The notes under the pieces are model-generated. The model had not been told where the DNA came from. It saw nothing but the letters and a program-made list of their open reading frames with translations, and searched no databases. The translations under genes were made by a program, and so were the position numbers. This document shows positions 1-64,000 of a DNA stretch of 64,000 bases, piece after piece. Position 1 is the stretch's first letter. Each line of letters opens with the position of its first letter. The stretch is from assembly GCA_018604165.1 (NCBI GenBank), contig CP075895.1, positions 2,165,001 through 2,229,000 of the forward strand, in the 5' to 3' direction. Origin of the DNA: Chitinophagaceae bacterium LGM1. GTDB taxonomy: Bacteria; Bacteroidota; Bacteroidia; Chitinophagales; Chitinophagaceae.

Positions 1-534
1 GTGAGCTAATAAAAAAACCATACTAACCAATCCTGTATTCATCTTCACAAAGAAACACAGCAACAGATTGATGATTATCATAGAAAAATGATATGCATTG
101 GGCTGCTGGTAACTTCTGAACATCCAGAAATATATAAATACCGTGAGCACCCAAGCCAAATCACTACCATGATTAGTGCTCATAAGTAACACCATGCCCA
201 CAACCATCAATAATGCAATAAACTTATCGACCGATTGCAGCAAATGTGTTTTGAAAATGCAATAGAAATTATAAATCAGAAATACATCAAATAAAATAAA
301 GACCCATTTACTGATACCTAACCCCATACGGGTAGACAGAAATCCTAATGGGCCGTAATTATAGATTATATCTTTCCCCCAGTTCCAGTGATGCTGCAAG
401 GCATAGTTCAGGGTCATTTGCCATGATACATCTAAACCTAACCAAGATGGCCCACTATCTGTTAATGCAGGGTATACAACAAAAGGATATGTAAAGCAAA
501 ATAATGACAGAATGGCTGCCACTATTTTCAGCAT
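1..534 (-). CDS. Integral membrane protein, C-terminus cut off by window edge
   Basis: An open frame runs on the minus strand from an ATG at 532-534 to base 1 without a stop, giving 178 residues of a longer protein. The N-terminus is a hydrophobic signal-anchor (MLKIVAAILSLFCF), followed by a soluble stretch with a YGPLGFL motif and several further hydrophobic segments. The composition and the YGPLGFL motif recall uncharacterised multi-pass membrane proteins of the glycosyltransferase/O-antigen type, but I cannot assign a family. It lies upstream in the window of a sugar-nucleotide epimerase on the same strand, 90 bases away, so a surface-polysaccharide role is possible but only inferred. Confidence 0.6.
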   Translation of the reverse strand, partial: MLKIVAAILSLFCFTYPFVVYPALTDSGPSWLGLDVSWQMTLNYALQHHWNWGKDIIYNYGPLGFLSTRMGLGISKWVFILFDVFLIYNFYCIFKTHLLQSVDKFIALLMVVGMVLLMSTNHGSDLAWVLTVFIYFWMFRSYQQPNAYHFSMIIINLLLCFFVKMNTGLVSMVFLLAH

Positions 535-624
535 TGTTTGTTGGGAAGGTTTACTAAACACGTGGCTAAATTAATGTTATATTTCGTATTGTGCTTATGT
601 AATAGACGAAACTAAGAACACTTG

Positions 625-1686
625 TTACATCAACAATGGTTTTAAAGCCTGTTCATTAGCTTTAATCCAAGTATATATATCTGCAAAAATATCTTTAGCT
701 GTTTTTTCAGGCTTCCAGCCTATCTCCTGTTCTATCTTGCTATTATCAGATATATAAATCCTCAAATCGGCAGGGCGGTTTTCTTTCACACTTGCCATTT
801 CTATAGTGTTGCCCGTTATCTCACTACATATCTGTGTCATTTCTTGTAGCGATGCAGAACCTGCTACACCACCACCAGCATTATATACCTTACCGATGAA
901 CTTATCTACCTGGTGTATCTGTATATCTACCAGTCTTATCAGGTCGTCTATATGCAGCATATCGCGCACCTGCTTGCCTGTACCGCCATAGCCAATATAG
1001 CCTAGTCCCTTCTGCCAATAATGTCGCGCCATCCATAGGGTTACTACGCCCTGGTCTGTCTTGCCCATTTGGCGAGGCCCGGCTATTACACCAAAGCGTG
1101 TTACGGCAGCTTGTAATCCATAAAACTCGCTATACTCTTTTATCAGGTATTCGGCTGCCAATTTGGTTGTACCGTAAAAAGAACGGGCAGCATCCAGCGA
1201 CAAGGCTTCTGATATACCTTTTGAGCTGATGCCAGCAATGGCTTGCTTATCGGTAAACGAAAAACGAGTAGCTTCTTCTATATAGTCTGCATTCTCTATC
1301 AGGCTGATGGGATATACACGGCTGGTAGAAAGAAATATCAGCTTCGCCTTATGTTTGATGCAAGCATTGAAGCAGTTGATAGAACCTACTAAATTGTTAT
1401 TAATTACATAGTTTGGCGAACCATCCAGTCCACTCATAACAGAAGGCTCTGCAGATGCTTCAATCATACAATCAAACGCACCTAATTGTTCCAAGTCTTC
1501 AGGGTTACGTATATCGCCATGTACAAATTCAATACCTAACTGCTTAAAATCCAGCAAGTTCAATTCTGAACCTCTACGCTTCAGGTTATCGAATATTACA
1601 AATGAGTAGGCAGGATATTTTTCCTTCAGCCTTATAGCGAGATTAGACCCTACAAAGCCTGCACCACCTGTTATCAATATTTTCAT
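625..1686 (-). CDS. NAD-dependent sugar-nucleotide epimerase/dehydratase (CDP-paratose 2-epimerase-like)
   Basis: A 353-residue extended short-chain dehydrogenase. The N-terminus has the Rossmann motif GGAGFVGS (residues 7-14), an Asp ending the second strand (FDN), a TSRVY segment and the catalytic YGTTK (YxxxK) in the middle. The remark EASAEPSV and the late RDMLHIDDL and YNAGGG segments resemble CDP-paratose/CDP-tyvelose 2-epimerases more than UDP-glucose epimerases. The likely role is making a deoxy- or branched sugar nucleotide for a surface glycan. No other nucleotide-sugar genes are visible nearby except the truncated membrane protein after it, so the exact substrate is uncertain. Confidence 0.8.
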   Translation of the reverse strand: MKILITGGAGFVGSNLAIRLKEKYPAYSFVIFDNLKRRGSELNLLDFKQLGIEFVHGDIRNPEDLEQLGAFDCMIEASAEPSVMSGLDGSPNYVINNNLVGSINCFNACIKHKAKLIFLSTSRVYPISLIENADYIEEATRFSFTDKQAIAGISSKGISEALSLDAARSFYGTTKLAAEYLIKEYSEFYGLQAAVTRFGVIAGPRQMGKTDQGVVTLWMARHYWQKGLGYIGYGGTGKQVRDMLHIDDLIRLVDIQIHQVDKFIGKVYNAGGGVAGSASLQEMTQICSEITGNTIEMASVKENRPADLRIYISDNSKIEQEIGWKPEKTAKDIFADIYTWIKANEQALKPLLM

Positions 1687-1754
1687 GCGCTAATTTGTAT
1701 TAAATAAAGCGCAAAGCTACTCGTTTTAGAGTAATCTGCTAACACCAACTAGCA

Positions 1755-4274
1755 TTACCATTCAGCCCCTTTATCGCCACTACTGATGCCAACAGCAGCA
1801 GTGGGGTCTATGCCTATGCGTATGCCATACGATTGCTGGTTGAGGTTGTTCCAAGAATACACAAAATCTACCCGCAAAAAACGCAATGCTTTGTAGCCCA
1901 GATTGTCTATACCGCCAAATGCTTCTATGTAGTAGTTATTCGCGTTTACAAAAAATGTATTCGTACCTGTTACCAGATACCACCTCGCCTGCCTCAGCAA
2001 TGGTATCTTGTTAGTAAGCAGTCCTTTCAGGTAATATTCCAAGTGAAGTTCTGCATATAATCGTTCGGTATTGCTATACTTGTAGTAAGTAGCTAACTGA
2101 AAGCTGTTGAGATACGGAGCAGCCAACAGCAACTGGTTATCTGCCAGATGCATCATATCAGGCAGGCTTACATATTTATCATTCAGAAAACCGCCTGCTG
2201 CTATTTTATACGATATGCTGCCCATCAACTTCAGGTTCATATCATCTTCTATACTCACACGCCATTTATCAAAATCGGCAACGCTATTGGCTATACCTGC
2301 TATGGCTTTTGTATAGTTCAGCCTGAAGAGTGGCATATTGCTACGGTTGGCTACTTTATAGTCGGGGTATAGCGTATAGGTATATCCCGGCCTGTATGCT
2401 ATGCCTACGCTTAGTATCGCCGCATCGTGCTCTACCCACTTCAATCCTTTCAGTGGTGCAGGTGTATTATCAGTCAGTTGCGATTCTTTTGCCCAAGTAA
2501 ACGCAGTTGTATTTTCTACAGGCAACCTACGCTGATAATCAGCTTTCAAACCGAACGATAAGCCATTGCCAAAGCTTTGATTATAGTTGATAGCACCACC
2601 CATGCGCTCGTATAGCTTCATGTGGTTTTGTCCTTTTACCAACGTGGTATAGGTGTTATACAACGGCGTTACTGTACTCTGGCTATTGAACTGGAAAATG
2701 TATTTACCACCCTCTACGCCTACACTCCAATACCTGCCTATCCATTTCCTGTCGCGCTTGGTGTAGGTGAGCCTTGCCATGGTGTTGAAATGTGTATTGC
2801 TGAAACCATACCGTGCTGCCAGTTTACCACTCAGGTATTGCGATGTATCTATGTTATGCGTCCACCACAGCTTGGGCGATACATTGATGCCTTCTACAGA
2901 GTTGTAATTTACCAGCCCGCTGAGTAATGAATTAGTGTTGAAACGGTGTTTATATTCTTTTGTACTAAAGCTATACCCTTCCATTATCAGCGAACCGGGT
3001 TTAAATTTATTTCGCTTGCGGCGCATACTATCTCTGTATGCAGGGTTTTCATTTTTCACCCGCATACTGTCTTTTTGTTGATAGTCTTTTACCTCTGCTT
3101 CGTTTAGCGGCACTGGGCGATTGCTTGTCCAGTAGCTGGTATCTTTTTTATTGGCATCTGCCAGGTAGCTGCTGTTAATTTTGTTGCTGAACATGGTATC
3201 GGGTATATTGCCATTTACTTCCTGCTTGTTGTAGATGGTAACAAAATAGCCCGATATATCGAACCCGAATATTTTGATGACAGGGTACAACACCTGATTT
3301 TTAATAACCCATGTATCTTTTTTTAAAGGCAGGTGCAGTTGCTCTACACGTAGTGTATCTAACAATTCCAGATTGGCTTTTTGTGTTACAAACAGGTCAA
3401 GGCTGTGTATAGCCCAGTCGTCTTCTACTATATACACATAGCCCTCAAACAAAGGCTCGTACAGGCGTTTGGGTGTTACTTTTATTTTATCTACTACATA
3501 ACCGTTCTCTCTGAATTCGCCTTCGTATTTGTACTTGTAATACAACAGTGCATTTTCGCTGACGGGTGATATAAACCCTCGTGGGTTGATGCCCTGAAAC
3601 ACATTCACATTGTTTTCGTAAAAGGTAACGATGGGTGGCATTTTCGACAGGCCGAGCCCGTTAGGGTCGCCACTCTCGCGTACTGCTTTGATGATGGTAC
3701 GCTCTTTATTGCCTTTAGCATAGTAGAGTGCTTCTTCCTCGCACAAATACAATATACCTTTACCTGTACTGTCAACACCCAAATCTTCTTTCTCTATTTT
3801 CTGCCCCATTAGGCGTTTGGGTGTTTTGCGTGTGCCCAGCAAGCCTTTCAGGTATATCTCGCTTTGGAAAGATTTTACCTGCTCTAAGTGAAACTTACGC
3901 CGCTTGATGGTTTTACGGATGATGGCATAAGCAGGGTCTTCAGCATTAGCTTTCACCACAAAGTCTTTCATTTGCAGAGATTGCTCCTTCAGCGAGAAGT
4001 TGTAAGTAACCGTTTCACTCCCCTTTATAGTAACACTATACACTGCTGGTTGAAAACCCATAAACTGCGCTGTAACTTTGTAACTACCTGCTTGCAGGTT
4101 TAGTACATATTCCCCTTCCGCATTAGCGGCAGTACCCGTAGTAGTAGCTTGTATATATACCGTAGCAAAAGGCAAAGGTTCGCCTTTTTCATCTTTTACC
4201 GTTCCTTTCAACACACCCGCAAGGGCTATATATGGCAGCAAGAGCGTAACAAGCAGGTATAGTTTTTTCTTCAT
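1755..4274 (-). CDS. DUF5686 family outer-membrane protein with carboxypeptidase-regulatory-like domain
   Basis: An 839-residue exported protein. After a signal peptide (MKKKLYLLVTLLLPYIALA) comes a carboxypeptidase-D regulatory-like beta-sandwich, about residues 20-100 (GVLKGTVKDEKGEPLPFATV). The remaining part matches the DUF5686 layout: AYAIIRKTIKRRKFH, then a long region of alternating strands rich in aromatic residues, and a C-terminus that looks like an outer-membrane barrel (VDFVYSWNNL). Proteins of this design are very common in Bacteroidota and are thought to sit in the outer membrane; their function is unknown. It stands alone, with a 90-base gap to the nucleoside kinase upstream. 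Confidence 0.85.
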   Translation of the reverse strand: MKKKLYLLVTLLLPYIALAGVLKGTVKDEKGEPLPFATVYIQATTTGTAANAEGEYVLNLQAGSYKVTAQFMGFQPAVYSVTIKGSETVTYNFSLKEQSLQMKDFVVKANAEDPAYAIIRKTIKRRKFHLEQVKSFQSEIYLKGLLGTRKTPKRLMGQKIEKEDLGVDSTGKGILYLCEEEALYYAKGNKERTIIKAVRESGDPNGLGLSKMPPIVTFYENNVNVFQGINPRGFISPVSENALLYYKYKYEGEFRENGYVVDKIKVTPKRLYEPLFEGYVYIVEDDWAIHSLDLFVTQKANLELLDTLRVEQLHLPLKKDTWVIKNQVLYPVIKIFGFDISGYFVTIYNKQEVNGNIPDTMFSNKINSSYLADANKKDTSYWTSNRPVPLNEAEVKDYQQKDSMRVKNENPAYRDSMRRKRNKFKPGSLIMEGYSFSTKEYKHRFNTNSLLSGLVNYNSVEGINVSPKLWWTHNIDTSQYLSGKLAARYGFSNTHFNTMARLTYTKRDRKWIGRYWSVGVEGGKYIFQFNSQSTVTPLYNTYTTLVKGQNHMKLYERMGGAINYNQSFGNGLSFGLKADYQRRLPVENTTAFTWAKESQLTDNTPAPLKGLKWVEHDAAILSVGIAYRPGYTYTLYPDYKVANRSNMPLFRLNYTKAIAGIANSVADFDKWRVSIEDDMNLKLMGSISYKIAAGGFLNDKYVSLPDMMHLADNQLLLAAPYLNSFQLATYYKYSNTERLYAELHLEYYLKGLLTNKIPLLRQARWYLVTGTNTFFVNANNYYIEAFGGIDNLGYKALRFLRVDFVYSWNNLNQQSYGIRIGIDPTAAVGISSGDKGAEW

Positions 4275-4364
4275 GCAGGCTGTAGTTTGGCGTATTTATC
4301 GGCAATATATACACGTATCTCATTCCTTACATCGGAATGAGCAGCTAAAAGTTACAAGATTTTG

Positions 4365-5000
4365 CTAAAAAAGCCCGTTTATCTGGGCATCTATTCGGCG
4401 CACTACTTCGGCAAAGTCCTCATCATTCTCTGCAAAGTTGCTCTTATCAACATCTATAATCAGCAGCGGGCCATCGTTATACTGGTCTATCCACTTATTG
4501 TAAAACTCGTTAAGGCGTTTCAGATAATCGAGTCTGATGTTTTCTTCATATTCCCTGCCGCGCTTCTGTATCTGGTCTACAAGCGCAGGTATAGATGCTT
4601 TGAGGTAAATAAGCAGGTCGGGCGGGTTCACCATTTTCTTCAATGTGGCAAAGAGCGATGAATAGTTTTCAAAATCGCGTTTGGTCATCAGCCCCATCTC
4701 GTACAGGTTGGGGGCAAAGATGTAGGCATCCTCGTAAATAGTGCGGTCTTGTATCACGCTCTTTTTGCCATTGCGTATCTCTAAGTGTTGACGCAAACGG
4801 TTGTTGAGGAAATACACTTGCAGGTTGAACGACCAACGATGCATGTCTTCATAAAAATCTACGAGGTACGGATTATGGTCAACATCTTCAAAATGCGGTT
4901 CCCACTTAAAGTGCTTCGCCAGCTTGGTAGTAAGCGTGGTTTTGCCCGAGCCTATATTGCCCGCTACCGCTATGTGTTTGATTGTATTTTTTTGCGCCAT
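4365..5000 (-). CDS. Deoxynucleoside kinase
   Basis: A 211-residue P-loop kinase that phosphorylates deoxynucleosides in nucleotide salvage. The Walker A loop is GNIGSGKTT at about residues 14-22, the conserved substrate-binding acidic stretch is FEDVDHNPYL, and the DRS/DRT-type motif is QDRTIYEDAYIFA. An ERGREYE-like lid region (KRGREYEENI) follows. Length and motif order fit the bacterial dAK/dGK family well. The base specificity cannot be read from sequence. The gene follows trpS on the same strand after a hairpin terminator, so it probably has its own promoter. Confidence 0.88.
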   Translation of the reverse strand: MAQKNTIKHIAVAGNIGSGKTTLTTKLAKHFKWEPHFEDVDHNPYLVDFYEDMHRWSFNLQVYFLNNRLRQHLEIRNGKKSVIQDRTIYEDAYIFAPNLYEMGLMTKRDFENYSSLFATLKKMVNPPDLLIYLKASIPALVDQIQKRGREYEENIRLDYLKRLNEFYNKWIDQYNDGPLLIIDVDKSNFAENDEDFAEVVRRIDAQINGLF

Positions 5001-5053
5001 AATCTCCGCAACAGCGAAATTGTTCTACAAGATATAAATACCTGCTATAAAAA

Positions 5054-5080
5054 TAACCCTCTCGGGGCAAGAGGGCTGTT
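5054..5080 (-). terminator. Hairpin terminator after trpS
   Basis: Just beyond the trpS stop, arms CCCTCT (5057-5062) and AGAGGG (5070-5075) pair around a 7-base loop. On the minus strand the hairpin is followed by a T-rich tract (TTATTTTTAT), as in a rho-independent terminator. Confidence 0.65.
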
Positions 5081-5087
5081 TTTTATC

Positions 5088-6086
5088 TTAATAGTAATGT
5101 ATCCCTATCCGTTTTCTGGCTTCCGCAATGGTGGCAGATGCACTGGCTCTTGCTTTTTCAGCGCCCTCTTTCAGTATTTTTTGTATCTGGCTTTCGTCTT
5201 TTTGCAGGTCGGCGGCTTTTTCGCGTATGGGAGCTATAAACCTGACCATATCCTCAGCCAGCTGCTTCTTCATATCGCCATAGCGGATGCTGCACTCGTT
5301 GTATGCTTTCTTGTAGCTACCCACCGTTTCAGTACTCGACACCAAACTCATCAACTGAAATATGTTTTGGATGTAATCAGGCATTTCGCTGTTAGGCTCT
5401 GTCGGGCCGCTATCGGTTTTTGCCTTCATCACTTTTTTGCGGATGACATCATCATTATCTGCCAGATAGAGGGTTGAGTTGATGTTTTCGCTCTTGCTCA
5501 TCTTTCCTGTACCATCAAGGCTCGGCACTTTTATCAGGCTATCGCCATAATTGAAAGGATATGGCTCCGGAAAAAACTCACCATAACGCCCGTTGAAGCG
5601 ATTAGCAAAATTGCGTGCCATCTCTACGTGCTGCTCCTGGTCTTTGCCAACGGGTACTTTTACAGCACGGTGTATCAGTATATCCGCTGTCATCAGCACT
5701 GGGTAGGTAAGCAAGCCTGCATTTACATTGTCGGGCTGGGTGCGTACTTTATCTTTAAACGTAGGTACTTTTTCCAACTCGCCTTTGTACGCCAGCATAT
5801 TCAGCATCAGGTACAGTTCGGGTATTTCGGGCAAATCGCTCTGTGCATACAGGGCTACTTTTTCTGGGTCGAGCCCGCAAGCCACGTTTTCTGCCACTAC
5901 ACGATACACATTGCCACGCAAATCTTTCGGGTCGGGGTGGGTAGTCAGCGAGTGGTAGTCTGCCACAAAAAAGAAACAGTTGAAATCGTCTTGCATACGC
6001 ACATAGTTGCGCATAGCACCGAAATAATTGCCAAGGTGCAAGAAGCCCGTAGAACGGATACCACTAACTACAATCTCTTTACTCAT
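5088..6086 (-). CDS. trpS: Tryptophanyl-tRNA synthetase
   Basis: Class I aminoacyl-tRNA synthetase charging tRNA-Trp. The HIGH-like signature is FLHLGNYFGA near the N-terminus and the KMSKS loop is intact (GKMSKSENI). The middle PVLMTADILIHRA and VGKDQEQHVEMAR segments are typical of bacterial TrpS. I chose the ATG at 6084-6086 (MSKEIVVSG), which places the family's usual N-terminal strand right at the start; an in-frame ATG four codons upstream (6098) is the alternative. Length of 332 residues is normal. The gene is separated from the upstream BlaR1-like gene by a strong terminator. Confidence 0.95.
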   Translation of the reverse strand: MSKEIVVSGIRSTGFLHLGNYFGAMRNYVRMQDDFNCFFFVADYHSLTTHPDPKDLRGNVYRVVAENVACGLDPEKVALYAQSDLPEIPELYLMLNMLAYKGELEKVPTFKDKVRTQPDNVNAGLLTYPVLMTADILIHRAVKVPVGKDQEQHVEMARNFANRFNGRYGEFFPEPYPFNYGDSLIKVPSLDGTGKMSKSENINSTLYLADNDDVIRKKVMKAKTDSGPTEPNSEMPDYIQNIFQLMSLVSSTETVGSYKKAYNECSIRYGDMKKQLAEDMVRFIAPIREKAADLQKDESQIQKILKEGAEKARASASATIAEARKRIGIHYY

Positions 6087-6110
6087 AACGGGCTGCAAGA
6101 TACAAAAAGA

Positions 6111-6136
6111 AAAATCCTCTCGAGAGAGAGGATTTT
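6111..6136. terminator. Bidirectional-looking hairpin terminator
   Basis: Perfect 11-base arms AAAATCCTCTC (6111-6121) and GAGAGGATTTT (6126-6136) with a GAGA loop. It lies just after the BlaR1-like gene and before trpS, both on the minus strand, and ends in a T run in either direction. Confidence 0.75.
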
Positions 6137-6155
6137 TTAATGCTGTTTGTACTTG

Positions 6156-7667
6156 TTACTTTCTTTTATTCTGTTCTTTTTTGATACGTTCCATTTCAGC
6201 CTCTACTTCTTGTTGCTGTTTTAGTAGTGCTTGTTGTTGCTTCTCTAACTCTATTTTATGTTTTGAAAGTTCTATCTGATGCTTATTCAAGTCTTTTTCA
6301 AGATTGGCTAATTGTGTTTTTTGTAATGCATCATAATAAGATGACATTGTTTCCAATTCTTTTTGATTTGATTTCAACTTCCCCTTGTTTGATTTTGTTG
6401 TTACAATTTCTATTGGCTTGGCATCTGACACTTCAAATCTTGCAGAAGGGTGAATTACATCCATAGCTAGCTTAGCATCTTCTATTTTATAGTCAAAAGT
6501 ATATGGAGGCACACTATCCGGTAGCCTAAAAACAATCGGCAATATCATTTCAACAGCTACTTTTTTACCATTTTTTTCAGCAGGTATCCAGCTATTCATT
6601 TGCTTCACTACGCGTACTGCTTCGTTAGACAATATTGGATGTACTTTTTTTGACTTCACATTTACATCTCTCACTTTCCCATTTTCGTCAACAACAAACC
6701 CAATATTTACTTTCCCCTCAATATTGCTATCTATTGCTTCTTGAGGGTATTTTATCGTTTTTGCAATAAAGTCATCATAATCCCCTTTATACATCGGCAT
6801 CTTATCTACTTCCGTAGCTTTCATTACTTCCCACTTCTTCGCCTTACAACTCTGCAATGCCACAATATTAAATATCATAATACCTGTAGCCATTAATGCT
6901 GCCACACCAAACACAATAGCCATAGGGCTTTTTCTTTTTTTCAGCATCCTGATTCTTCTTTTTAAAGGGTGAATATTAAATGAATGTGTAAACGGTAGTG
7001 TGCATGTGCTGAATGTATTTGCCAGCAACAATTCTCCATAGGTTTTCGCATCAACATCTATCGCCGCATCTGCCTGAAACTCGTGTACCTGCCTCAGTTC
7101 TTTTTTGATGGCATACAAAAACAGATTTGGCCATAGCATGCATTGCAGCAGGTTGATGAACAACAAATCGGCAGAGTGGCGCATACGCAAGTGTGCGGCT
7201 TCGTGCTGCACAATGGTTTCATGTACACCCGTATCTGGCAGTACTATGTATTTGCCCCAACTACCCGGACCATAGCCGGTATTCAGCAGCAGTGTATAAT
7301 CTCCAAATGATTGTTGTTCGCTTCGCTTTGCCATCCGTTGCAGCCTTATGTATTTGATAGCCATTACCACAAAAAATATTACTGCTACCATACTATATAT
7401 TATGACCGCAACATCAATTGTATTATCTACCTGCGGGGCTATCTCGCCACCCACCGTTATCTCAGGCAGGCGAAAATTCATCACTTCATTATCCTGCCAA
7501 TAGCCTGCAAACGATGGTATTTTAATAAATGGTATCAGCATCGGCAGTACTGATGCCAGCAACAGATACAACCTGTTGAAACTGTGTATAGGGCGGTTGC
7601 GTAAAAACAGTATGTATATCACATACAAAATGCCCGTGTAGCTGATGACTTGTGCGATGTACAGCAT
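6156..7667 (-). CDS. BlaR1-type M56 metallopeptidase with C-terminal TonB-like domain
   Basis: A 503-residue membrane protein. The N-terminal part has several transmembrane helices and the M56 zinc-peptidase motif HEAAH at residues 155-159. It is followed by a helix around 250-270 and a TonB C-terminal-like domain (about 300-385: YPQEAIDSNIEGKVNIGFVV). The last 60 residues are a Gln/Lys-rich coiled coil. M56 proteins of this kind partner with BlaI-type repressors: the signal activates the peptidase and repression is lifted. There is no penicillin-binding sensor domain, so the signal is unlikely to be a beta-lactam bound in the classical BlaR1 way. The gene lies 5 bases after blaI and is presumably cotranscribed. 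Confidence 0.87.
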   Translation of the reverse strand: MLYIAQVISYTGILYVIYILFLRNRPIHSFNRLYLLLASVLPMLIPFIKIPSFAGYWQDNEVMNFRLPEITVGGEIAPQVDNTIDVAVIIYSMVAVIFFVVMAIKYIRLQRMAKRSEQQSFGDYTLLLNTGYGPGSWGKYIVLPDTGVHETIVQHEAAHLRMRHSADLLFINLLQCMLWPNLFLYAIKKELRQVHEFQADAAIDVDAKTYGELLLANTFSTCTLPFTHSFNIHPLKRRIRMLKKRKSPMAIVFGVAALMATGIMIFNIVALQSCKAKKWEVMKATEVDKMPMYKGDYDDFIAKTIKYPQEAIDSNIEGKVNIGFVVDENGKVRDVNVKSKKVHPILSNEAVRVVKQMNSWIPAEKNGKKVAVEMILPIVFRLPDSVPPYTFDYKIEDAKLAMDVIHPSARFEVSDAKPIEIVTTKSNKGKLKSNQKELETMSSYYDALQKTQLANLEKDLNKHQIELSKHKIELEKQQQALLKQQQEVEAEMERIKKEQNKRK

Positions 7668-7672
7668 GGTTA

Positions 7673-8053
7673 TTATTTTTTATCGGGTGATTGTTTTAAT
7701 TCTTTCAATATGGCTTCGAGGTCTTGTACGGTGATGTCTTTTTCCTGTGCAAAGAATGAAAGCATACCTGCATACGAACCATCGAAGTATTTAGATACAA
7801 ATTGTTTCATTGTTTTTTTGCTATACTCATCTTTCTGCACCAACGGGTAATATCTATTCGATTTGCCAAACGACTCATAGCCTACAAAACCTTTGTCGCA
7901 TAGTATCTTGATGATGGTACTAACGGTATTGTAGTGCGGCTTAGGGGCTGGCAGCAAGTCAACAATGTCTTTTACAAATGCCTGTTCCAATTGCCACAAT
8001 GCCTGCATGATTTCTTCTTCTGCTTTTGTAAGTACTTTTTGCGGTGTTTTCAT
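7673..8053 (-). CDS. BlaI/MecI/CopY family transcriptional repressor
   Basis: A 126-residue winged-helix repressor. The N-terminus (LTKAEEEIMQALWQLEQAFVKDIVDLL) is the family's helix-turn-helix region, and YNTVSTIIKILCDKGFV is the recognition helix and wing. The C-terminal half is the dimerisation/cleavage domain. It is the first gene of an operon with the M56 peptidase, and three regularly spaced palindromes immediately upstream of its start are the likely operators, so it probably represses itself. The regulated target beyond this operon is not visible. Confidence 0.92.
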   Translation of the reverse strand: MKTPQKVLTKAEEEIMQALWQLEQAFVKDIVDLLPAPKPHYNTVSTIIKILCDKGFVGYESFGKSNRYYPLVQKDEYSKKTMKQFVSKYFDGSYAGMLSFFAQEKDITVQDLEAILKELKQSPDKK

Positions 8054-8061
8054 ACCTATTA

Positions 8062-8115
8062 ACTAATGTTTTAGTAAATCTACTAATCATTTAGTTTTTA
8101 AACTAATTTTTTAGT
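8062..8115. promoter_or_regulatory. Three phased ACTAATnnTTTAGT operators upstream of blaI
   Basis: Three copies of the 14-base palindrome ACTAATnnTTTAGT lie at 8062-8075, 8082-8095 and 8102-8115. Their starts are exactly 20 bases apart, about two helical turns, so dimers would bind the same face. Only the two central bases differ between copies (GT, CA, TT). They lie 9-62 bases upstream of the BlaI-like start codon, the expected place for autoregulation. The assignment to BlaI is inferred from position. Confidence 0.82.
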
Positions 8116-8160
8116 TAAAATTATTTTTATTTACCTGTTAATGACAATTCAGATATTTAA

Positions 8161-8176
8161 TTTAGATTTGTCTAAA
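8161..8176 (+). promoter_or_regulatory. -7 element overlapping a palindrome upstream of the ZIP transporter
   Basis: TAGATTTG at 8163-8170 fits the Bacteroidota -7 consensus TAnnTTTG, 26 bases before the transporter start. It sits inside the palindrome TTTAGA-TTTG-TCTAAA (8161-8176), which could be a metalloregulator operator. No clear -33 TTG was seen. Confidence 0.45.
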
Positions 8177-8195
8177 ATTTGTTTTAGGCATAAAA

Positions 8196-9020
8196 ATGGA
8201 GGCTTTAACACAGTTCTTTATCAACATAGGTCCTGTATACAGCGCGCTGATAGCCACCATCTTTACATGGCTGGTAACGGCTGCAGGTGCATCGCTGGTG
8301 TTCTTTTTCAAAACCATGCACCGTGGTGTACTCGATACCATGTTGGGCTTTACAGGTGGTGTAATGGTAGCTGCCAGCTTCTGGAGTTTGCTTGCTCCGT
8401 CTATCGAAATGTCTGAACGCCTGTTTCCTACCATGAAGTGGATGCCTGCCGCAGTAGGTTTTCTGGCAGGTGCCATGTTCATCTTTATACTCGACAGGTT
8501 TACCCCCCACCTGCACATCAATTTTGGTGTAGAAGAAAGCGAGGGTGTGAAAACAAAACTGCACCGCACTACCCTGCTGATACTTGCCATAACGCTGCAC
8601 AATATACCTGAGGGCTTGGCAGTAGGTGTAATATTTGGCGCGGCAGCAGAGGGGATGCCCGATGCTACCATTGCAGGTGCTATAGCTTTAGCCATCGGTA
8701 TCGGTATCCAGAATTTTCCTGAGGGTATTGCTGTGGCTATGCCATTGCGCAGGCATGGCGTAAGCCGATTAAAAAGTTTCTGGTACGGACAGCTATCTGC
8801 CATCGTAGAGCCTGTGGCTGGTGTGTTGGGCGCGTTGGCAGTAATATATATTCAACCTGTCTTACCATTCGCACTGGCATTTGCGGCGGGTGCTATGATA
8901 TTTGTAGTAGTAGAAGAAGTAATACCCGAAACACAGCGAGATAAATACACCGACCTGTCGGTACTCGGCTTCATTGGTGGCTTTGTGGTGATGATGATAC
9001 TGGATGTGGCGTTGGGTTGA
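8196..9020 (+). CDS. ZIP family divalent metal transporter (ZupT-like)
   Basis: A 274-residue polytopic membrane protein. The two diagnostic metal-binding helices are present: HNIPEGLAVG and QNFPEGIAVAMP. A third, late helix holds the EE pair (FVVVEEVIPE). Between helices 3 and 4 lies a cytoplasmic loop. The family imports zinc, iron or manganese. The gene is transcribed away from blaI, and its own palindrome-overlapped promoter suggests metal-dependent control. Length and motif order are normal for bacterial ZIP proteins of the GufA/ZupT branch. Confidence 0.92.
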   Translation: MEALTQFFINIGPVYSALIATIFTWLVTAAGASLVFFFKTMHRGVLDTMLGFTGGVMVAASFWSLLAPSIEMSERLFPTMKWMPAAVGFLAGAMFIFILDRFTPHLHINFGVEESEGVKTKLHRTTLLILAITLHNIPEGLAVGVIFGAAAEGMPDATIAGAIALAIGIGIQNFPEGIAVAMPLRRHGVSRLKSFWYGQLSAIVEPVAGVLGALAVIYIQPVLPFALAFAAGAMIFVVVEEVIPETQRDKYTDLSVLGFIGGFVVMMILDVALG

Positions 9021-9081
9021 TAAACAAACCTGAAAATTATTATTGCTTTTGCCGACCTTTAAGTATTAAAACATTCCCGCT

Positions 9082-9453
9082 ATGGTTATCAAATGGATTA
9101 TCATACTGCTTGCAATTCTCAACTTCGGCTTCATGGTGTTTGACGGCAGCCGTGCATTGGCTACGGGCGACTATATACGCCCCAAAGCAGGACAGTATGC
9201 AGGTAAGCTTGGCCCGTGGAGCAAAGCCGTAGAAACAATGGGCATCAACCCCGAGGGTACAGCTATGAAAATCATATTTGTAATATGGGGACTGGCAGGT
9301 TTATATATCACATTCGCATTTTTTCAGAACAAGCCCTGGGCATGGCAGGCAATGCTTATATTCAACATAGCATCGCTATGGTATGCCATGATGGGTACTG
9401 CCAGCAGCGTGATACAAATAGCGTTGCTTATTATATCAAAAATGCTGCGATAA
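9082..9453 (+). CDS. Small integral membrane protein of unknown function
   Basis: A 123-residue protein with an N-terminal transmembrane helix (IKWIIILLAILNFGFMVF), a polar loop containing a Gly/Pro-rich segment (GPWSKAVETMGINPEG), and two or three further hydrophobic helices. I do not recognise a named family. It sits between the ZIP transporter and glyA on the same strand, 61 and 45 bases away. The helical content and clear start make it a credible gene. Confidence 0.75.
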   Translation: MVIKWIIILLAILNFGFMVFDGSRALATGDYIRPKAGQYAGKLGPWSKAVETMGINPEGTAMKIIFVIWGLAGLYITFAFFQNKPWAWQAMLIFNIASLWYAMMGTASSVIQIALLIISKMLR

Positions 9454-9468
9454 GCATCTGCATATAAT

Positions 9469-9476
9469 TATCTTTG
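9469..9476 (+). promoter_or_regulatory. -7 promoter element before glyA
   Basis: TATCTTTG fits TAnnTTTG and lies 22 bases before the glyA start. The following bases (CTAC) repeat those after the same octamer before folK at 58271. No convincing -33 TTG is seen. Confidence 0.45.
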
Positions 9477-9498
9477 CTACCCAAACAAGAATTGATAC

Positions 9499-10776
9499 AT
9501 GCAACGAGATACCGCCATTTTCGGGTTGATACATGAGGAACTGGAACGCCAACGCCGCGGGCTGGAACTGATAGCTTCTGAAAACTTTACCAGCGCACAG
9601 GTGATGCAGGCTATGGGCAGCGTTATGACAAACAAGTATGCTGAAGGCTACCCCGGCCGTCGTTATTATGGTGGGTGCGAGGTGGTAGATAAAAGCGAAC
9701 AACTGGCCATAGACCGTGCCAAAGAAATATTCGGTGTTGAGTATGCCAACGTGCAGCCGCACAGTGGCGCGCAAGCCAACGCAGCCGTAATGCTGGCTTG
9801 CCTGCAACCAGGCGATACCATATTGGGGCTCGACCTGAGTATGGGCGGACACCTGACACATGGCTCACCCGTCAACTTCTCGGGCAAACTATACAAAGCC
9901 GTACACTATGGTGTACGCAAAGAAGACGGGCTGATAGATTACGACCATCTGGAAAAACAAGCTACGGAACACAAACCCAAAATGATTATCTGTGGCGCAT
10001 CTGCCTACAGCCGAGATTGGGACTATGCACGCATCCGTGCTGTTGCCGATAAAATAGGCGCATTGGTATTGGCAGATATATCTCACCCTGCGGGCTTGAT
10101 AGCGAAAAAACACCTTGCATCACCATTCGACCATTGTCATATTGTAACTACTACCACACACAAAACATTGCGTGGTCCGCGCGGTGGTTTGATAATGATG
10201 AAAGCTGACTTTGAAAACACATGGGGCGTTACCGGACCCAAAGGCGAAACACGCACACTGAGCCAAATGCTGGACCTTGCCGTATTCCCCGGCACACAGG
10301 GCGGTCCGTTGGAGCATGTAATTGCTGCAAAAGCCGTATCGTTTTACGAAATACTGCAACCCGAGTTCGGTGCTTATACGCAACAGGTTATTAATAACGC
10401 GCAAGCTGCTGCCAAAGCATTGCTCGATAAGGGTTACAACATCGTATCGGGTGGTACAGACAACCACTTGCTGCTGATAGACCTGCGCAATAAAGGCATC
10501 AGTGGTAAGAAAGCGGAGAATACATTGGTACATGCTGATATTACCATCAACAAAAACATGGTACCGTTCGACGATAAATCGCCGTTCATCACATCGGGCA
10601 TACGCATTGGTGTGCCTGCCGTTACCACCCGCGGACTGAAAGAAGAACACATGCCGCATATCATCAACTGGATAGACCGTGTATTGATGGCTCCTGATGA
10701 TGAAAGCACGATAAAAGCAGTACGTGGCGAGGTGAATGAGTTTATGCAACAGTTCCCCCTCTACCCCGAAATGTAG
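9499..10776 (+). CDS. glyA: Serine hydroxymethyltransferase
   Basis: A 425-residue PLP enzyme converting serine and tetrahydrofolate to glycine and 5,10-methylene-tetrahydrofolate. The Schiff-base lysine is Lys222 in [13 protein letters not shown]. Other family segments are [33 protein letters not shown] and [13 protein letters not shown]. Full length, start at a single clear ATG. It has its own TAnnTTTG element and a strong terminator, so it appears monocistronic. Confidence 0.98.
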
Positions 10777-10794
10777 TAGAATATAATATCATTC

Positions 10795-10838
10795 AAAGCC
10801 GCCATTTGTTCAGCATAACTTTAACATGGCGGCTTTTC
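10795..10838 (+). terminator. Terminator after glyA
   Basis: Arms AAAGCCGCCAT (10795-10805) and ATGGCGGCTTT (10826-10836) pair around a 20-base loop and run into a T-rich tract. It lies 19 bases after the glyA stop. Confidence 0.7.
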
Positions 10839-10839
10839 T

Positions 10840-10847
10840 TATTTTTG
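10840..10847 (+). promoter_or_regulatory. -7 promoter element before the 10897 gene
   Basis: TATTTTTG fits TAnnTTTG. It begins within the T tract of the glyA terminator and lies about 50 bases before the chosen start of the next gene. The -33 element is unclear. Confidence 0.35.
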
Positions 10848-10896
10848 TAGCTTCATGCATGTATGCCTATGGCATATATGCACTAATAATACATTC

Positions 10897-13140
10897 ATGA
10901 ATCGAACGCATTTATTTTTTTTACTACCGTTATTAGCATGTATGTTATCGTTACATACAGATGCACAAACCATAAAAACCAGAAAAAAAGACGAAAAGAA
11001 AAAAGAACCCAGCATTTACGAAATAGACACCCTGCTGCAACCCATACCCCGCAACAGGCAAATGTGGCATGATAAAATAGACCACCAACAAAACCGTGCA
11101 GATATTACAGACGGTGTATCGCGCAATAAAGAACTGTACTATACAGAAGACTCAATTATTAACAAAGCACTTAGTACAGCAGTTTTTCCAGTCATAGACC
11201 AAATGCAGAAAATGATAGAAAATCTGCCGGCAAAGTCAAGAGATGCTGTTACTGATAATCAGGAAAAAATACGTTGCTTGAAAGCTCTTGATGAAATGAT
11301 TAAGATTTTCAATGCTGATGTGAAAGCAGACCCTGTTTATTATCGCAAACAGATATACAATATGCGCGACCTCATCATAGCACGTAATGAGGGCACCAGC
11401 ATGGACTTTGTAAAGAAAAACATCAATTTTCTGACACTGAACAATGTAAAGCATTTGTTCGACCCTACTTCTCCCGAACGTGTATTCATATTTACCGAAA
11501 TGGGTAAGCTGGAACCGCAAAGCATGATAAAACGCCTGAGCGAGTTTGCCAACGAAAGCTATGCAGACGATGTGATAGCTGCCGCCGCTAAAGTAGTGCC
11601 TAATGAAATATTCAACTATGCTACATCTACCAACTACACCCTCAGCAATGCGGTAAAGCGCAGTAAAGACCCGCTTGTGCAAACCATCGTGCGTATATCG
11701 CAAGAATCAAAATCGCCACTGAAAGCAATGCCTTTTTTGAATGACATACACAATAAAACAAAGACCATTGCAGAGATAGACCAGATAACATCCAATCACG
11801 ATTTGTTTTATCAAAACCTCGTTAGGTTGAAATTGGAACAGGCATCGTTGGGTGGAGATACCTATACCGATGAGTTGAAGTATCGCGGTATGAAGTACAT
11901 ACGCGAAATGAACGACCTGCACAATGAAAAAGACCCTGTGCGCTTTAAGTGTATCGAAAGTTTTCCGCCCGAAGTGCTGTACTTCATAATGGTGTACGGG
12001 CAAGACGAAATATATACCAGCAGCTTTCTCGGTACATACAAACGCATGATAGAGCGTATGAAGCCTATGACAGGCGACCAGCTTTTAGAAAAAGTACATC
12101 GCGACAAGTTCCGCACTTTTATACGTATGTGCGCGGGCTACAATACACTGTCATCATTCCTCGGCACAATGGATGCGGAGAATAAAAACAACCTGATGCG
12201 CAGCTTTATAGCAGGGCTGGAACAAGGCAAAGAGGACGACTTGGAAGACGCGGTAGATGTGGCAGACGCATTTGGCAGTATTGAAGACTCCAGCCTCTCT
12301 GTATTTCTTGAAAAACAGGTGAAAGACAATTACGAAGCATCTTACAAATATCGCAGCAAAAAAGGTGTGATAGTATATGGCTTGCTCGCAACATTGTTTG
12401 AAGGCTTGAAAGGTATGGACAGCACAACAGCCGCTATGCAGTCGGACAAGTTGAACCTGCCACCCATCAGCATGGTAATGAATAAAAACCTTGTCAACGA
12501 TTCAGGCACAGTTTATCAGCAGGTATTCTTCTATGGCGATGAAGACGGCAAAGTATCTTATGGCAGCTTCCTCGGCAACTTTCCTAAAGACAAATGGAAG
12601 ATTGTTACCAATAAATACTGGAGTGAAATAACATCGCTGCAAGGCAAAAAGATTGTGGTATATGCCAACCTGCCCATACCCGAGCCCGGTGATGAAGAAG
12701 CACAAAAAGCATTACGCAATTACTTAGATAGTCTTCAAATTCACCCGTCAGTTATTGTACATCGCGGTCATAGCTACCACCTGCCACTGACGATAGACCA
12801 ACTACAACGCGAAACAAAAATAGTAATGCTGGGCTCTTGCGGTGGTTATCACAATCTTGGCAAAGTGCTCGACCACTCACCAGATGCGCATATCATATCA
12901 TCCAAGCAAGTAGGTGCTATGAGTGTGAATGAACCTATTATCAAAACCATCAACGACCAACTACTGGCAGGTAATGATGTGGACTGGATAAGCTCTTGGC
13001 GCGGACTGAACGGCTATTTTTCTGTAAAAGGCAGGGAAAAACCAAAAGAAATGTTTGACGACTATATACCACCACACAAAAACCTGGGCGCTATATTCAT
13101 TAAAGCATACCGTAAAATGCTGAGTGGTTTCGACGAATAA
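10897..13140 (+). CDS. Large exported protein of unknown function with possible His/Cys peptidase-like C-terminal part
   Basis: A 747-residue protein. I start it at the ATG at 10897 because this gives a clean signal peptide (MNRTHLFFLLPLLACMLS...HTDAQT); an upstream ATG at 10855 would bury it. The next part is charged and Lys-rich, then a long helical region. The last 200 residues look like an alpha/beta domain: VIVHRGHSYH (His622, His625) is followed by IVMLGSCGGY (Cys648). A strand ending in His-Gly-like residues followed by a strand ending in a Cys recalls the caspase/gingipain/CHAT (clan CD) peptidase core, though the 23-26 residue spacing is shorter than usual. I cannot assign a named family. 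It precedes the polyphosphate kinase by 23 bases. Confidence 0.75.
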   Translation: MNRTHLFFLLPLLACMLSLHTDAQTIKTRKKDEKKKEPSIYEIDTLLQPIPRNRQMWHDKIDHQQNRADITDGVSRNKELYYTEDSIINKALSTAVFPVIDQMQKMIENLPAKSRDAVTDNQEKIRCLKALDEMIKIFNADVKADPVYYRKQIYNMRDLIIARNEGTSMDFVKKNINFLTLNNVKHLFDPTSPERVFIFTEMGKLEPQSMIKRLSEFANESYADDVIAAAAKVVPNEIFNYATSTNYTLSNAVKRSKDPLVQTIVRISQESKSPLKAMPFLNDIHNKTKTIAEIDQITSNHDLFYQNLVRLKLEQASLGGDTYTDELKYRGMKYIREMNDLHNEKDPVRFKCIESFPPEVLYFIMVYGQDEIYTSSFLGTYKRMIERMKPMTGDQLLEKVHRDKFRTFIRMCAGYNTLSSFLGTMDAENKNNLMRSFIAGLEQGKEDDLEDAVDVADAFGSIEDSSLSVFLEKQVKDNYEASYKYRSKKGVIVYGLLATLFEGLKGMDSTTAAMQSDKLNLPPISMVMNKNLVNDSGTVYQQVFFYGDEDGKVSYGSFLGNFPKDKWKIVTNKYWSEITSLQGKKIVVYANLPIPEPGDEEAQKALRNYLDSLQIHPSVIVHRGHSYHLPLTIDQLQRETKIVMLGSCGGYHNLGKVLDHSPDAHIISSKQVGAMSVNEPIIKTINDQLLAGNDVDWISSWRGLNGYFSVKGREKPKEMFDDYIPPHKNLGAIFIKAYRKMLSGFDE

Positions 13141-13163
13141 ACTTTTATTTATAAAAGCAGGGC

Positions 13164-13910
13164 ATGGCAAAAATCAAATTGAGCAAAGTATCTACCAAAG
13201 CCCCTAAGAACTGGGACAAAGATGCTACCAAAAAGAAACTGACAGCCATACAAGGCGAGCTGGACGAACTGCAAAATCTATTATTTGCAGAAGGCAAGCA
13301 CAGCATATTAGTTGTAATACAAGGTATGGATGCCAGTGGTAAAGACGGGCTGATACGCGATGTGTTTGGCTGTATGAACCCGCAAGGTGTGCAGGTTACA
13401 TCTTTTAAAGTACCAACACCGGAAGAACTGAGCCATGATTTTCTGTGGCGCATACACGACCATGCACCCGCAAAAGGCATGATACAGGTTTTCAACCGTT
13501 CTCATTATGAAGATGTACTGGTAACGCGCGTACACAAAATAATAGACGACAAAACTGCCATCAAACGCATGGCAGCTATCAACGATTTTGAAAAGCTGCT
13601 TGCTGATCATAATAATACACACATCATAAAGCTATACCTGCACGTATCGAGAGAGGAACAGCTGGCACGCCTGCAAGAACGCATGAAAGTGCCGCAAAAG
13701 ATGTGGAAGTACAATGCAAAAGACATTGAGGAATCTCAACTATGGGATACCTATATGGGGTACTACGAAGAGGTATTCAGCAAGTGCAACACACCCGAAT
13801 GGAACATCATCCCTGCCGACCAAAACTGGTATAAATCTTACCTTGTTGCCAAGCTATTATATGATGCTTTAGTAAGTTTAAAAATGAAATATCCGGGGAT
13901 GAAAAAATAG
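13164..13910 (+). CDS. ppk2: Polyphosphate kinase 2 family protein
   Basis: A 248-residue P-loop kinase using polyphosphate to phosphorylate nucleotides (or the reverse). Walker A is GMDASGKDG at residues 54-62, and the lid region FNRSHYEDVLVTRVH with the following arginines fits PPK2. The QLARLQERMKVPQKMWKYNAKD segment and IPADQNWYKSYLVAKL are typical late motifs. Length indicates a single-domain PPK2. Whether it prefers AMP, ADP or GDP cannot be told. It follows the preceding exported protein closely and may share its transcript. Confidence 0.92.
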   Translation: MAKIKLSKVSTKAPKNWDKDATKKKLTAIQGELDELQNLLFAEGKHSILVVIQGMDASGKDGLIRDVFGCMNPQGVQVTSFKVPTPEELSHDFLWRIHDHAPAKGMIQVFNRSHYEDVLVTRVHKIIDDKTAIKRMAAINDFEKLLADHNNTHIIKLYLHVSREEQLARLQERMKVPQKMWKYNAKDIEESQLWDTYMGYYEEVFSKCNTPEWNIIPADQNWYKSYLVAKLLYDALVSLKMKYPGMKK

Positions 13911-13914
13911 ACTC

Positions 13915-14532
13915 ATGTTTTCCGAAATAGAATATTCCATACAGCAACAAGACCTGCTTGAAAATTTAGAAAACAATTACGTTCTTAAAGTAACTGTATT
14001 AAAATCTGACTGCACCATAATTGATATTTATCAGAGTTGTATGGAAGCAGCAAAAACAGCCATTAAAGTGTTTGACAGTCGCATTTTAGACTATAATAAA
14101 ATACTAGCATATCAAGGAAGAATTCTTCCTGTAGATATAGACAAGCGGTATAAACTATATACATACCCAGATATTTTACCCAAAGGCAAACTAATATCTT
14201 TAAATGAATTTATTGGAAAGGGATTGAATATAGAAACACTCACACTAACCCGTACAGGGCTTAGTTTTACAGAAAGTAATTTAGGTTTAATATTTGCCTT
14301 GTTTCACGAACCGCATGGGGGCGGTGTGTATAGGAAAGGAGATGATGATTTTATTAGAGATTTTTTTGCTGCTTTTTTACCTTCTATCGAGAATTATATC
14401 ATTTACAAATGGAGTGATGACTGGTCAAATTATTTTGATTCTGGAAAAGAATATTGGGGTACTTTCTTTTGGACATTATACAATAAAACTACACAAGAAA
14501 TAACTGTCATTGCAGCCTCGGCAACAGACTAA
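13915..14532 (+). CDS. Hypothetical cytosolic protein, AT-rich
   Basis: A 205-residue protein with no signal peptide or membrane helix, starting 5 bases after ppk2. The base composition is clearly more AT-rich than the neighbours. The C-terminus (YKWSDDWSNYFDSGKEYWG then VIAASATD) resembles, from memory, stand-alone proteins seen near bacterial polymorphic toxins or as orphan immunity genes, but I can name no family. Its stop abuts the stop of the convergent hydrolase with no gap. No toxin gene is nearby. Confidence 0.65.
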   Translation: MFSEIEYSIQQQDLLENLENNYVLKVTVLKSDCTIIDIYQSCMEAAKTAIKVFDSRILDYNKILAYQGRILPVDIDKRYKLYTYPDILPKGKLISLNEFIGKGLNIETLTLTRTGLSFTESNLGLIFALFHEPHGGGVYRKGDDDFIRDFFAAFLPSIENYIIYKWSDDWSNYFDSGKEYWGTFFWTLYNKTTQEITVIAASATD

Positions 14533-15393
14533 CTAACCCACAAACTTCTTAATAGCCGCATTCACCAGATGCGGCTTTTCTAATTGCAGGAAGTGCCCAC
14601 ATTGGGGTATCATTTCCAACTGCGCATTCTGTAACTGTTTTACACCTTCTTCAGCTATATGCTTGGTTGTTACTGGGTGTATCCAGCGGTTGGGTATCAG
14701 TGCATCGCGTTCGCCGTACAGCACTAATGTGGGTTGCTTTATCAGATGCAGTTTATCATACACAGGTTCATCTAGCATACCGTTTACACACGCATCTATC
14801 ATATGTCTGTAATTGCGAACAGAGTGAGAGCGCATTATCTGTATCAACTCTTCTACCATTTCGTCAATATGCTTCGGATACTGAAAAAAGCTGGTGCGTA
14901 TACTTTGCCTCAGGCTGTTCTCTTCGGTACTGAACATATCAAGCATCATGATGGTTGACTTATACATCGAGCTTTCCATAGGGCTGAAGGTTTCAAAACC
15001 TGCAGGTGCGCACAGTATTAATTTGCTTGTAGCATCGGATACTTCCTGCAACAGGCGCATCACCACCTGTCCACCCATAGAGTGCCCTGCCAATATTACG
15101 TTTTGCAATTTCAGTTGTTGGATGAAATCATACACACAGCCGGCAAAGAAGTGCATACTATAGTCGTGCTTACCCCTGTCAGAGTAGCCATTACCCGGCA
15201 AGTCTATAGCAATGCAGCGATAATGCTTTTTCAATTCATCTATCTGATACCGCCAGCTACGCCCGTATGTAGCCAACCCGTGCACAAATGCTATGGTGTG
15301 CTCACCACTACCCTCGTCTATATATGCTACATTACTGCCGTTCGATAACCTTACATGCTGCAAGGCATACTTGTGTTGCGATGTGTGTATCAA
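14533..15393 (-). CDS. Alpha/beta hydrolase, TTG start, beside PHA synthase
   Basis: A 286-residue serine hydrolase. The nucleophile elbow is GHSMGG with Ser105, the oxyanion loop is FVHGLATYGRSW, the acid is probably in GERDALIP and the His in CGHFLQLEKP. No ATG is available: the frame is closed upstream by a stop two codons before the TTG at 15391-15393, so translation likely starts at that TTG (another TTG ten codons on is possible). It follows the class III PHA synthase, separated by a terminator, so a role in polyhydroxyalkanoate or lipid hydrolysis is suggested only by neighbourhood. Confidence 0.85.
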   Translation of the reverse strand: MIHTSQHKYALQHVRLSNGSNVAYIDEGSGEHTIAFVHGLATYGRSWRYQIDELKKHYRCIAIDLPGNGYSDRGKHDYSMHFFAGCVYDFIQQLKLQNVILAGHSMGGQVVMRLLQEVSDATSKLILCAPAGFETFSPMESSMYKSTIMMLDMFSTEENSLRQSIRTSFFQYPKHIDEMVEELIQIMRSHSVRNYRHMIDACVNGMLDEPVYDKLHLIKQPTLVLYGERDALIPNRWIHPVTTKHIAEEGVKQLQNAQLEMIPQCGHFLQLEKPHLVNAAIKKFVG

Positions 15394-15428
15394 TTCCTAT
15401 TACAATCTTACTTATCTATGAATATAAC

Positions 15429-15453
15429 AAAAGGTGCGCAATGCGCACCTTTT
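15429..15453 (-). terminator. Terminator after the PHA synthase gene
   Basis: Perfect 11-base arms AAAAGGTGCGC (15429-15439) and GCGCACCTTTT (15443-15453) around a 3-base loop, giving a T run in the minus direction. Confidence 0.75.
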
Positions 15454-15471
15454 ATATTTCTATATTCTGAT

Positions 15472-15519
15472 AAACCAATTAACCTGTTAACCAATCAACA
15501 AGTCAACCTATCAACCAAA
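15472..15519 (-). repeat. GGTTRATAGGTTRA-type repeat between phaC stop and its terminator
   Basis: Read on the minus strand, directly after the stop come repeated words GGTTGATAGGTTGA, GGTTAACAGGTTAATTGG. The same vocabulary in the same position follows the M13 peptidase gene (31929-31975). Confidence 0.6.
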
Positions 15520-16572
15520 CTATCCTCTTTCAATAACCCACTTAGCTACAGCAGGTGCAAGTTCTTTCTGGCTCTTACCACCTACAAACACACCGATATG
15601 TCCGCCAGGGAAAGGATATTCTTTCTTATCCTTACTGCCGATAGCATCCATAATAGGCAATGTACTTTCGTTCGGGATGATGTTATCGTCCGTAGCATAC
15701 ACGTTCAGGAAAGGAACAGTCATATTCTTCAAATCAATACGACGGCCACCCAATTCCATTTCACCTTTTATCAGCTTATTATCGCGGAAAAGGTCTTTGA
15801 TGTATTTACGATACATCTCGCCGGGTATGGCAGGCAAGTCACCTTTCCATTTTTCCATACGCAGGAAGTTTTCCATCTTGGCTTTATCGCCGAGGCTATC
15901 CATCACACCCAGATATTTGCTGATGTTCATGCTTGGTTTCAACATGCCAAATGCACCATCCACCATTTCGCCCGGTACAGTACCTACTGCATCTACCATC
16001 GCATCTACATCAATGTGCTTCGTCCAGCGGTAGAGCATACAAGTGTTAGTGCTGAATTCGTAAGGAGCAACATACGTAGTAAGCGACTTCAGTTTTTCAG
16101 GATACAGCGATGCATATATCATGCTGAATGTACCACCCTGACAGATACCCATTTTATGGATTTTATCTACCTTATTGCTTTTGCGTACAAAGTCAACCGC
16201 ATCGTTCATGTAGCCGTCAATATAGTCTTCCATTGTTTCATAGCGGTCTGCCTTTGTTGGGTAGCCCCAGTCCATGATGTATATGTCAAGGCCTTCTTCC
16301 AACAGTTTTTTCATCAGGCTGCGGTCTGGTTGCAAATCCAGTACGTCGTGCCTGTTCAGCATAGCGAACGATACCAACACGGGTGTTTTGCACTTAGCAG
16401 GCGTTTCGCGGATGTAATGATACATCTTAACGTGACCGCTGCTCCATACCAATTCTTTGGGTGTTGTAGCCAACTGTACATCATCCATGTTCTGCAAAGT
16501 TTCGTAGCCTTTTGCCAGTTTGTGCGATGTAGAAGTCAGTTCTTCCACCATTCCTGCGGGGTTCCAATTCAT
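15520..16572 (-). CDS. phaC: Class III poly(R)-hydroxyalkanoate synthase catalytic subunit
   Basis: A 350-residue alpha/beta-fold polymerase that joins (R)-3-hydroxyacyl-CoA into polyhydroxyalkanoate. The lipase-like box has the catalytic Cys144 (GICQGG), the acid is in YATDDNIIPNEST and the His in GGHIGVFVGG. MDWGYPTKADR and the length fit class III PhaC, which normally works with a PhaE partner. No phaE, phaA or phaB is visible in the window. It is followed by a strong terminator and then the alpha/beta hydrolase gene. Confidence 0.92.
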   Translation of the reverse strand: MNWNPAGMVEELTSTSHKLAKGYETLQNMDDVQLATTPKELVWSSGHVKMYHYIRETPAKCKTPVLVSFAMLNRHDVLDLQPDRSLMKKLLEEGLDIYIMDWGYPTKADRYETMEDYIDGYMNDAVDFVRKSNKVDKIHKMGICQGGTFSMIYASLYPEKLKSLTTYVAPYEFSTNTCMLYRWTKHIDVDAMVDAVGTVPGEMVDGAFGMLKPSMNISKYLGVMDSLGDKAKMENFLRMEKWKGDLPAIPGEMYRKYIKDLFRDNKLIKGEMELGGRRIDLKNMTVPFLNVYATDDNIIPNESTLPIMDAIGSKDKKEYPFPGGHIGVFVGGKSQKELAPAVAKWVIERG

Positions 16573-16747
16573 ACTCTTAAAAAATTTTGCGCGAAGTTAT
16601 TAAATAATTTACAAATAGGTGCAATCAATCACCTTTTAACAGTATTAAAATAGTGATTATTACAGAATTGCAAACAGAATTATATAAAAGGAATGTGAGT
16701 AAATAGATACTAAATAAGAATGAGGATATAGGGTTAGAGAAAAAAAC

Positions 16748-16777
16748 AATCCCCACCTCTTTGCAGAGGCAGGGATT
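16748..16777 (-). terminator. Terminator after the lipoprotein gene
   Basis: Nested arms AATCCC-CA-CCTCT (16748-16760) and AGAGG-CA-GGGATT (16765-16777) with a TTGC loop, followed on the minus strand by six T. Confidence 0.75.
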
Positions 16778-16804
16778 TCATCAAACATAACAAACGAATA
16801 TCGT

Positions 16805-17389
16805 TTAGTAGCCTATTGTGCCGTTTATATTACTCAATACCGCCGTGTTGGTGTTGCTGAGGGGTACTGTCATAGTACCCGTAAAGCTGCCAGTAGCATT
16901 CACGAACCTACCTGTGCCGCCTGTAAATTCAGCTTCCAGTGTACCTGTTGCTACACCTTGTGCGGTAAAGTACAGGTCGTACGGAGGTATGTTGCAGAAT
17001 ATCTGGTCGCCGTTGGCAGCTACAAAAGAGGCACACTCTACGGTTATGCGGTTGCCCACATAGTTGCCACTTACAATGATGGGTGCAACACAAGTTTTGT
17101 TCTTAGCTTTCAGCAAGCCCATGTGCGTTACCGTGCCGGCACCTTCAAAATCGCCCAATGGTATCAGCGAACCGCAATTACAAGGCAAGCCCAGCGATGT
17201 GTTGAGGTTGTACGTAAGGCTGCCTTTAAACGGCCTGGCAGTGCTTTTGCCTGCTGCACCTTCCGGCATTACGTCACTTGCTGCAAGCGTAGCCTCTGCA
17301 CTCGGCGCAATGCCATGATTATTGGCAGCTTTGTTGCAACCCATAGCCGTAGCGGCTACCAGCGCAATTATTAATAGTTTCTTTTTCAT
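16805..17389 (-). CDS. Hypothetical lipoprotein
   Basis: A 194-residue protein. The open frame reaches further upstream, but the ATG at 17387-17389 gives a clear lipoprotein signal (MKKKLLIIALVAATAMGC), so I start it there. The mature part begins after Cys and is rich in Gly, Thr and Asn with short strands (GTLEAEFTGGTGRFVNATGS), suggesting an all-beta barrel or sandwich. That GGTGRF segment resembles allene-oxide-cyclase-like/dirigent-like barrels, but this is weak. It is flanked by terminators on both sides and so is probably monocistronic. Confidence 0.78.
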   Translation of the reverse strand: MKKKLLIIALVAATAMGCNKAANNHGIAPSAEATLAASDVMPEGAAGKSTARPFKGSLTYNLNTSLGLPCNCGSLIPLGDFEGAGTVTHMGLLKAKNKTCVAPIIVSGNYVGNRITVECASFVAANGDQIFCNIPPYDLYFTAQGVATGTLEAEFTGGTGRFVNATGSFTGTMTVPLSNTNTAVLSNINGTIGY

Positions 17390-17539
17390 AACGGGATGAT
17401 TTTTTGAGAAATGAATAATCTGTATCGTGCAATATGCACCCGATAACAAGCCAATAACAAAAACCACCCCACTGTTAACATCTGTTTTACAAGCGGTTAA
17501 CCATGTATTAACAATGTATGTGAGGGTATAGCACAAAAA

Positions 17540-17566
17540 AATCCCCCCGCAGCTTGCGGGGGGATT
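17540..17566 (-). terminator. Terminator after rplS
   Basis: Arms AATCCCCCCGCA (17540-17551) and TGCGGGGGGATT (17555-17566) with a 3-base loop, followed on the minus strand by seven T. Ends the rimM-trmD-rplS group. Confidence 0.8.
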
Positions 17567-17586
17567 GTAATATAATAACCGTTGGC

Positions 17587-17952
17587 TTATTTAGCCACAG
17601 CGATGTATTTCTTTTCTTTGATACGTGCAGATTTACCCTGACGGTCGCGCTGATAGAACAGCTTAGCACGGCGTACACGACCTGTTTTGTTCACCTCGAT
17701 AGACTCGATATTAGGTGAGTATAAAGGAAACAGACGCTCAACACCTACACCGTCAGACATTTTACGAACCGTGAAAGTTTGTGTAAAACCACGACCCTGA
17801 CGCTTGATTACATCACCTTTGAAAGCCTGAATACGCTCTTTAGCACCTTCAATGATTTTATAATTAACGGTTACGTTATCGCCTGCTTTAAACTTAGGAA
17901 GTTCTTTATTGCCGGTCATTTGCTCGTGTACAAATGCTACTACAGTATCCAT
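17587..17952 (-). CDS. rplS: 50S ribosomal protein L19
   Basis: A 121-residue ribosomal protein located at the 30S-50S interface. I start it at the ATG at 17950-17952 ([12 protein letters not shown]), which matches the family length; the open frame could extend 17 codons upstream but into non-conserved sequence. Conserved segments are [55 protein letters not shown] and the [20 protein letters not shown] tail. It follows trmD as in the usual order. Confidence 0.97.
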
Positions 17953-18049
17953 GTCAGTATTATTTTGGGATTGCAAAGGTAACAAATAATCAATTACAAA
18001 CAAATAAAATTAGCCCCAAAAAGGGTGTATTTGCATCAGCGTAAATAGA

Positions 18050-18079
18050 GGCTCCCTCTTTAGGGGGTTGGGGGGTCTA
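18050..18079. repeat. Dispersed Bacteroidota-type repeat forming the trmD 3' end
   Basis: On the minus strand GACCCCCCAACCCCCTAAAG followed by AGGGAGCC. From memory such CCCCCAACCCCCTAAAG words recur in Bacteroidota genomes. It supplies the last codons (DPPTP) and stop of trmD and runs into the rplS leader. Confidence 0.5.
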
Positions 18080-18743
18080 AGTCAGGCCTACGTTCTGCCG
18101 TGCGTTGCAGGCTTTGTTCATGCCGCCATTCATCTACTTTCTTGGGGTCGCCACTTAGCAGTACATCGGGCACTTTCCAGCCTCTGAAGTCGGCCGGGCG
18201 GGTATATACAGGCGGCGCCAGCAGCCCATCCTGATAAGAGTCAAAAAGAGCTGATGTTTCATCGTTCAGCACCCCGGGTATCAGCCGCCCGATGGCATCT
18301 ACCACTACAGCAGCTGCCAGTTCGCCACCACTCAGTACATAGTCGCCAATGGATATTTCAAGGGTAACGAAATGCTGCCTGATACGCTCGTCTATACCTT
18401 TATAATGCCCGCAAATCATCATCAGGTTGCCCTGCAGCGACAGCCTATTAGCCATTTTCTGGTCGAACTGCTTGCCATCGGGCGTCATATATATTATTTC
18501 ATCGTATGTGCGTTCGCTTTGCAGCTTTTCTATCAGTATAGCCAATGGTTCGGGCATCATCACCATGCCAGCCCCACCGCCAAACTGATAGTCATCTACC
18601 TGTGCCTGCTTGTAGGGTGTATAGTCGCGCAGATTGTGTACCTGTACGTCCAACAAGCCCTTTGCTTGTGCCCGCTTCATAATAGAATGGCTGAACGGGC
18701 TCACCAGCAAATCTGGCACTACGGTTATTATATCTATTCGCAT
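18060..18743 (-). CDS. trmD: tRNA (guanine-N1-)-methyltransferase
   Basis: A 227-residue SPOUT-class enzyme that methylates G37 of tRNAs reading CNN codons. The trefoil knot segments are present: [30 protein letters not shown], and the N-terminal [18 protein letters not shown] and [13 protein letters not shown]. It sits between rimM and rplS as is usual. The C-terminus ends [10 protein letters not shown]: the last residues and the stop are encoded by a dispersed repeat, replacing the family's usual ending. Confidence 0.97.
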
Positions 18744-18767
18744 TATTACAAATTCAAAAGCTAAAAG

Positions 18768-18801
18768 TCAAAATTCAAAAAGGCCTTGTTTTGAATTTTG
18801 A
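18768..18801. repeat. Perfect 13-base inverted repeat between rimM and trmD
   Basis: TCAAAATTCAAAA (18768-18780) and its exact complement (18789-18801) flank an 8-base loop. It is part of an AT-rich stretch built of aaattca words. No T tract follows on the minus strand, so an attenuator or processing site is more likely than a terminator. Confidence 0.55.
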
Positions 18802-18809
18802 TTTTTGAA

Positions 18810-19322
18810 TTAACTATTTAAATAAACTTCCAGCAATCCCTCCGGCAAATCTACCCGCACGTATTTGTTGCGCATATTCACTTCCACCAGTATATCGTCC
18901 ACCAATGGTATTAGTACTTCTTTGCCATCAATCGTCAGCTTTGCCAACCATTGATGCCCTGTTTGCAGTACGTCTTCTATTGCACCAAGTCCACCTTTTT
19001 CTCTATCAACCAAATTAAAGCCTATCCACATCAGCGGGCTATCGTTCTTTACATCTTTCAGCACATCTTCTTTTACATACACCTGCTTGCCTACCAATTT
19101 CTTAGCAGCCTCTACGGTGCTTACGTCTTCTACCGTTACTATATATTCCTCATCATTAGCTGCCTTGGCAGTAGCTACGAAATACGGTATCTGGCTGCCT
19201 TTCAGCATCTCTACAAACAGCACCGCGCCTGCTTGCAGCCAATTACTTTCACCCGCCACATGCTTAAAAATCAGATTGCCCTGCAGCCCGTGTGTAGCTA
19301 CTATCTTACCAATACGTATCAT
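18810..19322 (-). CDS. rimM: 16S rRNA processing protein RimM
   Basis: A 170-residue ribosome-maturation factor. The N-terminal domain opens with IRIGKIVATHGLQGNLIFKH, followed by the linker and the PRC-barrel domain (DLVDREKGGLGAIEDVLQTG, VLIPLVDDILVEV). I place the start at the ATG at 19320-19322, directly before the conserved sequence. The upstream open frame up to 19412 lies in a repeat. In many bacteria rpsP precedes rimM; here it is absent and unrelated genes lie upstream. Confidence 0.93.
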   Translation of the reverse strand: MIRIGKIVATHGLQGNLIFKHVAGESNWLQAGAVLFVEMLKGSQIPYFVATAKAANDEEYIVTVEDVSTVEAAKKLVGKQVYVKEDVLKDVKNDSPLMWIGFNLVDREKGGLGAIEDVLQTGHQWLAKLTIDGKEVLIPLVDDILVEVNMRNKYVRVDLPEGLLEVYLNS

Positions 19323-19361
19323 GCGCTGCAAAGGTAAATCTTTTGGAGAGTAGAAAGTAGT

Positions 19362-19453
19362 TAGTAGAGAGTAGAAAGTTCTGTAATACTGAATGCAGCA
19401 GAACACAAACAATCCATCATGGCTTTCTACTTATTACTTTCTACTCTCTACTA
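19362..19453. repeat. Inverted TAGTAGAGAGTAGAAAGT repeat pair upstream of rimM
   Basis: TAGTAGAGAGTAGAAAGT (19362-19379) and its exact 18-base complement (19436-19453) are separated by 56 bases. Partial copies of the same words lie inside (19346-19361 and 19421-19435). It fills the gap between rimM and the next gene upstream. Confidence 0.6.
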
Positions 19454-19456
19454 AAA

Positions 19457-19954
19457 TTAAAAATACCCCAGATAAAACCTTGCGTACGTAGTGTACTCTA
19501 TATTCAGTTCATCGCCCTCGGCCATATTGCGGTAGTCATCCACACTCACTTCTATACTCAGTTTTACGGGCGATGTCAGATAGATATAGTAGGTATTATT
19601 GTGCGGCATGTATTGCTTGCGGGTTATATGTACACGCTCTACGGTCTTAGTACCTTTCTTTATATCTCGCTGCACACGGCGTAGTGTGTTGTAATACGCC
19701 ACATATACGATGCTGCCCGAAAATGCCATAAGAAACAGCACGCCGCCAAAATAATATTTGTACGAAAAGGGGTCTTCCACATCATTCATCGCCCTAAACC
19801 ATGCAATGAGAAACGGACAGGCAAAGCAGAACATCAACAGTATGCGCACTATCTTATAAAACTGTGCGCTTTCTTTTTGAAGCTTGTTTTGCAAAAATGC
19901 CAACTCATCCTCTTCAAGAGGTTCGTTGTGCCTGTATTGCTGCAATGCTTTCAT
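19457..19954 (-). CDS. Hypothetical membrane protein
   Basis: A 165-residue protein. A charged N-terminal helix (EEDELAFLQNKLQKESAQFYKIVR) precedes two transmembrane segments (ILLMFCFACPFLIAWF and YYFGGVLFLMAFSGSIVYVAYY), then a mixed C-terminal beta part ending TRFY-like (TYARFYLGYF). No known family is evident. It lies 3 bases after the M32 carboxypeptidase and probably shares its transcript. Confidence 0.75.
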   Translation of the reverse strand: MKALQQYRHNEPLEEDELAFLQNKLQKESAQFYKIVRILLMFCFACPFLIAWFRAMNDVEDPFSYKYYFGGVLFLMAFSGSIVYVAYYNTLRRVQRDIKKGTKTVERVHITRKQYMPHNNTYYIYLTSPVKLSIEVSVDDYRNMAEGDELNIEYTTYARFYLGYF

Positions 19955-19957
19955 TAA

Positions 19958-21469
19958 TTACAATCCGTAAATGCCTGCGTATTTTTGTTGCGCATATTGC
20001 ATAAAAATATTGAAGTCGAGCCCCTTGCCTGTTATCTGTTTACACAATTCTTCCGAGGTGTGTCGCCTGCCATGCACATGCACTTTGCCTCTTAGCCAGT
20101 CTGTCAATCCCGTCAGTTTACCATTTGTTATATCATCGCCCAACGTAGCTATCTCTTTAACTGCCTGCCCGTAAAACTGTGCCGCATAAAAGCTACCCAA
20201 CGAGTAAGTAGGGAAATACCCAAAGCTGCCATGCGCCCAGTGTACGTCCTGCAACACACCTGTCTTATCGTCCGTTGCCGAAACGCCGAGGTATGTATCA
20301 TACATCGCGTTCCAAGTTTCGGGCAGGTCTTCGGTAAATAGCTCGCCGCTTATCAATCCCTTCTCTATTTCATAACGTATCAATACATGAAAATGGTATG
20401 TTACCTCATCAGCCTCTGTGCGTATCAGCGATGGCGCTACTTTATTCATGCCCTTATAAAAACTATCAACAGATACATCGCCCAATTGTTGCGGAAAGTA
20501 TTGTTGCAGCTTGGGGTAAAAGTACTGCCAGAACGCCCTGCCCCGCCCTACGTTATTCTCCCACAACCGAGATTGCGACTCGTGTATGCCCAACGATGCC
20601 GCAGCACCCAACGGCAACCCGTATTGTTCTATCGGCAGCCCCTGTTCGTACAGTGCATGGCCACCCTCGTGTATCGTACTCCACAATAGCGATGCGTAAT
20701 TATTTTCATCTACCCTCGTCGTTACCCGCACATCGGTTGGTGCAAAGGAAGTAGTAAAAGGATGCTCCGACATATCTTGCCTGCCTGCCTCAAAATCATA
20801 ACCCATCGCTCGCAGCACATCCACCGAAAAATCCCATTGCTGCTGTTTGGGATAGTGCCTCATGAAGAAGCTATCATCTACCTGTTGCGCCTGTTTTATT
20901 TTATCCAGCAATGGGGGCAGTTGCTTTTTTACATCACCAAACACGGCATCCAGCAGTTGTACATTCGCGCCTTTCTCGTACTCATCCAGCAAAGCATCAT
21001 AAGGGTGCTTTTCATAGCCATACATATCTGCCTGCTGCTTTTTCAGGGCTATCATCTTGTCCAAATGTGGCGCGTAAATGCTGTATTTATTCTCCTTGCG
21101 CGATTGTATCCAAGCATTATAGCTGGCACTTGTTTGTTGTGCTATAGCTTCTACAAACGCTGCACTCAGTTTCTTATTCTTATCATAGTCTTCAAGGCTT
21201 AGCTCCACGTTGCGTTTTTCATCATCGGCTATATCTCCCCTGCCTGCCAGTTCGTTTAGCAGATTGCCGTATTGCTCAGATGTCAGCATCTCGTGTGCCA
21301 ACGATGCCAGTGTAGCCAGTTGCCTGCCACGCATCTCAAAACCCTTTGAGGGCATATACACCTCTTGGTCCCATCCCAATACTGCCGATGCATTATTCAG
21401 GTCGGCAGCTTTTTGGGCAATCTCTTTATAAGCAGCATACAAATCGGCACTGCTTTTGCGTATCTCCAT
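19958..21469 (-). CDS. Carboxypeptidase M32
   Basis: A 503-residue thermostable-carboxypeptidase-family zinc metallopeptidase that trims C-terminal residues from peptides. The zinc site HEGGH is at residues 267-271, preceded by DVRVTTRVDENNYASLLWSTI. Other family segments are LGWDQEVYMPSKG near the N-terminus and the ESQSRLWENNVGR, IRTEADEVTYHFHVLIRYEIE stretches after the zinc motif. Full length with a clear ATG; probably cytoplasmic as no signal peptide is seen. Adjacent to the Rel/SpoT gene with a 21-base gap. Confidence 0.95.
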   Translation of the reverse strand: MEIRKSSADLYAAYKEIAQKAADLNNASAVLGWDQEVYMPSKGFEMRGRQLATLASLAHEMLTSEQYGNLLNELAGRGDIADDEKRNVELSLEDYDKNKKLSAAFVEAIAQQTSASYNAWIQSRKENKYSIYAPHLDKMIALKKQQADMYGYEKHPYDALLDEYEKGANVQLLDAVFGDVKKQLPPLLDKIKQAQQVDDSFFMRHYPKQQQWDFSVDVLRAMGYDFEAGRQDMSEHPFTTSFAPTDVRVTTRVDENNYASLLWSTIHEGGHALYEQGLPIEQYGLPLGAAASLGIHESQSRLWENNVGRGRAFWQYFYPKLQQYFPQQLGDVSVDSFYKGMNKVAPSLIRTEADEVTYHFHVLIRYEIEKGLISGELFTEDLPETWNAMYDTYLGVSATDDKTGVLQDVHWAHGSFGYFPTYSLGSFYAAQFYGQAVKEIATLGDDITNGKLTGLTDWLRGKVHVHGRRHTSEELCKQITGKGLDFNIFMQYAQQKYAGIYGL

Positions 21470-21490
21470 ATTCTATATTTCTTGAAAAAA

Positions 21491-23743
21491 TTACTCCTGC
21501 ACTTCCAGTCGTTCCACCGTATTAATACCATCGAGCGATGCAAGGCGTTGACAAAGGTTATCCAATTCTTCCCTATCGTGTACATACACCATGATCGTTC
21601 CGTCAAAAATACCATCGTGTGTATCTATACTTATAGAGCGCATGTTCATGTTCAACTCGGCAGATATGACGTTGGTTATTTTCTGTATCACACCCACATC
21701 GTCAAGCCCCAGTATGCGTACGCCGCTGAGGAATGATATTTCTTTATTCTTAGCCCACTTGGTTTTTACCACCCTGTGCCCGTAGTGCGCCAATAGCTGT
21801 GCGGCATTGGGGCAGTCGGTACGGTGTATTTTCAGCCCCTCGCCCGATGTGATGAAGCCAAACACATCATCGCCCGGTATGGGCTGGCAGCACTGCGCCA
21901 GTTTGTAGAGTATCTTATCAGAGCTTTCGCCGAAGATGATAAGCTCTGCGCCCTTAGCAGGCTTTTGCTTTATCAACTCGTCTGCAGATACAAGGTGTTT
22001 GGGTTCTATCTTCACCTCTTTTACAGGCGGGAATAATTTATCACCAACAATGCTGAACTCTTTCAGTTCCTTTAGCTCTATACTGCCTACAGCTATAGCA
22101 TAATACAAATCGAGTGGCGATGGTTTTTTGAAATACACGCATAGCTCATTCACATTGTAGGCAGACAAATGCAGCTTCATGTGTTCCAGCTTGCGCTGCA
22201 ATATCTCTTTTCCGTCTTCCGCAATTTTACGCTTTTCTTCTTTTAAATAATACTTAATCCGCGACTTGGCTTTACCCGTAGTTACAAAACCCAACCAGTC
22301 TTCCGACGGCTTTTGTTTGGCAGAGGTTATTATCTCTACCTGATCGCCACTTTTTATTTCGTGGCTTAGTGGCACAAGGCGGTAGTTCACTTTTGCGCCT
22401 ATGCAACGTGCACCCAGTTCAGAGTGTACGTCAAATGCAAAGTCGAGCGCGGTGGCTCCTTTGGGCAATACACGCATTTCGCCTTTGGGTGTGTAGATGT
22501 ATATTTCTTCTGTAAAAAGGTCGAGTTTAAAATCCTGCAAAAAGTCGAGCGTGTCGGTATCGGGGTTGCTCAATACATCGCGCAGGTGTTGCAGCCAGCT
22601 ATCCAGTTTGCTTTCTTGTGGTGTTTGTGCACCCTCTTTATATTTCCAATGCGCCGCTAGTCCTTTCTCGGCAATCTCGTTCATACGTGCAGAGCGTATC
22701 TGCACTTCTACCCATCGCCCGCCCGGCCCCATCACAGTAGTATGCAGTGCCTCATAGCCATTGCCTTTGGGTACACTTATCCAGTCGCGCAGCCTTTCTG
22801 GGCTGGGTTTGTAAAAATTAGTAATAACCGAATACACTTTCCAGCAGTCTTCTTTTTCCTTCTCTTGCGGCGAGTTGAGGATGATGCGGATGGCAAACAA
22901 ATCGTACACTTCTTCAAACGCTACATGCTTGGTGCGCATCTTATTCCATATAGAATGGATGGCTTTAGGGCGGCCATATATATCTACATTCAGCCCCAGG
23001 TCTTGCAGTTCTTCTTTTATCGGCCTTATGAATTCGTTGATGTATCGGCTACGTTCCCGTTTGGTTTCACGCAGGCCTTGCGCTATCTCCCAATACACTT
23101 CGGGTTGGGTATATTTCAGGGCAAGATCTTCCAGTTCCGACTTTATCTCGTACAGCCCCAACCGGTGTGCCAATGGCGAATAGATGTAGGTTGTTTCAGA
23201 CGAAATCTTCAACTGCTTTTCCCTACTCATGCTTTCCAGCGTACGCATATTATGCAGCCTGTCGCCCAGTTTTATCAGTATCACACGCGGGTCGTCTGCC
23301 AGCGTCAGTAATATTTTACGAAAGTTCTCTGCCTGTATGGTAGTATCTGCTTTCAAATCCACCACGTTGGATATTTTGGTAAGCCCGTCTATTATCTTGG
23401 CATACCGGCTGCCAAATTCGGCTTCAATATCCTGTAGTGTCATTTCGGTATCTTCCACCACATCGTGCAGCAGCGCACAGATGGACGATGTAACGCCCAA
23501 CCCTATTTCTTCTACTACTATCCGGGCAACTGCCAGCGGATGCAGTATATATGGCTCGCCCGATTTGCGGCGCATATCTTTATGTGCGTCCACCGAAATC
23601 TCAAACGCACGGCGCAATAGTTTTTTATCTCCTTTTTTGATGCGGTGCTTCAATGCACGGAGCAGTGCCCTATACTCGCGGAGTATCAGTTTCTTTTCTT
23701 CTTCTTCGTTCAGGTTATATGCTTCCCTTTCTATCGTATCCAT
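21491..23743 (-). CDS. rsh: Bifunctional (p)ppGpp synthetase/hydrolase (Rel/SpoT)
   Basis: A 750-residue stringent-response enzyme making and degrading (p)ppGpp. The N-terminal HD hydrolase appears intact (His68, His93-Asp94 in LLHDVVEDTE, and later GDRLHNMRTLE). The synthetase follows (YDLFAIRIIL, GYEALHTTVMGPGGRWVEVQIR). The TGS domain (about 400-460, IYIYTPKGEMRVLP), a conserved helical region, and a C-terminal ACT domain (VISAELNMNMRSISI) complete the long-form layout. Bacteroidota often carry this as the main enzyme. Confidence 0.95.
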   Translation of the reverse strand: MDTIEREAYNLNEEEEKKLILREYRALLRALKHRIKKGDKKLLRRAFEISVDAHKDMRRKSGEPYILHPLAVARIVVEEIGLGVTSSICALLHDVVEDTEMTLQDIEAEFGSRYAKIIDGLTKISNVVDLKADTTIQAENFRKILLTLADDPRVILIKLGDRLHNMRTLESMSREKQLKISSETTYIYSPLAHRLGLYEIKSELEDLALKYTQPEVYWEIAQGLRETKRERSRYINEFIRPIKEELQDLGLNVDIYGRPKAIHSIWNKMRTKHVAFEEVYDLFAIRIILNSPQEKEKEDCWKVYSVITNFYKPSPERLRDWISVPKGNGYEALHTTVMGPGGRWVEVQIRSARMNEIAEKGLAAHWKYKEGAQTPQESKLDSWLQHLRDVLSNPDTDTLDFLQDFKLDLFTEEIYIYTPKGEMRVLPKGATALDFAFDVHSELGARCIGAKVNYRLVPLSHEIKSGDQVEIITSAKQKPSEDWLGFVTTGKAKSRIKYYLKEEKRKIAEDGKEILQRKLEHMKLHLSAYNVNELCVYFKKPSPLDLYYAIAVGSIELKELKEFSIVGDKLFPPVKEVKIEPKHLVSADELIKQKPAKGAELIIFGESSDKILYKLAQCCQPIPGDDVFGFITSGEGLKIHRTDCPNAAQLLAHYGHRVVKTKWAKNKEISFLSGVRILGLDDVGVIQKITNVISAELNMNMRSISIDTHDGIFDGTIMVYVHDREELDNLCQRLASLDGINTVERLEVQE

Positions 23744-23824
23744 AGGCTATACTATGTAATTTACGAAGAAAGTCAAAAAAAGGAAAGCGAAGCGTGTAAT
23801 TGCCCGTCAATACACACTTCAGCC

Positions 23825-26800
23825 TTATTTATAGTTGGCATTGTAAAATTGCAGATAGGCTTTCATATCCTTTTCTGCTATCAATTTTATGTAGTTGGTG
23901 GCAGATATGGGTATTATCTGGTATTCGCTCTGCTGATATTCTCGGAATATCTGCCCCGTAGCCCGTAGGCTATTAATATATATCCGTGCTGCTGCCAGAT
24001 TGCGGAATGCCTTTGTAGTAATAATACTCTGGCTGGACGTAAGCGGTGTCAGGTCTGTACTTAGTTTCAGTTCGCTAAACTTAAATGTATTAAAATCGCT
24101 CATGGCGGCCCTGACACCCGATGAGCGCTGGTCTGTAGAACCAAATACGAACATCACGTAATGCTCATCCACTTGCTTGTATGTATAAGCAGCAGGCACG
24201 TTGGCAGCAGGCACATCTGCCATTTCCGTAGCAGGTGGCAGCTTCGGCATAGGTACTTTGGTTGCTGCCGATGTATCTCCCGCCGCTCCGGCAGCAGGTT
24301 TCACTTCACCTGTCAATGGCGAACCACTCGACACTTTCGGCCTTGTATCCTGTATATATTTCAAAACAGCATCTGCCCAGGGGCGTAGGGAGTCTTTAGG
24401 ATAACTGCTGATGAATTGCCTTACAACCGTATCTGCTTCGTCATACTTCTTCATACAGGCAAGTGTCAATCCTTCCAGTATGGTATAACGCTTGGTGTAG
24501 CGCGGGTTGTTGTAGTTGGTCTTTGCCAGCATGATGTTGCGCATCGCGTCGTTACACTGCCTGTTCAGCACCATGTTATATGTTTCCTCGTATATCCGCG
24601 ATACTTCTTCATTGGTCACCACCGTAGTACCTGTACTTTCCGATGGTTTTACCAATGGTGTCCATTTACTATCGGGGTATTTGGTCATCAGTTCATTGGC
24701 ATAATACTTAGCATCGTCCAGTTTATTCTGCCTGATAGCTATCAGGTAGCGCACATACAATTCTTCTGCTTTATGTTCATGATTGGGGAAGCGTTTATCA
24801 AGCGTATCAAGGGCTTTAGTAGCAGGTGGGTAGTCCTCTAAGTCTTTTACATACGCATTTGCAACATCCATATAGGCACGGCGTATGCCAAAGCGCAGTT
24901 CTTCTATCGCTTCTTCATTTTTAGGTATCAGTGCTATCAGTGCCTCTTCGGTTGGTATGCCGTTCTCATCAGTTTCTATTGCATCCTCGCTGTTGGCATT
25001 ATTGCCTGCATTATTGTTATTGGCAATATTGTTGCCCGATACGGCTGCACTTCTGCGCCAGTTATCTACCGATTGGCGGTTGCCCCATTTACGTTTGAAT
25101 TCGTTGATACCCTGCTGCACCAATACCGGATTAGAGAAGTACCAGTTAGTATAAGGATTACTCTTATCACCACCGCTATTGTTGTTTGTACCACCACCGC
25201 CTTGCGCTGTAGCGTTTTCAGCTTTGAAGGCACTGTCTATTTTTTGCTGTTGCAGTTTGCGGATGTATTTCCTCACCTCTGCACGCATGTCTTTGTCGCT
25301 CATCAGGCCGAGCGCTATCAGGCTATCACTTGTTTTAATAAGCAACAACGGCGTAGTGATACTGCTGAGTGCAACACTTCGTTTTACTGCCAGTATGGCA
25401 AGGCTATCGTTTGGTAACACATTGGCCAATGCTGCTGCACTATCATAAGCCGATTTTGCATCTACGTACCTGCCCGTATTGTAGTATATACCACCCAATG
25501 TGGCATAAGACAATACTTTTTGCTTAGGTGTTGTTTTGGAAGACTGCAGCCCTTGTGTCAGGTATGTGACGGCATCTTCATTATTGCCCGCATTGGCCGA
25601 GAGCCGGCCCAATACAAAATACACCTGCTCGTAATAAGGCAGGTACTTACCGTCTTTTAATACTTTTTTCAGCGATGCGATGGTTTCCTGTTGGTCGCCA
25701 CCGGCGTACATCTGGCTATAGGCCATGTTCTTCTTTGCCTGAAAATCCATGTCTATTTTAGGATGCAGGTCTATCACTTTCTTAAAGCTGCTGGCAGATG
25801 CGGTGTATTCTCCACGGCTTTGCTGTATCTGCCCGGCTATAAAAGCAGCACGCATCTGTATCCAGTTGGGCAATCCATTGTCGTTTGCTGCTATTACTAA
25901 TTGGTCGGCAGCGGCTTTACGGTCATTTTGTTGCAGGTAAATGAATGCTTTTTCTAATGCCAGCCTGCCTTGCAGCTCTTTAGGGAAGTTGGGGTCTGTT
26001 TCTAAAAGGTCTAGCACCGACTCTGCATTACCTTCCTGCTTCATTTGCGTATAAGTACGGGATAACCATAGCAGTGACTCGTTGTGCACAGAGCGATGCT
26101 GAAAAATATGCAGCAAACCTTTTTTATCTTTTTGTGCTATAGATAACTCTTTACCACCTTTCTTGTACACACTGCTATTATCATTCGGGTTCTTCTTCTT
26201 ATCGCGCAGGCTCAGTATATACCTGAATGCTGCCGATGCCTCGTTGTAATTACCTTTATAATAATATGCTTCACCAAGCAGCAGGTAGAGGTCATCGCCC
26301 CACTTGGTACGCGGGTCGTGTAGTTGTATGCCGATGGATGCTTTGTAGATAATACTATCCATATCGCCCGATAGCATGGCAGAATCCTTATCCGGGTTGA
26401 AGGGGAATAGTGCCAATAAGGAGTCATAATTATCCTTCTTACTCCGCAGCATATTGGCTATCGCCTCATCCATCTTTCGGTTGGCATTGAAGTAATAGTT
26501 GTAATGCGTAAACGTGTTTTGCACCACACGCCGTGGCACGCTCCATCGCTTTTTCAGCATCTTCTCGTTGCTGTAGGCTTTCTGCTTCTTCTTTATTTTC
26601 AGTTCAAAAGCCAGCTGTTGTTTTTGTTCCCGTTCTTTCTCTTTTGCTTTCAGTTCTTTTTGCCGTTTCTCTTTTACTTTGGCAAGGCTGTCAGTTTTCA
26701 CTTTCCGGCTACCTGCAAGGCTGTCGGTCTTAGCCTTACGTGTTTTGGCGAGGCTATCAGTTTTGGCTTTTTTCAGTTTGGCAAAGCTATCCGCTTTTGC

Positions 26801-27607
26801 CTTTCTGCCTTTTGCAAGGCTATCGCTAAATTTTTTACGGGCTTTGGTAAGGCTGTCTGTGCGCATCTTCTTCACTACGGCTACACTATCGGCAAAGCGT
26901 TTACTTTCTCTGTACTTGCGGCGGGCTGTCAGGCTATCGGTTCGTTTCTTTTGTATGGCTCTCACACTATCCATACTCTTCTTGCGTATGGCTATCGCAC
27001 TATCTGTTGTCTTTTTGCGCACTGCTTTGGCAGAGTCCAACTTTGCCTGCCTGATGGCTTGCATGGCTTTTGTTTTGGCAAGCCTTGCTTTCTCTACACT
27101 ATCAGTATAGCGTTTGCTCTCTTTGTACTTGCGTATAGCATTCAGGCTGTCAGTACGGCGTTTCCTTATTTTGGCTATACTATCGGTGCTTTGCTGGCGT
27201 ATTTTTTTCAGACTCTCTAAAGATTGTTTTTGCGCAGCCTGCCTTGCTGTTGTTTCTTTCGCCCTTTCTTTGGCAAGACTGTCACGGGTTTTCTGCTGCT
27301 GCTTGCGTTGTGCTTCTTGCGCTATAGCTTTTTCTTTAGCAGCTGCTTCTTTCGTTTTTTCCGTTTGCTTGCGGGCGGCGGCTATGCTGTCTTGCCTTTG
27401 TTGCTGTTGCTTTGCCCGTTCTTTAGCGGCTGCTTCCTTTGCCTTTTCTGCTTCCTGCTGTTGTTTGCGTACAGCGGCAAGGCTATCGGTATTGGTTTTG
27501 CGGGTTTGGGCAATAGCATGGTCGTTGCGTATCAGTCCGCAACAAAGGAATATGATAAAAAATAATATTTTATGAGGGCTCAAATGTCGTTGAGTGCTTT
27601 GCTTCAA
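23825..27607 (-). CDS. sprE: SprE/PorW-like TPR protein of gliding/type IX secretion with long repetitive N-terminal region
   Basis: A 1260-residue exported protein. A hydrophobic signal (ILFFIIFLCCGL) is followed by a very long Lys/Ala/Ser/Gln-rich region (about 35-345) of repeats such as KAKTDSLAKTRK. Next comes a conserved opening (VVQNTFTHYNYYFNANRKMDEAI, WGDDLYLLLGEAYYYKGNYNEA), many TPR units, a Gly/Asn-rich linker (about 805-875), and a final domain (HYVMFVF, then YIKLIAEKDMKAYLQFYNANYK) like the ends of SprE/PorW proteins. The only available start is the TTG at 27605-27607: an in-frame stop lies eight codons upstream and no ATG is near. PorW/SprE normally is a lipoprotein; here the lipobox is poor. 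Confidence 0.72.
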   Translation of the reverse strand: MKQSTQRHLSPHKILFFIIFLCCGLIRNDHAIAQTRKTNTDSLAAVRKQQQEAEKAKEAAAKERAKQQQQRQDSIAAARKQTEKTKEAAAKEKAIAQEAQRKQQQKTRDSLAKERAKETTARQAAQKQSLESLKKIRQQSTDSIAKIRKRRTDSLNAIRKYKESKRYTDSVEKARLAKTKAMQAIRQAKLDSAKAVRKKTTDSAIAIRKKSMDSVRAIQKKRTDSLTARRKYRESKRFADSVAVVKKMRTDSLTKARKKFSDSLAKGRKAKADSFAKLKKAKTDSLAKTRKAKTDSLAGSRKVKTDSLAKVKEKRQKELKAKEKEREQKQQLAFELKIKKKQKAYSNEKMLKKRWSVPRRVVQNTFTHYNYYFNANRKMDEAIANMLRSKKDNYDSLLALFPFNPDKDSAMLSGDMDSIIYKASIGIQLHDPRTKWGDDLYLLLGEAYYYKGNYNEASAAFRYILSLRDKKKNPNDNSSVYKKGGKELSIAQKDKKGLLHIFQHRSVHNESLLWLSRTYTQMKQEGNAESVLDLLETDPNFPKELQGRLALEKAFIYLQQNDRKAAADQLVIAANDNGLPNWIQMRAAFIAGQIQQSRGEYTASASSFKKVIDLHPKIDMDFQAKKNMAYSQMYAGGDQQETIASLKKVLKDGKYLPYYEQVYFVLGRLSANAGNNEDAVTYLTQGLQSSKTTPKQKVLSYATLGGIYYNTGRYVDAKSAYDSAAALANVLPNDSLAILAVKRSVALSSITTPLLLIKTSDSLIALGLMSDKDMRAEVRKYIRKLQQQKIDSAFKAENATAQGGGGTNNNSGGDKSNPYTNWYFSNPVLVQQGINEFKRKWGNRQSVDNWRRSAAVSGNNIANNNNAGNNANSEDAIETDENGIPTEEALIALIPKNEEAIEELRFGIRRAYMDVANAYVKDLEDYPPATKALDTLDKRFPNHEHKAEELYVRYLIAIRQNKLDDAKYYANELMTKYPDSKWTPLVKPSESTGTTVVTNEEVSRIYEETYNMVLNRQCNDAMRNIMLAKTNYNNPRYTKRYTILEGLTLACMKKYDEADTVVRQFISSYPKDSLRPWADAVLKYIQDTRPKVSSGSPLTGEVKPAAGAAGDTSAATKVPMPKLPPATEMADVPAANVPAAYTYKQVDEHYVMFVFGSTDQRSSGVRAAMSDFNTFKFSELKLSTDLTPLTSSQSIITTKAFRNLAAARIYINSLRATGQIFREYQQSEYQIIPISATNYIKLIAEKDMKAYLQFYNANYK
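26560..27500 (-). repeat. Intragenic degenerate repeat coding KTDSLAKxRK units
   Basis: In the N-terminal region of the SprE-like gene about 20 imperfect units of 10-14 codons repeat the pattern [RK]xxTDSLAxxRK. The DNA is correspondingly repetitive (aggctatcggt words every 36-60 bases), a place where unit number could change by slippage or recombination. Confidence 0.7.
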
Positions 27608-28095
27608 TAATGTATAACTGCAAAATGCTTAAAATAGTATACCTGCAAACAACTTTGCAGGTATATATTAAGACACCTTACATATAGCTCAAAAATAACA
27701 AAATCTCCTCAAACCGAGAAAGGCATTTATCAGGCTTCTTATAATGATAATATACATTTCAATATACTATACTTATTTCGTATTTTTGTTATTGATAAGA
27801 TGTTGTTAAAATTATGCTCTCGACCACCCTGTTACCAACTGCCTTGCTCACTCATATTTTGCTATTTCCCTCAGCGAAACAAAAAAATAACACTTGCGAA
27901 AACAGCAACAAACGGCAACAACTTTGTTAACGGCATATGAAAAACAACAAAATACGCATAATATAATAAAAATATTTGTTGCCGACTCCACCAAAAACCC
28001 ATTACAAGAAGCCCTATATAAAATTAACCAAAAGGACATCCTCAAAAAATTGTGTTCGTCATTCCTAAATCTTAATTTACACTCCCTTTCGCAAT
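27608..28095. other. 488-base intergenic region between divergent genes
   Basis: AT-rich. It holds a 12-base perfect hairpin (27638-27665, arms TATACCTGCAAA/TTTGCAGGTATA, loop CAAC) in the leader of the SprE-like gene and one TAnnTTTG match (TATTTTTG, 27781-27788) facing the plus strand. A 72-codon plus-strand frame (27894) has no family features and overlaps the next start, so I do not call it. No tRNA was seen. Confidence 0.5.
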
Positions 28096-28554
28096 ATGAG
28101 CAAGCCAACTAAACGCAGGCATATTTTTAAACGACTCAATACGCACTACCGTTTAGTGTTTATTGACGATGTGTCTTTGCAAGAGGTGGCTTCTTTCAAA
28201 TTGACGATGCGGAAACTGTACATACTTTTCAGCAGCATCTTTGTATTTGTGATTGTTGTTACTGTGGCAATACTGTTGTTAACCCCATTAAAGTATTATA
28301 TACCCGGCTACGCAGGTGGCAGCGACAGACGTGAAATCATTCAACTGAAACGCACGGTGGATTCTTTGGCAGACCTGACGGCGGCGCAAGAAGCATTTCA
28401 CAACAACATGCGCGATGTGATAACAGGCGATGTAAAAGTGAAACGCGACACCGCCATGCTGGATATGAAACGTGTGAACCAGGAAGCGATGAACAACCTG
28501 GTACCCATGAACGATGAAATAAAAAAAGGTGCATTGCAACCTGCTAAGAAATAA
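28096..28554 (+). CDS. Single-pass membrane protein resembling the N-terminus of an M23 peptidase, without the peptidase
   Basis: A 152-residue protein: a basic cytoplasmic start (KPTKRRHIFKRLNTHYRLVFIDDVSLQEVASFKLTMRKL), one transmembrane helix (YILFSSIFVFVIVVTVAILLLTPL), then a 90-residue extracytoplasmic helical tail. The first 70 residues look like the N-terminal region of Bacteroidota M23-family endopeptidases, but the protein ends before any peptidase domain. It may be a truncated relative or a separate scaffold. It lies 4 bases before the AtpZ-like gene. Confidence 0.75.
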   Translation: MSKPTKRRHIFKRLNTHYRLVFIDDVSLQEVASFKLTMRKLYILFSSIFVFVIVVTVAILLLTPLKYYIPGYAGGSDRREIIQLKRTVDSLADLTAAQEAFHNNMRDVITGDVKVKRDTAMLDMKRVNQEAMNNLVPMNDEIKKGALQPAKK

Positions 28555-28558
28555 AGCA

Positions 28559-28771
28559 ATGAAAAACGAAAAACCAACCAATAGCATGATGCGCTACGCG
28601 GGCCTCGCCACACAGTGGATGGTGATGCTGGCATTGGCAGTATGGGCGGGTTGGTGGCTCGATAAACAAACGGGATGGAAGTTTCCGTTGTTTATCGTTT
28701 CGCTGCCGTTAGTAGCATTGTGTTTATCGCTGTGGCAGTTGATTAGGGAATTTAATAAACCGAATAAATGA
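28559..28771 (+). CDS. AtpZ/AtpI family small membrane protein
   Basis: A 70-residue protein with two transmembrane helices (MRYAGLATQWMVMLALAVWAGWWLDKQTG and FPLFIVSLPLVALCLSLW). The glycine/tryptophan-rich first helix and the short loop with DKQTG fit the AtpZ/AtpI proteins that accompany F-type ATP synthase genes. I start it at the ATG at 28559, the one directly before MKNEKPTNS. It overlaps the next gene by four bases (ATGA). No atpB, atpE or other F0F1 genes follow in this window. Confidence 0.82.
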   Translation: MKNEKPTNSMMRYAGLATQWMVMLALAVWAGWWLDKQTGWKFPLFIVSLPLVALCLSLWQLIREFNKPNK

Positions 28772-29142
28772 GTAAGAACTTTCTGATAACAACCATCGTT
28801 GCATTCGCTGTACTGGCGGGCATTTTCCTGTATATGAAAACAGCCGCGCCTGCTTTCCACTTCGGGGCAATGATGGGTGGCAACATACTGATGGCGGTAT
28901 TGTCATCGGTTAGTTATTTGATGGTTACCAAACAAATAAAAAGCAGACCTGAGGCGTTTGTGAGAGGGGTGTATTCGGGTACGTTCCTGAAGCTGCTTGT
29001 GTGCATGGCTGCAATATTAATTTACGTAATGGCAAACAAACCCAACATACATAAACCCACATTGTTTGTATTGTTTGGTATATACATTGTTTACACGGTA
29101 ATTGAAACAACTACATTATCTAAAATGGCAAGAGTGAAGTGA
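28768..29142 (+). CDS. ATP-synthase-associated membrane protein (AtpI-like)
   Basis: A 124-residue protein with four hydrophobic helices. It overlaps the AtpZ-like gene by four bases, indicating translational coupling. In Bacteroidota the AtpZ gene is commonly followed by such a small four-helix protein before atpB; here an SprT-like gene follows by one base instead. Its role in assembly or cation supply to the ATP synthase is inferred only from this family association. Confidence 0.72.
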   Translation: MSKNFLITTIVAFAVLAGIFLYMKTAAPAFHFGAMMGGNILMAVLSSVSYLMVTKQIKSRPEAFVRGVYSGTFLKLLVCMAAILIYVMANKPNIHKPTLFVLFGIYIVYTVIETTTLSKMARVK

Positions 29143-29143
29143 T

Positions 29144-29788
29144 ATGAAAAAGCAGGAAACGTCTATATACCACCTAAAGCATTTTTTACCCGACAATACT
29201 TTCGATTTGGTGGCTCCCTACTTCGTGAGCCACACCATCCACCTGACGCTGACGCGCGACCGCAAGTCGGTATTGGGCGATTACCGCAACCCTACTAAAG
29301 ACGACCCGTATCACCGCGTTACTGTCAACATCACACTGAACAAATACAGCTTCTTAATAACATTGCTGCACGAGCTGGCACACATGCTCACCTACAATCA
29401 TTTTAAAAACGATGTGCCGCCACATGGCAAAGAATGGAAAACGCAATTCCGTCATGTGCTGATACCATTTATAGGTAAGCAGATATTTCCTAACGATGTA
29501 GAAAAAGCATTGATAGCTTACTTACGCAATCCTGCTGCCAGTACATGTACAGACCCTGCCTTATATAAGGCATTATACAGGTACGATGAAAAAAAGCCTG
29601 GCTATTGCCTGGTAGATGACTTGGAAGAGGGGCACTGGTTTGAGATGGAAGACGGCAGCCTGTTTGAAGTAGTAGAACATCTGCGCACACGCAGTCGTTG
29701 CAGGGACTTGATAACACGTAAGATGTATTACTTCCAAGGCATTATAGAAGTAAAGCACGTAAGGCGGGACAGGCGTAAAATAGCCTGA
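29144..29788 (+). CDS. SprT-like zinc metalloprotease-domain protein
   Basis: A 214-residue protein. The HExxH site is HELAH at residues 76-80 (ITLLHELAHMLTYNHF), followed by HGKEWKTQFRHVL that gives a further His ligand. The C-terminal third is basic with a Cys/His-poor beta region (GHWFEMEDGSLFEVVEHLRTRSRCRDLITRKMYYF) like SprT-type zinc-ribbon remnants. SprT-like/Spartan-like domains are involved in protein-DNA crosslink repair in some organisms; here only the fold is supported. It follows the AtpI-like gene by one base. Confidence 0.85.
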   Translation: MKKQETSIYHLKHFLPDNTFDLVAPYFVSHTIHLTLTRDRKSVLGDYRNPTKDDPYHRVTVNITLNKYSFLITLLHELAHMLTYNHFKNDVPPHGKEWKTQFRHVLIPFIGKQIFPNDVEKALIAYLRNPAASTCTDPALYKALYRYDEKKPGYCLVDDLEEGHWFEMEDGSLFEVVEHLRTRSRCRDLITRKMYYFQGIIEVKHVRRDRRKIA

Positions 29789-29855
29789 AATTTTTTCACC
29801 CGATTTTTCACCCCGCGGAAATCATAGATATATATAAAACAATATTGTTTTATAC

Positions 29856-29863
29856 TACTTTTG
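29856..29863 (+). promoter_or_regulatory. -7 promoter element before the M13 peptidase
   Basis: TACTTTTG fits TAnnTTTG and lies 19 bases before the start codon. No clear -33 TTG is visible. Confidence 0.4.
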
Positions 29864-29882
29864 GCATCTTAAATAATCAATA

Positions 29883-31928
29883 ATGATAAAACTGAAGCAT
29901 TCTCTCATTGCAGGCGTTGCATTGCTGGCAATGGCATCGTGTCAGGAAAATAAAACAGGTGGCGAGGCAGCCCGCAAGTTGTTAGACCCCGCTAATATGG
30001 ACACTACCATACGCCCGGGCGACGACTTCTTTATGTATGCCAACGGCACTTGGTTGAAGAACAACCCCATACCGGGCGACCAAACACGCTGGGGCAGCTT
30101 TAACGAACTGCAAGAGAACAATTATAAAGCACTACGTGCATTGCTGGATGCTGCCGCTGCTAACAAAGAAGCCGCTAAAGGCAGTGCCGACCAGAAAGTA
30201 GGCGACCTGTATCGCAGCGGTATGGATAGTGCTGCGATAGATAAAGCAGGCATTGCACCATTGAATGCTGTACTGGCACGTATAGATGCGCTGACAGATG
30301 CTAACAGTGTGCTGAATGAAATAACAAAAGGTCATACTGAGGGCAATACTCAACTGTTTGGCTTTTATGTAGCACCAGATGATAAGAATGTAACCAAGCA
30401 GATACCGCAGTTTATACAAAGCGGTTTGGGTATGCCCGACCGCGATTTCTACTTCAACAAAGATGAGCGCAGTGCCAAGATACGCGATGCATATAAAGCA
30501 TATCAGGTAAAAGTACTGGTGCTGATGGGGCTTGACAGCAATGCAGCTAAAAAAGATGCGGCTGATATATATACACTGGAAGAGAAACTGGCAGGTGCAT
30601 CTATGACACGTGTTGAAATGCGCGACCCTTATAAGTTGTACAACAAATTCAACAAAGAAGGGCTGAACAAACTGACACCGGGTATGGACTGGAATACCAT
30701 CTTTACCAACCTGAAAATAGGCAGTCAAGATTCATGTATTGTAGCTACACCCAACTTCTTTGCAGAGGTGAGCAAACAATTGAAAACTACATCGGTAGAT
30801 GTGTGGAAGAAGTACTTGAAATTTCATACCGTAAACGATGCGGCTCCTTATCTGAGCAGCAATTTTGACAAAGCACGTTTTGATTTTTACGGCACCGTAG
30901 TACGCGGACAGAAAGAGCAAAAGCCTCGCTGGCAGCGTGTACTGAGTGTTGTTGATGGTTCTGTGGGCGAACTGCTGGGGCAGATGTATGTTGACAAACA
31001 CTTCAAACCGGAAGCTAAGAAGCGTATGCTTGAAATGCTGGACAACCTGCAAACTACCTACGGCGAGCGCATCAAACGCCTCGACTGGATGAGCGATGTT
31101 ACCAAGCAAAAAGCATTGGGTAAGCTCGGTACTTTTATCCGCAAAATAGGCTACCCTGATAAATGGCGCGACTATGGTAAACTGGAAATAAGCGGCAACG
31201 ACTATGTAAAAAACATCATGGCTGCTTCTGCTTTCGAATATGACTATATGATAAACAAACTGGGCAAGCCTGTTGACAAAACGGAATGGGGCATGACACC
31301 GCCAACGGTGAATGCGTATTACAATCCTGCTTTCAACGAAATCGTTTTCCCTGCAGGTATATTGCAATATCCTTTCTTTGACATGAATGCAGATGATGCG
31401 GTGAACTATGGTGGTATAGGCGCAGTGATAGGCCATGAGATAACACACGGCTTTGACGACCAGGGACGCCAGTATGATGCGGATGGCAACCTGAATGATT
31501 GGTGGACACCTGAAGATGCCGCTAAGTTTAAAGAGAAAACTGACATCGTTGTAAAACAATACAACAGCTTTACAGTACTTGATACGGTACACATCAATGG
31601 AGAACTGACATTGGGTGAAAACCTGGCAGACCTTGGCGGATTGGCGATTGCTTACGAAGCATTCAAGAAAACAAAACAAGGACAAAGCACCGATAAGATA
31701 GATGGCTTTACACCAGAGCAACGCTTCTTCCTTAGCTGGGCGCAGGTATGGCGCGCCAACACCACGCCCGAAGAGGCTTTCAACCGTATTAAGACAGACC
31801 CGCACTCGCCCAACCTGTGGCGTTGTAACGGACCGTTGAGCAACATGCCCGAGTTCTACAAGGCATTTGATGTAAAACCCGGCGACAAAATGTACCGTGC
31901 AGAAAATGAGCGTGTACGTGTGTGGTAA
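29883..31928 (+). CDS. M13 family (neprilysin/PepO-type) metallopeptidase lipoprotein
   Basis: A 681-residue zinc endopeptidase exported as a lipoprotein: the signal ends in ALLAMASC with Cys20. The zinc site is HEITHGFDDQGRQYD (HEITH 518-522), the second glutamate motif is GENLADLGG, and the C-terminal APYLRCNGPLSN-type segment (WRCNGPLSNMPEF) and the terminal basic/Trp residue fit the family. M13 enzymes cleave oligopeptides of up to about 50 residues in the periplasm or at the surface. Followed by a GGTTAATAGG repeat and a strong terminator. Confidence 0.96.
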   Translation: MIKLKHSLIAGVALLAMASCQENKTGGEAARKLLDPANMDTTIRPGDDFFMYANGTWLKNNPIPGDQTRWGSFNELQENNYKALRALLDAAAANKEAAKGSADQKVGDLYRSGMDSAAIDKAGIAPLNAVLARIDALTDANSVLNEITKGHTEGNTQLFGFYVAPDDKNVTKQIPQFIQSGLGMPDRDFYFNKDERSAKIRDAYKAYQVKVLVLMGLDSNAAKKDAADIYTLEEKLAGASMTRVEMRDPYKLYNKFNKEGLNKLTPGMDWNTIFTNLKIGSQDSCIVATPNFFAEVSKQLKTTSVDVWKKYLKFHTVNDAAPYLSSNFDKARFDFYGTVVRGQKEQKPRWQRVLSVVDGSVGELLGQMYVDKHFKPEAKKRMLEMLDNLQTTYGERIKRLDWMSDVTKQKALGKLGTFIRKIGYPDKWRDYGKLEISGNDYVKNIMAASAFEYDYMINKLGKPVDKTEWGMTPPTVNAYYNPAFNEIVFPAGILQYPFFDMNADDAVNYGGIGAVIGHEITHGFDDQGRQYDADGNLNDWWTPEDAAKFKEKTDIVVKQYNSFTVLDTVHINGELTLGENLADLGGLAIAYEAFKKTKQGQSTDKIDGFTPEQRFFLSWAQVWRANTTPEEAFNRIKTDPHSPNLWRCNGPLSNMPEFYKAFDVKPGDKMYRAENERVRVW

Positions 31929-31975
31929 GTTTTGGTTAATAGGTTAATAAGGTAATTGGGGGATAGGTTAATAAG
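31929..31975 (+). repeat. GGTTRATAGGTTRA-type repeat between the M13 gene and its terminator
   Basis: Immediately after the stop: GTTTTGGTTAATAGGTTAAT, then AAGGTAATTGGGGGATAGG and TTAATAAG. Matches in wording and position the repeat after phaC (15472-15519, minus strand). Confidence 0.6.
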
Positions 31976-31994
31976 TGGTAAGTGATATAATATG

Positions 31995-32021
31995 CAAAAG
32001 CAGGCTAGTAGCCTGCTTTTG
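31995..32021 (+). terminator. Terminator after the M13 peptidase gene (copy 1 of a duplicated 40-base unit)
   Basis: Perfect 12-base arms CAAAAGCAGGCT (31995-32006) and AGCCTGCTTTTG (32010-32021) with loop AGT. The 40-base segment 31997-32036 recurs at 32660-32699 with one change. Confidence 0.75.
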
Positions 32022-32074
32022 TCATTGTGGGGTAAACATGCGAGGCTTTGTATATGGGTGTGTAATGAAAACGG

Positions 32075-32082
32075 TAATTTTG
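32075..32082 (+). promoter_or_regulatory. -7 promoter element before the 32114 gene
   Basis: TAATTTTG fits TAnnTTTG, 31 bases before the start. A TTTG at 32047-32050 lies 24 bases upstream as a possible -33 element. Confidence 0.45.
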
Positions 32083-32113
32083 GTATGAGATATAACCCTT
32101 ACAATATACCCGT

Positions 32114-32635
32114 ATGAAGAAGTTTTTTACAATATGGATGCTGTGCTTATCGGTAAGTATAGAAGTAACTGCACAACAAATGGGCGGTATAGTTGGCACT
32201 GTGCTTAATGAGAAGAAAGAACCTATAGCAGGCGCATATATTGAAGTAACACAAGGTGGTATTAAAAAATTGGCAAGCGTTACTGACGAAGAAGGAAACT
32301 ATGTAGTAAAACCACTTACCCCAAGCAGGTATGATGTAACAGTAAAGCTCGCTGGGTATAAAACAAGTAGAACGAAAGGTGTGGCTGTTACTCCTGATAT
32401 GAATACAAGGTTAGATTTTCAATTAGATAGTAATACTACAGGTGAAGAAATTGTCGTTATATCAGAATATAAACAACCTGAAATAGAAACAATACGAGTA
32501 CTGTGTCCTTCTGGGGGACTTGGTGCTGCATACTTAGAAGCAGGCATTAAGCCATACGTTAGTCCTGCTGATAAATCTAAGCATAAACAAAATAGCCCTA
32601 AAGAAAAGAAAAAAAGAAGGTGGTTGATTTTCTGA
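32114..32635 (+). CDS. Exported carboxypeptidase-regulatory-like domain protein
   Basis: A 173-residue protein with a signal peptide (MKKFFTIWMLCLSVSIEVTA) and one beta-sandwich carboxypeptidase-D regulatory-like domain (IVGTVLNEKKEPIAGAYIEV, YDVTVKLAGYKTS). The remainder is a short tail ending in a basic stretch (KHKQNSPKEKKKRRW). Such a domain is usually attached to an outer-membrane or peptidase partner; alone it may be a stub. It is followed by the same terminator as the preceding gene and lies before a vWA protein carrying a similar, diverged N-terminal domain, so a tandem duplication is possible. Confidence 0.78.
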   Translation: MKKFFTIWMLCLSVSIEVTAQQMGGIVGTVLNEKKEPIAGAYIEVTQGGIKKLASVTDEEGNYVVKPLTPSRYDVTVKLAGYKTSRTKGVAVTPDMNTRLDFQLDSNTTGEEIVVISEYKQPEIETIRVLCPSGGLGAAYLEAGIKPYVSPADKSKHKQNSPKEKKKRRWLIF

Positions 32636-32659
32636 TTTGTGGTAATCATTTAATACTTG

Positions 32660-32682
32660 AAAGCAGGCTTGTAGCCTGCTTT
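32660..32682 (+). terminator. Terminator after the 32114 gene (copy 2)
   Basis: Arms AAAGCAGGCT (32660-32669) and AGCCTGCTTT (32673-32682) with loop TGT and a T run. 39 of 40 bases (32660-32699) match the copy at 31997-32036. Confidence 0.75.
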
Positions 32683-32794
32683 TGTCATTGTGGGGTAAAG
32701 AGAAAAAATAATTTATATAGTCTTTTATGGAATCATAAACCCACCTGCATCATATAGCTGTACCCGGGATTAAACTTTTAAAAAAACAAATTTT

Positions 32795-34789
32795 ATGAAG
32801 AAGGTAATCAGCTTATGCATGTTATGCATATTAACCGCTTTGCATGCTCTTGCACAATCGGGTGTTTTGAAAGTAACCGTAGTAGATAGTCGCAACCATG
32901 CTATAGCCAATGCGTTGGTAACGGTAACAGCAAACAATACAACGTATGGCAGTCAGCCTACAGACAGGTACGGTATAGCCATCATCAAAAACCTGCAAGC
33001 GGGTAAATACAATGTGCTTGTAAGCAAAGGGGGCTATAAAAACGCTACTGCAAAAGCTACTGTAGAGCAGCGCATACCTGCACTGGTAAAACTAACGCTG
33101 TGGTGGGATGATAAAAAACTACGAGAGGCGGTGGAAGATGAAACGCTATCCAAGAGTTTGCCTAAGCGTAAACAAAAAACTGTAATAAGGCAAGAGGAAG
33201 CACTGCATGATATGGCAGATGGAAGCATAATGTTAGCAGCGTATAACAGAACCCCTAATGGTGGTGAGATGAAATCTATGCCTGCACCATCCATATCTAT
33301 GCCACCCACTTACTACAACCCAAGCACCGAAAGCTATAAGAAAGAAAAAGAGAACGACTTTATGAGTGTGCGTGCCAATCCGCTTTCTACCATGAGTGTG
33401 GATGTGGACAGGGCATCATACAGCAATATCCGCCGTTTCATCAACGAGGGACAAACACCACCTGCCGATGCGGTGCGTATAGAAGAAATGATTAACTATT
33501 TCGATTACGACTATCCGCAACCCGAGGGCGACCAACCGCTTGCCATTGTTACCGAACTGACCGACTGCCCGTGGAAGCCGCAACACAAGCTGCTGCACAT
33601 AGGTATGCAGGCACGAACCATACCAACACATAACCTGCCACCCAGCAATCTTGTTTTTCTGATAGATGTGTCGGGCTCTATGAGTGCATACAACAAACTG
33701 CCATTGGTTATCTCATCGCTCAAAATGCTGACATCAAAACTGAGGGCGCAAGACAAAATATCCATTGTAGTATACGCAGGTAGCGCTGGTTTGGTATTAC
33801 CGGCTACTGCAGGCAATCAAAAACAGACCATTTATAATGCACTTGACAGGTTGCAGGCGGGCGGCTCTACTGCGGGTGGCGCAGGCATCAAACTGGCATA
33901 TAGTGTAGCGATGGAAAACTATGTACGTGGTGGCAACAACCGTGTGATACTGGCTACAGACGGCGACTTCAACGTTGGCATCAGCGGTGATAATGAATTG
34001 GAAACACTCATAACCAAAGAGCGCGAAAAAGGCATCTACCTCACATGCCTTGGCTATGGCATGGGCAACTATAAAGACAGTAAGATGGAAGTACTGGCAG
34101 ATAAAGGCAACGGCAACTATGCATATATAGATAGCGAGCAAGAAGCCGAAAAGACACTGGTGAAGGAGTTTGGCGGCACCATCTTTACATTGGCTAAAGA
34201 CGTGAAAGCACAGATAGAGTTCAACCCGGCGTATGTACAATCTTACAGGTTGGTAGGTTATGAAAACCGCTTGCTGAACGAAGAAGATTTTAAAGACGAT
34301 AAAAAAGATGCGGGTGATATGGGTTCAGGACACAGTGTTACCATCATCTACGAGATAATACCCGTCGGTGTGCAGAGCAACGATGTACGCAATGTAACAC
34401 CGTTGAAGTATCAGCAGCGTGGTGTTGCCTACCCCAGTGTTGTGGATTACAATAATGGCAATGAGTTGGCTACCATCAAATTCAGATACAAAAAACCGAA
34501 TGGCAATACCAGTAAAGAGATAACACACATCATATCCAACAACACCACTACCCTGCAACGCGCCAGCGAGAATGCACGCTTCGCAACATCGGTAGCCATG
34601 TTTGGTATGCTGCTGAAAAACTCTCCCTACAAAGGCAATAGCAATTATAACAAAGTACTATCATTGGCACGCAACAGTATGCGCCACGACCCAGAGGGCT
34701 ACCGTGCAGAATACATAGACCTTGTAAGGAAAATGAACAAAACAGACGATGTATTAGCGAGCAACGGATGGTATGAAGAAGAAGATTAG
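32795..34789 (+). CDS. vWA-domain (YfbK-like) protein with N-terminal carboxypeptidase-regulatory-like domain
   Basis: A 664-residue exported protein. After a signal peptide comes a beta-sandwich domain (about 20-110, VLKVTVVDSRNHAIANALVTV), a linker rich in Pro, and the YfbK-type core: SVDVDRASYSNIRRFINEGQ, then the von Willebrand A domain with the MIDAS motif DVSGS, and a C-terminal DUF3520-like region. Such proteins bind ligands or partners through the metal site at the cell surface. The fusion with a carboxypeptidase-regulatory-like domain is common in Bacteroidota. The function is unknown. Confidence 0.88.
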   Translation: MKKVISLCMLCILTALHALAQSGVLKVTVVDSRNHAIANALVTVTANNTTYGSQPTDRYGIAIIKNLQAGKYNVLVSKGGYKNATAKATVEQRIPALVKLTLWWDDKKLREAVEDETLSKSLPKRKQKTVIRQEEALHDMADGSIMLAAYNRTPNGGEMKSMPAPSISMPPTYYNPSTESYKKEKENDFMSVRANPLSTMSVDVDRASYSNIRRFINEGQTPPADAVRIEEMINYFDYDYPQPEGDQPLAIVTELTDCPWKPQHKLLHIGMQARTIPTHNLPPSNLVFLIDVSGSMSAYNKLPLVISSLKMLTSKLRAQDKISIVVYAGSAGLVLPATAGNQKQTIYNALDRLQAGGSTAGGAGIKLAYSVAMENYVRGGNNRVILATDGDFNVGISGDNELETLITKEREKGIYLTCLGYGMGNYKDSKMEVLADKGNGNYAYIDSEQEAEKTLVKEFGGTIFTLAKDVKAQIEFNPAYVQSYRLVGYENRLLNEEDFKDDKKDAGDMGSGHSVTIIYEIIPVGVQSNDVRNVTPLKYQQRGVAYPSVVDYNNGNELATIKFRYKKPNGNTSKEITHIISNNTTTLQRASENARFATSVAMFGMLLKNSPYKGNSNYNKVLSLARNSMRHDPEGYRAEYIDLVRKMNKTDDVLASNGWYEEED

Positions 34790-34845
34790 TGTAGTGTGTG
34801 AGTGTCATGGGGAAACTCATGGCAACACTTTCAGTATGATGGTTT

Positions 34846-34876
34846 AAGCAGCAGGGCATTTGCCCTGCTGCTTTTT
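34846..34876. terminator. Convergent terminator
   Basis: Perfect 13-base arms AAGCAGCAGGGCA (34846-34858) and TGCCCTGCTGCTT (34861-34873) between the plus-strand vWA gene and the minus-strand DUF4846 gene. Its T tract overlaps the DUF4846 stop at 34875-34877. Confidence 0.75.
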
Positions 34877-35717
34877 ATTCAAACCGCTTTAAATCGTAGA
34901 TGGTGAAATCCCATTCGGGGGTTGCGACCGAAACAAGGGCTGTATCTGCGACATACCACGGGCTCAGTTGTTTATCAGATGGGTTTATCAATACTTCAAT
35001 ATCCTGTGCGGGCATATAGCTTTGTGCTATCATGAATATTTTTTGTCCGAGTACGTTGACTGCAACGTCCACTACCATGACTGCATGACCCGGCGAACCG
35101 CCTTTTATAAATACATCGCCCGGCTGTATGTCTTGTATAGCAACAGGCCTCAACTCTTTTGATAAAGACAAAGTACCTGCATAAGAAAATACCACATCGA
35201 GGTATTGTCGAAAGCTTTTGTAATCGGCAGATGGGGATGCAGTTTGTACCCATGCTACATGATTACCCTTTACCTGTATTCTGTAGCCCTCTTTCCATTT
35301 ATCATATCGTGCATCAAATCCATTGGTAAACCTGAAGTGTATATCGTCGTATTGTCTGGCAGCATATAAATACTCTGCACGCAAGCGCATCACGGCATCA
35401 GCACATTGTTGCAGGTTTTTATCGCCAATATCCATTGCCAGTACTGCCGCGTGTACGTTCTTGTACTTGGTACTACCATCATAATAATGCACATCTGCTC
35501 CATGCTTTTTTAGTAGCAGGTAGCGTAGGTAATTGGCAAATCCACCATCGGGTGTGCGGGTATAACCGGCAGGTAGCTTAAAACGTGTTTGCAATGTTTG
35601 CCCTTGCGGATTGATAAGGGTTTCATCATTATTAACGGGCATATAATAAGCTACAGAATTGTGCCCGCAACCTATGCAGCATAGCATAGCCGTTATTAGA
35701 AATGGAATCTTGCGCAT
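34875..35717 (-). CDS. DUF4846 family lipoprotein
   Basis: A 280-residue protein whose signal ends in a lipobox-like AMLCCIGC. The mature part matches the DUF4846 pattern: LPAGYTRTPDGGFANYLRYLLLKKHG, then AAVLAMDIGDKNLQQCADAVMRLRAEYLY and IHFRFTNGFDARYDKWKEGYR. The C-terminal region has GDVFIKGGSPGHAVMVVDVAV, resembling the amidase-like Cys-less domains. Function unknown. It lies convergent to the vWA gene and shares the terminator. Confidence 0.88.
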   Translation of the reverse strand: MRKIPFLITAMLCCIGCGHNSVAYYMPVNNDETLINPQGQTLQTRFKLPAGYTRTPDGGFANYLRYLLLKKHGADVHYYDGSTKYKNVHAAVLAMDIGDKNLQQCADAVMRLRAEYLYAARQYDDIHFRFTNGFDARYDKWKEGYRIQVKGNHVAWVQTASPSADYKSFRQYLDVVFSYAGTLSLSKELRPVAIQDIQPGDVFIKGGSPGHAVMVVDVAVNVLGQKIFMIAQSYMPAQDIEVLINPSDKQLSPWYVADTALVSVATPEWDFTIYDLKRFE

Positions 35718-35835
35718 GATAACGTGTTTTCAGCAAAACACGATAGTGGCGTTATTCCATAAATGAGGTGTGTTAAAGAAAGTGTAAAGGTGTGGTAAAT
35801 AAGAACGGTATTTCTGATGTCATTCCATACTTCCC

Positions 35836-36417
35836 TCACACCCCCACATTCGCTCTGAACATCTTAACGGCGATGGCGAGCAGTATCACACCAAAGAATT
35901 TGCGTACTACCAATATGCCTGAGTGGCCTAATAATCTTTCAAGCAGATTGAGTGAGCGTAGTGTGAGGAATACAAAAACAAGGTTTACAAAAATGGCAAT
36001 GAGGATATTGGTGGCATGGTAACTGGCTTTTAAAGACATAATAGTAGTGAGCGTACCCGACCCTGCTATCAAAGGGAAAGCGATGGGTACAACATTGCCC
36101 GATTTATTGTCTTTCTCTGAACGGAAAATTTCTAAGCCCAACACCATTTCCAACCCCAATACAAATATCACGATACTACCTGCTATGGCAAAGGAATGAA
36201 TATCCAACCCCATAAAATTAAGCACCTGCTCGCCGATGAAGAAGAACAAAAGCATCAATGCCCCCGATACGGTAGTAGCCTGTACCGAGCTGATGTCGCC
36301 CATTTTCTTTTTCAGCGTCAGCAGCACGGGTATAGACCCCAGCATATCTATCACCGCAAACAGCGCGAAAGACACTGTAAATATTTCAGATATATCAAAT
36401 GCGTTTGCCATGCTCAT
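35836..36417 (-). CDS. MarC family integral membrane protein
   Basis: A 193-residue membrane protein with six predicted helices. The N-terminus (FTVSFALFAVIDMLGSIPVLL) and the middle SIVIFVLGLEMVLG, VVPIAFPLIAGSGTLTTIM segments are diagnostic of the MarC family (the old name for multiple-antibiotic-resistance proteins; transport function not established). I start at the ATG at 36415-36417; two other ATGs, at 36432 and 36411, are in frame. It lies alone, about 120 bases from the DUF4846 gene and divergent from pepT. Confidence 0.9.
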   Translation of the reverse strand: MSMANAFDISEIFTVSFALFAVIDMLGSIPVLLTLKKKMGDISSVQATTVSGALMLLFFFIGEQVLNFMGLDIHSFAIAGSIVIFVLGLEMVLGLEIFRSEKDNKSGNVVPIAFPLIAGSGTLTTIMSLKASYHATNILIAIFVNLVFVFLTLRSLNLLERLLGHSGILVVRKFFGVILLAIAVKMFRANVGV

Positions 36418-36495
36418 GGCGCAAAGGTACAATAGTTAAAAAGGATGGCATAAGTTGAGCGCAGAATGCTAATTTTACGCGTTCAAAAGCAAGGC

Positions 36496-37761
36496 ATGTC
36501 AATCAGCAATTATAATCATACAGCGGCAGAAAGGTTTATGCGTTATGTGCAGGTAGATACACAGAGCGACCCTGCATCGCCCACCCAGCCATCTACCGAA
36601 AAACAAAAAGACCTGAGCAGGATATTGGTAGAAGAACTGAAAGCGATGGGCATTACAGATGCCGAGCTGGACGAGCATGGCTATGTCTATGCAACCATAC
36701 CTGCTACCAGCAGCAAGCAAGTACCTGTACTATGTTATTGCAGCCATGTAGATACTGCCCCCGATTGCAGCGGTGCAGGTGTAAAACCCATACTGCATAG
36801 AAACTACAATGGCAGCGATATTGTATTACCCGATGATACAAGTGTTGTTATCAGCACAAAAGAACACCCGTACCTGAAAGAAAGAATAGGTGATGATATT
36901 ATTACCGCAAGTGGCACTACCCTGCTGGGTGCAGACGACAAAGCAGGTGTTGCAATCATCATGGACCTTGCCAACTACCTGATACAACACCCCGAAATAC
37001 CACACGGTGCTATACGCATACTCTTTACCCCCGACGAAGAAATAGGACGTGGTGTAAACAAAGTGGATATGCAAAAGCTCGGCGCACAATATGGCTATAC
37101 GCTCGATGGTGGTGAACGCGGACATCTGGAAGGTGAAACCTTTAGTGCAGATGGTGTGAAGGTTACATTCCATGGCATCAGCGCACACCCGGGTTATGCA
37201 AAAGATAAAATGGTGAGTGCTATAAAAGTAGCATCGGCATTTGTAGATAAACTGCCACGCAACGAATGGTGCCCCGAAACGACAGAGGGTAAACAGGGCT
37301 TTGTACACCCTGTACATATAGAGGGTGTGTTGGAAAAAGCAAGTGTATCATTCATCATCCGCGATTTTGATACGGCGATGCTTGCCAAACACGAAGAACG
37401 GCTGAAAGCATTAGCAGAAGAAACAATTACAGCATTTGCAGGCGCGAGCTATGAGTTTGTAGTAACGGAACAATACCGCAACATGAAAGAAGTGCTTGAC
37501 CATCACCCGCAAGTAATGGACCATGCCGAAGAAGCCTATAAACGTGCCGGACTTACTGCACAGCGTATGAGTGTGCGTGGCGGTACGGATGGTTCTCGCT
37601 TATCGTTTATGGGTTTGCCTTGTCCTAACTTGTTTACGGGCGAGATGGGCATACACAGCAAGCAGGAATATGTAAGCGTGCAGGATATGGAAAAAGCAGT
37701 GGAAGCATTGGTGCATCTGGCACAGGTTTGGGAAGAAAAATCTGAACCGGGATTAAACTGA
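36496..37761 (+). CDS. pepT: Peptidase T (tripeptide aminopeptidase)
   Basis: A 421-residue M20 metallopeptidase. The first metal ligand is in YCSHVDTAPD, the catalytic acid and bridging residue follow in TLLGADDKAGVAIIMD, and EEIGRGVNK, ERGHLEGETFSAD and GISAHPGYAKDKM fit the family. I start at the ATG at 36496 (MSISNYNHTAAERF) because the sequence before it is not conserved. PepT removes the N-terminal residue from tripeptides in the cytoplasm. The start is 78 bases from the divergent MarC gene. Confidence 0.95.
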   Translation: MSISNYNHTAAERFMRYVQVDTQSDPASPTQPSTEKQKDLSRILVEELKAMGITDAELDEHGYVYATIPATSSKQVPVLCYCSHVDTAPDCSGAGVKPILHRNYNGSDIVLPDDTSVVISTKEHPYLKERIGDDIITASGTTLLGADDKAGVAIIMDLANYLIQHPEIPHGAIRILFTPDEEIGRGVNKVDMQKLGAQYGYTLDGGERGHLEGETFSADGVKVTFHGISAHPGYAKDKMVSAIKVASAFVDKLPRNEWCPETTEGKQGFVHPVHIEGVLEKASVSFIIRDFDTAMLAKHEERLKALAEETITAFAGASYEFVVTEQYRNMKEVLDHHPQVMDHAEEAYKRAGLTAQRMSVRGGTDGSRLSFMGLPCPNLFTGEMGIHSKQEYVSVQDMEKAVEALVHLAQVWEEKSEPGLN

Positions 37762-37846
37762 TTAGGCTGATTTGCCTGGATAAATTTGCAATAAGATTAA
37801 TGTCAGAAAATCATTAAATCACAATAATCATTAAAAATCATAATAA

Positions 37847-38356
37847 ATGAATGCTCAATTAAAGACGGTATTGCTGACGGTGCTTACGTTATCGGTATTT
37901 ACCATTGCATTGGTAGAACTGAGTGGCGTTAGCAGTACGGCTTTGTTTAATAAATATAAGATAGGCAACGATGGCGCGCATAGCCACGATGCAGAACTGG
38001 GTGAAATACAACGCAAAGAGAACGAAGCAAAGGCAATGCCTAAAACCAAAATTGAATTTGCAGAAACACGCCACGACTTCGGTACCATTAAAGAGGGAGA
38101 AAAAGTAAAGCACGCTTTCAAATTCAGGAATACGGGCGATAACCCACTCCTTGTATATAATGTAATAGCCGGCTGCGGGTGCACTACTCCCACATGGACG
38201 AAAGACATAGTACTGCCGGGGCAAGAGGGCGAAATAATGGTAGAATTCAATAGCGAGAACAGGCCGGGGCATCAATCAAAAAATGTTTTGGTGTATTCTA
38301 ACGGACAGGAAGAGTCTATCTCTATTGGTTTTGATGTAGATGTAGAAAAGAAATAA
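37847..38356 (+). CDS. DUF1573 domain protein
   Basis: A 169-residue protein. An N-terminal hydrophobic segment (LKTVLLTVLTLSVFTIALV) serves as signal or anchor, and the DUF1573 beta-sandwich follows (about 65-165): ETRHDFGTIKEGEKVKHAFKFRNTG, VIAGCGCTTPTW, PGQEGEIMVEFNSENRPGHQSKNVLVYSN. The two conserved cysteines are in CGCTTP. The domain is common in Bacteroidota exported proteins of unknown function. Its stop overlaps the start of the UbiA gene by one base. Confidence 0.9.
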   Translation: MNAQLKTVLLTVLTLSVFTIALVELSGVSSTALFNKYKIGNDGAHSHDAELGEIQRKENEAKAMPKTKIEFAETRHDFGTIKEGEKVKHAFKFRNTGDNPLLVYNVIAGCGCTTPTWTKDIVLPGQEGEIMVEFNSENRPGHQSKNVLVYSNGQEESISIGFDVDVEKK

Positions 38357-39240
38357 TGGGAGCAGCCAACGCAACATTCGGGCAACAAGTAAAGCACTAT
38401 CTGTCGCTGATAAAATTCAGCCATACGGTGTTTGCCCTACCCTTTGCCATGATAGGTTTTTCGCTGGCAGTGGTAAAGGATGATTACACATTCTCTTGGG
38501 CATTGTTTGGTAAAGTATTGCTGTGCATGGTGTTTGCCAGAACGGCTGCTATGGCTTTCAATCGCTACCTCGACCGCCGCTTTGATGCACTGAACCCTCG
38601 CACTGCCAAACGCGAAATACCTGCAGGTATCATCAAGCCACAAAACGCGCTTGCATTTACCATTGCCAATGGTGTGTTGTTTATAGCTACTACTTACTTC
38701 ATTAATGAATTGTGTTTTTATCTGTCGTTCGTATCATTGTTTATCATCCTGTTCTATAGCTATACCAAACGCTTTACGGCGCTATGCCATATAGTGTTAG
38801 GTGTCGGGCTTTCTATATCTCCCTTAGGCGCATATCTTGCTGTAACGGGTGTTTTCAGCCTTATACCAGTTCTGTTTTCGTTGACTGTACTGACATGGGT
38901 ATCTGGCTTTGATATTATCTATGCACTACAAGACGAGGACTTTGACAAAAGCCAGCAACTACACTCAATACCTGCCGCATTGGGTACTGCAAAGGCGTTG
39001 ATGGTATCGAACATATTGCATGTACTCTCTGCCCTGTTTGTAATATATGCGGGCATAGAGGGTGGTTTTCATGTTGTGTATTGGATAGGTGCGGCGGTGT
39101 TTATAGGGCTGTTGTTGTATCAGCATATATTGGTAAAGCCAAACGACCTGAGCAAAGTAGGCATAGCGTTTGCCAATACCAACGGCATAGCCAGCATCGT
39201 CTTTGCCATCTTCACTATTATTTCTTTCTTTTTAGCATAA
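38356..39240 (+). CDS. UbiA family prenyltransferase (menaquinone biosynthesis, MqnP-like)
   Basis: A 294-residue membrane enzyme attaching a polyprenyl chain to an aromatic ring. The two Asp-rich motifs are NRYLDRRFDALNPRTAKREIPAG and YALQDEDFDKSQQL. Nine hydrophobic helices are visible. The sequence suits the 4-hydroxybenzoate-type subfamily that in Bacteroidota serves the futalosine (Mqn) pathway rather than ubiquinone; the exact substrate is inferred. It starts one base inside the DUF1573 stop, so the two are translationally coupled. Confidence 0.88.
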   Translation: MGAANATFGQQVKHYLSLIKFSHTVFALPFAMIGFSLAVVKDDYTFSWALFGKVLLCMVFARTAAMAFNRYLDRRFDALNPRTAKREIPAGIIKPQNALAFTIANGVLFIATTYFINELCFYLSFVSLFIILFYSYTKRFTALCHIVLGVGLSISPLGAYLAVTGVFSLIPVLFSLTVLTWVSGFDIIYALQDEDFDKSQQLHSIPAALGTAKALMVSNILHVLSALFVIYAGIEGGFHVVYWIGAAVFIGLLLYQHILVKPNDLSKVGIAFANTNGIASIVFAIFTIISFFLA

Positions 39241-39247
39241 GCAACGT

Positions 39248-39979
39248 ATGAATATAGCACTGATAGGTTACGGAAAAATGGGTAAAGCTATTGAAGAAAT
39301 AGCCACCGAGCGCGGACACAACATAGTGTTGCGCATCAGCACTGCCAACAGAGATGAGATGACAAACGAGCATCTTGCCAAGGCAGATGTTGCCATAGAG
39401 TTTACCAACCCCGAGGCGGCTAAAGAAAATGTATTGCGTTGCTTAGATGCAGGTACATCGGTAGTATGTGGCTCTACAGGATGGAACGAGGGACTGGCGC
39501 AAGCCAAGATGAAAGCAGTAGAAAAAGGGGCTGCTTTTTTGCAGGCATCCAACTTCAGCATTGGTGTAAACATATTTTTTGAGATAAACAAAGCGCTGGC
39601 ATCGTTGATGAACGAGCAGCCGAACTACGATGTGGTGATGGAAGAGATACACCACCTGCAAAAGAAGGACTCGCCCAGTGGCACAGCCATAACGTTGGCA
39701 GAACAGATAATAGCCAACCTGCAACGCAAAAAACACTGGACTGAACATAACACCGATAACCCCGAAGCTATACACATTAATGCGCTGCGCGAAGAAAACG
39801 TACCGGGTACGCACAGCATTAAATACACATCGGCTATAGACGATATTGAAATCATACACACCGCGCACAACCGTAAGGGCTTTGCATTAGGTGCCGTGCT
39901 GGCTGCCGAATACATCAACGGTAAGCAGGGCATTTTTGAAATGCGGGATGTATTGGGGTTGAAGAAAGTGGAGATGTAA
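39248..39979 (+). CDS. dapB: 4-hydroxy-tetrahydrodipicolinate reductase
   Basis: A 243-residue lysine/diaminopimelate pathway enzyme reducing tetrahydrodipicolinate precursor with NAD(P)H. The N-terminal Rossmann motif is GYGKMGKAIE, SNFSIGVNIFFE precedes the catalytic segment EEIHHLQKKDSPSGTA, and the C-terminal AHNRKGFALGAVLAAEY is typical. Length is at the shorter end of the family. It lies 7 bases after the UbiA gene and probably shares its transcript. Confidence 0.96.
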   Translation: MNIALIGYGKMGKAIEEIATERGHNIVLRISTANRDEMTNEHLAKADVAIEFTNPEAAKENVLRCLDAGTSVVCGSTGWNEGLAQAKMKAVEKGAAFLQASNFSIGVNIFFEINKALASLMNEQPNYDVVMEEIHHLQKKDSPSGTAITLAEQIIANLQRKKHWTEHNTDNPEAIHINALREENVPGTHSIKYTSAIDDIEIIHTAHNRKGFALGAVLAAEYINGKQGIFEMRDVLGLKKVEM

Positions 39980-39988
39980 TTGTGCTGC

Positions 39989-40546
39989 TCACTTCAAAAA
40001 AGGGTATTTCTCAAGGAGAAAACTAACAAACTCATCAATAGTATTTAAAAAAGTGTTTATTGGCATTGTTTGTGAAATAATTCTATTATCCTCATAATCT
40101 TTTATGATGATATTAATTTCATCGTTTTTTACATAATAGCAAATTGTAAACCCATCAACAGTTTCATCTAAAAAGATTGTATGACGACTCCATATTTCAT
40201 TTTCTAATACTGGCAAGTGTAAGTATTGAGGGTCATACTCATCTTCTAATTGATTAGATTTCATAATTAACTCAAAGATTTCGCTATTGGTCAAACCATC
40301 AAACTCTTTGATGTACAAGCTATTTTGATTTTTACGTATAAATTCAGAATTGCTTGTTAGTTTATCATATAAACGATTAACAAGACTACAAGACATATTT
40401 GATATAACGTTGTTATCAATTACCCAATAGCTAATGATAAAGTGATAGCCATTAGAGATACTTTCTCCGTACTCTTTTGGCCATTCGCAGTAGGCTATTG
40501 CAAATACATCAGGATTGCCAATAAATCTTTCAATTTGAATATTCAT
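39989..40546 (-). CDS. Hypothetical AT-rich cytosolic protein, immunity-protein-like
   Basis: A 185-residue acidic protein. The opening FIGNPDVFAIAYCEW and the YHFIISYWV segment resemble, from memory, the Imm42-type immunity proteins of polymorphic toxin systems, with conserved GDP/GNPxVFAI at the start. The DNA is much more AT-rich than its neighbours, which fits recent transfer. No toxin gene is adjacent. It lies between dapB (convergent) and the DPP-IV-like gene. Confidence 0.6.
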   Translation of the reverse strand: MNIQIERFIGNPDVFAIAYCEWPKEYGESISNGYHFIISYWVIDNNVISNMSCSLVNRLYDKLTSNSEFIRKNQNSLYIKEFDGLTNSEIFELIMKSNQLEDEYDPQYLHLPVLENEIWSRHTIFLDETVDGFTICYYVKNDEINIIIKDYEDNRIISQTMPINTFLNTIDEFVSFLLEKYPFLK

Positions 40547-40580
40547 AGTTTATGTTTCGATAAGGTTCATCAGGTTTTTC

Positions 40581-42728
40581 CTATTTCAAATACGTATCAA
40601 AATAATCGGTTATCTTCTGCATCAGGTGTACACGATCCTTGCCGCGTACATTGTGTTCGTAGCCGGGGTACACAAAATAATCTACCTGCACATTTTCATC
40701 CACTGCTTTCTTTATAAAGTTGATGGAGTGCTGCCATACTACGGTAGCATCGTCTGTACCATGTATCAGTAACAGCTTGCCTTGCAGGTTTTTGGTTTTT
40801 GTCAGCAGGTTGGCATCTTCGTAGCCTTGCGGGTTTTCTTCAGGCGTATTCATATAGCGTTCGGTGTACATTATCTCGTACATCTTCCAGTCCATAACGG
40901 GGCCGCCGGCTACACCTACTTTAAACACACCCGGGTGTCGCAACATCAGCGATGTTGTCATAAAGCCGCCAAAGCTCCAGCCATGTACACCCATACGGTT
41001 GACATCTACAAACGGTAGGGATTTCAGGTAGGCAACACCTTTTAGCTGGTCTTCCATTTCTACCGTACCCAGCTTGCCCCACATGGCACTTTCAAAATCG
41101 TAGCCACGGTTGGCACTGCCTCGCCCGTCCATCGTAAACACTACATAACCACGCTGTGCCATATACTCGTACCACAGATTACCACTTTCGGGGAATGTAT
41201 TGCGTATCAACTGCACATGCGGGCCATTGTACAGGTACACTACTACCGGGTATTTCTTTCGCTCGTTGAATTTTACAGGTAGTATCAGCTTGCCGTATAG
41301 CGGTGTGCCATCGCCTGCGTAGAGTGTTACGTTTCTTATTTCAGGGCGTTCATAGTCTGCCAATGTATTAGGAGCATCCAGCAATGTTTCGCTGTAGCCA
41401 TTGTTCGTACCTACAACCATTGTACGCTTTGGCACACCTGCACCACTATATACATCGTATATGTACTCACCGCTTTCGTTGGGCAGGGCAGTATGCACGC
41501 CTGCACCTATATCTATACGGCGTATGTTACCATTATTCCAGTTGATGGTGTAACTGTGTTTTTCAAGCGGGCTTTCTTTGGCAGCAGCTATGATAATTTG
41601 CTGACGTTCCTTGTTCATGCCCAATATATCGTTCACTACCCATTTGCCTTTTGTAAGTTGTTGCAGCAGTTTGCCTTGTGTGTTGTACAGATATAGGTGC
41701 ATATACCCATCGCGTTGGCTCCACCAGATGAATTTATCATTGCTTTCGGGCAGGAAGGTCATGGGGTGTAGTGGCTCTATATACTTATCGCTGGTTTCTT
41801 CAAACAATGTTTTTACAAACATCCCTGTTTCAGCATCATACTGGTTCAGCCACATACGGTCTTGTGCACGATTTACAATGGCTATGAAAATAAACCGTTC
41901 ATCGGGGCTCCAGCTAATGTTAGTCAGGTATTGGTCTTTAGGACCTGTGGTTTGTACAGTAGTTGTTTTGCCCGATGCCATGCTATATACCCGCAACTGT
42001 ACGGTGTGCGATGTGCCACCCGACATCGGGTATTTTACGTTTTCGTTTACAGCAGGTGTTACCAACCAGTTCACTACCGGGTAGTCAGCCACCATTGTTT
42101 GGTCCATGTGGTAGTATGCCAGCTTATTGCCGTTGGGTGAGAAGAAGATACCACCCTCAATGCCAAACTCGTTGCGGTGTACGTTTGATGCACCGTTGGT
42201 GATGTCTTTGTCTTTATCGTCCGTTAGCTGTTTTGTTTGTTTGTCTTTACTAATCAGGTACAGATTATTGTCTATAGTGTAAGCAATGTGCAGGCTTTTA
42301 TCTACAACCGTATTAGCTGCTTTTTCGGGTAGTGTTACCCAGTTTTCCCACATGTAGCCGCCTGCGGTTTTAGTACCCTTTTTCAAATCATTCCCTGTTT
42401 GGAAATACACATAACCTTTATCTATCCACTTCATAGATGGTATACTTTTCAGCTTGCCATTGATGGCTTCGTTCAGTTCTTTCAGGCGTAGCACCGTATC
42501 TACTTTACCATCAGGAAAATGCGTACTGAACCATGCATCATTTGCTACCTGATACATTTTGGCGGTAGATGGCTCCCAACTTACCTGTTTCAAACCTTTG
42601 GGGGTTAGCGTACTCGTCATGCCATTGGTGGCTTCTGTAATGGTAAACTGTTTTTTCTGTGCTTGAGCAGAGAGTGTTGACAATACTATACCCGCAAGTA
42701 CAAGCTGCTTTATATAACGCATACGCAT
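40581..42728 (-). CDS. S9 family dipeptidyl-peptidase IV-like serine peptidase
   Basis: A 715-residue exported peptidase. A signal peptide (MRMRYIKQLVLAGIVLSTLSAQA) is followed by a beta-propeller (DPP-IV N-terminal region, about 30-440) and the catalytic domain: nucleophile GWSFGG, acid in HGTDDATVVWQHS, and the His in GYEHNVRG. Removal of Xaa-Pro dipeptides from peptides in the periplasm is the family activity. An in-frame ATG at 42722 is the alternative start. No operon partner is evident. Confidence 0.93.
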   Translation of the reverse strand: MRMRYIKQLVLAGIVLSTLSAQAQKKQFTITEATNGMTSTLTPKGLKQVSWEPSTAKMYQVANDAWFSTHFPDGKVDTVLRLKELNEAINGKLKSIPSMKWIDKGYVYFQTGNDLKKGTKTAGGYMWENWVTLPEKAANTVVDKSLHIAYTIDNNLYLISKDKQTKQLTDDKDKDITNGASNVHRNEFGIEGGIFFSPNGNKLAYYHMDQTMVADYPVVNWLVTPAVNENVKYPMSGGTSHTVQLRVYSMASGKTTTVQTTGPKDQYLTNISWSPDERFIFIAIVNRAQDRMWLNQYDAETGMFVKTLFEETSDKYIEPLHPMTFLPESNDKFIWWSQRDGYMHLYLYNTQGKLLQQLTKGKWVVNDILGMNKERQQIIIAAAKESPLEKHSYTINWNNGNIRRIDIGAGVHTALPNESGEYIYDVYSGAGVPKRTMVVGTNNGYSETLLDAPNTLADYERPEIRNVTLYAGDGTPLYGKLILPVKFNERKKYPVVVYLYNGPHVQLIRNTFPESGNLWYEYMAQRGYVVFTMDGRGSANRGYDFESAMWGKLGTVEMEDQLKGVAYLKSLPFVDVNRMGVHGWSFGGFMTTSLMLRHPGVFKVGVAGGPVMDWKMYEIMYTERYMNTPEENPQGYEDANLLTKTKNLQGKLLLIHGTDDATVVWQHSINFIKKAVDENVQVDYFVYPGYEHNVRGKDRVHLMQKITDYFDTYLK

Positions 42729-42835
42729 GATTTGATAAACTGAGGGCTGAAATTATTGAATATCAGCCAAAAACCTATCCCCCTTTTGGTGCATAGTGCC
42801 GAAAACATTTTTATGTGTATGTTCGTTAATAGATT

Positions 42836-43891
42836 ATGCAAAGATTAGCTGCACTGTTATTGATGTTATTACCTGTATTTGCCCACGCACAAGGCAACCC
42901 GATTGCGTATTTTAACGACGAAGCCTTTTGGCAGAAATGCGCTGTGATAAAACACCTACCAGCAAGTCCCATTAAAGCAAGCGACACGGCGATAGTAGTA
43001 GTGAGCAATCGGAAAACGAGTAACGATGCGCTCCGCTATATGAGTGAAGAAAGAGACGGAACTACTTTGCGCTATTACTTTGTTTTTAGCAGAAATGGTA
43101 ACTGGAATGTGCTGCCTGTAGAAAACCTCGAAAAAGCCATACAGTATATGCCCGATAAAAGCAGAGATTGGGTGCTATACACGGAAGGCATGGGTAAACT
43201 CTTTACTACCGATTTGTGCAGAGGTATGAGCATGGCAGGACAATATGGTGTAAATGTTGTTTTGTTTGACTATCCCAGTATTACAACGACTAAAAAATCA
43301 TTAGGCAATTATTTCTTTGCTATTGGTAATGCACGCACTGCGTATAAAGATTTTACACCTGCTTTTGAAGAAGTAAAACGACTGAAAGATGCTGGCAAAT
43401 TAGAAGCTGGCAATATCAGTATGTTTTACCACAGCATGGGCAATCATGTCATCAGGCAGATAGTGAAGCATGATAAGACAAGTAAACTGAATAGCAGCGT
43501 TTGGGTAAGCAACATCATACTGAATGCACCATGTGTGCCGAGGCGTGGTCATAAACGATGGATAAACAAAATCAGCTTTGCAAAAGGCATATACATCAAC
43601 TATAATCAAGACGACCTGACACTGCGGATAGCCTACTTTGCTAACAAGAGGATACAACTTGGTAATAAACCAGTACGCAACATCAGTAACAAAGTACAGT
43701 ATATCAACTTCAATACACTTTGCGGTAGCGGGCACAGCAATTTCCTTTCTATTGCAGGACGAGAGCCAGCTAAAGAAGCAGCATTACATTATTATAATAC
43801 TGTACTGCATGGTAATAGCCCTAACCTGCAAGATGGCAAGCAGTTTGGAGTTTCTACCTATAAAAAGATTGGGTGGGAGTTGTTGCCTTAG
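42836..43891 (+). CDS. Exported alpha/beta-hydrolase-like protein
   Basis: A 351-residue protein with a signal peptide ending in FAHA. The core looks like the DUF900-type hydrolase fold: YTEGMGKLFTTDLCRGMSMAGQYG, VVLFDYPS, and the elbow YHSMGNHVIRQIV with a candidate Ser in HSMGN; later segments YNQDDLTLR and CGSGHSNFL could supply Asp and His. The substrate is unknown. It is divergent from the DPP-IV-like gene with a 107-base gap. Confidence 0.78.
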   Translation: MQRLAALLLMLLPVFAHAQGNPIAYFNDEAFWQKCAVIKHLPASPIKASDTAIVVVSNRKTSNDALRYMSEERDGTTLRYYFVFSRNGNWNVLPVENLEKAIQYMPDKSRDWVLYTEGMGKLFTTDLCRGMSMAGQYGVNVVLFDYPSITTTKKSLGNYFFAIGNARTAYKDFTPAFEEVKRLKDAGKLEAGNISMFYHSMGNHVIRQIVKHDKTSKLNSSVWVSNIILNAPCVPRRGHKRWINKISFAKGIYINYNQDDLTLRIAYFANKRIQLGNKPVRNISNKVQYINFNTLCGSGHSNFLSIAGREPAKEAALHYYNTVLHGNSPNLQDGKQFGVSTYKKIGWELLP

Positions 43892-43901
43892 AAGAAGCAC
43901 A

Positions 43902-44465
43902 TTACCAGTCTTTCTTTTCTTTAGTAGGGGCAGCAGTCATACCATTCTTAAAAGCCTGAAGAACAGAGTATAACTTTTCATCAGCTTGCTCTTTAAGGTA
44001 TTGGTCTATCTTGCTATTTTCTTTGAGAGTACTATATGTTTCAGATTTTGTCTTCATCCCATCAGGATATGAAGCGTATAATATCTGAAATGCAATATTG
44101 TCAATTCTTATCTTATATCTTCCTTCTTTTGCCCAAAAATGGAATTTAAAATCTGCAGCACCATCATAAACAGCCCACCCCATCTTTTTTTTCTTATCAA
44201 TTTTTACAGCAGCACTATTCACAAGACTATATTCTTTCGCATCTTCTGATAGATTGTTATCCCCAGTTTTGAAATTTGCTACTATCCATTTTTTTGCTTT
44301 TGCATACAATTCATCCTGAGTGTTGTTTGCTAACTGTATCACTTCCTCGTAATAATAAGTGCCGTTAGTTTCGTCACGTTGAAAAGTCAATGTATTTACG
44401 TCCTGTGCATAAGATGGTATGAAAGCAACAATAGAAAACCAAAATGTCAATAGGTAATTTTTCAT
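43902..44465 (-). CDS. DUF4468 family exported protein
   Basis: A 187-residue protein with a signal peptide (MKNYLLTFWFSIVAFIPSYA). The mature part follows the DUF4468 layout with a TBP-like fold: TQDELYAKAKKWIVANF, then the beta region KMGWAVYDGAADFKFHFWAKEGRYKIRIDNIAFQ. The C-terminal helix is charged. Function unknown; typical of Bacteroidota. Convergent to the preceding hydrolase gene with a 10-base gap. Confidence 0.85.
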   Translation of the reverse strand: MKNYLLTFWFSIVAFIPSYAQDVNTLTFQRDETNGTYYYEEVIQLANNTQDELYAKAKKWIVANFKTGDNNLSEDAKEYSLVNSAAVKIDKKKKMGWAVYDGAADFKFHFWAKEGRYKIRIDNIAFQILYASYPDGMKTKSETYSTLKENSKIDQYLKEQADEKLYSVLQAFKNGMTAAPTKEKKDW

Positions 44466-44566
44466 ATAACTTTATATTTAGTGTTGCAAAATAAAGCCAG
44501 TCAGGTTATTTAGAAAAAAATATTTTAGCTATATAGAGTACATATAATACTAATGTATAAAATGGA

Positions 44567-45310
44567 CTATGCTCCCCCCATTAGCCTGAGTACCTTCTCT
44601 ACATCTTCAGGATTATCAATAGAATGGCAGTCGTAGTTGGTTATGGCGCATTGTATAGTGTAGCCTGCTTGTAGCCAACGTAGTTGTTCCAGCGATTCTG
44701 CTTTTTCAAGTGTGCCGATGGGCAGTTTACATATTTGCTCCAGTAAATCGGTACGATAAGCATACATGCCTATATGCCTGTGGTAGGTGAACTGTTTATG
44801 CCATTCCTGTTGTGGTGCGCCTTTTACATAAGGTATCATCATACGGCTGAAGTAGAGTGCCTCATTACGCTCGTTCATCACCACTTTTACATTGCTCATA
44901 TCAGCAAGTACATCGTAATTGTTGGTAGGTATTACCAATGTTGCCAATTGCGTATCGCCATCTTGCAATACGGCTGCTAATGTATCTATTTGCGATGGTT
45001 CTATAAAAGGTTCGTCACCCTGTATGTTGATGACATAGCTGTAATCACCACCTGTTTTTTGTAATGCTTCCCAACACCTGTCAGTACCACTTGGGTGCTC
45101 CGTACTTGTCATTACCACCTCTCCGCCAAACGATAATACATGTTTCGCAATACGTTCATCATCTGTGGCTACTACTACTTTACTCAAAGATGTTGCCTGG
45201 ATAGCCTGTTCGTACACACGTTGTATCATCGTCTTACCATTAATGTCTGCCAATGGCTTGCCGGGAAAACGTGTAGATGCGTAGCGAGATGGTATGATGC
45301 CGAGTATCAT
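44567..45310 (-). CDS. kdsB: 3-deoxy-manno-octulosonate cytidylyltransferase
   Basis: A 247-residue enzyme that activates KDO as CMP-KDO for lipopolysaccharide. The opening IIPSRYASTRFPGKPLADI is the nucleotide site, and VINIQGDEPFI and GIMYAYR-type (HIGMYAYRTDLL) segments are characteristic. It starts 4 bases after the kdsC-like gene and forms with kdsA, waaA and the aldolase-CBS gene a KDO block. Confidence 0.96.
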   Translation of the reverse strand: MILGIIPSRYASTRFPGKPLADINGKTMIQRVYEQAIQATSLSKVVVATDDERIAKHVLSFGGEVVMTSTEHPSGTDRCWEALQKTGGDYSYVINIQGDEPFIEPSQIDTLAAVLQDGDTQLATLVIPTNNYDVLADMSNVKVVMNERNEALYFSRMMIPYVKGAPQQEWHKQFTYHRHIGMYAYRTDLLEQICKLPIGTLEKAESLEQLRWLQAGYTIQCAITNYDCHSIDNPEDVEKVLRLMGGA

Positions 45311-45314
45311 TGTA

Positions 45315-46013
45315 CTAATGTTCTTCTATTATTTGAGAATCTTTGCTGATGTAGAATGAGGGTACTGTTTCGTTGCGTAGATTGATGTATGTTTTATACA
45401 CCTCACCATAGTGCATACGGTTGGCGATGGTTTCGTTGTAGAGTCCACTAAGCCCTGTGAGCAGTTCTACGGCTTCGCGTACTGCGCCTTCGCCACCAAC
45501 ACAGGCAGTCATATAATCAACCAGTCCGTTTTGTACGGCAAACTCTGCCAGTAGTGGGGCACAGGGGCGTGGTATCATAATGCGGAGTCCGCATTTTTCA
45601 GCAGCACCAAAATCCAGTACATCATCAAAAACAAAAGCCACTTCATGGGGTTGGATGCCGTGCTTGTCGCAAAGATGTTGCAGTGCTTCCGTCTTCAGTT
45701 TGATGCGGCTGTACACGCCATGAAAACATTCGCGCTTTGCCAATGTCCAAGCGGCACTATTGCGCTCACCCGATATGATGGCAACGATAGGTACATCATT
45801 GTGGCGCAGGTAATGATTGAAACGAAGCATGTTAGTACCCATTGCATCTACCTCGCTGAAGCTACTCGTGCCGTTTTCGTCCTTCACCCCATTATTAAAT
45901 ACGCCATCCCAATCAAATATATAGGCTTTGATACGCGATAGTTTTTCCTGTACATCCTGTACGGGCGTTATAAAGCTGCCTTTGAAATGGCTGATGATGG
46001 TATTGATGTCCAT
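45315..46013 (-). CDS. KdsC-like HAD phosphatase (KDO-8-phosphate phosphatase)
   Basis: A 232-residue HAD hydrolase. The catalytic loop is DWDGVFNNG (the usual form is DVDGVLTDG), the second motif is IISGERNS, the Lys is in RIKLKTEAL, and the metal acids are in FDDVLDFG; GGEGAVREAVEL is the KdsC C-terminal signature. It carries extra N-terminal (28) and C-terminal (about 45) residues beyond a standard KdsC. Position between kdsB and the aldolase gene supports KDO-8-phosphate as substrate, though divergent HAD activity on a related acid is possible. Confidence 0.85.
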   Translation of the reverse strand: MDINTIISHFKGSFITPVQDVQEKLSRIKAYIFDWDGVFNNGVKDENGTSSFSEVDAMGTNMLRFNHYLRHNDVPIVAIISGERNSAAWTLAKRECFHGVYSRIKLKTEALQHLCDKHGIQPHEVAFVFDDVLDFGAAEKCGLRIMIPRPCAPLLAEFAVQNGLVDYMTACVGGEGAVREAVELLTGLSGLYNETIANRMHYGEVYKTYINLRNETVPSFYISKDSQIIEEH

Positions 46014-46023
46014 TTGTTGTGAA

Positions 46024-46139
46024 ATTCTAAATTCGAATATCTAAATCCGAAATACTATAATAATCAAATGTATAAAAAAGAAAAATCCTAAACGCTTTAA
46101 ACTGTTTAGGATTTCGATATTCGTATTTTGGATTTTAGA
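46024..46139. repeat. AT-rich mirrored words and terminator-like hairpin between the aldolase-CBS gene and kdsC
   Basis: Contains the perfect hairpin AAATCCTAAAC (46083-46093) / GTTTAGGATTT (46104-46114). Flanking it, words such as TCTAAA, CGAATATC and CCGAAAT recur in reverse complement on both sides (46024-46051 and 46113-46139). It could end or attenuate transcription from the aldolase gene before kdsC. Confidence 0.6.
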
Positions 46140-47153
46140 CTACAATCCCTTCAGGTCTTGTATATCGAGCATGCCAACTGGCTTGCCATTTTCGGTAACC
46201 AGTATAGTATCTACATGCGTTTTCTTAAACAATACGGCTGCATCATTCAGTAATGCGTTGGCATCTACACTAATGGGTGTTTTGTATTCCATATCACCCA
46301 TTTTTCTGCCAAGTATTTGTTCTCCATCTTTCTGCAAAGAACGGCGTATGTCGCCATCTGTAAACACACCTTTCACGCTGCCATCTGCATTGGTAACCGT
46401 TACAGCACCGAAGCCATAACCTGTCATTTTAACCAAGGCACTTTGCAATGTATCATCAGCAGATACAATCGGGTTGATGCCATTTGCCGCTTCTTTTACG
46501 CGTACTGTCATGAGGCGAGTATCAACCAAAAACTGCTCTGTACCAACTGTGGTAAAGTTATTCTCCGTCAGGCTTTTTAATACTTTCAACGGCACAGTGA
46601 TGGTGTGTACACCTATGTTGATGGCATTGCGTACATGCTCGTTGTGGCGCACGGAACTGAACATGATTTTGGTATCATATCCGTAATGTTCAACTGCATC
46701 TACGCATTGCTCTACCAAAGTCAATGCATCGTGCCCCTGATCTTGCAGGCGACCTACAAGCGGACAAACGTACGTAGCACCTGCGTGCATAGCCATATAT
46801 GCTTGTTGCAGTGTATATACAAGGTGTACATTCACCAACAAGCCTTCTTTGCGTAGCAAATTACAAGCACGTACACCTTCCAGCGATACGGGTATTTTAA
46901 AGACTGTCCTCTTGGGGTCTAAACCCAGATTGAGTTGGCGGTGCGCTTCTTTCAGCACATCTTCGGCTGTATCACCCAGTGCCTCTATCTGTAATACAGG
47001 CACCATTTTGCTCAACTTCACGATAGTACCGTCTATATCGGTAATGCCCTCGCGCTGCATGAATGTAGGCGTAGTGGTAAGGCCATTCAAAAAGCCCAGC
47101 TTAAAACCTTCTTCAATCTCTTTAAGATTGGCGGAGTCTAAATATAATTCCAT
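46140..47153 (-). CDS. Transaldolase/fructose-6-phosphate-aldolase-like domain fused to a KdsD-type CBS pair
   Basis: A 337-residue fusion. Residues 1-215 form a TalC/FSA-type barrel: MELYLDSANLKEI with Asp6, the TTNPS loop present as TTTPT (Asn28 replaced by Thr), the Schiff-base Lys86 in VFKIPVSLEGV, and VCPLVGRLQDQGHD. Residues 218-337 are two CBS domains with GVFTDGDIRRSL, close to GIFTDGDLRR of KdsD. KdsD makes arabinose 5-phosphate for KDO synthesis but uses a SIS isomerase domain, which is missing here. The gene is followed by kdsC and kdsB and preceded by kdsA on the same strand. I infer arabinose-5-phosphate supply or its control; an FSA can join glycolaldehyde and glyceraldehyde 3-phosphate to arabinose 5-phosphate in vitro. 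Sugar use is unproven. Confidence 0.85.
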   Translation of the reverse strand: MELYLDSANLKEIEEGFKLGFLNGLTTTPTFMQREGITDIDGTIVKLSKMVPVLQIEALGDTAEDVLKEAHRQLNLGLDPKRTVFKIPVSLEGVRACNLLRKEGLLVNVHLVYTLQQAYMAMHAGATYVCPLVGRLQDQGHDALTLVEQCVDAVEHYGYDTKIMFSSVRHNEHVRNAINIGVHTITVPLKVLKSLTENNFTTVGTEQFLVDTRLMTVRVKEAANGINPIVSADDTLQSALVKMTGYGFGAVTVTNADGSVKGVFTDGDIRRSLQKDGEQILGRKMGDMEYKTPISVDANALLNDAAVLFKKTHVDTILVTENGKPVGMLDIQDLKGL

Positions 47154-47193
47154 AATTAAAAGTCAAAAGTAAAAAGTAAAAATTAAAAAGGGG

Positions 47194-48027
47194 TTATTTC
47201 CTGTATTTAACCTCTAAGTTGTGCAATTCAATCAGCGGTTTCAGGTATTCTTCCAAATCGTACACGCATAGCTGGCTGGCCGCATCGCAGAGGGCTTTTT
47301 CGGGTTCGGGGTGCGTTTCTATAAATACACCGTCAACGCCGGCTGCTACACCCGCCCTGCCCAGTACGGGCAAAAACTCTCTGGTACCGCCCTTGGCATC
47401 GGCACTTGGTATGCCGTATTTGCGGATGGAGTGCGTAATATCAAACACAACGGGATAACCTAATTGTGCCATGTGGTAGAAAGCGCGCGGGTCAACCACT
47501 AAATCGTTATAGCCCATTGTATAGCCACGCTCTGTCAGTATTATTTTATCATTGCCCGCATCTACACATTTGCCTACGGGGTGCTTCATGTTTTCGGGTG
47601 CGAGAAACTGTCCGTGTTTGATGTTGATAACCGCACCCGTAGCAGCAGCAGCCTTTAGTAAGCCCGACTGCATACACAAGTATGCGGGTATCTGCAACAC
47701 ATCGCACACCTCTGCGGCAGGGGCAGCTTGGTCTGGGTAATGAATATCGGTAAGTACAGGAAAGCCGAATTGCTCTTTTACTTTGGCCAATATCTTAACA
47801 CCTTTTTCAAGCCCCGGCCCGTCGTAATACTTGAGGCTACTACGATTGTCTTTGGTAAAGGACGATTTGTAGATGATGGGGATGTTCAGTCTTTCGCCTA
47901 CTTCTTTCAGTGTTTCGGCGGTCTTCATCATCGTAGTTTCATCCTCTATCACACACGGGCCTGAAATCAGAAACAGTTCATCAGCACCACAAGCAATATT
48001 GCCAACCTGTATTTTTTTAGCACTCAT
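47194..48027 (-). CDS. kdsA: 3-deoxy-8-phosphooctulonate synthase
   Basis: A 277-residue enzyme condensing phosphoenolpyruvate with arabinose 5-phosphate to KDO 8-phosphate. Motifs are LISGPCVIEDE, YKSSFTKDNRSS, GFPVLTDIHYPDQ, AYLCMQSGLL, KHGQFLAPENM, ILTERGYTMGYNDLVVD and FDITHSIRKYG. It lies 40 bases before the aldolase-CBS gene. The kdsA-aldolase-kdsC-kdsB run is a KDO biosynthesis operon, probably interrupted upstream by a restriction-modification pair that separates it from waaA. Confidence 0.97.
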   Translation of the reverse strand: MSAKKIQVGNIACGADELFLISGPCVIEDETTMMKTAETLKEVGERLNIPIIYKSSFTKDNRSSLKYYDGPGLEKGVKILAKVKEQFGFPVLTDIHYPDQAAPAAEVCDVLQIPAYLCMQSGLLKAAAATGAVINIKHGQFLAPENMKHPVGKCVDAGNDKIILTERGYTMGYNDLVVDPRAFYHMAQLGYPVVFDITHSIRKYGIPSADAKGGTREFLPVLGRAGVAAGVDGVFIETHPEPEKALCDAASQLCVYDLEEYLKPLIELHNLEVKYRK

Positions 48028-48133
48028 AATTGTACGGTATTACTGCAAGGCAATAAGGCTGCCAAAGCAGGCGCAAAACTACACAAATAAAGCGAGAGCT
48101 ATTTAGATAATATTAATATTTTAATTAAGGTAA

Positions 48134-48925
48134 TTAAGCAACTTCAAGTAATAAGTCATCAACGACTTTTAATGGTATTCTTTTTATTTTTAGTCGCTTT
48201 TCAATCAACTTCACATATTCATCAGACATATCAGACATTATACATTTACGACGTAATGTTTTACATGCTGCACCAATAGTACCACCACCCGCCATCGGAT
48301 CATATATTAGGTCATTCTCCATGGATGTCATTAGAACTAATTTTTCATACACTTTTTCGGGTTTTTGAGATGGATGTCCTGTTTGTTCTTTTTTACCTAT
48401 GAAGCCTACTAATAATGGTTCTTCAATTACTGAAGTTGGTCCAGGGATAAATCTCATATTACTCTCTTCAAATCGTAACTGTTGTTGTGGGTTAAAAAAA
48501 TTTTGAGGATACATCTTCGCTTTTTTTTGCGCATAGTGCAAGCATGCTTGTTGACTAGAACGCCACCCGCGAATTACAGAAGGATTATTTTTGTAATACC
48601 AAGTAAGCCAACATACAAACTCCAAAGGGGGGGGTATTTTATTAATGAATTGAGCTACAATTTCGGGAAACCCCCATAGAAATAGATGGTTTGTATTATC
48701 AGATATGTTAGAAATAATATCTAAGATATATGGTACGTAATCCTCTCTAACTCCACCTGTTCCTCTGTTATACCAAGGGTCCAACATAGTCATTTGAGGG
48801 TGATAACCCAACAAATACATTAAGCGCATGCTTTCAGATGCATCCATTGGTGGTAAAACAACAACTCCATTTTTATCTAATAAGCTATCTATATATAATT
48901 TAGCTGTCGTACTATTTTTTTTCAT
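48134..48925 (-). CDS. DNA methyltransferase of a type II restriction-modification pair
   Basis: A 263-residue SAM-dependent DNA methylase. The catalytic motif IV is DPWY (residues about 42-45) and comes before the cofactor motif I DPMAGGGTIG (about 212-221), the order of beta-class amino methyltransferases. The TGHPSQKPEKVYEKLV segment is a strong family signature. AT-rich DNA relative to the flanking KDO genes indicates acquisition. Its start overlaps the end of the nuclease gene by 14 bases. Methylation of adenine N6 or cytosine N4 is expected; the site is unknown. Confidence 0.88.
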   Translation of the reverse strand: MKKNSTTAKLYIDSLLDKNGVVVLPPMDASESMRLMYLLGYHPQMTMLDPWYNRGTGGVREDYVPYILDIISNISDNTNHLFLWGFPEIVAQFINKIPPPLEFVCWLTWYYKNNPSVIRGWRSSQQACLHYAQKKAKMYPQNFFNPQQQLRFEESNMRFIPGPTSVIEEPLLVGFIGKKEQTGHPSQKPEKVYEKLVLMTSMENDLIYDPMAGGGTIGAACKTLRRKCIMSDMSDEYVKLIEKRLKIKRIPLKVVDDLLLEVA

Positions 48926-49625
48926 TGTTGCGTATTAATTTGCTAATTACACCTTTTTCATCTTTTATGTAACCGAAATAATCTAATAGAAAACTAAAGA
49001 CAATTTGCTTTTGTTGTTCTGTAGAAGATTGGATAATTGCATAAACATTCATTTTCCCAGTACTAGTGTCCCAGTAGTTTTTTTTCATTACCTGATGTCT
49101 GCCACATAATGCTTGCCATTGTTTAAAATCTGATGGGTCTGAAGTTGGGTTAATAGAATGTGGCTTTTTATGGTCTGGCGTTAATTTTACTCTTCCGCCG
49201 CCTATTGGATCAATTTGGTTTTCTTTTAATAAACAAGCTTTACCATCTTCCTTCCATTCACACATATGTTTTGCTCGTTCTAAAACTTTAGTCCAAGTTT
49301 CTTTATCAGGTCTTATTCTCTTGCCTGCTTGAGGCCGTTTATCTGAAGAAGGCATAAGATATTCTTCCACCCTTAGCCAACCCTTATTTCGCCAAGATAA
49401 TATAGTATATCCATCATCTGTCCTTAATTCTGATAATCGTTGATGCCAATTTTCTGGTTCTTTACCTGTTATAGGGTCTATTGAAACCTTTTTTATTTGT
49501 TCACTAGTAATTACTTTGCCTATGTTGTCAAGGAATAATGCTTCAATTCTCTGTTTAATAGATTTTTGTATGTATTTCTTTCTTACTGTTGCATATATTT
49601 TTATAGACTTATCCATTTTCGCCAT
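48912..49625 (-). CDS. HNH-type restriction endonuclease
   Basis: A 237-residue protein paired with the methylase. The N-terminal half looks like a winged helix (LFLDNIGKVITSEQIKKVS, LSELRTDDGYTILSW). The C-terminal half has an HNH-like core with Cys pairs: MCEWKEDGKAC, then LTPDHKKPHS, and WQALCGRHQVMKKNYWDT. The gene overlaps the methylase gene by 14 bases on the same strand, the compact layout of a type II system. An alternative start is at 49616. I cannot name its recognition sequence. Confidence 0.78.
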   Translation of the reverse strand: MAKMDKSIKIYATVRKKYIQKSIKQRIEALFLDNIGKVITSEQIKKVSIDPITGKEPENWHQRLSELRTDDGYTILSWRNKGWLRVEEYLMPSSDKRPQAGKRIRPDKETWTKVLERAKHMCEWKEDGKACLLKENQIDPIGGGRVKLTPDHKKPHSINPTSDPSDFKQWQALCGRHQVMKKNYWDTSTGKMNVYAIIQSSTEQQKQIVFSFLLDYFGYIKDEKGVISKLIRNNEKK

Positions 49626-49646
49626 TGTAGTAAGTTAGTTATAAAA

Positions 49647-50888
49647 TTAGAACTTAGCAAATAGTTGATTAACCACCCTTTCCGTAGCCCCAGTTTGCGC
49701 TGCAATGTATGCCTGTATGGCTTTTTGCATGGTTTGGCGGGTAGTGTCGTCTTCTGTCAGGTTGGGCAATGAATTGTTAAAGTCTGCCGCGCTACTTATT
49801 GGAAATGCGTATTGGCGGGATACCAATGCCTTTGCTTCTATATACTTATCGTACTTGGGGCCGAAGAATACGGGCAGCCCAAACACCGCAGGCTCTAATA
49901 CATTGTGGATGCCATCGTTGAAGCCGCCACCTACATAGGCTATGTCTCCATAGCTATACAGGCTGGATAACATACCGATATTATCAATGATCAGCACACG
50001 ATAGCCGCATGGCTCTGCATCCAGTTGAGAGTACAATACGCTATGCCCTGCAAAGGCATCGTGCAGCGATTGTATATGTGCTGCGTCCACCTCGTGCGGG
50101 GCTATTACCAGTTTCCAATCATCGGGCAGGTTGGGTAGCGTTTGTTTCAATATCTCTTCATCGGCTGGCCATGTGCTGCCTGCAATAATGAGTTTGTCTG
50201 CTTCTTTAAACTTTTCAATAAGCGGAAAGGGCTTTACACTGGCGGCAATAGCAATCACCCTGTCGTATCGTGTATCGCCAGCTACTATTACATTCTCATT
50301 CAGCCCGATAGTAGCTAATAATTTTTTCGATTCATCGTCTTGAACAAAGAGGTAAGTAAAACAATGCAGCATCTTCCTGAATAGGCCACCACTTGGCTTG
50401 AAGAATATTTGCGATTTGCGGAAAACGGCTGATACCAATATGGTAGGCACTTGCGCTTGTTGCAATTGGGCAAGGTAGTAGTACCAAAACTCGTACTTTA
50501 CAAATATAGCAAGCGATGGGTTGACTAATGATACCAACCTGCGTGCATTGCCTCTGCTATCCATCGGCAGATAGTAGATGTAGTCTGCGCCTTTATAATC
50601 TTTCCTCACCTCGTAGCCTGATGGCGAGAAGAACGTCAGTACTATTTTATATGCAGGGTATTGTTGCCTGATAGCTTCTATCAATGGCCTGCCCTGTTCA
50701 AACTCGCCCAGCGACGAACAGTGTACCCATATCCGTTTTTCGTCTTTGCCTTGCAGGTCGGCAGCTATCTTATCCAACAATCCCTTTCTGCCATTGAGCC
50801 ATAGCCTTGCTTTATTGCCAAACAAAGCGGCTATGCGCACGGCTATGCGATATAGTAAAAGGAATATGTTGTAGAATAGCAGTTGCAT
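49647..50888 (-). CDS. waaA: KDO transferase
   Basis: A 413-residue GT-B glycosyltransferase that adds KDO residues from CMP-KDO to lipid A at the inner membrane. The N-terminal membrane-anchoring helix (FYNIFLLLYRIAVRIAALF), WVHCSSLGEFEQGRPLIEA, FVKYEFWYYYLAQL, and the C-terminal AYVGGGFNDGIHNVLEPAVFGLPVFFGP are characteristic. It belongs functionally with kdsA, kdsB and kdsC but is separated from them by the restriction-modification genes. It lies 6 bases after the serine dehydratase gene. Confidence 0.95.
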   Translation of the reverse strand: MQLLFYNIFLLLYRIAVRIAALFGNKARLWLNGRKGLLDKIAADLQGKDEKRIWVHCSSLGEFEQGRPLIEAIRQQYPAYKIVLTFFSPSGYEVRKDYKGADYIYYLPMDSRGNARRLVSLVNPSLAIFVKYEFWYYYLAQLQQAQVPTILVSAVFRKSQIFFKPSGGLFRKMLHCFTYLFVQDDESKKLLATIGLNENVIVAGDTRYDRVIAIAASVKPFPLIEKFKEADKLIIAGSTWPADEEILKQTLPNLPDDWKLVIAPHEVDAAHIQSLHDAFAGHSVLYSQLDAEPCGYRVLIIDNIGMLSSLYSYGDIAYVGGGFNDGIHNVLEPAVFGLPVFFGPKYDKYIEAKALVSRQYAFPISSAADFNNSLPNLTEDDTTRQTMQKAIQAYIAAQTGATERVVNQLFAKF

Positions 50889-50894
50889 TTTTTA

Positions 50895-52319
50895 TCAGCA
50901 TTCGGGCAGGCTAAGCGGCACTTTGGTAGCCAAGCCGCCCTCGGCTGTTTCTTTGTATTTGTGGTTCATATCCAGCGCGGTTTCCCACATGGTTTGTACC
51001 ACATGGTCCAGCGATACTTTGGCATTATCTGGGTTGCTTTGCAATGCCAGTTGCGATGCGGTGATGGCTTTAATAGCCCCCATCGTATTGCGCTCTATGC
51101 ATGGCACTTGTACCAATCCGGCAACAGGGTCGCAGGTCAAGCCCAAGTGGTGCTCCATCGCTATCTCCGCAGCCATCAGGCATTGGCGGGCATTGCCGCC
51201 GAGGCTCTCTGTAAGTGCAGCAGCAGCCATAGCAGACGATACGCCTATTTCTGCCTGACAACCACCCATAGCGGCAGACAGTGTTGCGCCTTTTTTGAAG
51301 ATGCTGCCTATCTCTGATGCAGTGAGCAGGAAGTTGATGATTTTCTCATCATCAAAGCCATCGCAAAACGTGATGAAGTAATGCAACACAGCAGGCACTA
51401 CACCTGCCGCACCATTGGTAGGTGCCGTTACCACACGGCTGAAGGATGCGTTCTCTTCATTGACCGCCAATGCAAAACAGCTAACCCAATCGAGTATATA
51501 CTGAAAGCTATGTCCCCCCTCGCGGATGGCTTGTACCCACTCTATATGGTTGTTGTATGTTCTGCCCTTTAATTGTTTTGTGTTGAGCCCTGCCGCACGG
51601 CGTTTCACCTGCAAGCCGCCGGGCAATTCGCCGCTGATGTGGCAACCACGATAGATGCAGTCGCGCATCACTTGCCATATCTTCAATACACCTTGTTTGG
51701 TGGCTTCTTCGCTGCGCCATGCGTGTTCGTTTTCCATTACCACCTCGTAGATGTGCAGCCCCGTTTTGCGACACCAGTGCAGCAGATCGTCTGCTTTTTC
51801 TATGGGGAATGGTAAGTCCACATCATTAGCGGCATTATTGTCCTCACCTTCTTTTACCACAAAGCCACCACCAATGGAGTAAAACGTTTCGGCTATTTCA
51901 TCGCCATTGCTAAACGTACACAAAAATGTAACCGCATTGGGGTGAAAAGGCAGGCTTTCATCCATCAGAAATACGACATCTTCTGCAGGGTCAAAGTCAA
52001 TAATTCTTGACAGCCCGAGGTTCATTTTCTTTTCGCTGGCTATCTGGTTGAGGCGAGGTGTTATTTCGTTTACATCAAACGTTACAGGGTCTTCGCCATT
52101 CAGCCCCAGTATCACGGCTACATCCGTGCCATGCCCCTTGCCCGTTTTGGCAAGCGAGCCATAGAGCAATACTTTTACCGACTGCACATTATCTATCCCC
52201 TTGCTTTTTATGGTATCTACAAAACGCAGTGCCGCGCGCCATGGGCCAAGTGTGTGCGAACTGCTGGGGCCTACTCCTATCTTAAAAATATCAAATACCG
52301 ATATACACTCTTTTTTCAC
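50895..52319 (-). CDS. sdaA: L-serine ammonia-lyase, single-chain iron-sulfur type
   Basis: A 474-residue iron-sulfur enzyme converting serine to pyruvate and ammonia. The opening [22 protein letters not shown] is characteristic, as are the middle [35 protein letters not shown] and the Cys-containing [25 protein letters not shown]. The start codon is GTG (52317-52319). The waaA gene follows after 6 bases, so the pair may share a transcript although functions differ. Confidence 0.95.
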
Positions 52320-52346
52320 CGTCTGATTTTAGTTGTAAAAATAAAA

Positions 52347-52366
52347 GGGGGAATGAAAATTCCCCC
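52347..52366 (-). terminator. Terminator after the fasciclin gene
   Basis: Arms GGGGGAAT (52347-52354) and ATTCCCCC (52359-52366) with loop GAAA; on the minus strand a TTTTATTTTT tract follows. Confidence 0.75.
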
Positions 52367-52416
52367 TAAAGATACTATGAAGCTTACAAAAAAATCCGTC
52401 GTACAGCCATATTATG

Positions 52417-52980
52417 TTATGGCATCAATACTTTATCTATTACGTGTATCACGCCGTTGCTTTGGTTCACGTCTTTAATGGTTACTTTCGCTACATTGCC
52501 CTTAGCGTCTTTTACCCATACCCAGTTGTCTTTCCACATAAAAGTCAAGTCTTCGCCCTGCACGGTTTTGGCAGTGTATTTGCCGCCGCCTTTTTTAATG
52601 GCATCCATTATCTGCTGCGCGCTCCACCTGCCGGCTACTACGTGGTAAGTGAGTACTGCCGTCAGTGTGCCTTTATTTTCGGGCTTCAGCAGGTTATCTA
52701 CCGTGCCTGCGGGCAGCATATCAAAAGCCGCGTTGGTAGGTGCAAATACCGTAAAAGGACCTGCGCTTTGCAGGGTTTCTACCAAGCCTGCTGCCTTAAC
52801 GGCTGCTACCAGTGTAGTGTGGTCTTTCGAGTTCACCGCGTTTTCTACAATATTCTTTGAGGGGTACATGGGTGCACCGCCTACCATTACTGTTTTCTCA
52901 CCTTTTTTAGCCATCGTAGTTTCAGGTGTTAATGCAAATAAAGCTGCCGCTACGGCGGGGATTAACATGATACGTTTCAT
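52417..52980 (-). CDS. Fasciclin (FAS1) domain protein, exported
   Basis: A 187-residue secreted protein with a signal peptide (MKRIMLIPAVAAALFALTPETTMA). One FAS1 domain covers about 40-187: DHTTLVAAVKAAGLVETLQSAGPFTVFAPTNAAFDMLPAG, LTYHVVAGRWS, and the C-terminal VIHVIDKVLMP. Single FAS1 proteins mediate adhesion or extracellular matrix contact in other systems; here the role is unknown. It is flanked by its own terminator. Confidence 0.92.
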   Translation of the reverse strand: MKRIMLIPAVAAALFALTPETTMAKKGEKTVMVGGAPMYPSKNIVENAVNSKDHTTLVAAVKAAGLVETLQSAGPFTVFAPTNAAFDMLPAGTVDNLLKPENKGTLTAVLTYHVVAGRWSAQQIMDAIKKGGGKYTAKTVQGEDLTFMWKDNWVWVKDAKGNVAKVTIKDVNQSNGVIHVIDKVLMP

Positions 52981-53114
52981 ACAAGTTGATTTTTTAAAGT
53001 TTAATAATTGTGTTACAGATACAGATACGGCTGGTTTTGTTTTTTGGTTTTACAGAAAAGAAAAATATTTAGTTTTATAATCAATATCTGTAAACACTTT
53101 CATTTGATAAGGTT

Positions 53115-53480
53115 ATGATTAGTGAGAAATATGATTTTGTAGATTGCATTGTTGTCGATTTTAATATTGATAAAAATGCAAAACAGTTTGATTTAACTAC
53201 TGAAGCCTACTATCCCAGCTACATTTCAAACAACAGAAGAAAGAAAGGACTTCTCAAAATAATAGTGAGTGATATTCGTAGTATCAAAATGGATATATCT
53301 AGTGAGTTTTATACAGATTTGGAAATAAAGCATAGTGTTGATGGTGATGATAATAAATCAAATGAAATTTATTTAGCTGAAATAGCTAAGACAGATAATT
53401 CAGTATATAGAATCAATATTGTAACAGATTTTATACGCATTCAAGCAACTTCTGTTTATTGTGAATTGCATGAATTATAA
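53115..53480 (+). CDS. Hypothetical AT-rich protein, small cytosolic
   Basis: A 121-residue protein with beta-rich pattern (FVDCIVVDFNIDKNAKQFDLTTEAYYPSY, LLKIIVSDIRSIKMDI) and no signal peptide. The DNA is much more AT-rich than the flanking genes. The pattern of a short beta-sheet protein with a conserved VDxxxxxF and AYYP recalls small immunity-like proteins but no family is named. It ends directly before a hairpin terminator. Confidence 0.55.
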   Translation: MISEKYDFVDCIVVDFNIDKNAKQFDLTTEAYYPSYISNNRRKKGLLKIIVSDIRSIKMDISSEFYTDLEIKHSVDGDDNKSNEIYLAEIAKTDNSVYRINIVTDFIRIQATSVYCELHEL

Positions 53481-53504
53481 AAGCCCTACCATTGGCAGGG
53501 CTTT
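53480..53504. terminator. Terminator between the 53115 gene and sppA
   Basis: Arms AAAGCCCT (53480-53487) and AGGGCTTT (53497-53504), with an inner CC/GG pair. It lies between the plus-strand 53115 gene and the convergent minus-strand sppA and could serve both. Confidence 0.6.
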
Positions 53505-53528
53505 AAACATAATACTATAATATTCAGA

Positions 53529-55304
53529 TTATTGCGTAATAATACTGAACGGCATCAGTGCCATTACGCCGCCATTCATTTTTTGCAGTTGTTTCAATTG
53601 CCTGTACCAATCGTATTCTTTACCAAATTCTTTCTTCACAACTTGCTCTGCTATGCTGGCGTTGTTGCCTTTAAAGCGCTTCAGCATATTCTCAAATTTA
53701 TCTATCGGCTCCGGATAGGTTACGGTATTATAGTCTTTCAGCTTGGCTAATGCTGCCGCACTGGCTATGGCACGGTCCAGATTGCCGAGTCCATCTATCA
53801 GTTTTATCTGCAAAGCATCCGTACCACTCCATACACGGCCTTGTGCAAAGCTATCTACCATTGCTACGTCCATTTTGCGACCAGCCGCTACACGACTTTT
53901 GAAGATGGTGTATATATTATCTACCGAGCGTTGCACTTTGGCTGCTTCGTCTGTCGTCAGCGGGCGTATGCCATTTGGGAAGTCTGCATAAGGGGCATTC
54001 TTCACACCATCAAACGTAACACCCATTTTGTTGCGCCACAGTTTTTCGCTGTTGAACATCATAGTGAATACACCAATGCTGCCTGTGATGGTATTGGGCA
54101 TAGCAAAAATGCTATCTGCCTGACAAAGGATATAATAACCACCCGATGCTGCCACATCGCCCATAGAGGCTACTAATGGCTTTTTAGCTTTCAGCAGTTG
54201 CAATTCGCGCAGTATTACTTCTGATGCCAATGCGCTGCCACCACCTGAGTTGACACGCAATACCACTGCTTTTACTTTATCGTTGTTGCGCAGCTTGCGT
54301 ATCTCGTCTATCATGTCTTGCGATGCTATCTGATAGTCATCATCGCTTTCACCATCTATTATATTACCCTCAGCAAACAATACTGCCACACGTTCATCGC
54401 CACCATTATCATCACTAACAGTAGCTGCGTATTCAGACAGGCTCAGGTATTTTATCTTATCTTTTTCTTTACCGCCTGTTTTGGCTTTGATGCGGTTTTC
54501 TACCTCATCCCAATACAGCAGGTTTGATACCAGTTTGTTTTTCAATGCATCCTGTGGAAACTCTATCGTACCACTTGCAGCTAATTGATGCAGGGCAATC
54601 GTATCGAGCTTGGTAAACTGCGATGATGCTTGCAGGAATTCGCTCCAGAAGTCTTTCTGAAACTCGGTTATCTGCGCGCGGTTGGCATCGCTCATTTTAT
54701 CTGCACGGAAAGGCTCTGTAGCACTTTTGAATTTGCCTGCATAGAATATTTCAGGCTCAAGCTCCAGTTTATCCAATGTGCCTTTAAAGAAAGCCAGCGT
54801 GGTAGCAAAACCTTTCAGTTCCATATCGCCCATCGGGTTCAGGAATATGCTGTCTGCCGCCGTAGCCATGTAGTATGCACCTTGTGTTATGTTTTCACCG
54901 TAGGCATATACAAACTTGCCGCTAGCTTTAAAATCCTGTATAGCACCACGCAGTTGTTGCATGGTAGCCCAGCCGTTAGCACTCGGGTTCAACTTGATGA
55001 GGATGCCCTTGATGTTATCATCATCCTTAGCCTCTTGCAGTGCATTGATGGCATGGTACACGCCTACGCTGTTTTCATCGCCATCGGCAAATATAGCCAG
55101 CGAATTGCGCTCGCTCTGCTCGTGCAGGCGTTTGCTGAGGTCAATAGTCAGCACTGTGTTTTTAGCTACCTGTGGTTCTTTGTCAGACTTCATAGAGCTG
55201 GAAACAGCCGATACGATAAGGCCGATAAACACACCGAAAATGATAATGCCCGTTACAATCATCGCCAGCAGCGATGCGAAGAACATTTTAAAAAATTGTT
55301 TCAT
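53529..55304 (-). CDS. sppA: Signal peptide peptidase SppA (67K type)
   Basis: A 591-residue membrane-bound serine/lysine protease that degrades remnant signal peptides. An N-terminal membrane helix (FFKMFFASLLAMIVTGIIIFGVFIG) precedes two tandem S49 domains: the first has the GAYYMATAADSI region with a lysine nearby, the second carries the nucleophile Ser in MGDVAASGGYYI after VNSGGGSALASEVILREL. ITGSIGVFTMMFN follows. The double-domain length fits the 67K-type enzyme. Standalone, convergent to the 53115 gene. Confidence 0.94.
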   Translation of the reverse strand: MKQFFKMFFASLLAMIVTGIIIFGVFIGLIVSAVSSSMKSDKEPQVAKNTVLTIDLSKRLHEQSERNSLAIFADGDENSVGVYHAINALQEAKDDDNIKGILIKLNPSANGWATMQQLRGAIQDFKASGKFVYAYGENITQGAYYMATAADSIFLNPMGDMELKGFATTLAFFKGTLDKLELEPEIFYAGKFKSATEPFRADKMSDANRAQITEFQKDFWSEFLQASSQFTKLDTIALHQLAASGTIEFPQDALKNKLVSNLLYWDEVENRIKAKTGGKEKDKIKYLSLSEYAATVSDDNGGDERVAVLFAEGNIIDGESDDDYQIASQDMIDEIRKLRNNDKVKAVVLRVNSGGGSALASEVILRELQLLKAKKPLVASMGDVAASGGYYILCQADSIFAMPNTITGSIGVFTMMFNSEKLWRNKMGVTFDGVKNAPYADFPNGIRPLTTDEAAKVQRSVDNIYTIFKSRVAAGRKMDVAMVDSFAQGRVWSGTDALQIKLIDGLGNLDRAIASAAALAKLKDYNTVTYPEPIDKFENMLKRFKGNNASIAEQVVKKEFGKEYDWYRQLKQLQKMNGGVMALMPFSIITQ

Positions 55305-55454
55305 CCGTTTTTAGTTTGAGATTTTGAGTTATCTGCTAATAACCACGCAAATATACAGGTAAAACAATGTGTGTATATCCTGAAAATCGGCGAACGGGGG
55401 TAGATAGTAGGTGAAGTTTTATTTTTAACTTGCCAATAAACGCTGAATATCGGT

Positions 55455-56033
55455 ATGCGGTATCTATTATTTATATGGCTGATGGTTTGGGGATGCCTGC
55501 CTGCATTGGCGCAGGATGTACACAATCCGCTGATACCTGATGCTGAAAGGGTATGGAAATCGTACCAGATATTAGAAAAGAACAGGCTTGCCATTATTCA
55601 GCAGTTCGACTATCTGAACAGTTTCCCCAAAACAAAAGATGTGTTTGTAGCGGTGTTTGACCCCGACGACCGTAAGCAACTGCATTATATATATGAACCC
55701 TACCTGACGGCACTGGAAGAAGCTGGCAAAGTACTGCCCGATAGTGTGCTGAAAATAGGCATAGGCATTTGCAAAGACATGAAATGGAGCAGCGGCGTGA
55801 GCGACAGGCTGCAACACGTAGTACTGGTAGTAGCGGCAGACCACCCCGAAATATTTGTAGAACAAGCCTACAAGCTGAAGAAAAAAGAACTGGAAGCACT
55901 GATACAATACCTTGCCGATGTAGAAAACAACCCGCTATGCGCCATTTACCAAAAGCTGCTGAAAAACCTGCACGAGGTAGGGGCGTATAATATAGAGGGA
56001 AAACTGCTAAGGGCGAAAGGGAGTGGGCATTAG
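55455..56033 (+). CDS. Hypothetical exported protein
   Basis: A 192-residue protein with a signal peptide (MRYLLFIWLMVWGCLPALA). The mature part is an alpha/beta-looking sequence, with TKDVFVAVFDPDDRKQLHY, VLKIGIGICKDMKWSSGVSDR and RLQHVVLVVAADHPEIFVEQA. The IGIGICKDMKW segment recalls, weakly, TPM-type phosphatase folds, but I do not assign it. Divergent to sppA by 150 bases. Confidence 0.65.
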   Translation: MRYLLFIWLMVWGCLPALAQDVHNPLIPDAERVWKSYQILEKNRLAIIQQFDYLNSFPKTKDVFVAVFDPDDRKQLHYIYEPYLTALEEAGKVLPDSVLKIGIGICKDMKWSSGVSDRLQHVVLVVAADHPEIFVEQAYKLKKKELEALIQYLADVENNPLCAIYQKLLKNLHEVGAYNIEGKLLRAKGSGH

Positions 56034-56118
56034 GGGGTTAGAAACGCTGTGCTTGTATAGACGTAGAGCAAATTTGGTGCAATAGAATAACAGATAGTTT
56101 AATATTATTTATTAGGAC

Positions 56119-57261
56119 ATGGACATACTACCTATAATTAAATTACTTAATGAGGCTAATGATTGTGTAGATATTCTCACAACAAATGGAGATGAAGTGC
56201 TTGGAATGAATGCTAATTTCTTTTTAGCAGCACTCACTAATAATGGATGTAAAGTAAGATACATACAATCTAAGCATGAGAATGTAGATAATAATCCTAC
56301 TGTGGATGACATTCTTTTCTCATTTGGCTCCAATGCAATAAAAGCTTTTATATACAACTATACTGAATATAGTTGTGTCATAATTGATAATAAAATTGGG
56401 TTTAGCTTAGAAAACACACTCACAACTAGCCCCGAAAGCATCTTGAATTTACAAGCTGATGTGAATAAACTACAATCAGATTTTAATGCAATTTGGGATA
56501 ATAACTATCCTCAAAAGAAAATTAAAGCTGTTTGTGATGTGATTGACACACTAACGTACCTTGACTTTAAAAGAGGGGATATATTATTTAGAGGTCAATG
56601 TAACCATGAATGGGAAGCTACTCCTACAATATTTCGCGATGTAACTATTGATATAAAAGAATTTGAAGTAGAAGCATTAAAATCAATATTTACAAGAAAT
56701 AACAACAAATACTTAAACAATTTTGACCCTTTAAATTACTTTGTTGTTAACCAACATTATGGAACTCCAACTCGGCTTCTTGATTTAACGAGAGATGCAC
56801 TTATCGGACTATTTTTTGCTTGTCATGACCCAGCCGATAATTTCGGAAATAAAGACGGGAAACTATATTTGCTAGAACGCGCTCAATACGCTAGCATCGA
56901 TTTCAATGGTAAACATCTTGAGGTTTTTAAGGAAATACCAAATAAAGAATCTGTACCATATTATTTAGGTAGAGTCCATTTCAGAGAACCTGTGCTATTT
57001 GAACCAATTATCAAAAACCCTCGAATGAGATATCAAGAAGGCATTTTTATATTGTTTCCGTATATACAAGACTCTATTACTTATTCAAGTATTGAGGGGT
57101 ACAATCGCTACAGAAACAAAGAAGTTACTGATGAGGATAAAAAATATTGGACTGCATGCAAGCTAGTTGACAAGCAATTTAAGAAGAGCATTCTAAAAGA
57201 ATTAAAAGACTCTTATGGAATTTGTCAAGAAACAATTTTCCCAAAAACTATGTTAGACTAG
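56119..57261 (+). CDS. FRG-domain protein
   Basis: A 380-residue AT-rich gene. The FRG domain covers about 145-300: DILFRGQCNHEWEATPTIFRD, then VVNQHYGTPTRLLDLTRDALIGLFFACHD, both hallmark segments with conserved Arg and the TRLLD motif. The first 140 residues form an unrelated N-terminal part (MDILPIIKLLNEANDCVDILT, DDILFSFGSNAIKAFIYN) without a known family. FRG domains occur in mobile and defence-linked proteins but their activity is unclear. The base composition suggests transfer. Confidence 0.8.
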   Translation: MDILPIIKLLNEANDCVDILTTNGDEVLGMNANFFLAALTNNGCKVRYIQSKHENVDNNPTVDDILFSFGSNAIKAFIYNYTEYSCVIIDNKIGFSLENTLTTSPESILNLQADVNKLQSDFNAIWDNNYPQKKIKAVCDVIDTLTYLDFKRGDILFRGQCNHEWEATPTIFRDVTIDIKEFEVEALKSIFTRNNNKYLNNFDPLNYFVVNQHYGTPTRLLDLTRDALIGLFFACHDPADNFGNKDGKLYLLERAQYASIDFNGKHLEVFKEIPNKESVPYYLGRVHFREPVLFEPIIKNPRMRYQEGIFILFPYIQDSITYSSIEGYNRYRNKEVTDEDKKYWTACKLVDKQFKKSILKELKDSYGICQETIFPKTMLD

Positions 57262-57614
57262 ATATCACTCTTTTCTACTAAACTCTCTCTGAAAGGCAAT
57301 TTTGCACTTTAGCTAAATAAAATAATAGAACTCACTCTTCCAAATGTTCCGTAGGAACAAAAGCTTTGTAGCAATACATATAAAGACACACCCCGTCCCT
57401 TAGGGACGGAACGACGTGTTATATCCAACCCGCTACGGGGTTGGGTATGTTGCTTGGCTGGTGTGCTACAACGCTATTGCCCCGACGGGGCAGGTGGTAT
57501 GCAATAACAAGTATTCCCCCTTTTGTTTTATTGCATTGTAAATGCTTTGCTCGAGCATGCCCTATAGCAAAAGGGTATAGGAAAAGAATATCTTTATATA
57601 ATAACTATACCTGA
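57262..57614 (+). repeat. 353-base intergenic region with a cluster of short palindromic modules
   Basis: Four GC-rich palindromes in sequence: TGTTCC-GTA-GGAACA (57345-57359), CCGTCCC-TTA-GGGACGG (57393-57409), CCAACC...GGTTGG (57425-57444) and TGCCCC-GAC-GGGGCA (57478-57492), with AT-rich spacers. The 71-base block 57426-57496 recurs in slightly changed form after the next gene (58124-58193). No coding sequence or tRNA is seen. Confidence 0.6.
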
Positions 57615-58109
57615 ATGAAAAACATAATTATACTGATATTAATCATCAGCACGGGTGTTTCATGTACTGAAAGAAATATTGTTTTTACTGAAACGCAGAA
57701 ACAACAAGTAGCTTTCGAAGTACGGCAAACACTAGATAGCTATACTAATGACATACACACTAAAGGATTATTGTCGGAATTTATGTATCTGGATTCAAGT
57801 GCTGATTTTTTTTGGGTGCCCCCAGGATATACTATGGCTTTATCATACGATAGTGTCAGCAATATCATCAATAGAACTGCCCCTACACTTAAACTGGTTG
57901 ATAATAATTGGAATACTTTACGCATTATACCATTGTCAGCAGTATTGGCAAACTATACAGGTGTAATACAAAGCAAAATGATATTAAAAAACGATAGTGT
58001 GCTGCTTTACAGGATGATAGAAACAGGTGTTGTGATAAAGCGTAATAATGGTTGGAAACTACTAAGCGGGCAAACAAGTATTTTACCCCCTGTTCAGGAT
58101 GTTCGATAA
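57615..58109 (+). CDS. Small NTF2-like lipoprotein
   Basis: A 164-residue protein with a lipoprotein signal (LILIISTGVSC). The mature part has the pattern of SnoaL/NTF2-like or DUF4440-like domains: a first helix (QQVAFEVRQTLDSYTNDIH), a beta-rich core, and a final GWKLLSGQTSI segment. AT-rich DNA, flanked on both sides by related palindromic repeat blocks. Function unknown. Confidence 0.68.
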   Translation: MKNIIILILIISTGVSCTERNIVFTETQKQQVAFEVRQTLDSYTNDIHTKGLLSEFMYLDSSADFFWVPPGYTMALSYDSVSNIINRTAPTLKLVDNNWNTLRIIPLSAVLANYTGVIQSKMILKNDSVLLYRMIETGVVIKRNNGWKLLSGQTSILPPVQDVR

Positions 58110-58123
58110 TATACGTCTATGTT

Positions 58124-58193
58124 CAACCCGCTACGGGGTTGGGTGTGTTGTTGGTTTGTGTGCTACAAAGCTATTGCCCCGATGGGGCAGGTG
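58124..58193 (+). repeat. Second copy of the palindromic module block
   Basis: CAACCCGCTACGGGGTTGGG followed by a diverged spacer, TGTGCTACAA, then TGCCCC-GAT-GGGGCA (58175-58189). Corresponds to 57426-57496 with scattered substitutions and one base fewer. With the first copy it flanks the 57615 gene in direct orientation. Confidence 0.65.
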
Positions 58194-58212
58194 ATATATA
58201 GTGTCCAGTTGG

Positions 58213-58278
58213 CAGGCCGGACAGGCCGGACAATATTAGATTGTTAAAACACACAATCTAAAGATAAATTTATCTTTG
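58213..58278 (+). promoter_or_regulatory. Tandem repeat, hairpin and -7 element before folK
   Basis: A tandem CAGGCCGGA x2 (58213-58230) precedes the hairpin TAGATTGT (58237-58244) / ACAATCTA (58253-58260). The palindrome AAAGATAAATTTATCTTT (58260-58277) overlaps TATCTTTG (58271-58278), a TAnnTTTG match 13 bases before the folK start. Confidence 0.45.
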
Positions 58279-58291
58279 CTACTCAATACGC

Positions 58292-58795
58292 ATGGCTCAC
58301 AACTCACGGCTTAACACTGTTTACTTACTCCTAGGCAGCAACGAGGGCAATCGTTTGGACTGGTTTGATAAGGCCATGACTTTGTTGTCGGCAGATGGTT
58401 GTCGTTTGGTGGAGCAATCTGCCGTGTACGAAACGGCTGCATGGGGTAAGGAAGACCAGCCTGATTTTCTGAATATGGCTTTGTGTATAGCAACCACCCG
58501 CCCGCCGCTTGCATTGCTGGAGCTAACGCAAAGCATAGAGGCACAGCTTGGCAGGCAGCGCACCGTACTGTGGGGGCAACGCACATTGGATATTGATATA
58601 TTACTGTATAATAATGAGGTAGTTGACACCCCTGCCCTGCGTGTACCGCACCCGCAATTACAAAACCGCCGCTTTGCTCTTGTACCGTTGGCAGATATTG
58701 CCGCTACCATCGTTCACCCCACCCTGCACAAGTCCGTAGCCGCCCTGCTGGCCGACTGCCCCGATACCCTGCCCGTGCGAGAATACAAATTTTAA
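58292..58795 (+). CDS. folK: 2-amino-4-hydroxy-6-hydroxymethyldihydropteridine pyrophosphokinase
   Basis: A 167-residue folate-pathway enzyme transferring pyrophosphate from ATP to the pterin alcohol. Motifs are LLLGSNEGNRLDWF, VYETAAWGKEDQPDFLNMAL, RTLDIDILLYNNEVV and PHPQLQNRRFALVPLADIA. Normal length, clear ATG. It stands alone, 171 bases ahead of recQ, with its own apparent promoter. Confidence 0.97.
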   Translation: MAHNSRLNTVYLLLGSNEGNRLDWFDKAMTLLSADGCRLVEQSAVYETAAWGKEDQPDFLNMALCIATTRPPLALLELTQSIEAQLGRQRTVLWGQRTLDIDILLYNNEVVDTPALRVPHPQLQNRRFALVPLADIAATIVHPTLHKSVAALLADCPDTLPVREYKF

Positions 58796-58965
58796 CCTCT
58801 GGTTAATGTCATATTAAGGGAAACCCTTGCATATCTCTTTTGATTTTCTTAACTTGATTATCGTTATTTTCGCACACCTTTCGCCAAAGGCCGCTACTAT
58901 AACAACGATTTCATATAAAGATTGCGGATGATTTGAACTATACGTTAGGTTAAAAATTGTTATTT

Positions 58966-61188
58966 ATGGGTGCCGTTACCACTAAAGGAAAAGTGAACCT
59001 GAAAAAGGCTTTGCAAGAGCATTTTGGGTTTGATGGATTTAAGGGAGAGCAGGAAAAGATAATCAAGAGCATACTTTCGGGCAAAGATACATTCGTCATC
59101 ATGCCTACGGGTGGTGGTAAGTCGCTCTGCTACCAATTGCCAGCCTTGTTGAGCGATGGTGTAGCCATCATCGTATCGCCATTGATAGCGTTAATGAAAA
59201 ATCAGGTTGACCTGATACGCGGCTACAGCAGTAAAGACAATGTTGCCCACTTTCTGAACAGCACCCTTACCAAAGCACAACAGAAAAAAGTAAAAAGCGA
59301 CCTGATGGACGGCAGCACCAAGATGCTGTACGTAGCACCAGAAACACTTACAAAGCAAGAGAACATAGCCTTCTTTGCCGATATGAGCATATCGTTTGTA
59401 GCGGTAGATGAAGCCCACTGTATATCTGAATGGGGACATGATTTTCGCCCCGAATATCGCAAACTACGCGATATGATAGACGAGATAAACCCCGAACTAC
59501 CCATCATAGCCCTTACCGCCACTGCCACCCCCAAAGTGCAGGACGATATTGTAAAAAATCTGGCACTACGCACACCAGATGTATATGTCGCATCTTTCAA
59601 CCGCCCCAACCTGTATTATGAAATAATGCCGAAAGGGAAGAAAGAAAGCGTGCTGAAAAACATGGTGAAGTTTATACACGGCATGAAGGGTAAAAGCGGC
59701 ATCATCTACACACTGAACCGTAAAACCACCGAAGAGCTTGCACAAACTTTGCAGGCAAACGGTATATCTGCCGTAGCCTACCACGCGGGGTTGGAATCGA
59801 ACATCCGTGCGCAAAGGCAAGACCAGTTTTTGATGGAAGAGGTAGATGTGATAGTGGCTACCATAGCATTCGGTATGGGTATAGACAAGCCCGATGTGCG
59901 CTTTGTGATACACTATAACATACCCAAATCTTTAGAAAATTATTATCAGGAAACAGGACGTGCAGGGCGCGATGGACTGGAAGGTAAATGCGTACTCTAC
60001 TACTCTCATAAAGACGTGCAAAAGCTGGAACACCTGATGCGCGATAAGCCATTGAGCGAGCGCGAAATGGGTGCGCAGCTTATATCTGAAACAGTAGCCT
60101 ATGCAGAAAGTGGCGTATGCCGCCGCAAACTGTTGCTGCACTATTTTGGTGAGGAACTGAAACAAGACAACTGTGGTAATTGCGATAACTGCCTGCACCC
60201 GAAAGAAAAACTGGAAGTGCGCGATAGCTCGAAGATAGTACTTGATACAATCAACGAACTGGACGAACGCTTTAATATAGATTATGTTGTTGACATCATA
60301 CTCGGCAAGAGCAACCCGCAAATAAAAACTTTCAGACACGATAAGCTGAAGTCTTTCGGTAGTGGTTTGATAATGAAGATGGAAGACAATTTCTGGCATT
60401 CGCTGATAAGGCAGATGATGCTGGAAGGCTTGGTGCGCAAGGATATTGAAGAATATGGCCTGTTGAAGATTACGGATAAAGGACATAAATTCCTGAAAAA
60501 GCCATTCTCCATCATGGTGGTACTGAACCATAAGTATGAAGATGCCGATGGCGATGATGATGAAATAAGCACAGGCAGTGGTGGTGGTGCAACACTTGAC
60601 ACTACCCTGTTTGAAATGCTGAAAGACGTACGCAAACAAGTAGCTAAAGAAAAAGGCTTACCGCCGTTTGTTATCTTCCTCGAAAACTCGCTGGAAGACA
60701 TGGCCATCAGCTACCCTACCACGCTGGAAGAATTGGAAAAGATACAAGGCGTGAGTAAGGGCAAGGCTATGCGCTACGGCAGTAAGTTTGTGCAACTGAT
60801 AAAGAAGTATGTAGAGGAAAACGACATAGTACGCCCAGACGACTTTGTGATGAAGAGCGTGGTGAACAAGAGTGGGATGAAAGTGTTCATCATACAGAAC
60901 ATAGACAAGAAAATACCACTTGATACCATAGCCAAAAACAAAGGGCTGAACCTGCAAGACTTATTGGTAGAAATGGAAACCATTGTAGCCAGCGGCACAC
61001 GGCTGAACCTTGATTACTGTCTGGAGCAGGAACTGGACGAAAATGAACAGGAAGATATTTTTGACTTCTTCCGTGAAAGCCACGACGATACATTGGATAG
61101 CGCATACGAAGAATTTAAAGACAGGGATGTAACCATAGAGCAACTACAGATGATGCGCATTAAATTTATGAGCGAATATGCCAACTAA
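58966..61188 (+). CDS. recQ: ATP-dependent DNA helicase RecQ
   Basis: A 740-residue DNA helicase. Walker A is TGGGKSLCYQLP, the DEAH box is VDEAHCISEWGHDFRPEYR, and SFNRPNLYYEI and later ETGRAGRDGLEG (motif VI) are RecQ-type. The zinc-binding segment has Cys in GVCRR, CGNCDNC. An RQC winged helix and the HRDC domain (LPPFVIFLENSLEDMAISYP) follow, plus an extra C-terminal region. I start at the ATG at 58966, not the TTG three codons before it. Confidence 0.97.
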   Translation: MGAVTTKGKVNLKKALQEHFGFDGFKGEQEKIIKSILSGKDTFVIMPTGGGKSLCYQLPALLSDGVAIIVSPLIALMKNQVDLIRGYSSKDNVAHFLNSTLTKAQQKKVKSDLMDGSTKMLYVAPETLTKQENIAFFADMSISFVAVDEAHCISEWGHDFRPEYRKLRDMIDEINPELPIIALTATATPKVQDDIVKNLALRTPDVYVASFNRPNLYYEIMPKGKKESVLKNMVKFIHGMKGKSGIIYTLNRKTTEELAQTLQANGISAVAYHAGLESNIRAQRQDQFLMEEVDVIVATIAFGMGIDKPDVRFVIHYNIPKSLENYYQETGRAGRDGLEGKCVLYYSHKDVQKLEHLMRDKPLSEREMGAQLISETVAYAESGVCRRKLLLHYFGEELKQDNCGNCDNCLHPKEKLEVRDSSKIVLDTINELDERFNIDYVVDIILGKSNPQIKTFRHDKLKSFGSGLIMKMEDNFWHSLIRQMMLEGLVRKDIEEYGLLKITDKGHKFLKKPFSIMVVLNHKYEDADGDDDEISTGSGGGATLDTTLFEMLKDVRKQVAKEKGLPPFVIFLENSLEDMAISYPTTLEELEKIQGVSKGKAMRYGSKFVQLIKKYVEENDIVRPDDFVMKSVVNKSGMKVFIIQNIDKKIPLDTIAKNKGLNLQDLLVEMETIVASGTRLNLDYCLEQELDENEQEDIFDFFRESHDDTLDSAYEEFKDRDVTIEQLQMMRIKFMSEYAN

Positions 61189-61210
61189 TGGCATTAAGAG
61201 ATAAACAAGT

Positions 61211-61240
61211 AAACCGTAACATTATTCATTGTTACGGTTT
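61211..61240 (+). terminator. Terminator after recQ
   Basis: Perfect 10-base arms AAACCGTAAC (61211-61220) and GTTACGGTTT (61231-61240), followed by ATTTTTAT. Confidence 0.75.
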
Positions 61241-61273
61241 ATTTTTATAAGATATTTAAACACATCCGTACTG

Positions 61274-62650
61274 ATGAAATTGACCGCTTCATTACTCCTT
61301 TTGCTTTGCTGCCATACAGCCATTGCACAGCAATACGATTTTACCAAACCCCAAGACAGAAGCATTAGCACAGACAATGCCAATACAAGCGGCATAGAGC
61401 GTTTCAACATCATAGCGCAAACAACCTACATTTATCAGTATATGCCATCAAGGAGTATAATACGCGATAGTATGAAGCGGGGATTTGATGAGGGTGAAAG
61501 TGCCAATACCATTACCACTACATTATTTGCAGGGCTGCGCTTGTGGAAAGGAGCAGAAGCGTACATAAACCCTGAAGTAACAAGTGGTACAGGATTGAGC
61601 AGTGATATGGGCATGGCTACACCATCAAACGGGGAAACATTCCACATCAGCAGGCCACAGCTTACCTTGTTTTTAGCAAGGGCATATTTCAGGCAGACGT
61701 TTGCATTGCGTAACAAACGTGCGCGTAAGCTGGGTTATGTAAACAGTACCGAACTGGCAAGCATACCTAATCAACTGGCAGGCTATGAGCCTAAAGATTA
61801 TCTACGCTTCTACATCGGTAAGCTATCTCTACGCGATTTGTACGACTGTAACGATATTGCCAACAACCCACGTACTCAATTTTTGAATTGGGCATTTATG
61901 AACAATGCGGCTTGGGATATGGCAAGCAATACGCGCGGATATACCTACAACTTCACAACAGAAGTGCAGCTTGGCAAGATGAACTATAAAGCAGGTATAG
62001 CCACCATGCCAACAACAGCCAATGGCAGTATGCTGGATGCAGATGTATCGCAATCTTATTCAGCATTGGCAGAAGTGAGCAGACAGCTAACCATTAATAA
62101 ACGTACAGGTACTATACGCCTGATGGGGTTTTATAATACCGCCAATATGGGTACATATGCCGATGCTAACATAATGCCAGTGCGCCATATAATACTTACA
62201 AGGCAAAACGGGACAAGCAAATATGGCTTTGGGTTGAGCATGCAACAGGAGTTGAGCAATACACTATCATCCTTTATACGCATAGGCTGGAATGATGGTA
62301 AAACAGAAACATGGTCGTTTACAGAAGCAGACCAAAGCCTGTCGCTCGGCTTATCTGCCAATGGCAAGAGTTGGAAACGCGCAAGCGATAATCTGGGTAT
62401 TGCATTTGCCATGAATGCCTTATCTGCCACACACAAAGCGTATATAGTACGTGGTGGGTATGGGCTGAACATAGGCGGTATGCCGCAAACTTATTCGCCC
62501 GAAATGATTGGTGAATTGTATTACAGCTTCAAGCCGCTTAAAAAATCAATATGGTTGAGTGGCAGTTACCAGCTTTGTGTGAACCCCGGATATAACAATG
62601 CTTATGGACCGTTGAGTATTTTCTCTATCAGAGCACATGCTGCATTGTAG
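61274..62650 (+). CDS. OprB-type carbohydrate porin
   Basis: A 458-residue outer-membrane protein. I start at the ATG at 61274 to give a signal peptide (MKLTASLLLLLCCHTAIAQ). The family's key segments are present: LFAGLRLWKGAEAYINPEV, NPRTQFLNWAFMNNAAWDMASNTRGYTYNF, KYGFGLSMQQELSNTLSSFIRIGWNDGKTETWSFTEADQSLSLG and the C-terminal NPGYNNAYGPLSIFSIRAHAAL. It probably forms a substrate-selective barrel for sugar uptake; the specificity is unknown. It ends 8 bases from the convergent RRM gene. Confidence 0.92.
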   Translation: MKLTASLLLLLCCHTAIAQQYDFTKPQDRSISTDNANTSGIERFNIIAQTTYIYQYMPSRSIIRDSMKRGFDEGESANTITTTLFAGLRLWKGAEAYINPEVTSGTGLSSDMGMATPSNGETFHISRPQLTLFLARAYFRQTFALRNKRARKLGYVNSTELASIPNQLAGYEPKDYLRFYIGKLSLRDLYDCNDIANNPRTQFLNWAFMNNAAWDMASNTRGYTYNFTTEVQLGKMNYKAGIATMPTTANGSMLDADVSQSYSALAEVSRQLTINKRTGTIRLMGFYNTANMGTYADANIMPVRHIILTRQNGTSKYGFGLSMQQELSNTLSSFIRIGWNDGKTETWSFTEADQSLSLGLSANGKSWKRASDNLGIAFAMNALSATHKAYIVRGGYGLNIGGMPQTYSPEMIGELYYSFKPLKKSIWLSGSYQLCVNPGYNNAYGPLSIFSIRAHAAL

Positions 62651-62658
62651 AGATAAAC

Positions 62659-62925
62659 TTAACTCCATTCTATTTTAGATAGTTGCCCTTTTGTTGCAAC
62701 CCCTACAATCAGGCAGCTATTCATAAAGCTTGTAGTATTCAGTTGTTGTACGGCTGCCAGTGCATTCGTGTCTTCCAACATATCTACATAAGCATATCCT
62801 CTCGAACGGCGTGTTATCTTATCTACTATCAGCCGCAGTTTTTTGACAACGCCGAATGATGTAAACAATTCTATCAATTCTTTTTCGGTTGTCAACTTAC
62901 TTACATTGCCAATAAACAACACCAT
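62659..62925 (-). CDS. RNA-binding protein with one RRM domain
   Basis: An 88-residue single-RRM protein. RNP2 is LFIGNV (residues 3-8) and RNP1 is RSRGYAYVDM with the conserved aromatic positions. Bacterial single-RRM proteins are thought to bind RNA and often are cold-regulated, but no such control is shown here. It is convergent to the porin gene with an 8-base gap. Confidence 0.92.
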   Translation of the reverse strand: MVLFIGNVSKLTTEKELIELFTSFGVVKKLRLIVDKITRRSRGYAYVDMLEDTNALAAVQQLNTTSFMNSCLIVGVATKGQLSKIEWS

Positions 62926-63027
62926 AGCTATATTTTCCTATCAATATACCGAAATATTATCAGATTAATTTTTTTTAGAAACATAATAATTCTGATGTTA
63001 ACAATTTAATAGCTTAACTTCACTAAA

Positions 63028-63264
63028 ATGCCTGCAATGATTACCGTTAATGATGTTTACCGCAAAATAAAAGAAATGAGCTGCCGCACACCCAACCCCA
63101 GGCCTGCCATACAGGTAGCAGGTATAGCATCTGAAATGGAGCAAGGCAGGGAGCAATTGTTACCCCTACTTACCGAGCTGAAAGATATGCGCCTGATAAA
63201 GTTTGAAGAACCTGCTGCCATATCCGTAAAGCTTACGTTGCTTGGCTTTACTGTTTCCAGATAA
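63028..63264 (+). CDS. Small hypothetical protein, possible winged helix
   Basis: A 78-residue protein with a helix-turn-helix-like pattern (ITVNDVYRKIKEM, RPAIQVAGIASEMEQGREQLLPLLTELKDMRLIKFEE). The arrangement of helices followed by a short wing-like strand pair suggests a winged helix but no family is identified. An in-frame ATG three codons later is an alternative start. Its stop directly abuts the stop of the desaturase gene on the opposite strand with no intervening base. Confidence 0.65.
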   Translation: MPAMITVNDVYRKIKEMSCRTPNPRPAIQVAGIASEMEQGREQLLPLLTELKDMRLIKFEEPAAISVKLTLLGFTVSR

Positions 63265-63993
63265 TCACGCCCTTTTTATTTTGATGATGCGCAAGCTATG
63301 CAATAACTGCATGGCTTTGTAGCCCATATCCCACTCAAACCAGCGATGCGCGTTATTGGCATTGGCAGGATGCTTATGGTGATTGTTATGATATGCCTCT
63401 CCCCAAAACAATACATCTACCGGCAGTATGTTTTTGGATGTGTTGGTCATCTTATAATTTTCGTAGCCGAATTTGTGTGCCCACCAGTTTACCACTACAC
63501 CCTGAAAAGCACCCATAGCCAATGTTAGCGGCAGGAATAAAAACATCCACCACGCAGTAGCAAGTTGTATATACAGAAACACATACAAGGCTGCCCATAG
63601 CAATTTGGTTATCCAGCTATGTGCAATCTTATCAAAGGGTTGCCACATGGGCAGGTCTTTTTTGTATTTATCCTGTACGTCTGCTTTACCTGTGTAAATA
63701 TCGCGGTAATTGTTGCGTGTGTCCCACATAAGCATAAAAACATTCGATGAATTGGATGGTGAATGCGGGTCTTCATCAGTATCTGTATGTGCATGGTGCA
63801 TACGGTGCATGATGCCGTAAGATGATGCGCTGATGTAGGATGCCCCCTGAGTAATGAAAGAACCTACAAAAAACATACGCTCCCAAAACCTTGACATGGT
63901 AAACATACCATGCGCCGCATACCTGTGATGAAAAACAGACTGAAAGAAAAGCGAGCTATACCAATGTATAACCAGCAAAAGAAGAATGGCCAT
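63265..63993 (-). CDS. Acyl-CoA/fatty acid desaturase
   Basis: A 242-residue membrane desaturase. The three histidine boxes are HHRYAAH near residue 22, HRMHHAH (about residues 63-69) and HNNHHKHP near the C-terminus, the spacing of delta-9-type enzymes. Two or three transmembrane regions surround them. The start ATG is 7 bases from the window end, so an earlier start outside the window is possible. It introduces a double bond into membrane acyl chains. Confidence 0.9.
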   Translation of the reverse strand: MAILLLLVIHWYSSLFFQSVFHHRYAAHGMFTMSRFWERMFFVGSFITQGASYISASSYGIMHRMHHAHTDTDEDPHSPSNSSNVFMLMWDTRNNYRDIYTGKADVQDKYKKDLPMWQPFDKIAHSWITKLLWAALYVFLYIQLATAWWMFLFLPLTLAMGAFQGVVVNWWAHKFGYENYKMTNTSKNILPVDVLFWGEAYHNNHHKHPANANNAHRWFEWDMGYKAMQLLHSLRIIKIKRA

Positions 63994-64000
63994 AAACGAT

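Follow-up and report, generated by a model that had tools for sequence, protein, structure and literature searches.

We found that the window, the 64-kb stretch of DNA analysed here as a whole, carries in its KDO operon a gene (46140..47153, minus strand) for a protein of 337 amino acid residues in which a TalC/FSA-type aldolase barrel (TAL) is joined to a pair of CBS domains. We propose, with good confidence, that this TAL-CBS fusion makes D-arabinose 5-phosphate (A5P) for the operon and replaces the SIS-type isomerase KdsD, very probably with a different chemistry, and that it does so in some other environmental Bacteroidota as well. The enzyme activity is inferred and the chemistry is untested; a search for biochemical data on any member of the fusion family found none. 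For the fusion itself, the analysis directly shows its taking of KdsD's place in genome content, its position in a KDO operon, the kept Schiff-base lysine, and a consistently altered active site.

An aldolase barrel fused to a KdsD-type CBS pair

The fusion gene starts with ATG and is supported by its open reading frame, its translation, Pfam, NCBIfam, and co-occurrence. It sits between kdsA (47194..48027) and a kdsC-like gene (45315..46013), which is followed by kdsB (44567..45310), and waaA lies at 49647..50888, all on the minus strand. The kdsA product, a KDO-8-phosphate synthase of the lineage that travels with the fusion, exceeds the cut-off of TIGR01362 (328.2 bits against 314), has PDB matches, and can be aligned to solved KdsAs across the KxNRSS stretch. 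The CMP-KDO synthetase KdsB likewise exceeds its cut-off (TIGR00466, 214.5 bits against 155.2), and the KDO transferase WaaA matches PF04413 with an E-value of 1.9e-45. The earlier note had named kdsA, kdsC, and kdsB as neighbours of the fusion; the first and the last are confirmed, while the kdsC neighbour encodes a divergent KdsC-like HAD phosphatase that stays under its cut-off (NF007019, 56.5 bits against 208). The absence of a SIS protein from the KDO cluster of the window, also claimed there, was upheld by Pfam and the SIS search.

The barrel covers residues 1-211 (46521..47153, minus strand), as supported by PDB matches, the fold match, and residue counts, and the CBS pair covers residues 213-334 (46152..46517, minus strand). 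Pfam identifies TAL_FSA (E 4.4e-34) and CBS (E 4.8e-15) in the fusion protein, and neither Pfam nor a PF01380 search gives a match to a SIS domain in it. In NCBIfam, the barrel scores 162.9 bits against the TalC/FSA model TIGR00875, whose cut-off of 245.95 is not reached, and the CBS part scores 50.4 bits against KdsD (NF008141, cut-off 505) and 48.3 bits against KpsF (TIGR00393, cut-off 203.7), so that all of these scores remain under the whole-protein cut-offs. The nearest sequence relatives of the barrel in the PDB are the TalC-type transaldolases 1vpx (1.9e-37) and 3r8r (4.7e-37). The predicted structure of the fusion has a mean pLDDT of 87.4 and a full-length pTM of 0.60, with low confidence at residues 198-202, and its top fold match is the transaldolase of T. 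acidophilum (3s0c). The earlier note had described a TalC/FSA-type barrel fused to a CBS pair of the KdsD type, with Asp6, Lys86 in VFKIPVS, Thr28 in TTTPT at the position of the usual Asn, and GVFTDGDIRR in the CBS part; the matches agree with this architecture, and every one of these residues and motifs is present in the translation. The full-length architecture is kept in each of the best 80 of 491 relatives (79-97% identity) and is therefore not a chance arrangement.

The CBS pair is closest to those of A5P isomerases, both in PDB sequence matches (4o9k, 8.1e-13, then 3k2v, 1.6e-8) and in Foldseek (3k2v at rank 1, 4o9k at rank 2), which bears out, together with NCBIfam, its assignment to the KdsD type. 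The fusion CBS pair is ~26% identical to the CBS pairs of 4o9k and 3k2v and about 25-35% identical to KdsD CBS pairs; the CBS tree was built on loci chosen largely for holding KdsD. The ligand in 4o9k is, as we assume, CMP-KDO. We propose only that the KdsD-like CBS pair may regulate entry into the pathway, perhaps by sensing this end product. Compared with the A5P isomerases KdsD, KpsF, and GutQ (TIGR00393, NF008141), the fusion shares the type of C-terminal CBS pair and, by genome content, the place in the KDO pathway, but it has an aldolase barrel where the SIS domain would be.

Distribution of the fusion and of KdsD

The source genome is a single contig of 3.32 Mb with a completeness of 99.99%. 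A normal kdsD elsewhere in it would, according to the earlier note, have refuted the proposal, but whole-genome searches with PF01380 and TIGR00393 found no SIS-CBS KdsD, which excludes a hidden copy. PF01380 matches at four sites, in three frames that all lack the layout of KdsD: a 618-residue protein with two domains (GlmS by layout), a 327-residue PGI/PMI-like protein, and a 193-residue GmhA-like protein, named by reading. TIGR00393 matches CBS regions only, and its best match is the fusion. Its second-best match, via the CBS part, is a 352-residue protein (L006:1480-2538) in which a CBS pair (TDGDLRR) precedes a nucleotidyltransferase-like domain, encoded next to a DegT-type aminotransferase.

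We compared 296 Bacteroidota genomes of at least 90% completeness, using thresholds of E <= 1e-20 for KdsD and E <= 1e-50 for KdsA. KdsD was present in 211/296 and KdsA in 219/296 genomes; 210 contained both, nine KdsA without KdsD, one (G114) KdsD without KdsA, and 76 neither. Besides G000, four genomes (G091, G292, G146, and G190) have a match over the whole length of the fusion, with 72-79% identity, and the further phylum matches, among the matches listed, are all TalC-like with at most 39% identity. The fusion is thus found, among the matches listed, in five of the nine genomes with KdsA but without KdsD, in none of the 210 with both, and in none of the 77 without KdsA; the other four of the nine are G023, G200, G268, and G284. 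In the window's class (73 genomes sampled), KdsA is present in 72, of which 67 contain KdsD without the fusion and five the fusion without KdsD, so that exactly one of the two occurs in every KdsA-bearing genome (72/72); G041, the sole genome of the class without KdsA, contains neither.

A sample of 248 genomes from the order (fusion at E <= 1e-80, KdsD at E <= 1e-20) gave the fusion in 8/248 and KdsD in 187/248. Seven of the eight fusion genomes are without KdsD, one of them, G363, being a draft of 90% completeness and 6% contamination, and the eighth, G454, has both genes. Within the family (82 genomes of the order sample), the fusion is present in 6/7 genomes without KdsD versus 1/75 with it, and G468 (locus L209) has a KdsA outside the window-type lineage but neither KdsD nor the fusion. 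The two alternate even within genera: in g1, the fusion is found in G000 and KdsD in G432; in g5, the fusion is found in G091 and KdsD in several others, including G387 and G399; and in g142, G454 has both, with KdsD only in G381 and G476. Fisher's p is 3e-8 for the KdsA-bearing genomes of the phylum and 1.4e-7 for the family, with relatedness ignored. The co-occurrence with kdsA and the anti-correlation with KdsD that the earlier note suggested examining are therefore both seen, as a near-complete mutual exclusion with G454 as the exception. G468 and the drafts G023, G200, G268, and G284, which have KdsA and neither enzyme, may reflect assembly gaps or perhaps other replacements of KdsD.

It could be supposed that another SIS enzyme, such as GlmS/GFAT, GmhA, or a PGI/PMI-like protein, supplies A5P through a side activity, and that the fusion serves the KDO operon otherwise, for example in regulation. 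Several eukaryotic GFATs, which contain SIS domains, rescue an E. coli mutant in A5P isomerase (PMC11301363), so a SIS protein other than KdsD can have this activity. The fusion genomes also retain GlmS and GmhA, and in G468 KdsA is present while KdsD and the fusion are both missing. Judged by size only, the SIS frames of G091, G146, G190, and G292 correspond to GlmS, GmhA, and MurQ-like proteins, with a PGI-like protein in G146, and none of the four genomes has a TIGR00393 match. E. coli has a GlmS of its own. According to the same source, E. coli K-12 without KdsD and GutQ is nevertheless auxotrophic for A5P (PMC11301363), which counts against such a side activity. A side activity would moreover leave unexplained the presence of the fusion in genomes that lack KdsD, and we consider this explanation improbable.

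KDO loci and the KdsA lineage

A scan of one genome per species (84,980 species) confirmed 491 relatives of the fusion, of which the best 80 were kept (L104-L183). These come largely from drafts of Bacteroidota, titled for example Chitinophagaceae, Flavipsychrobacter, or Taibaiella; a single draft titled Azovibrio is probably mislabelled. At least one KDO gene lies within at most 6 kb of the fusion in 71 of these best 80 loci, which agrees with the association with KDO genes on which the proposal depended, and no kdsD was found within that distance in any of the 80. The neighbours comprise kdsA (56 loci), a kdsC-like gene (60), kdsB (54), kdnA (50), kdnB (50), and waaA (21), and the commonest orders in the best 80 are kdnA-kdnB-kdsA-fusion-kdsC-kdsB (17 loci) and this order preceded by waaA (14 loci). 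Nine of the best 80 loci contain none of the KDO genes, three of them being short contigs of about 3, 7, and 11 kb (L140, L183, and L164, respectively). In the KDO-less loci L179, L181, and L182 (6001-7008), the fusion directly follows a gene read as phosphoglycerate kinase.

The KdnA representative matches 5k8b, an 8-amino-3,8-dideoxy-octulosonate transaminase (8e-132), and the KdnB representative matches 5k8c, a 3-deoxy-octulosonate 8-oxidase (1e-125), which implies that the operon product is an octulosonate and the acceptor of KdsA a pentose phosphate. These two Kdo8N genes stand beside the fusion in 50 of the best 80 loci each, but neither was found in the 64-kb window; the rest of the genome was outside this search. 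A role of the fusion in Kdo8N modification instead of A5P supply is disfavoured, though not excluded, because the window keeps the fusion without kdnA and kdnB and G249 has kdnA and kdnB without the fusion. The place between waaA and kdsA, where relatives such as L104 hold kdnA and kdnB, is occupied in the window (48134-49625) by a DNA methylase gene (PF01555) and a gene for a 237-residue protein without Pfam or NCBIfam match, which we read as restriction-modification-like. A 27-bp stretch of the window (48073-48099) matches the L104 sequence directly after waaA.

Among 33 KdsAs compared, 11 are 70-100% identical to that of the window and 22 are 42-53% identical. The window-type lineage occurs in 6/296 phylum genomes, namely the five fusion genomes and G249, and in 8/248 order genomes, which are exactly the eight fusion carriers. 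G249 provides a natural difference: its operon has the order kdnA-kdnB-kdsA-kdsC-kdsB, the fusion gene is absent, and the gene for KdsD lies ~2 Mb away. This gene content indicates that KdsAs of the window-type lineage work on the product of KdsD, which the fusion, too, would most likely provide. NRSS is found in 11/11 KdsAs of the fusion lineage versus 4/22 of the others, so that NRSS alone is no marker of A5P use.

The divergence of this KdsA lineage from the 22 others, and of the KdsC-like protein, which is far under its cut-off, could also mean that the fusion makes another aldose phosphate, from which the operon would form another 3-deoxy-ulosonate with no need of KdsD. We regard this as very improbable, since in G249 this KdsA lineage is accompanied by KdsD and not by the fusion, the KdsA of the window is over the KDO-8-phosphate synthase cut-off and aligns with the solved enzymes through the motif above, and the operon's kdnA and kdnB match enzymes named for KDO and 8-amino-KDO.

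Between G000 and the fusion genomes G091, G292, G146, and G190, the TAL-CBS proteins are 72-79% identical and the GlmS proteins 63-66%. The similarity of the cassette between orders is thus roughly that seen inside the family; as far as such sequence identities can tell, this suggests horizontal transfer, which is not proven. In G190 the fusion and kdsA lie on separate contigs. In G454 the operon is complete (waaA-kdnA-kdnB-kdsA-fusion-kdsC-kdsB), and its KdsD stands in a recQ-like/mannose-1-phosphate-guanylyltransferase-like context (named by reading) common to L060 and L062. This KdsD appears to have been acquired recently, provided that its 17-kb contig is binned correctly. The double carrier G454, the KdsA-only genomes (G468 and the four drafts), and the 9/80 loci without KDO genes speak against the proposal that the fusion replaces KdsD.

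The altered active site and possible routes to A5P

We counted active-site residues in 89 distinct fusion-type sequences (a few are pieces cut at locus ends, so the genes are slightly fewer) and in 26 ordinary TalCs from the loci, mostly those most similar to the fusion. Seven positions separate the two sets completely (89/89 versus 26/26): Thr28, His110, Tyr113, Cys130, Leu132, Gln137, and Ser166 in the fusion are Asn, Thr, Phe, Ser, Phe, Asp, and Ala, respectively, in TalC. In contrast, Glu57, Lys86, Asn108, Arg135, Ser167, and Arg169 are kept in all sequences of both sets, and so is Asp6, apart from a single gapped row. On the minus strand of the window, the codons are at 46896-46898 for Lys86, 47070-47072 for Thr28, 46824-46826 for His110, 46764-46766 for Cys130, and 46758-46760 for Leu132.

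In the FSA of E. coli, intermediates derived from the donor are contacted by Asp6 and Asn28, and the catalytic water is bound by Gln59, Thr109, and Tyr131 (PMC13259622). The fusion retains the Schiff-base lysine but has lost one donor contact (Asn28) and two of the three water-site residues, with only Glu57 left. Arg135, Ser167, and Arg169, together with Asp6, presumably form the acceptor/phosphate side. Compared with the TalC/FSA family (TIGR00875; 1vpx, 3r8r, 3s0c, and E. coli FsaA 1l6w), the fusion has in common the barrel fold, the Schiff-base lysine, Asp6, Glu57, Arg135, Ser167, and Arg169, but Asn28, Thr110, Ser130, and Phe132 are replaced, a CBS pair is added, the family cut-off is not reached, and the gene lies in KDO operons. 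Judged from its residues alone, the barrel is not that of a standard FSA or transaldolase. That the fusion is merely an ordinary transaldolase or fructose-6-phosphate aldolase regulated by its CBS pair, as the fold and lysine of TalC might suggest, can hardly be maintained, since it would not explain the link to KDO genes or the score under the TIGR00875 cut-off, and an ordinary TalC copy is ruled out by the separate TalC encoded in the same genome (L008) and by the change in 89/89 fusions of four active-site positions that are fixed in 26/26 TalCs.

Returning to the fusion as the source of A5P, we infer that Lys86 would form its Schiff base with an aldose at C1 and not with a ketose, because the residues contacting (Asn28) or lining (Ser130) the site of a ketose donor are replaced and the acceptor/phosphate side (Asp6, Arg135, Ser167, Arg169) is kept. 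The earlier note held that FSA enzymes can make A5P from glycolaldehyde and glyceraldehyde 3-phosphate. What is on record is that E. coli FsaA acts on A5P in the direction of cleavage, with a Km of 0.65 mM and a kcat of 3.6 per s, and that it is cited as more specific for A5P than for F6P (PMC6900487). An aldolase scaffold can thus handle A5P. The suggestion of a route to A5P that replaces KdsD is supported by the genome comparison, but an FSA-type aldol route has not been shown, and the active site departs from FSA further than that note had recognised.

Three chemistries may be considered for A5P formation by the fusion, without exhausting the possibilities. Aldol addition of glycolaldehyde to glyceraldehyde 3-phosphate is the likeliest of the three, but one that we entertain only tentatively, and the lack of an evident source of free glycolaldehyde is against it. 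Rather unlikely, though still conceivable, is a Schiff-base ribose-5-phosphate 2-epimerase, in which C2 would be inverted via an enamine on Lys86, whether or not a C-C bond is transiently cleaved, and His110 would serve as acid/base. Lys86 would trap the open-chain aldehyde of ribose 5-phosphate (R5P), C2 would be inverted directly or by retro-aldol cleavage and re-addition, and A5P would leave; since C2 is the sole difference between R5P and A5P, the reaction could proceed without free glycolaldehyde. We consider isomerisation of ribulose 5-phosphate without Lys86 less likely and doubtful: on chemical grounds, simple tautomerisation of a Schiff base at the C2 ketone of this substrate cannot give A5P, so the isomerisation would require chemistry free of Lys86.

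No description of an aldolase-type A5P enzyme or of a TAL-CBS protein was found in the open-licence literature, as far as titles and the beginnings of abstracts disclose. The first committed precursor of KDO, a sugar of the outer membrane, is the product of KdsD, an enzyme described as an attractive target for antibiotics (PMC4470864). Genome comparison gives good support to the role of the fusion, a remodelled class I aldolase joined to a KdsD-like CBS pair that recurrently displaces KdsD; its chemistry is untested. If the proposal is true, the fusion would represent a second, non-homologous evolutionary solution for A5P synthesis, recurring in at least 80 loci and alternating with KdsD within genera, in which an aldolase scaffold has been rebuilt for an aldose phosphate, and the apparent gap in the KDO pathway of the carrier species would be filled. 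If the epimerase reading is true, it would add a new enzyme activity on the aldolase scaffold, with feedback control via the CBS pair.
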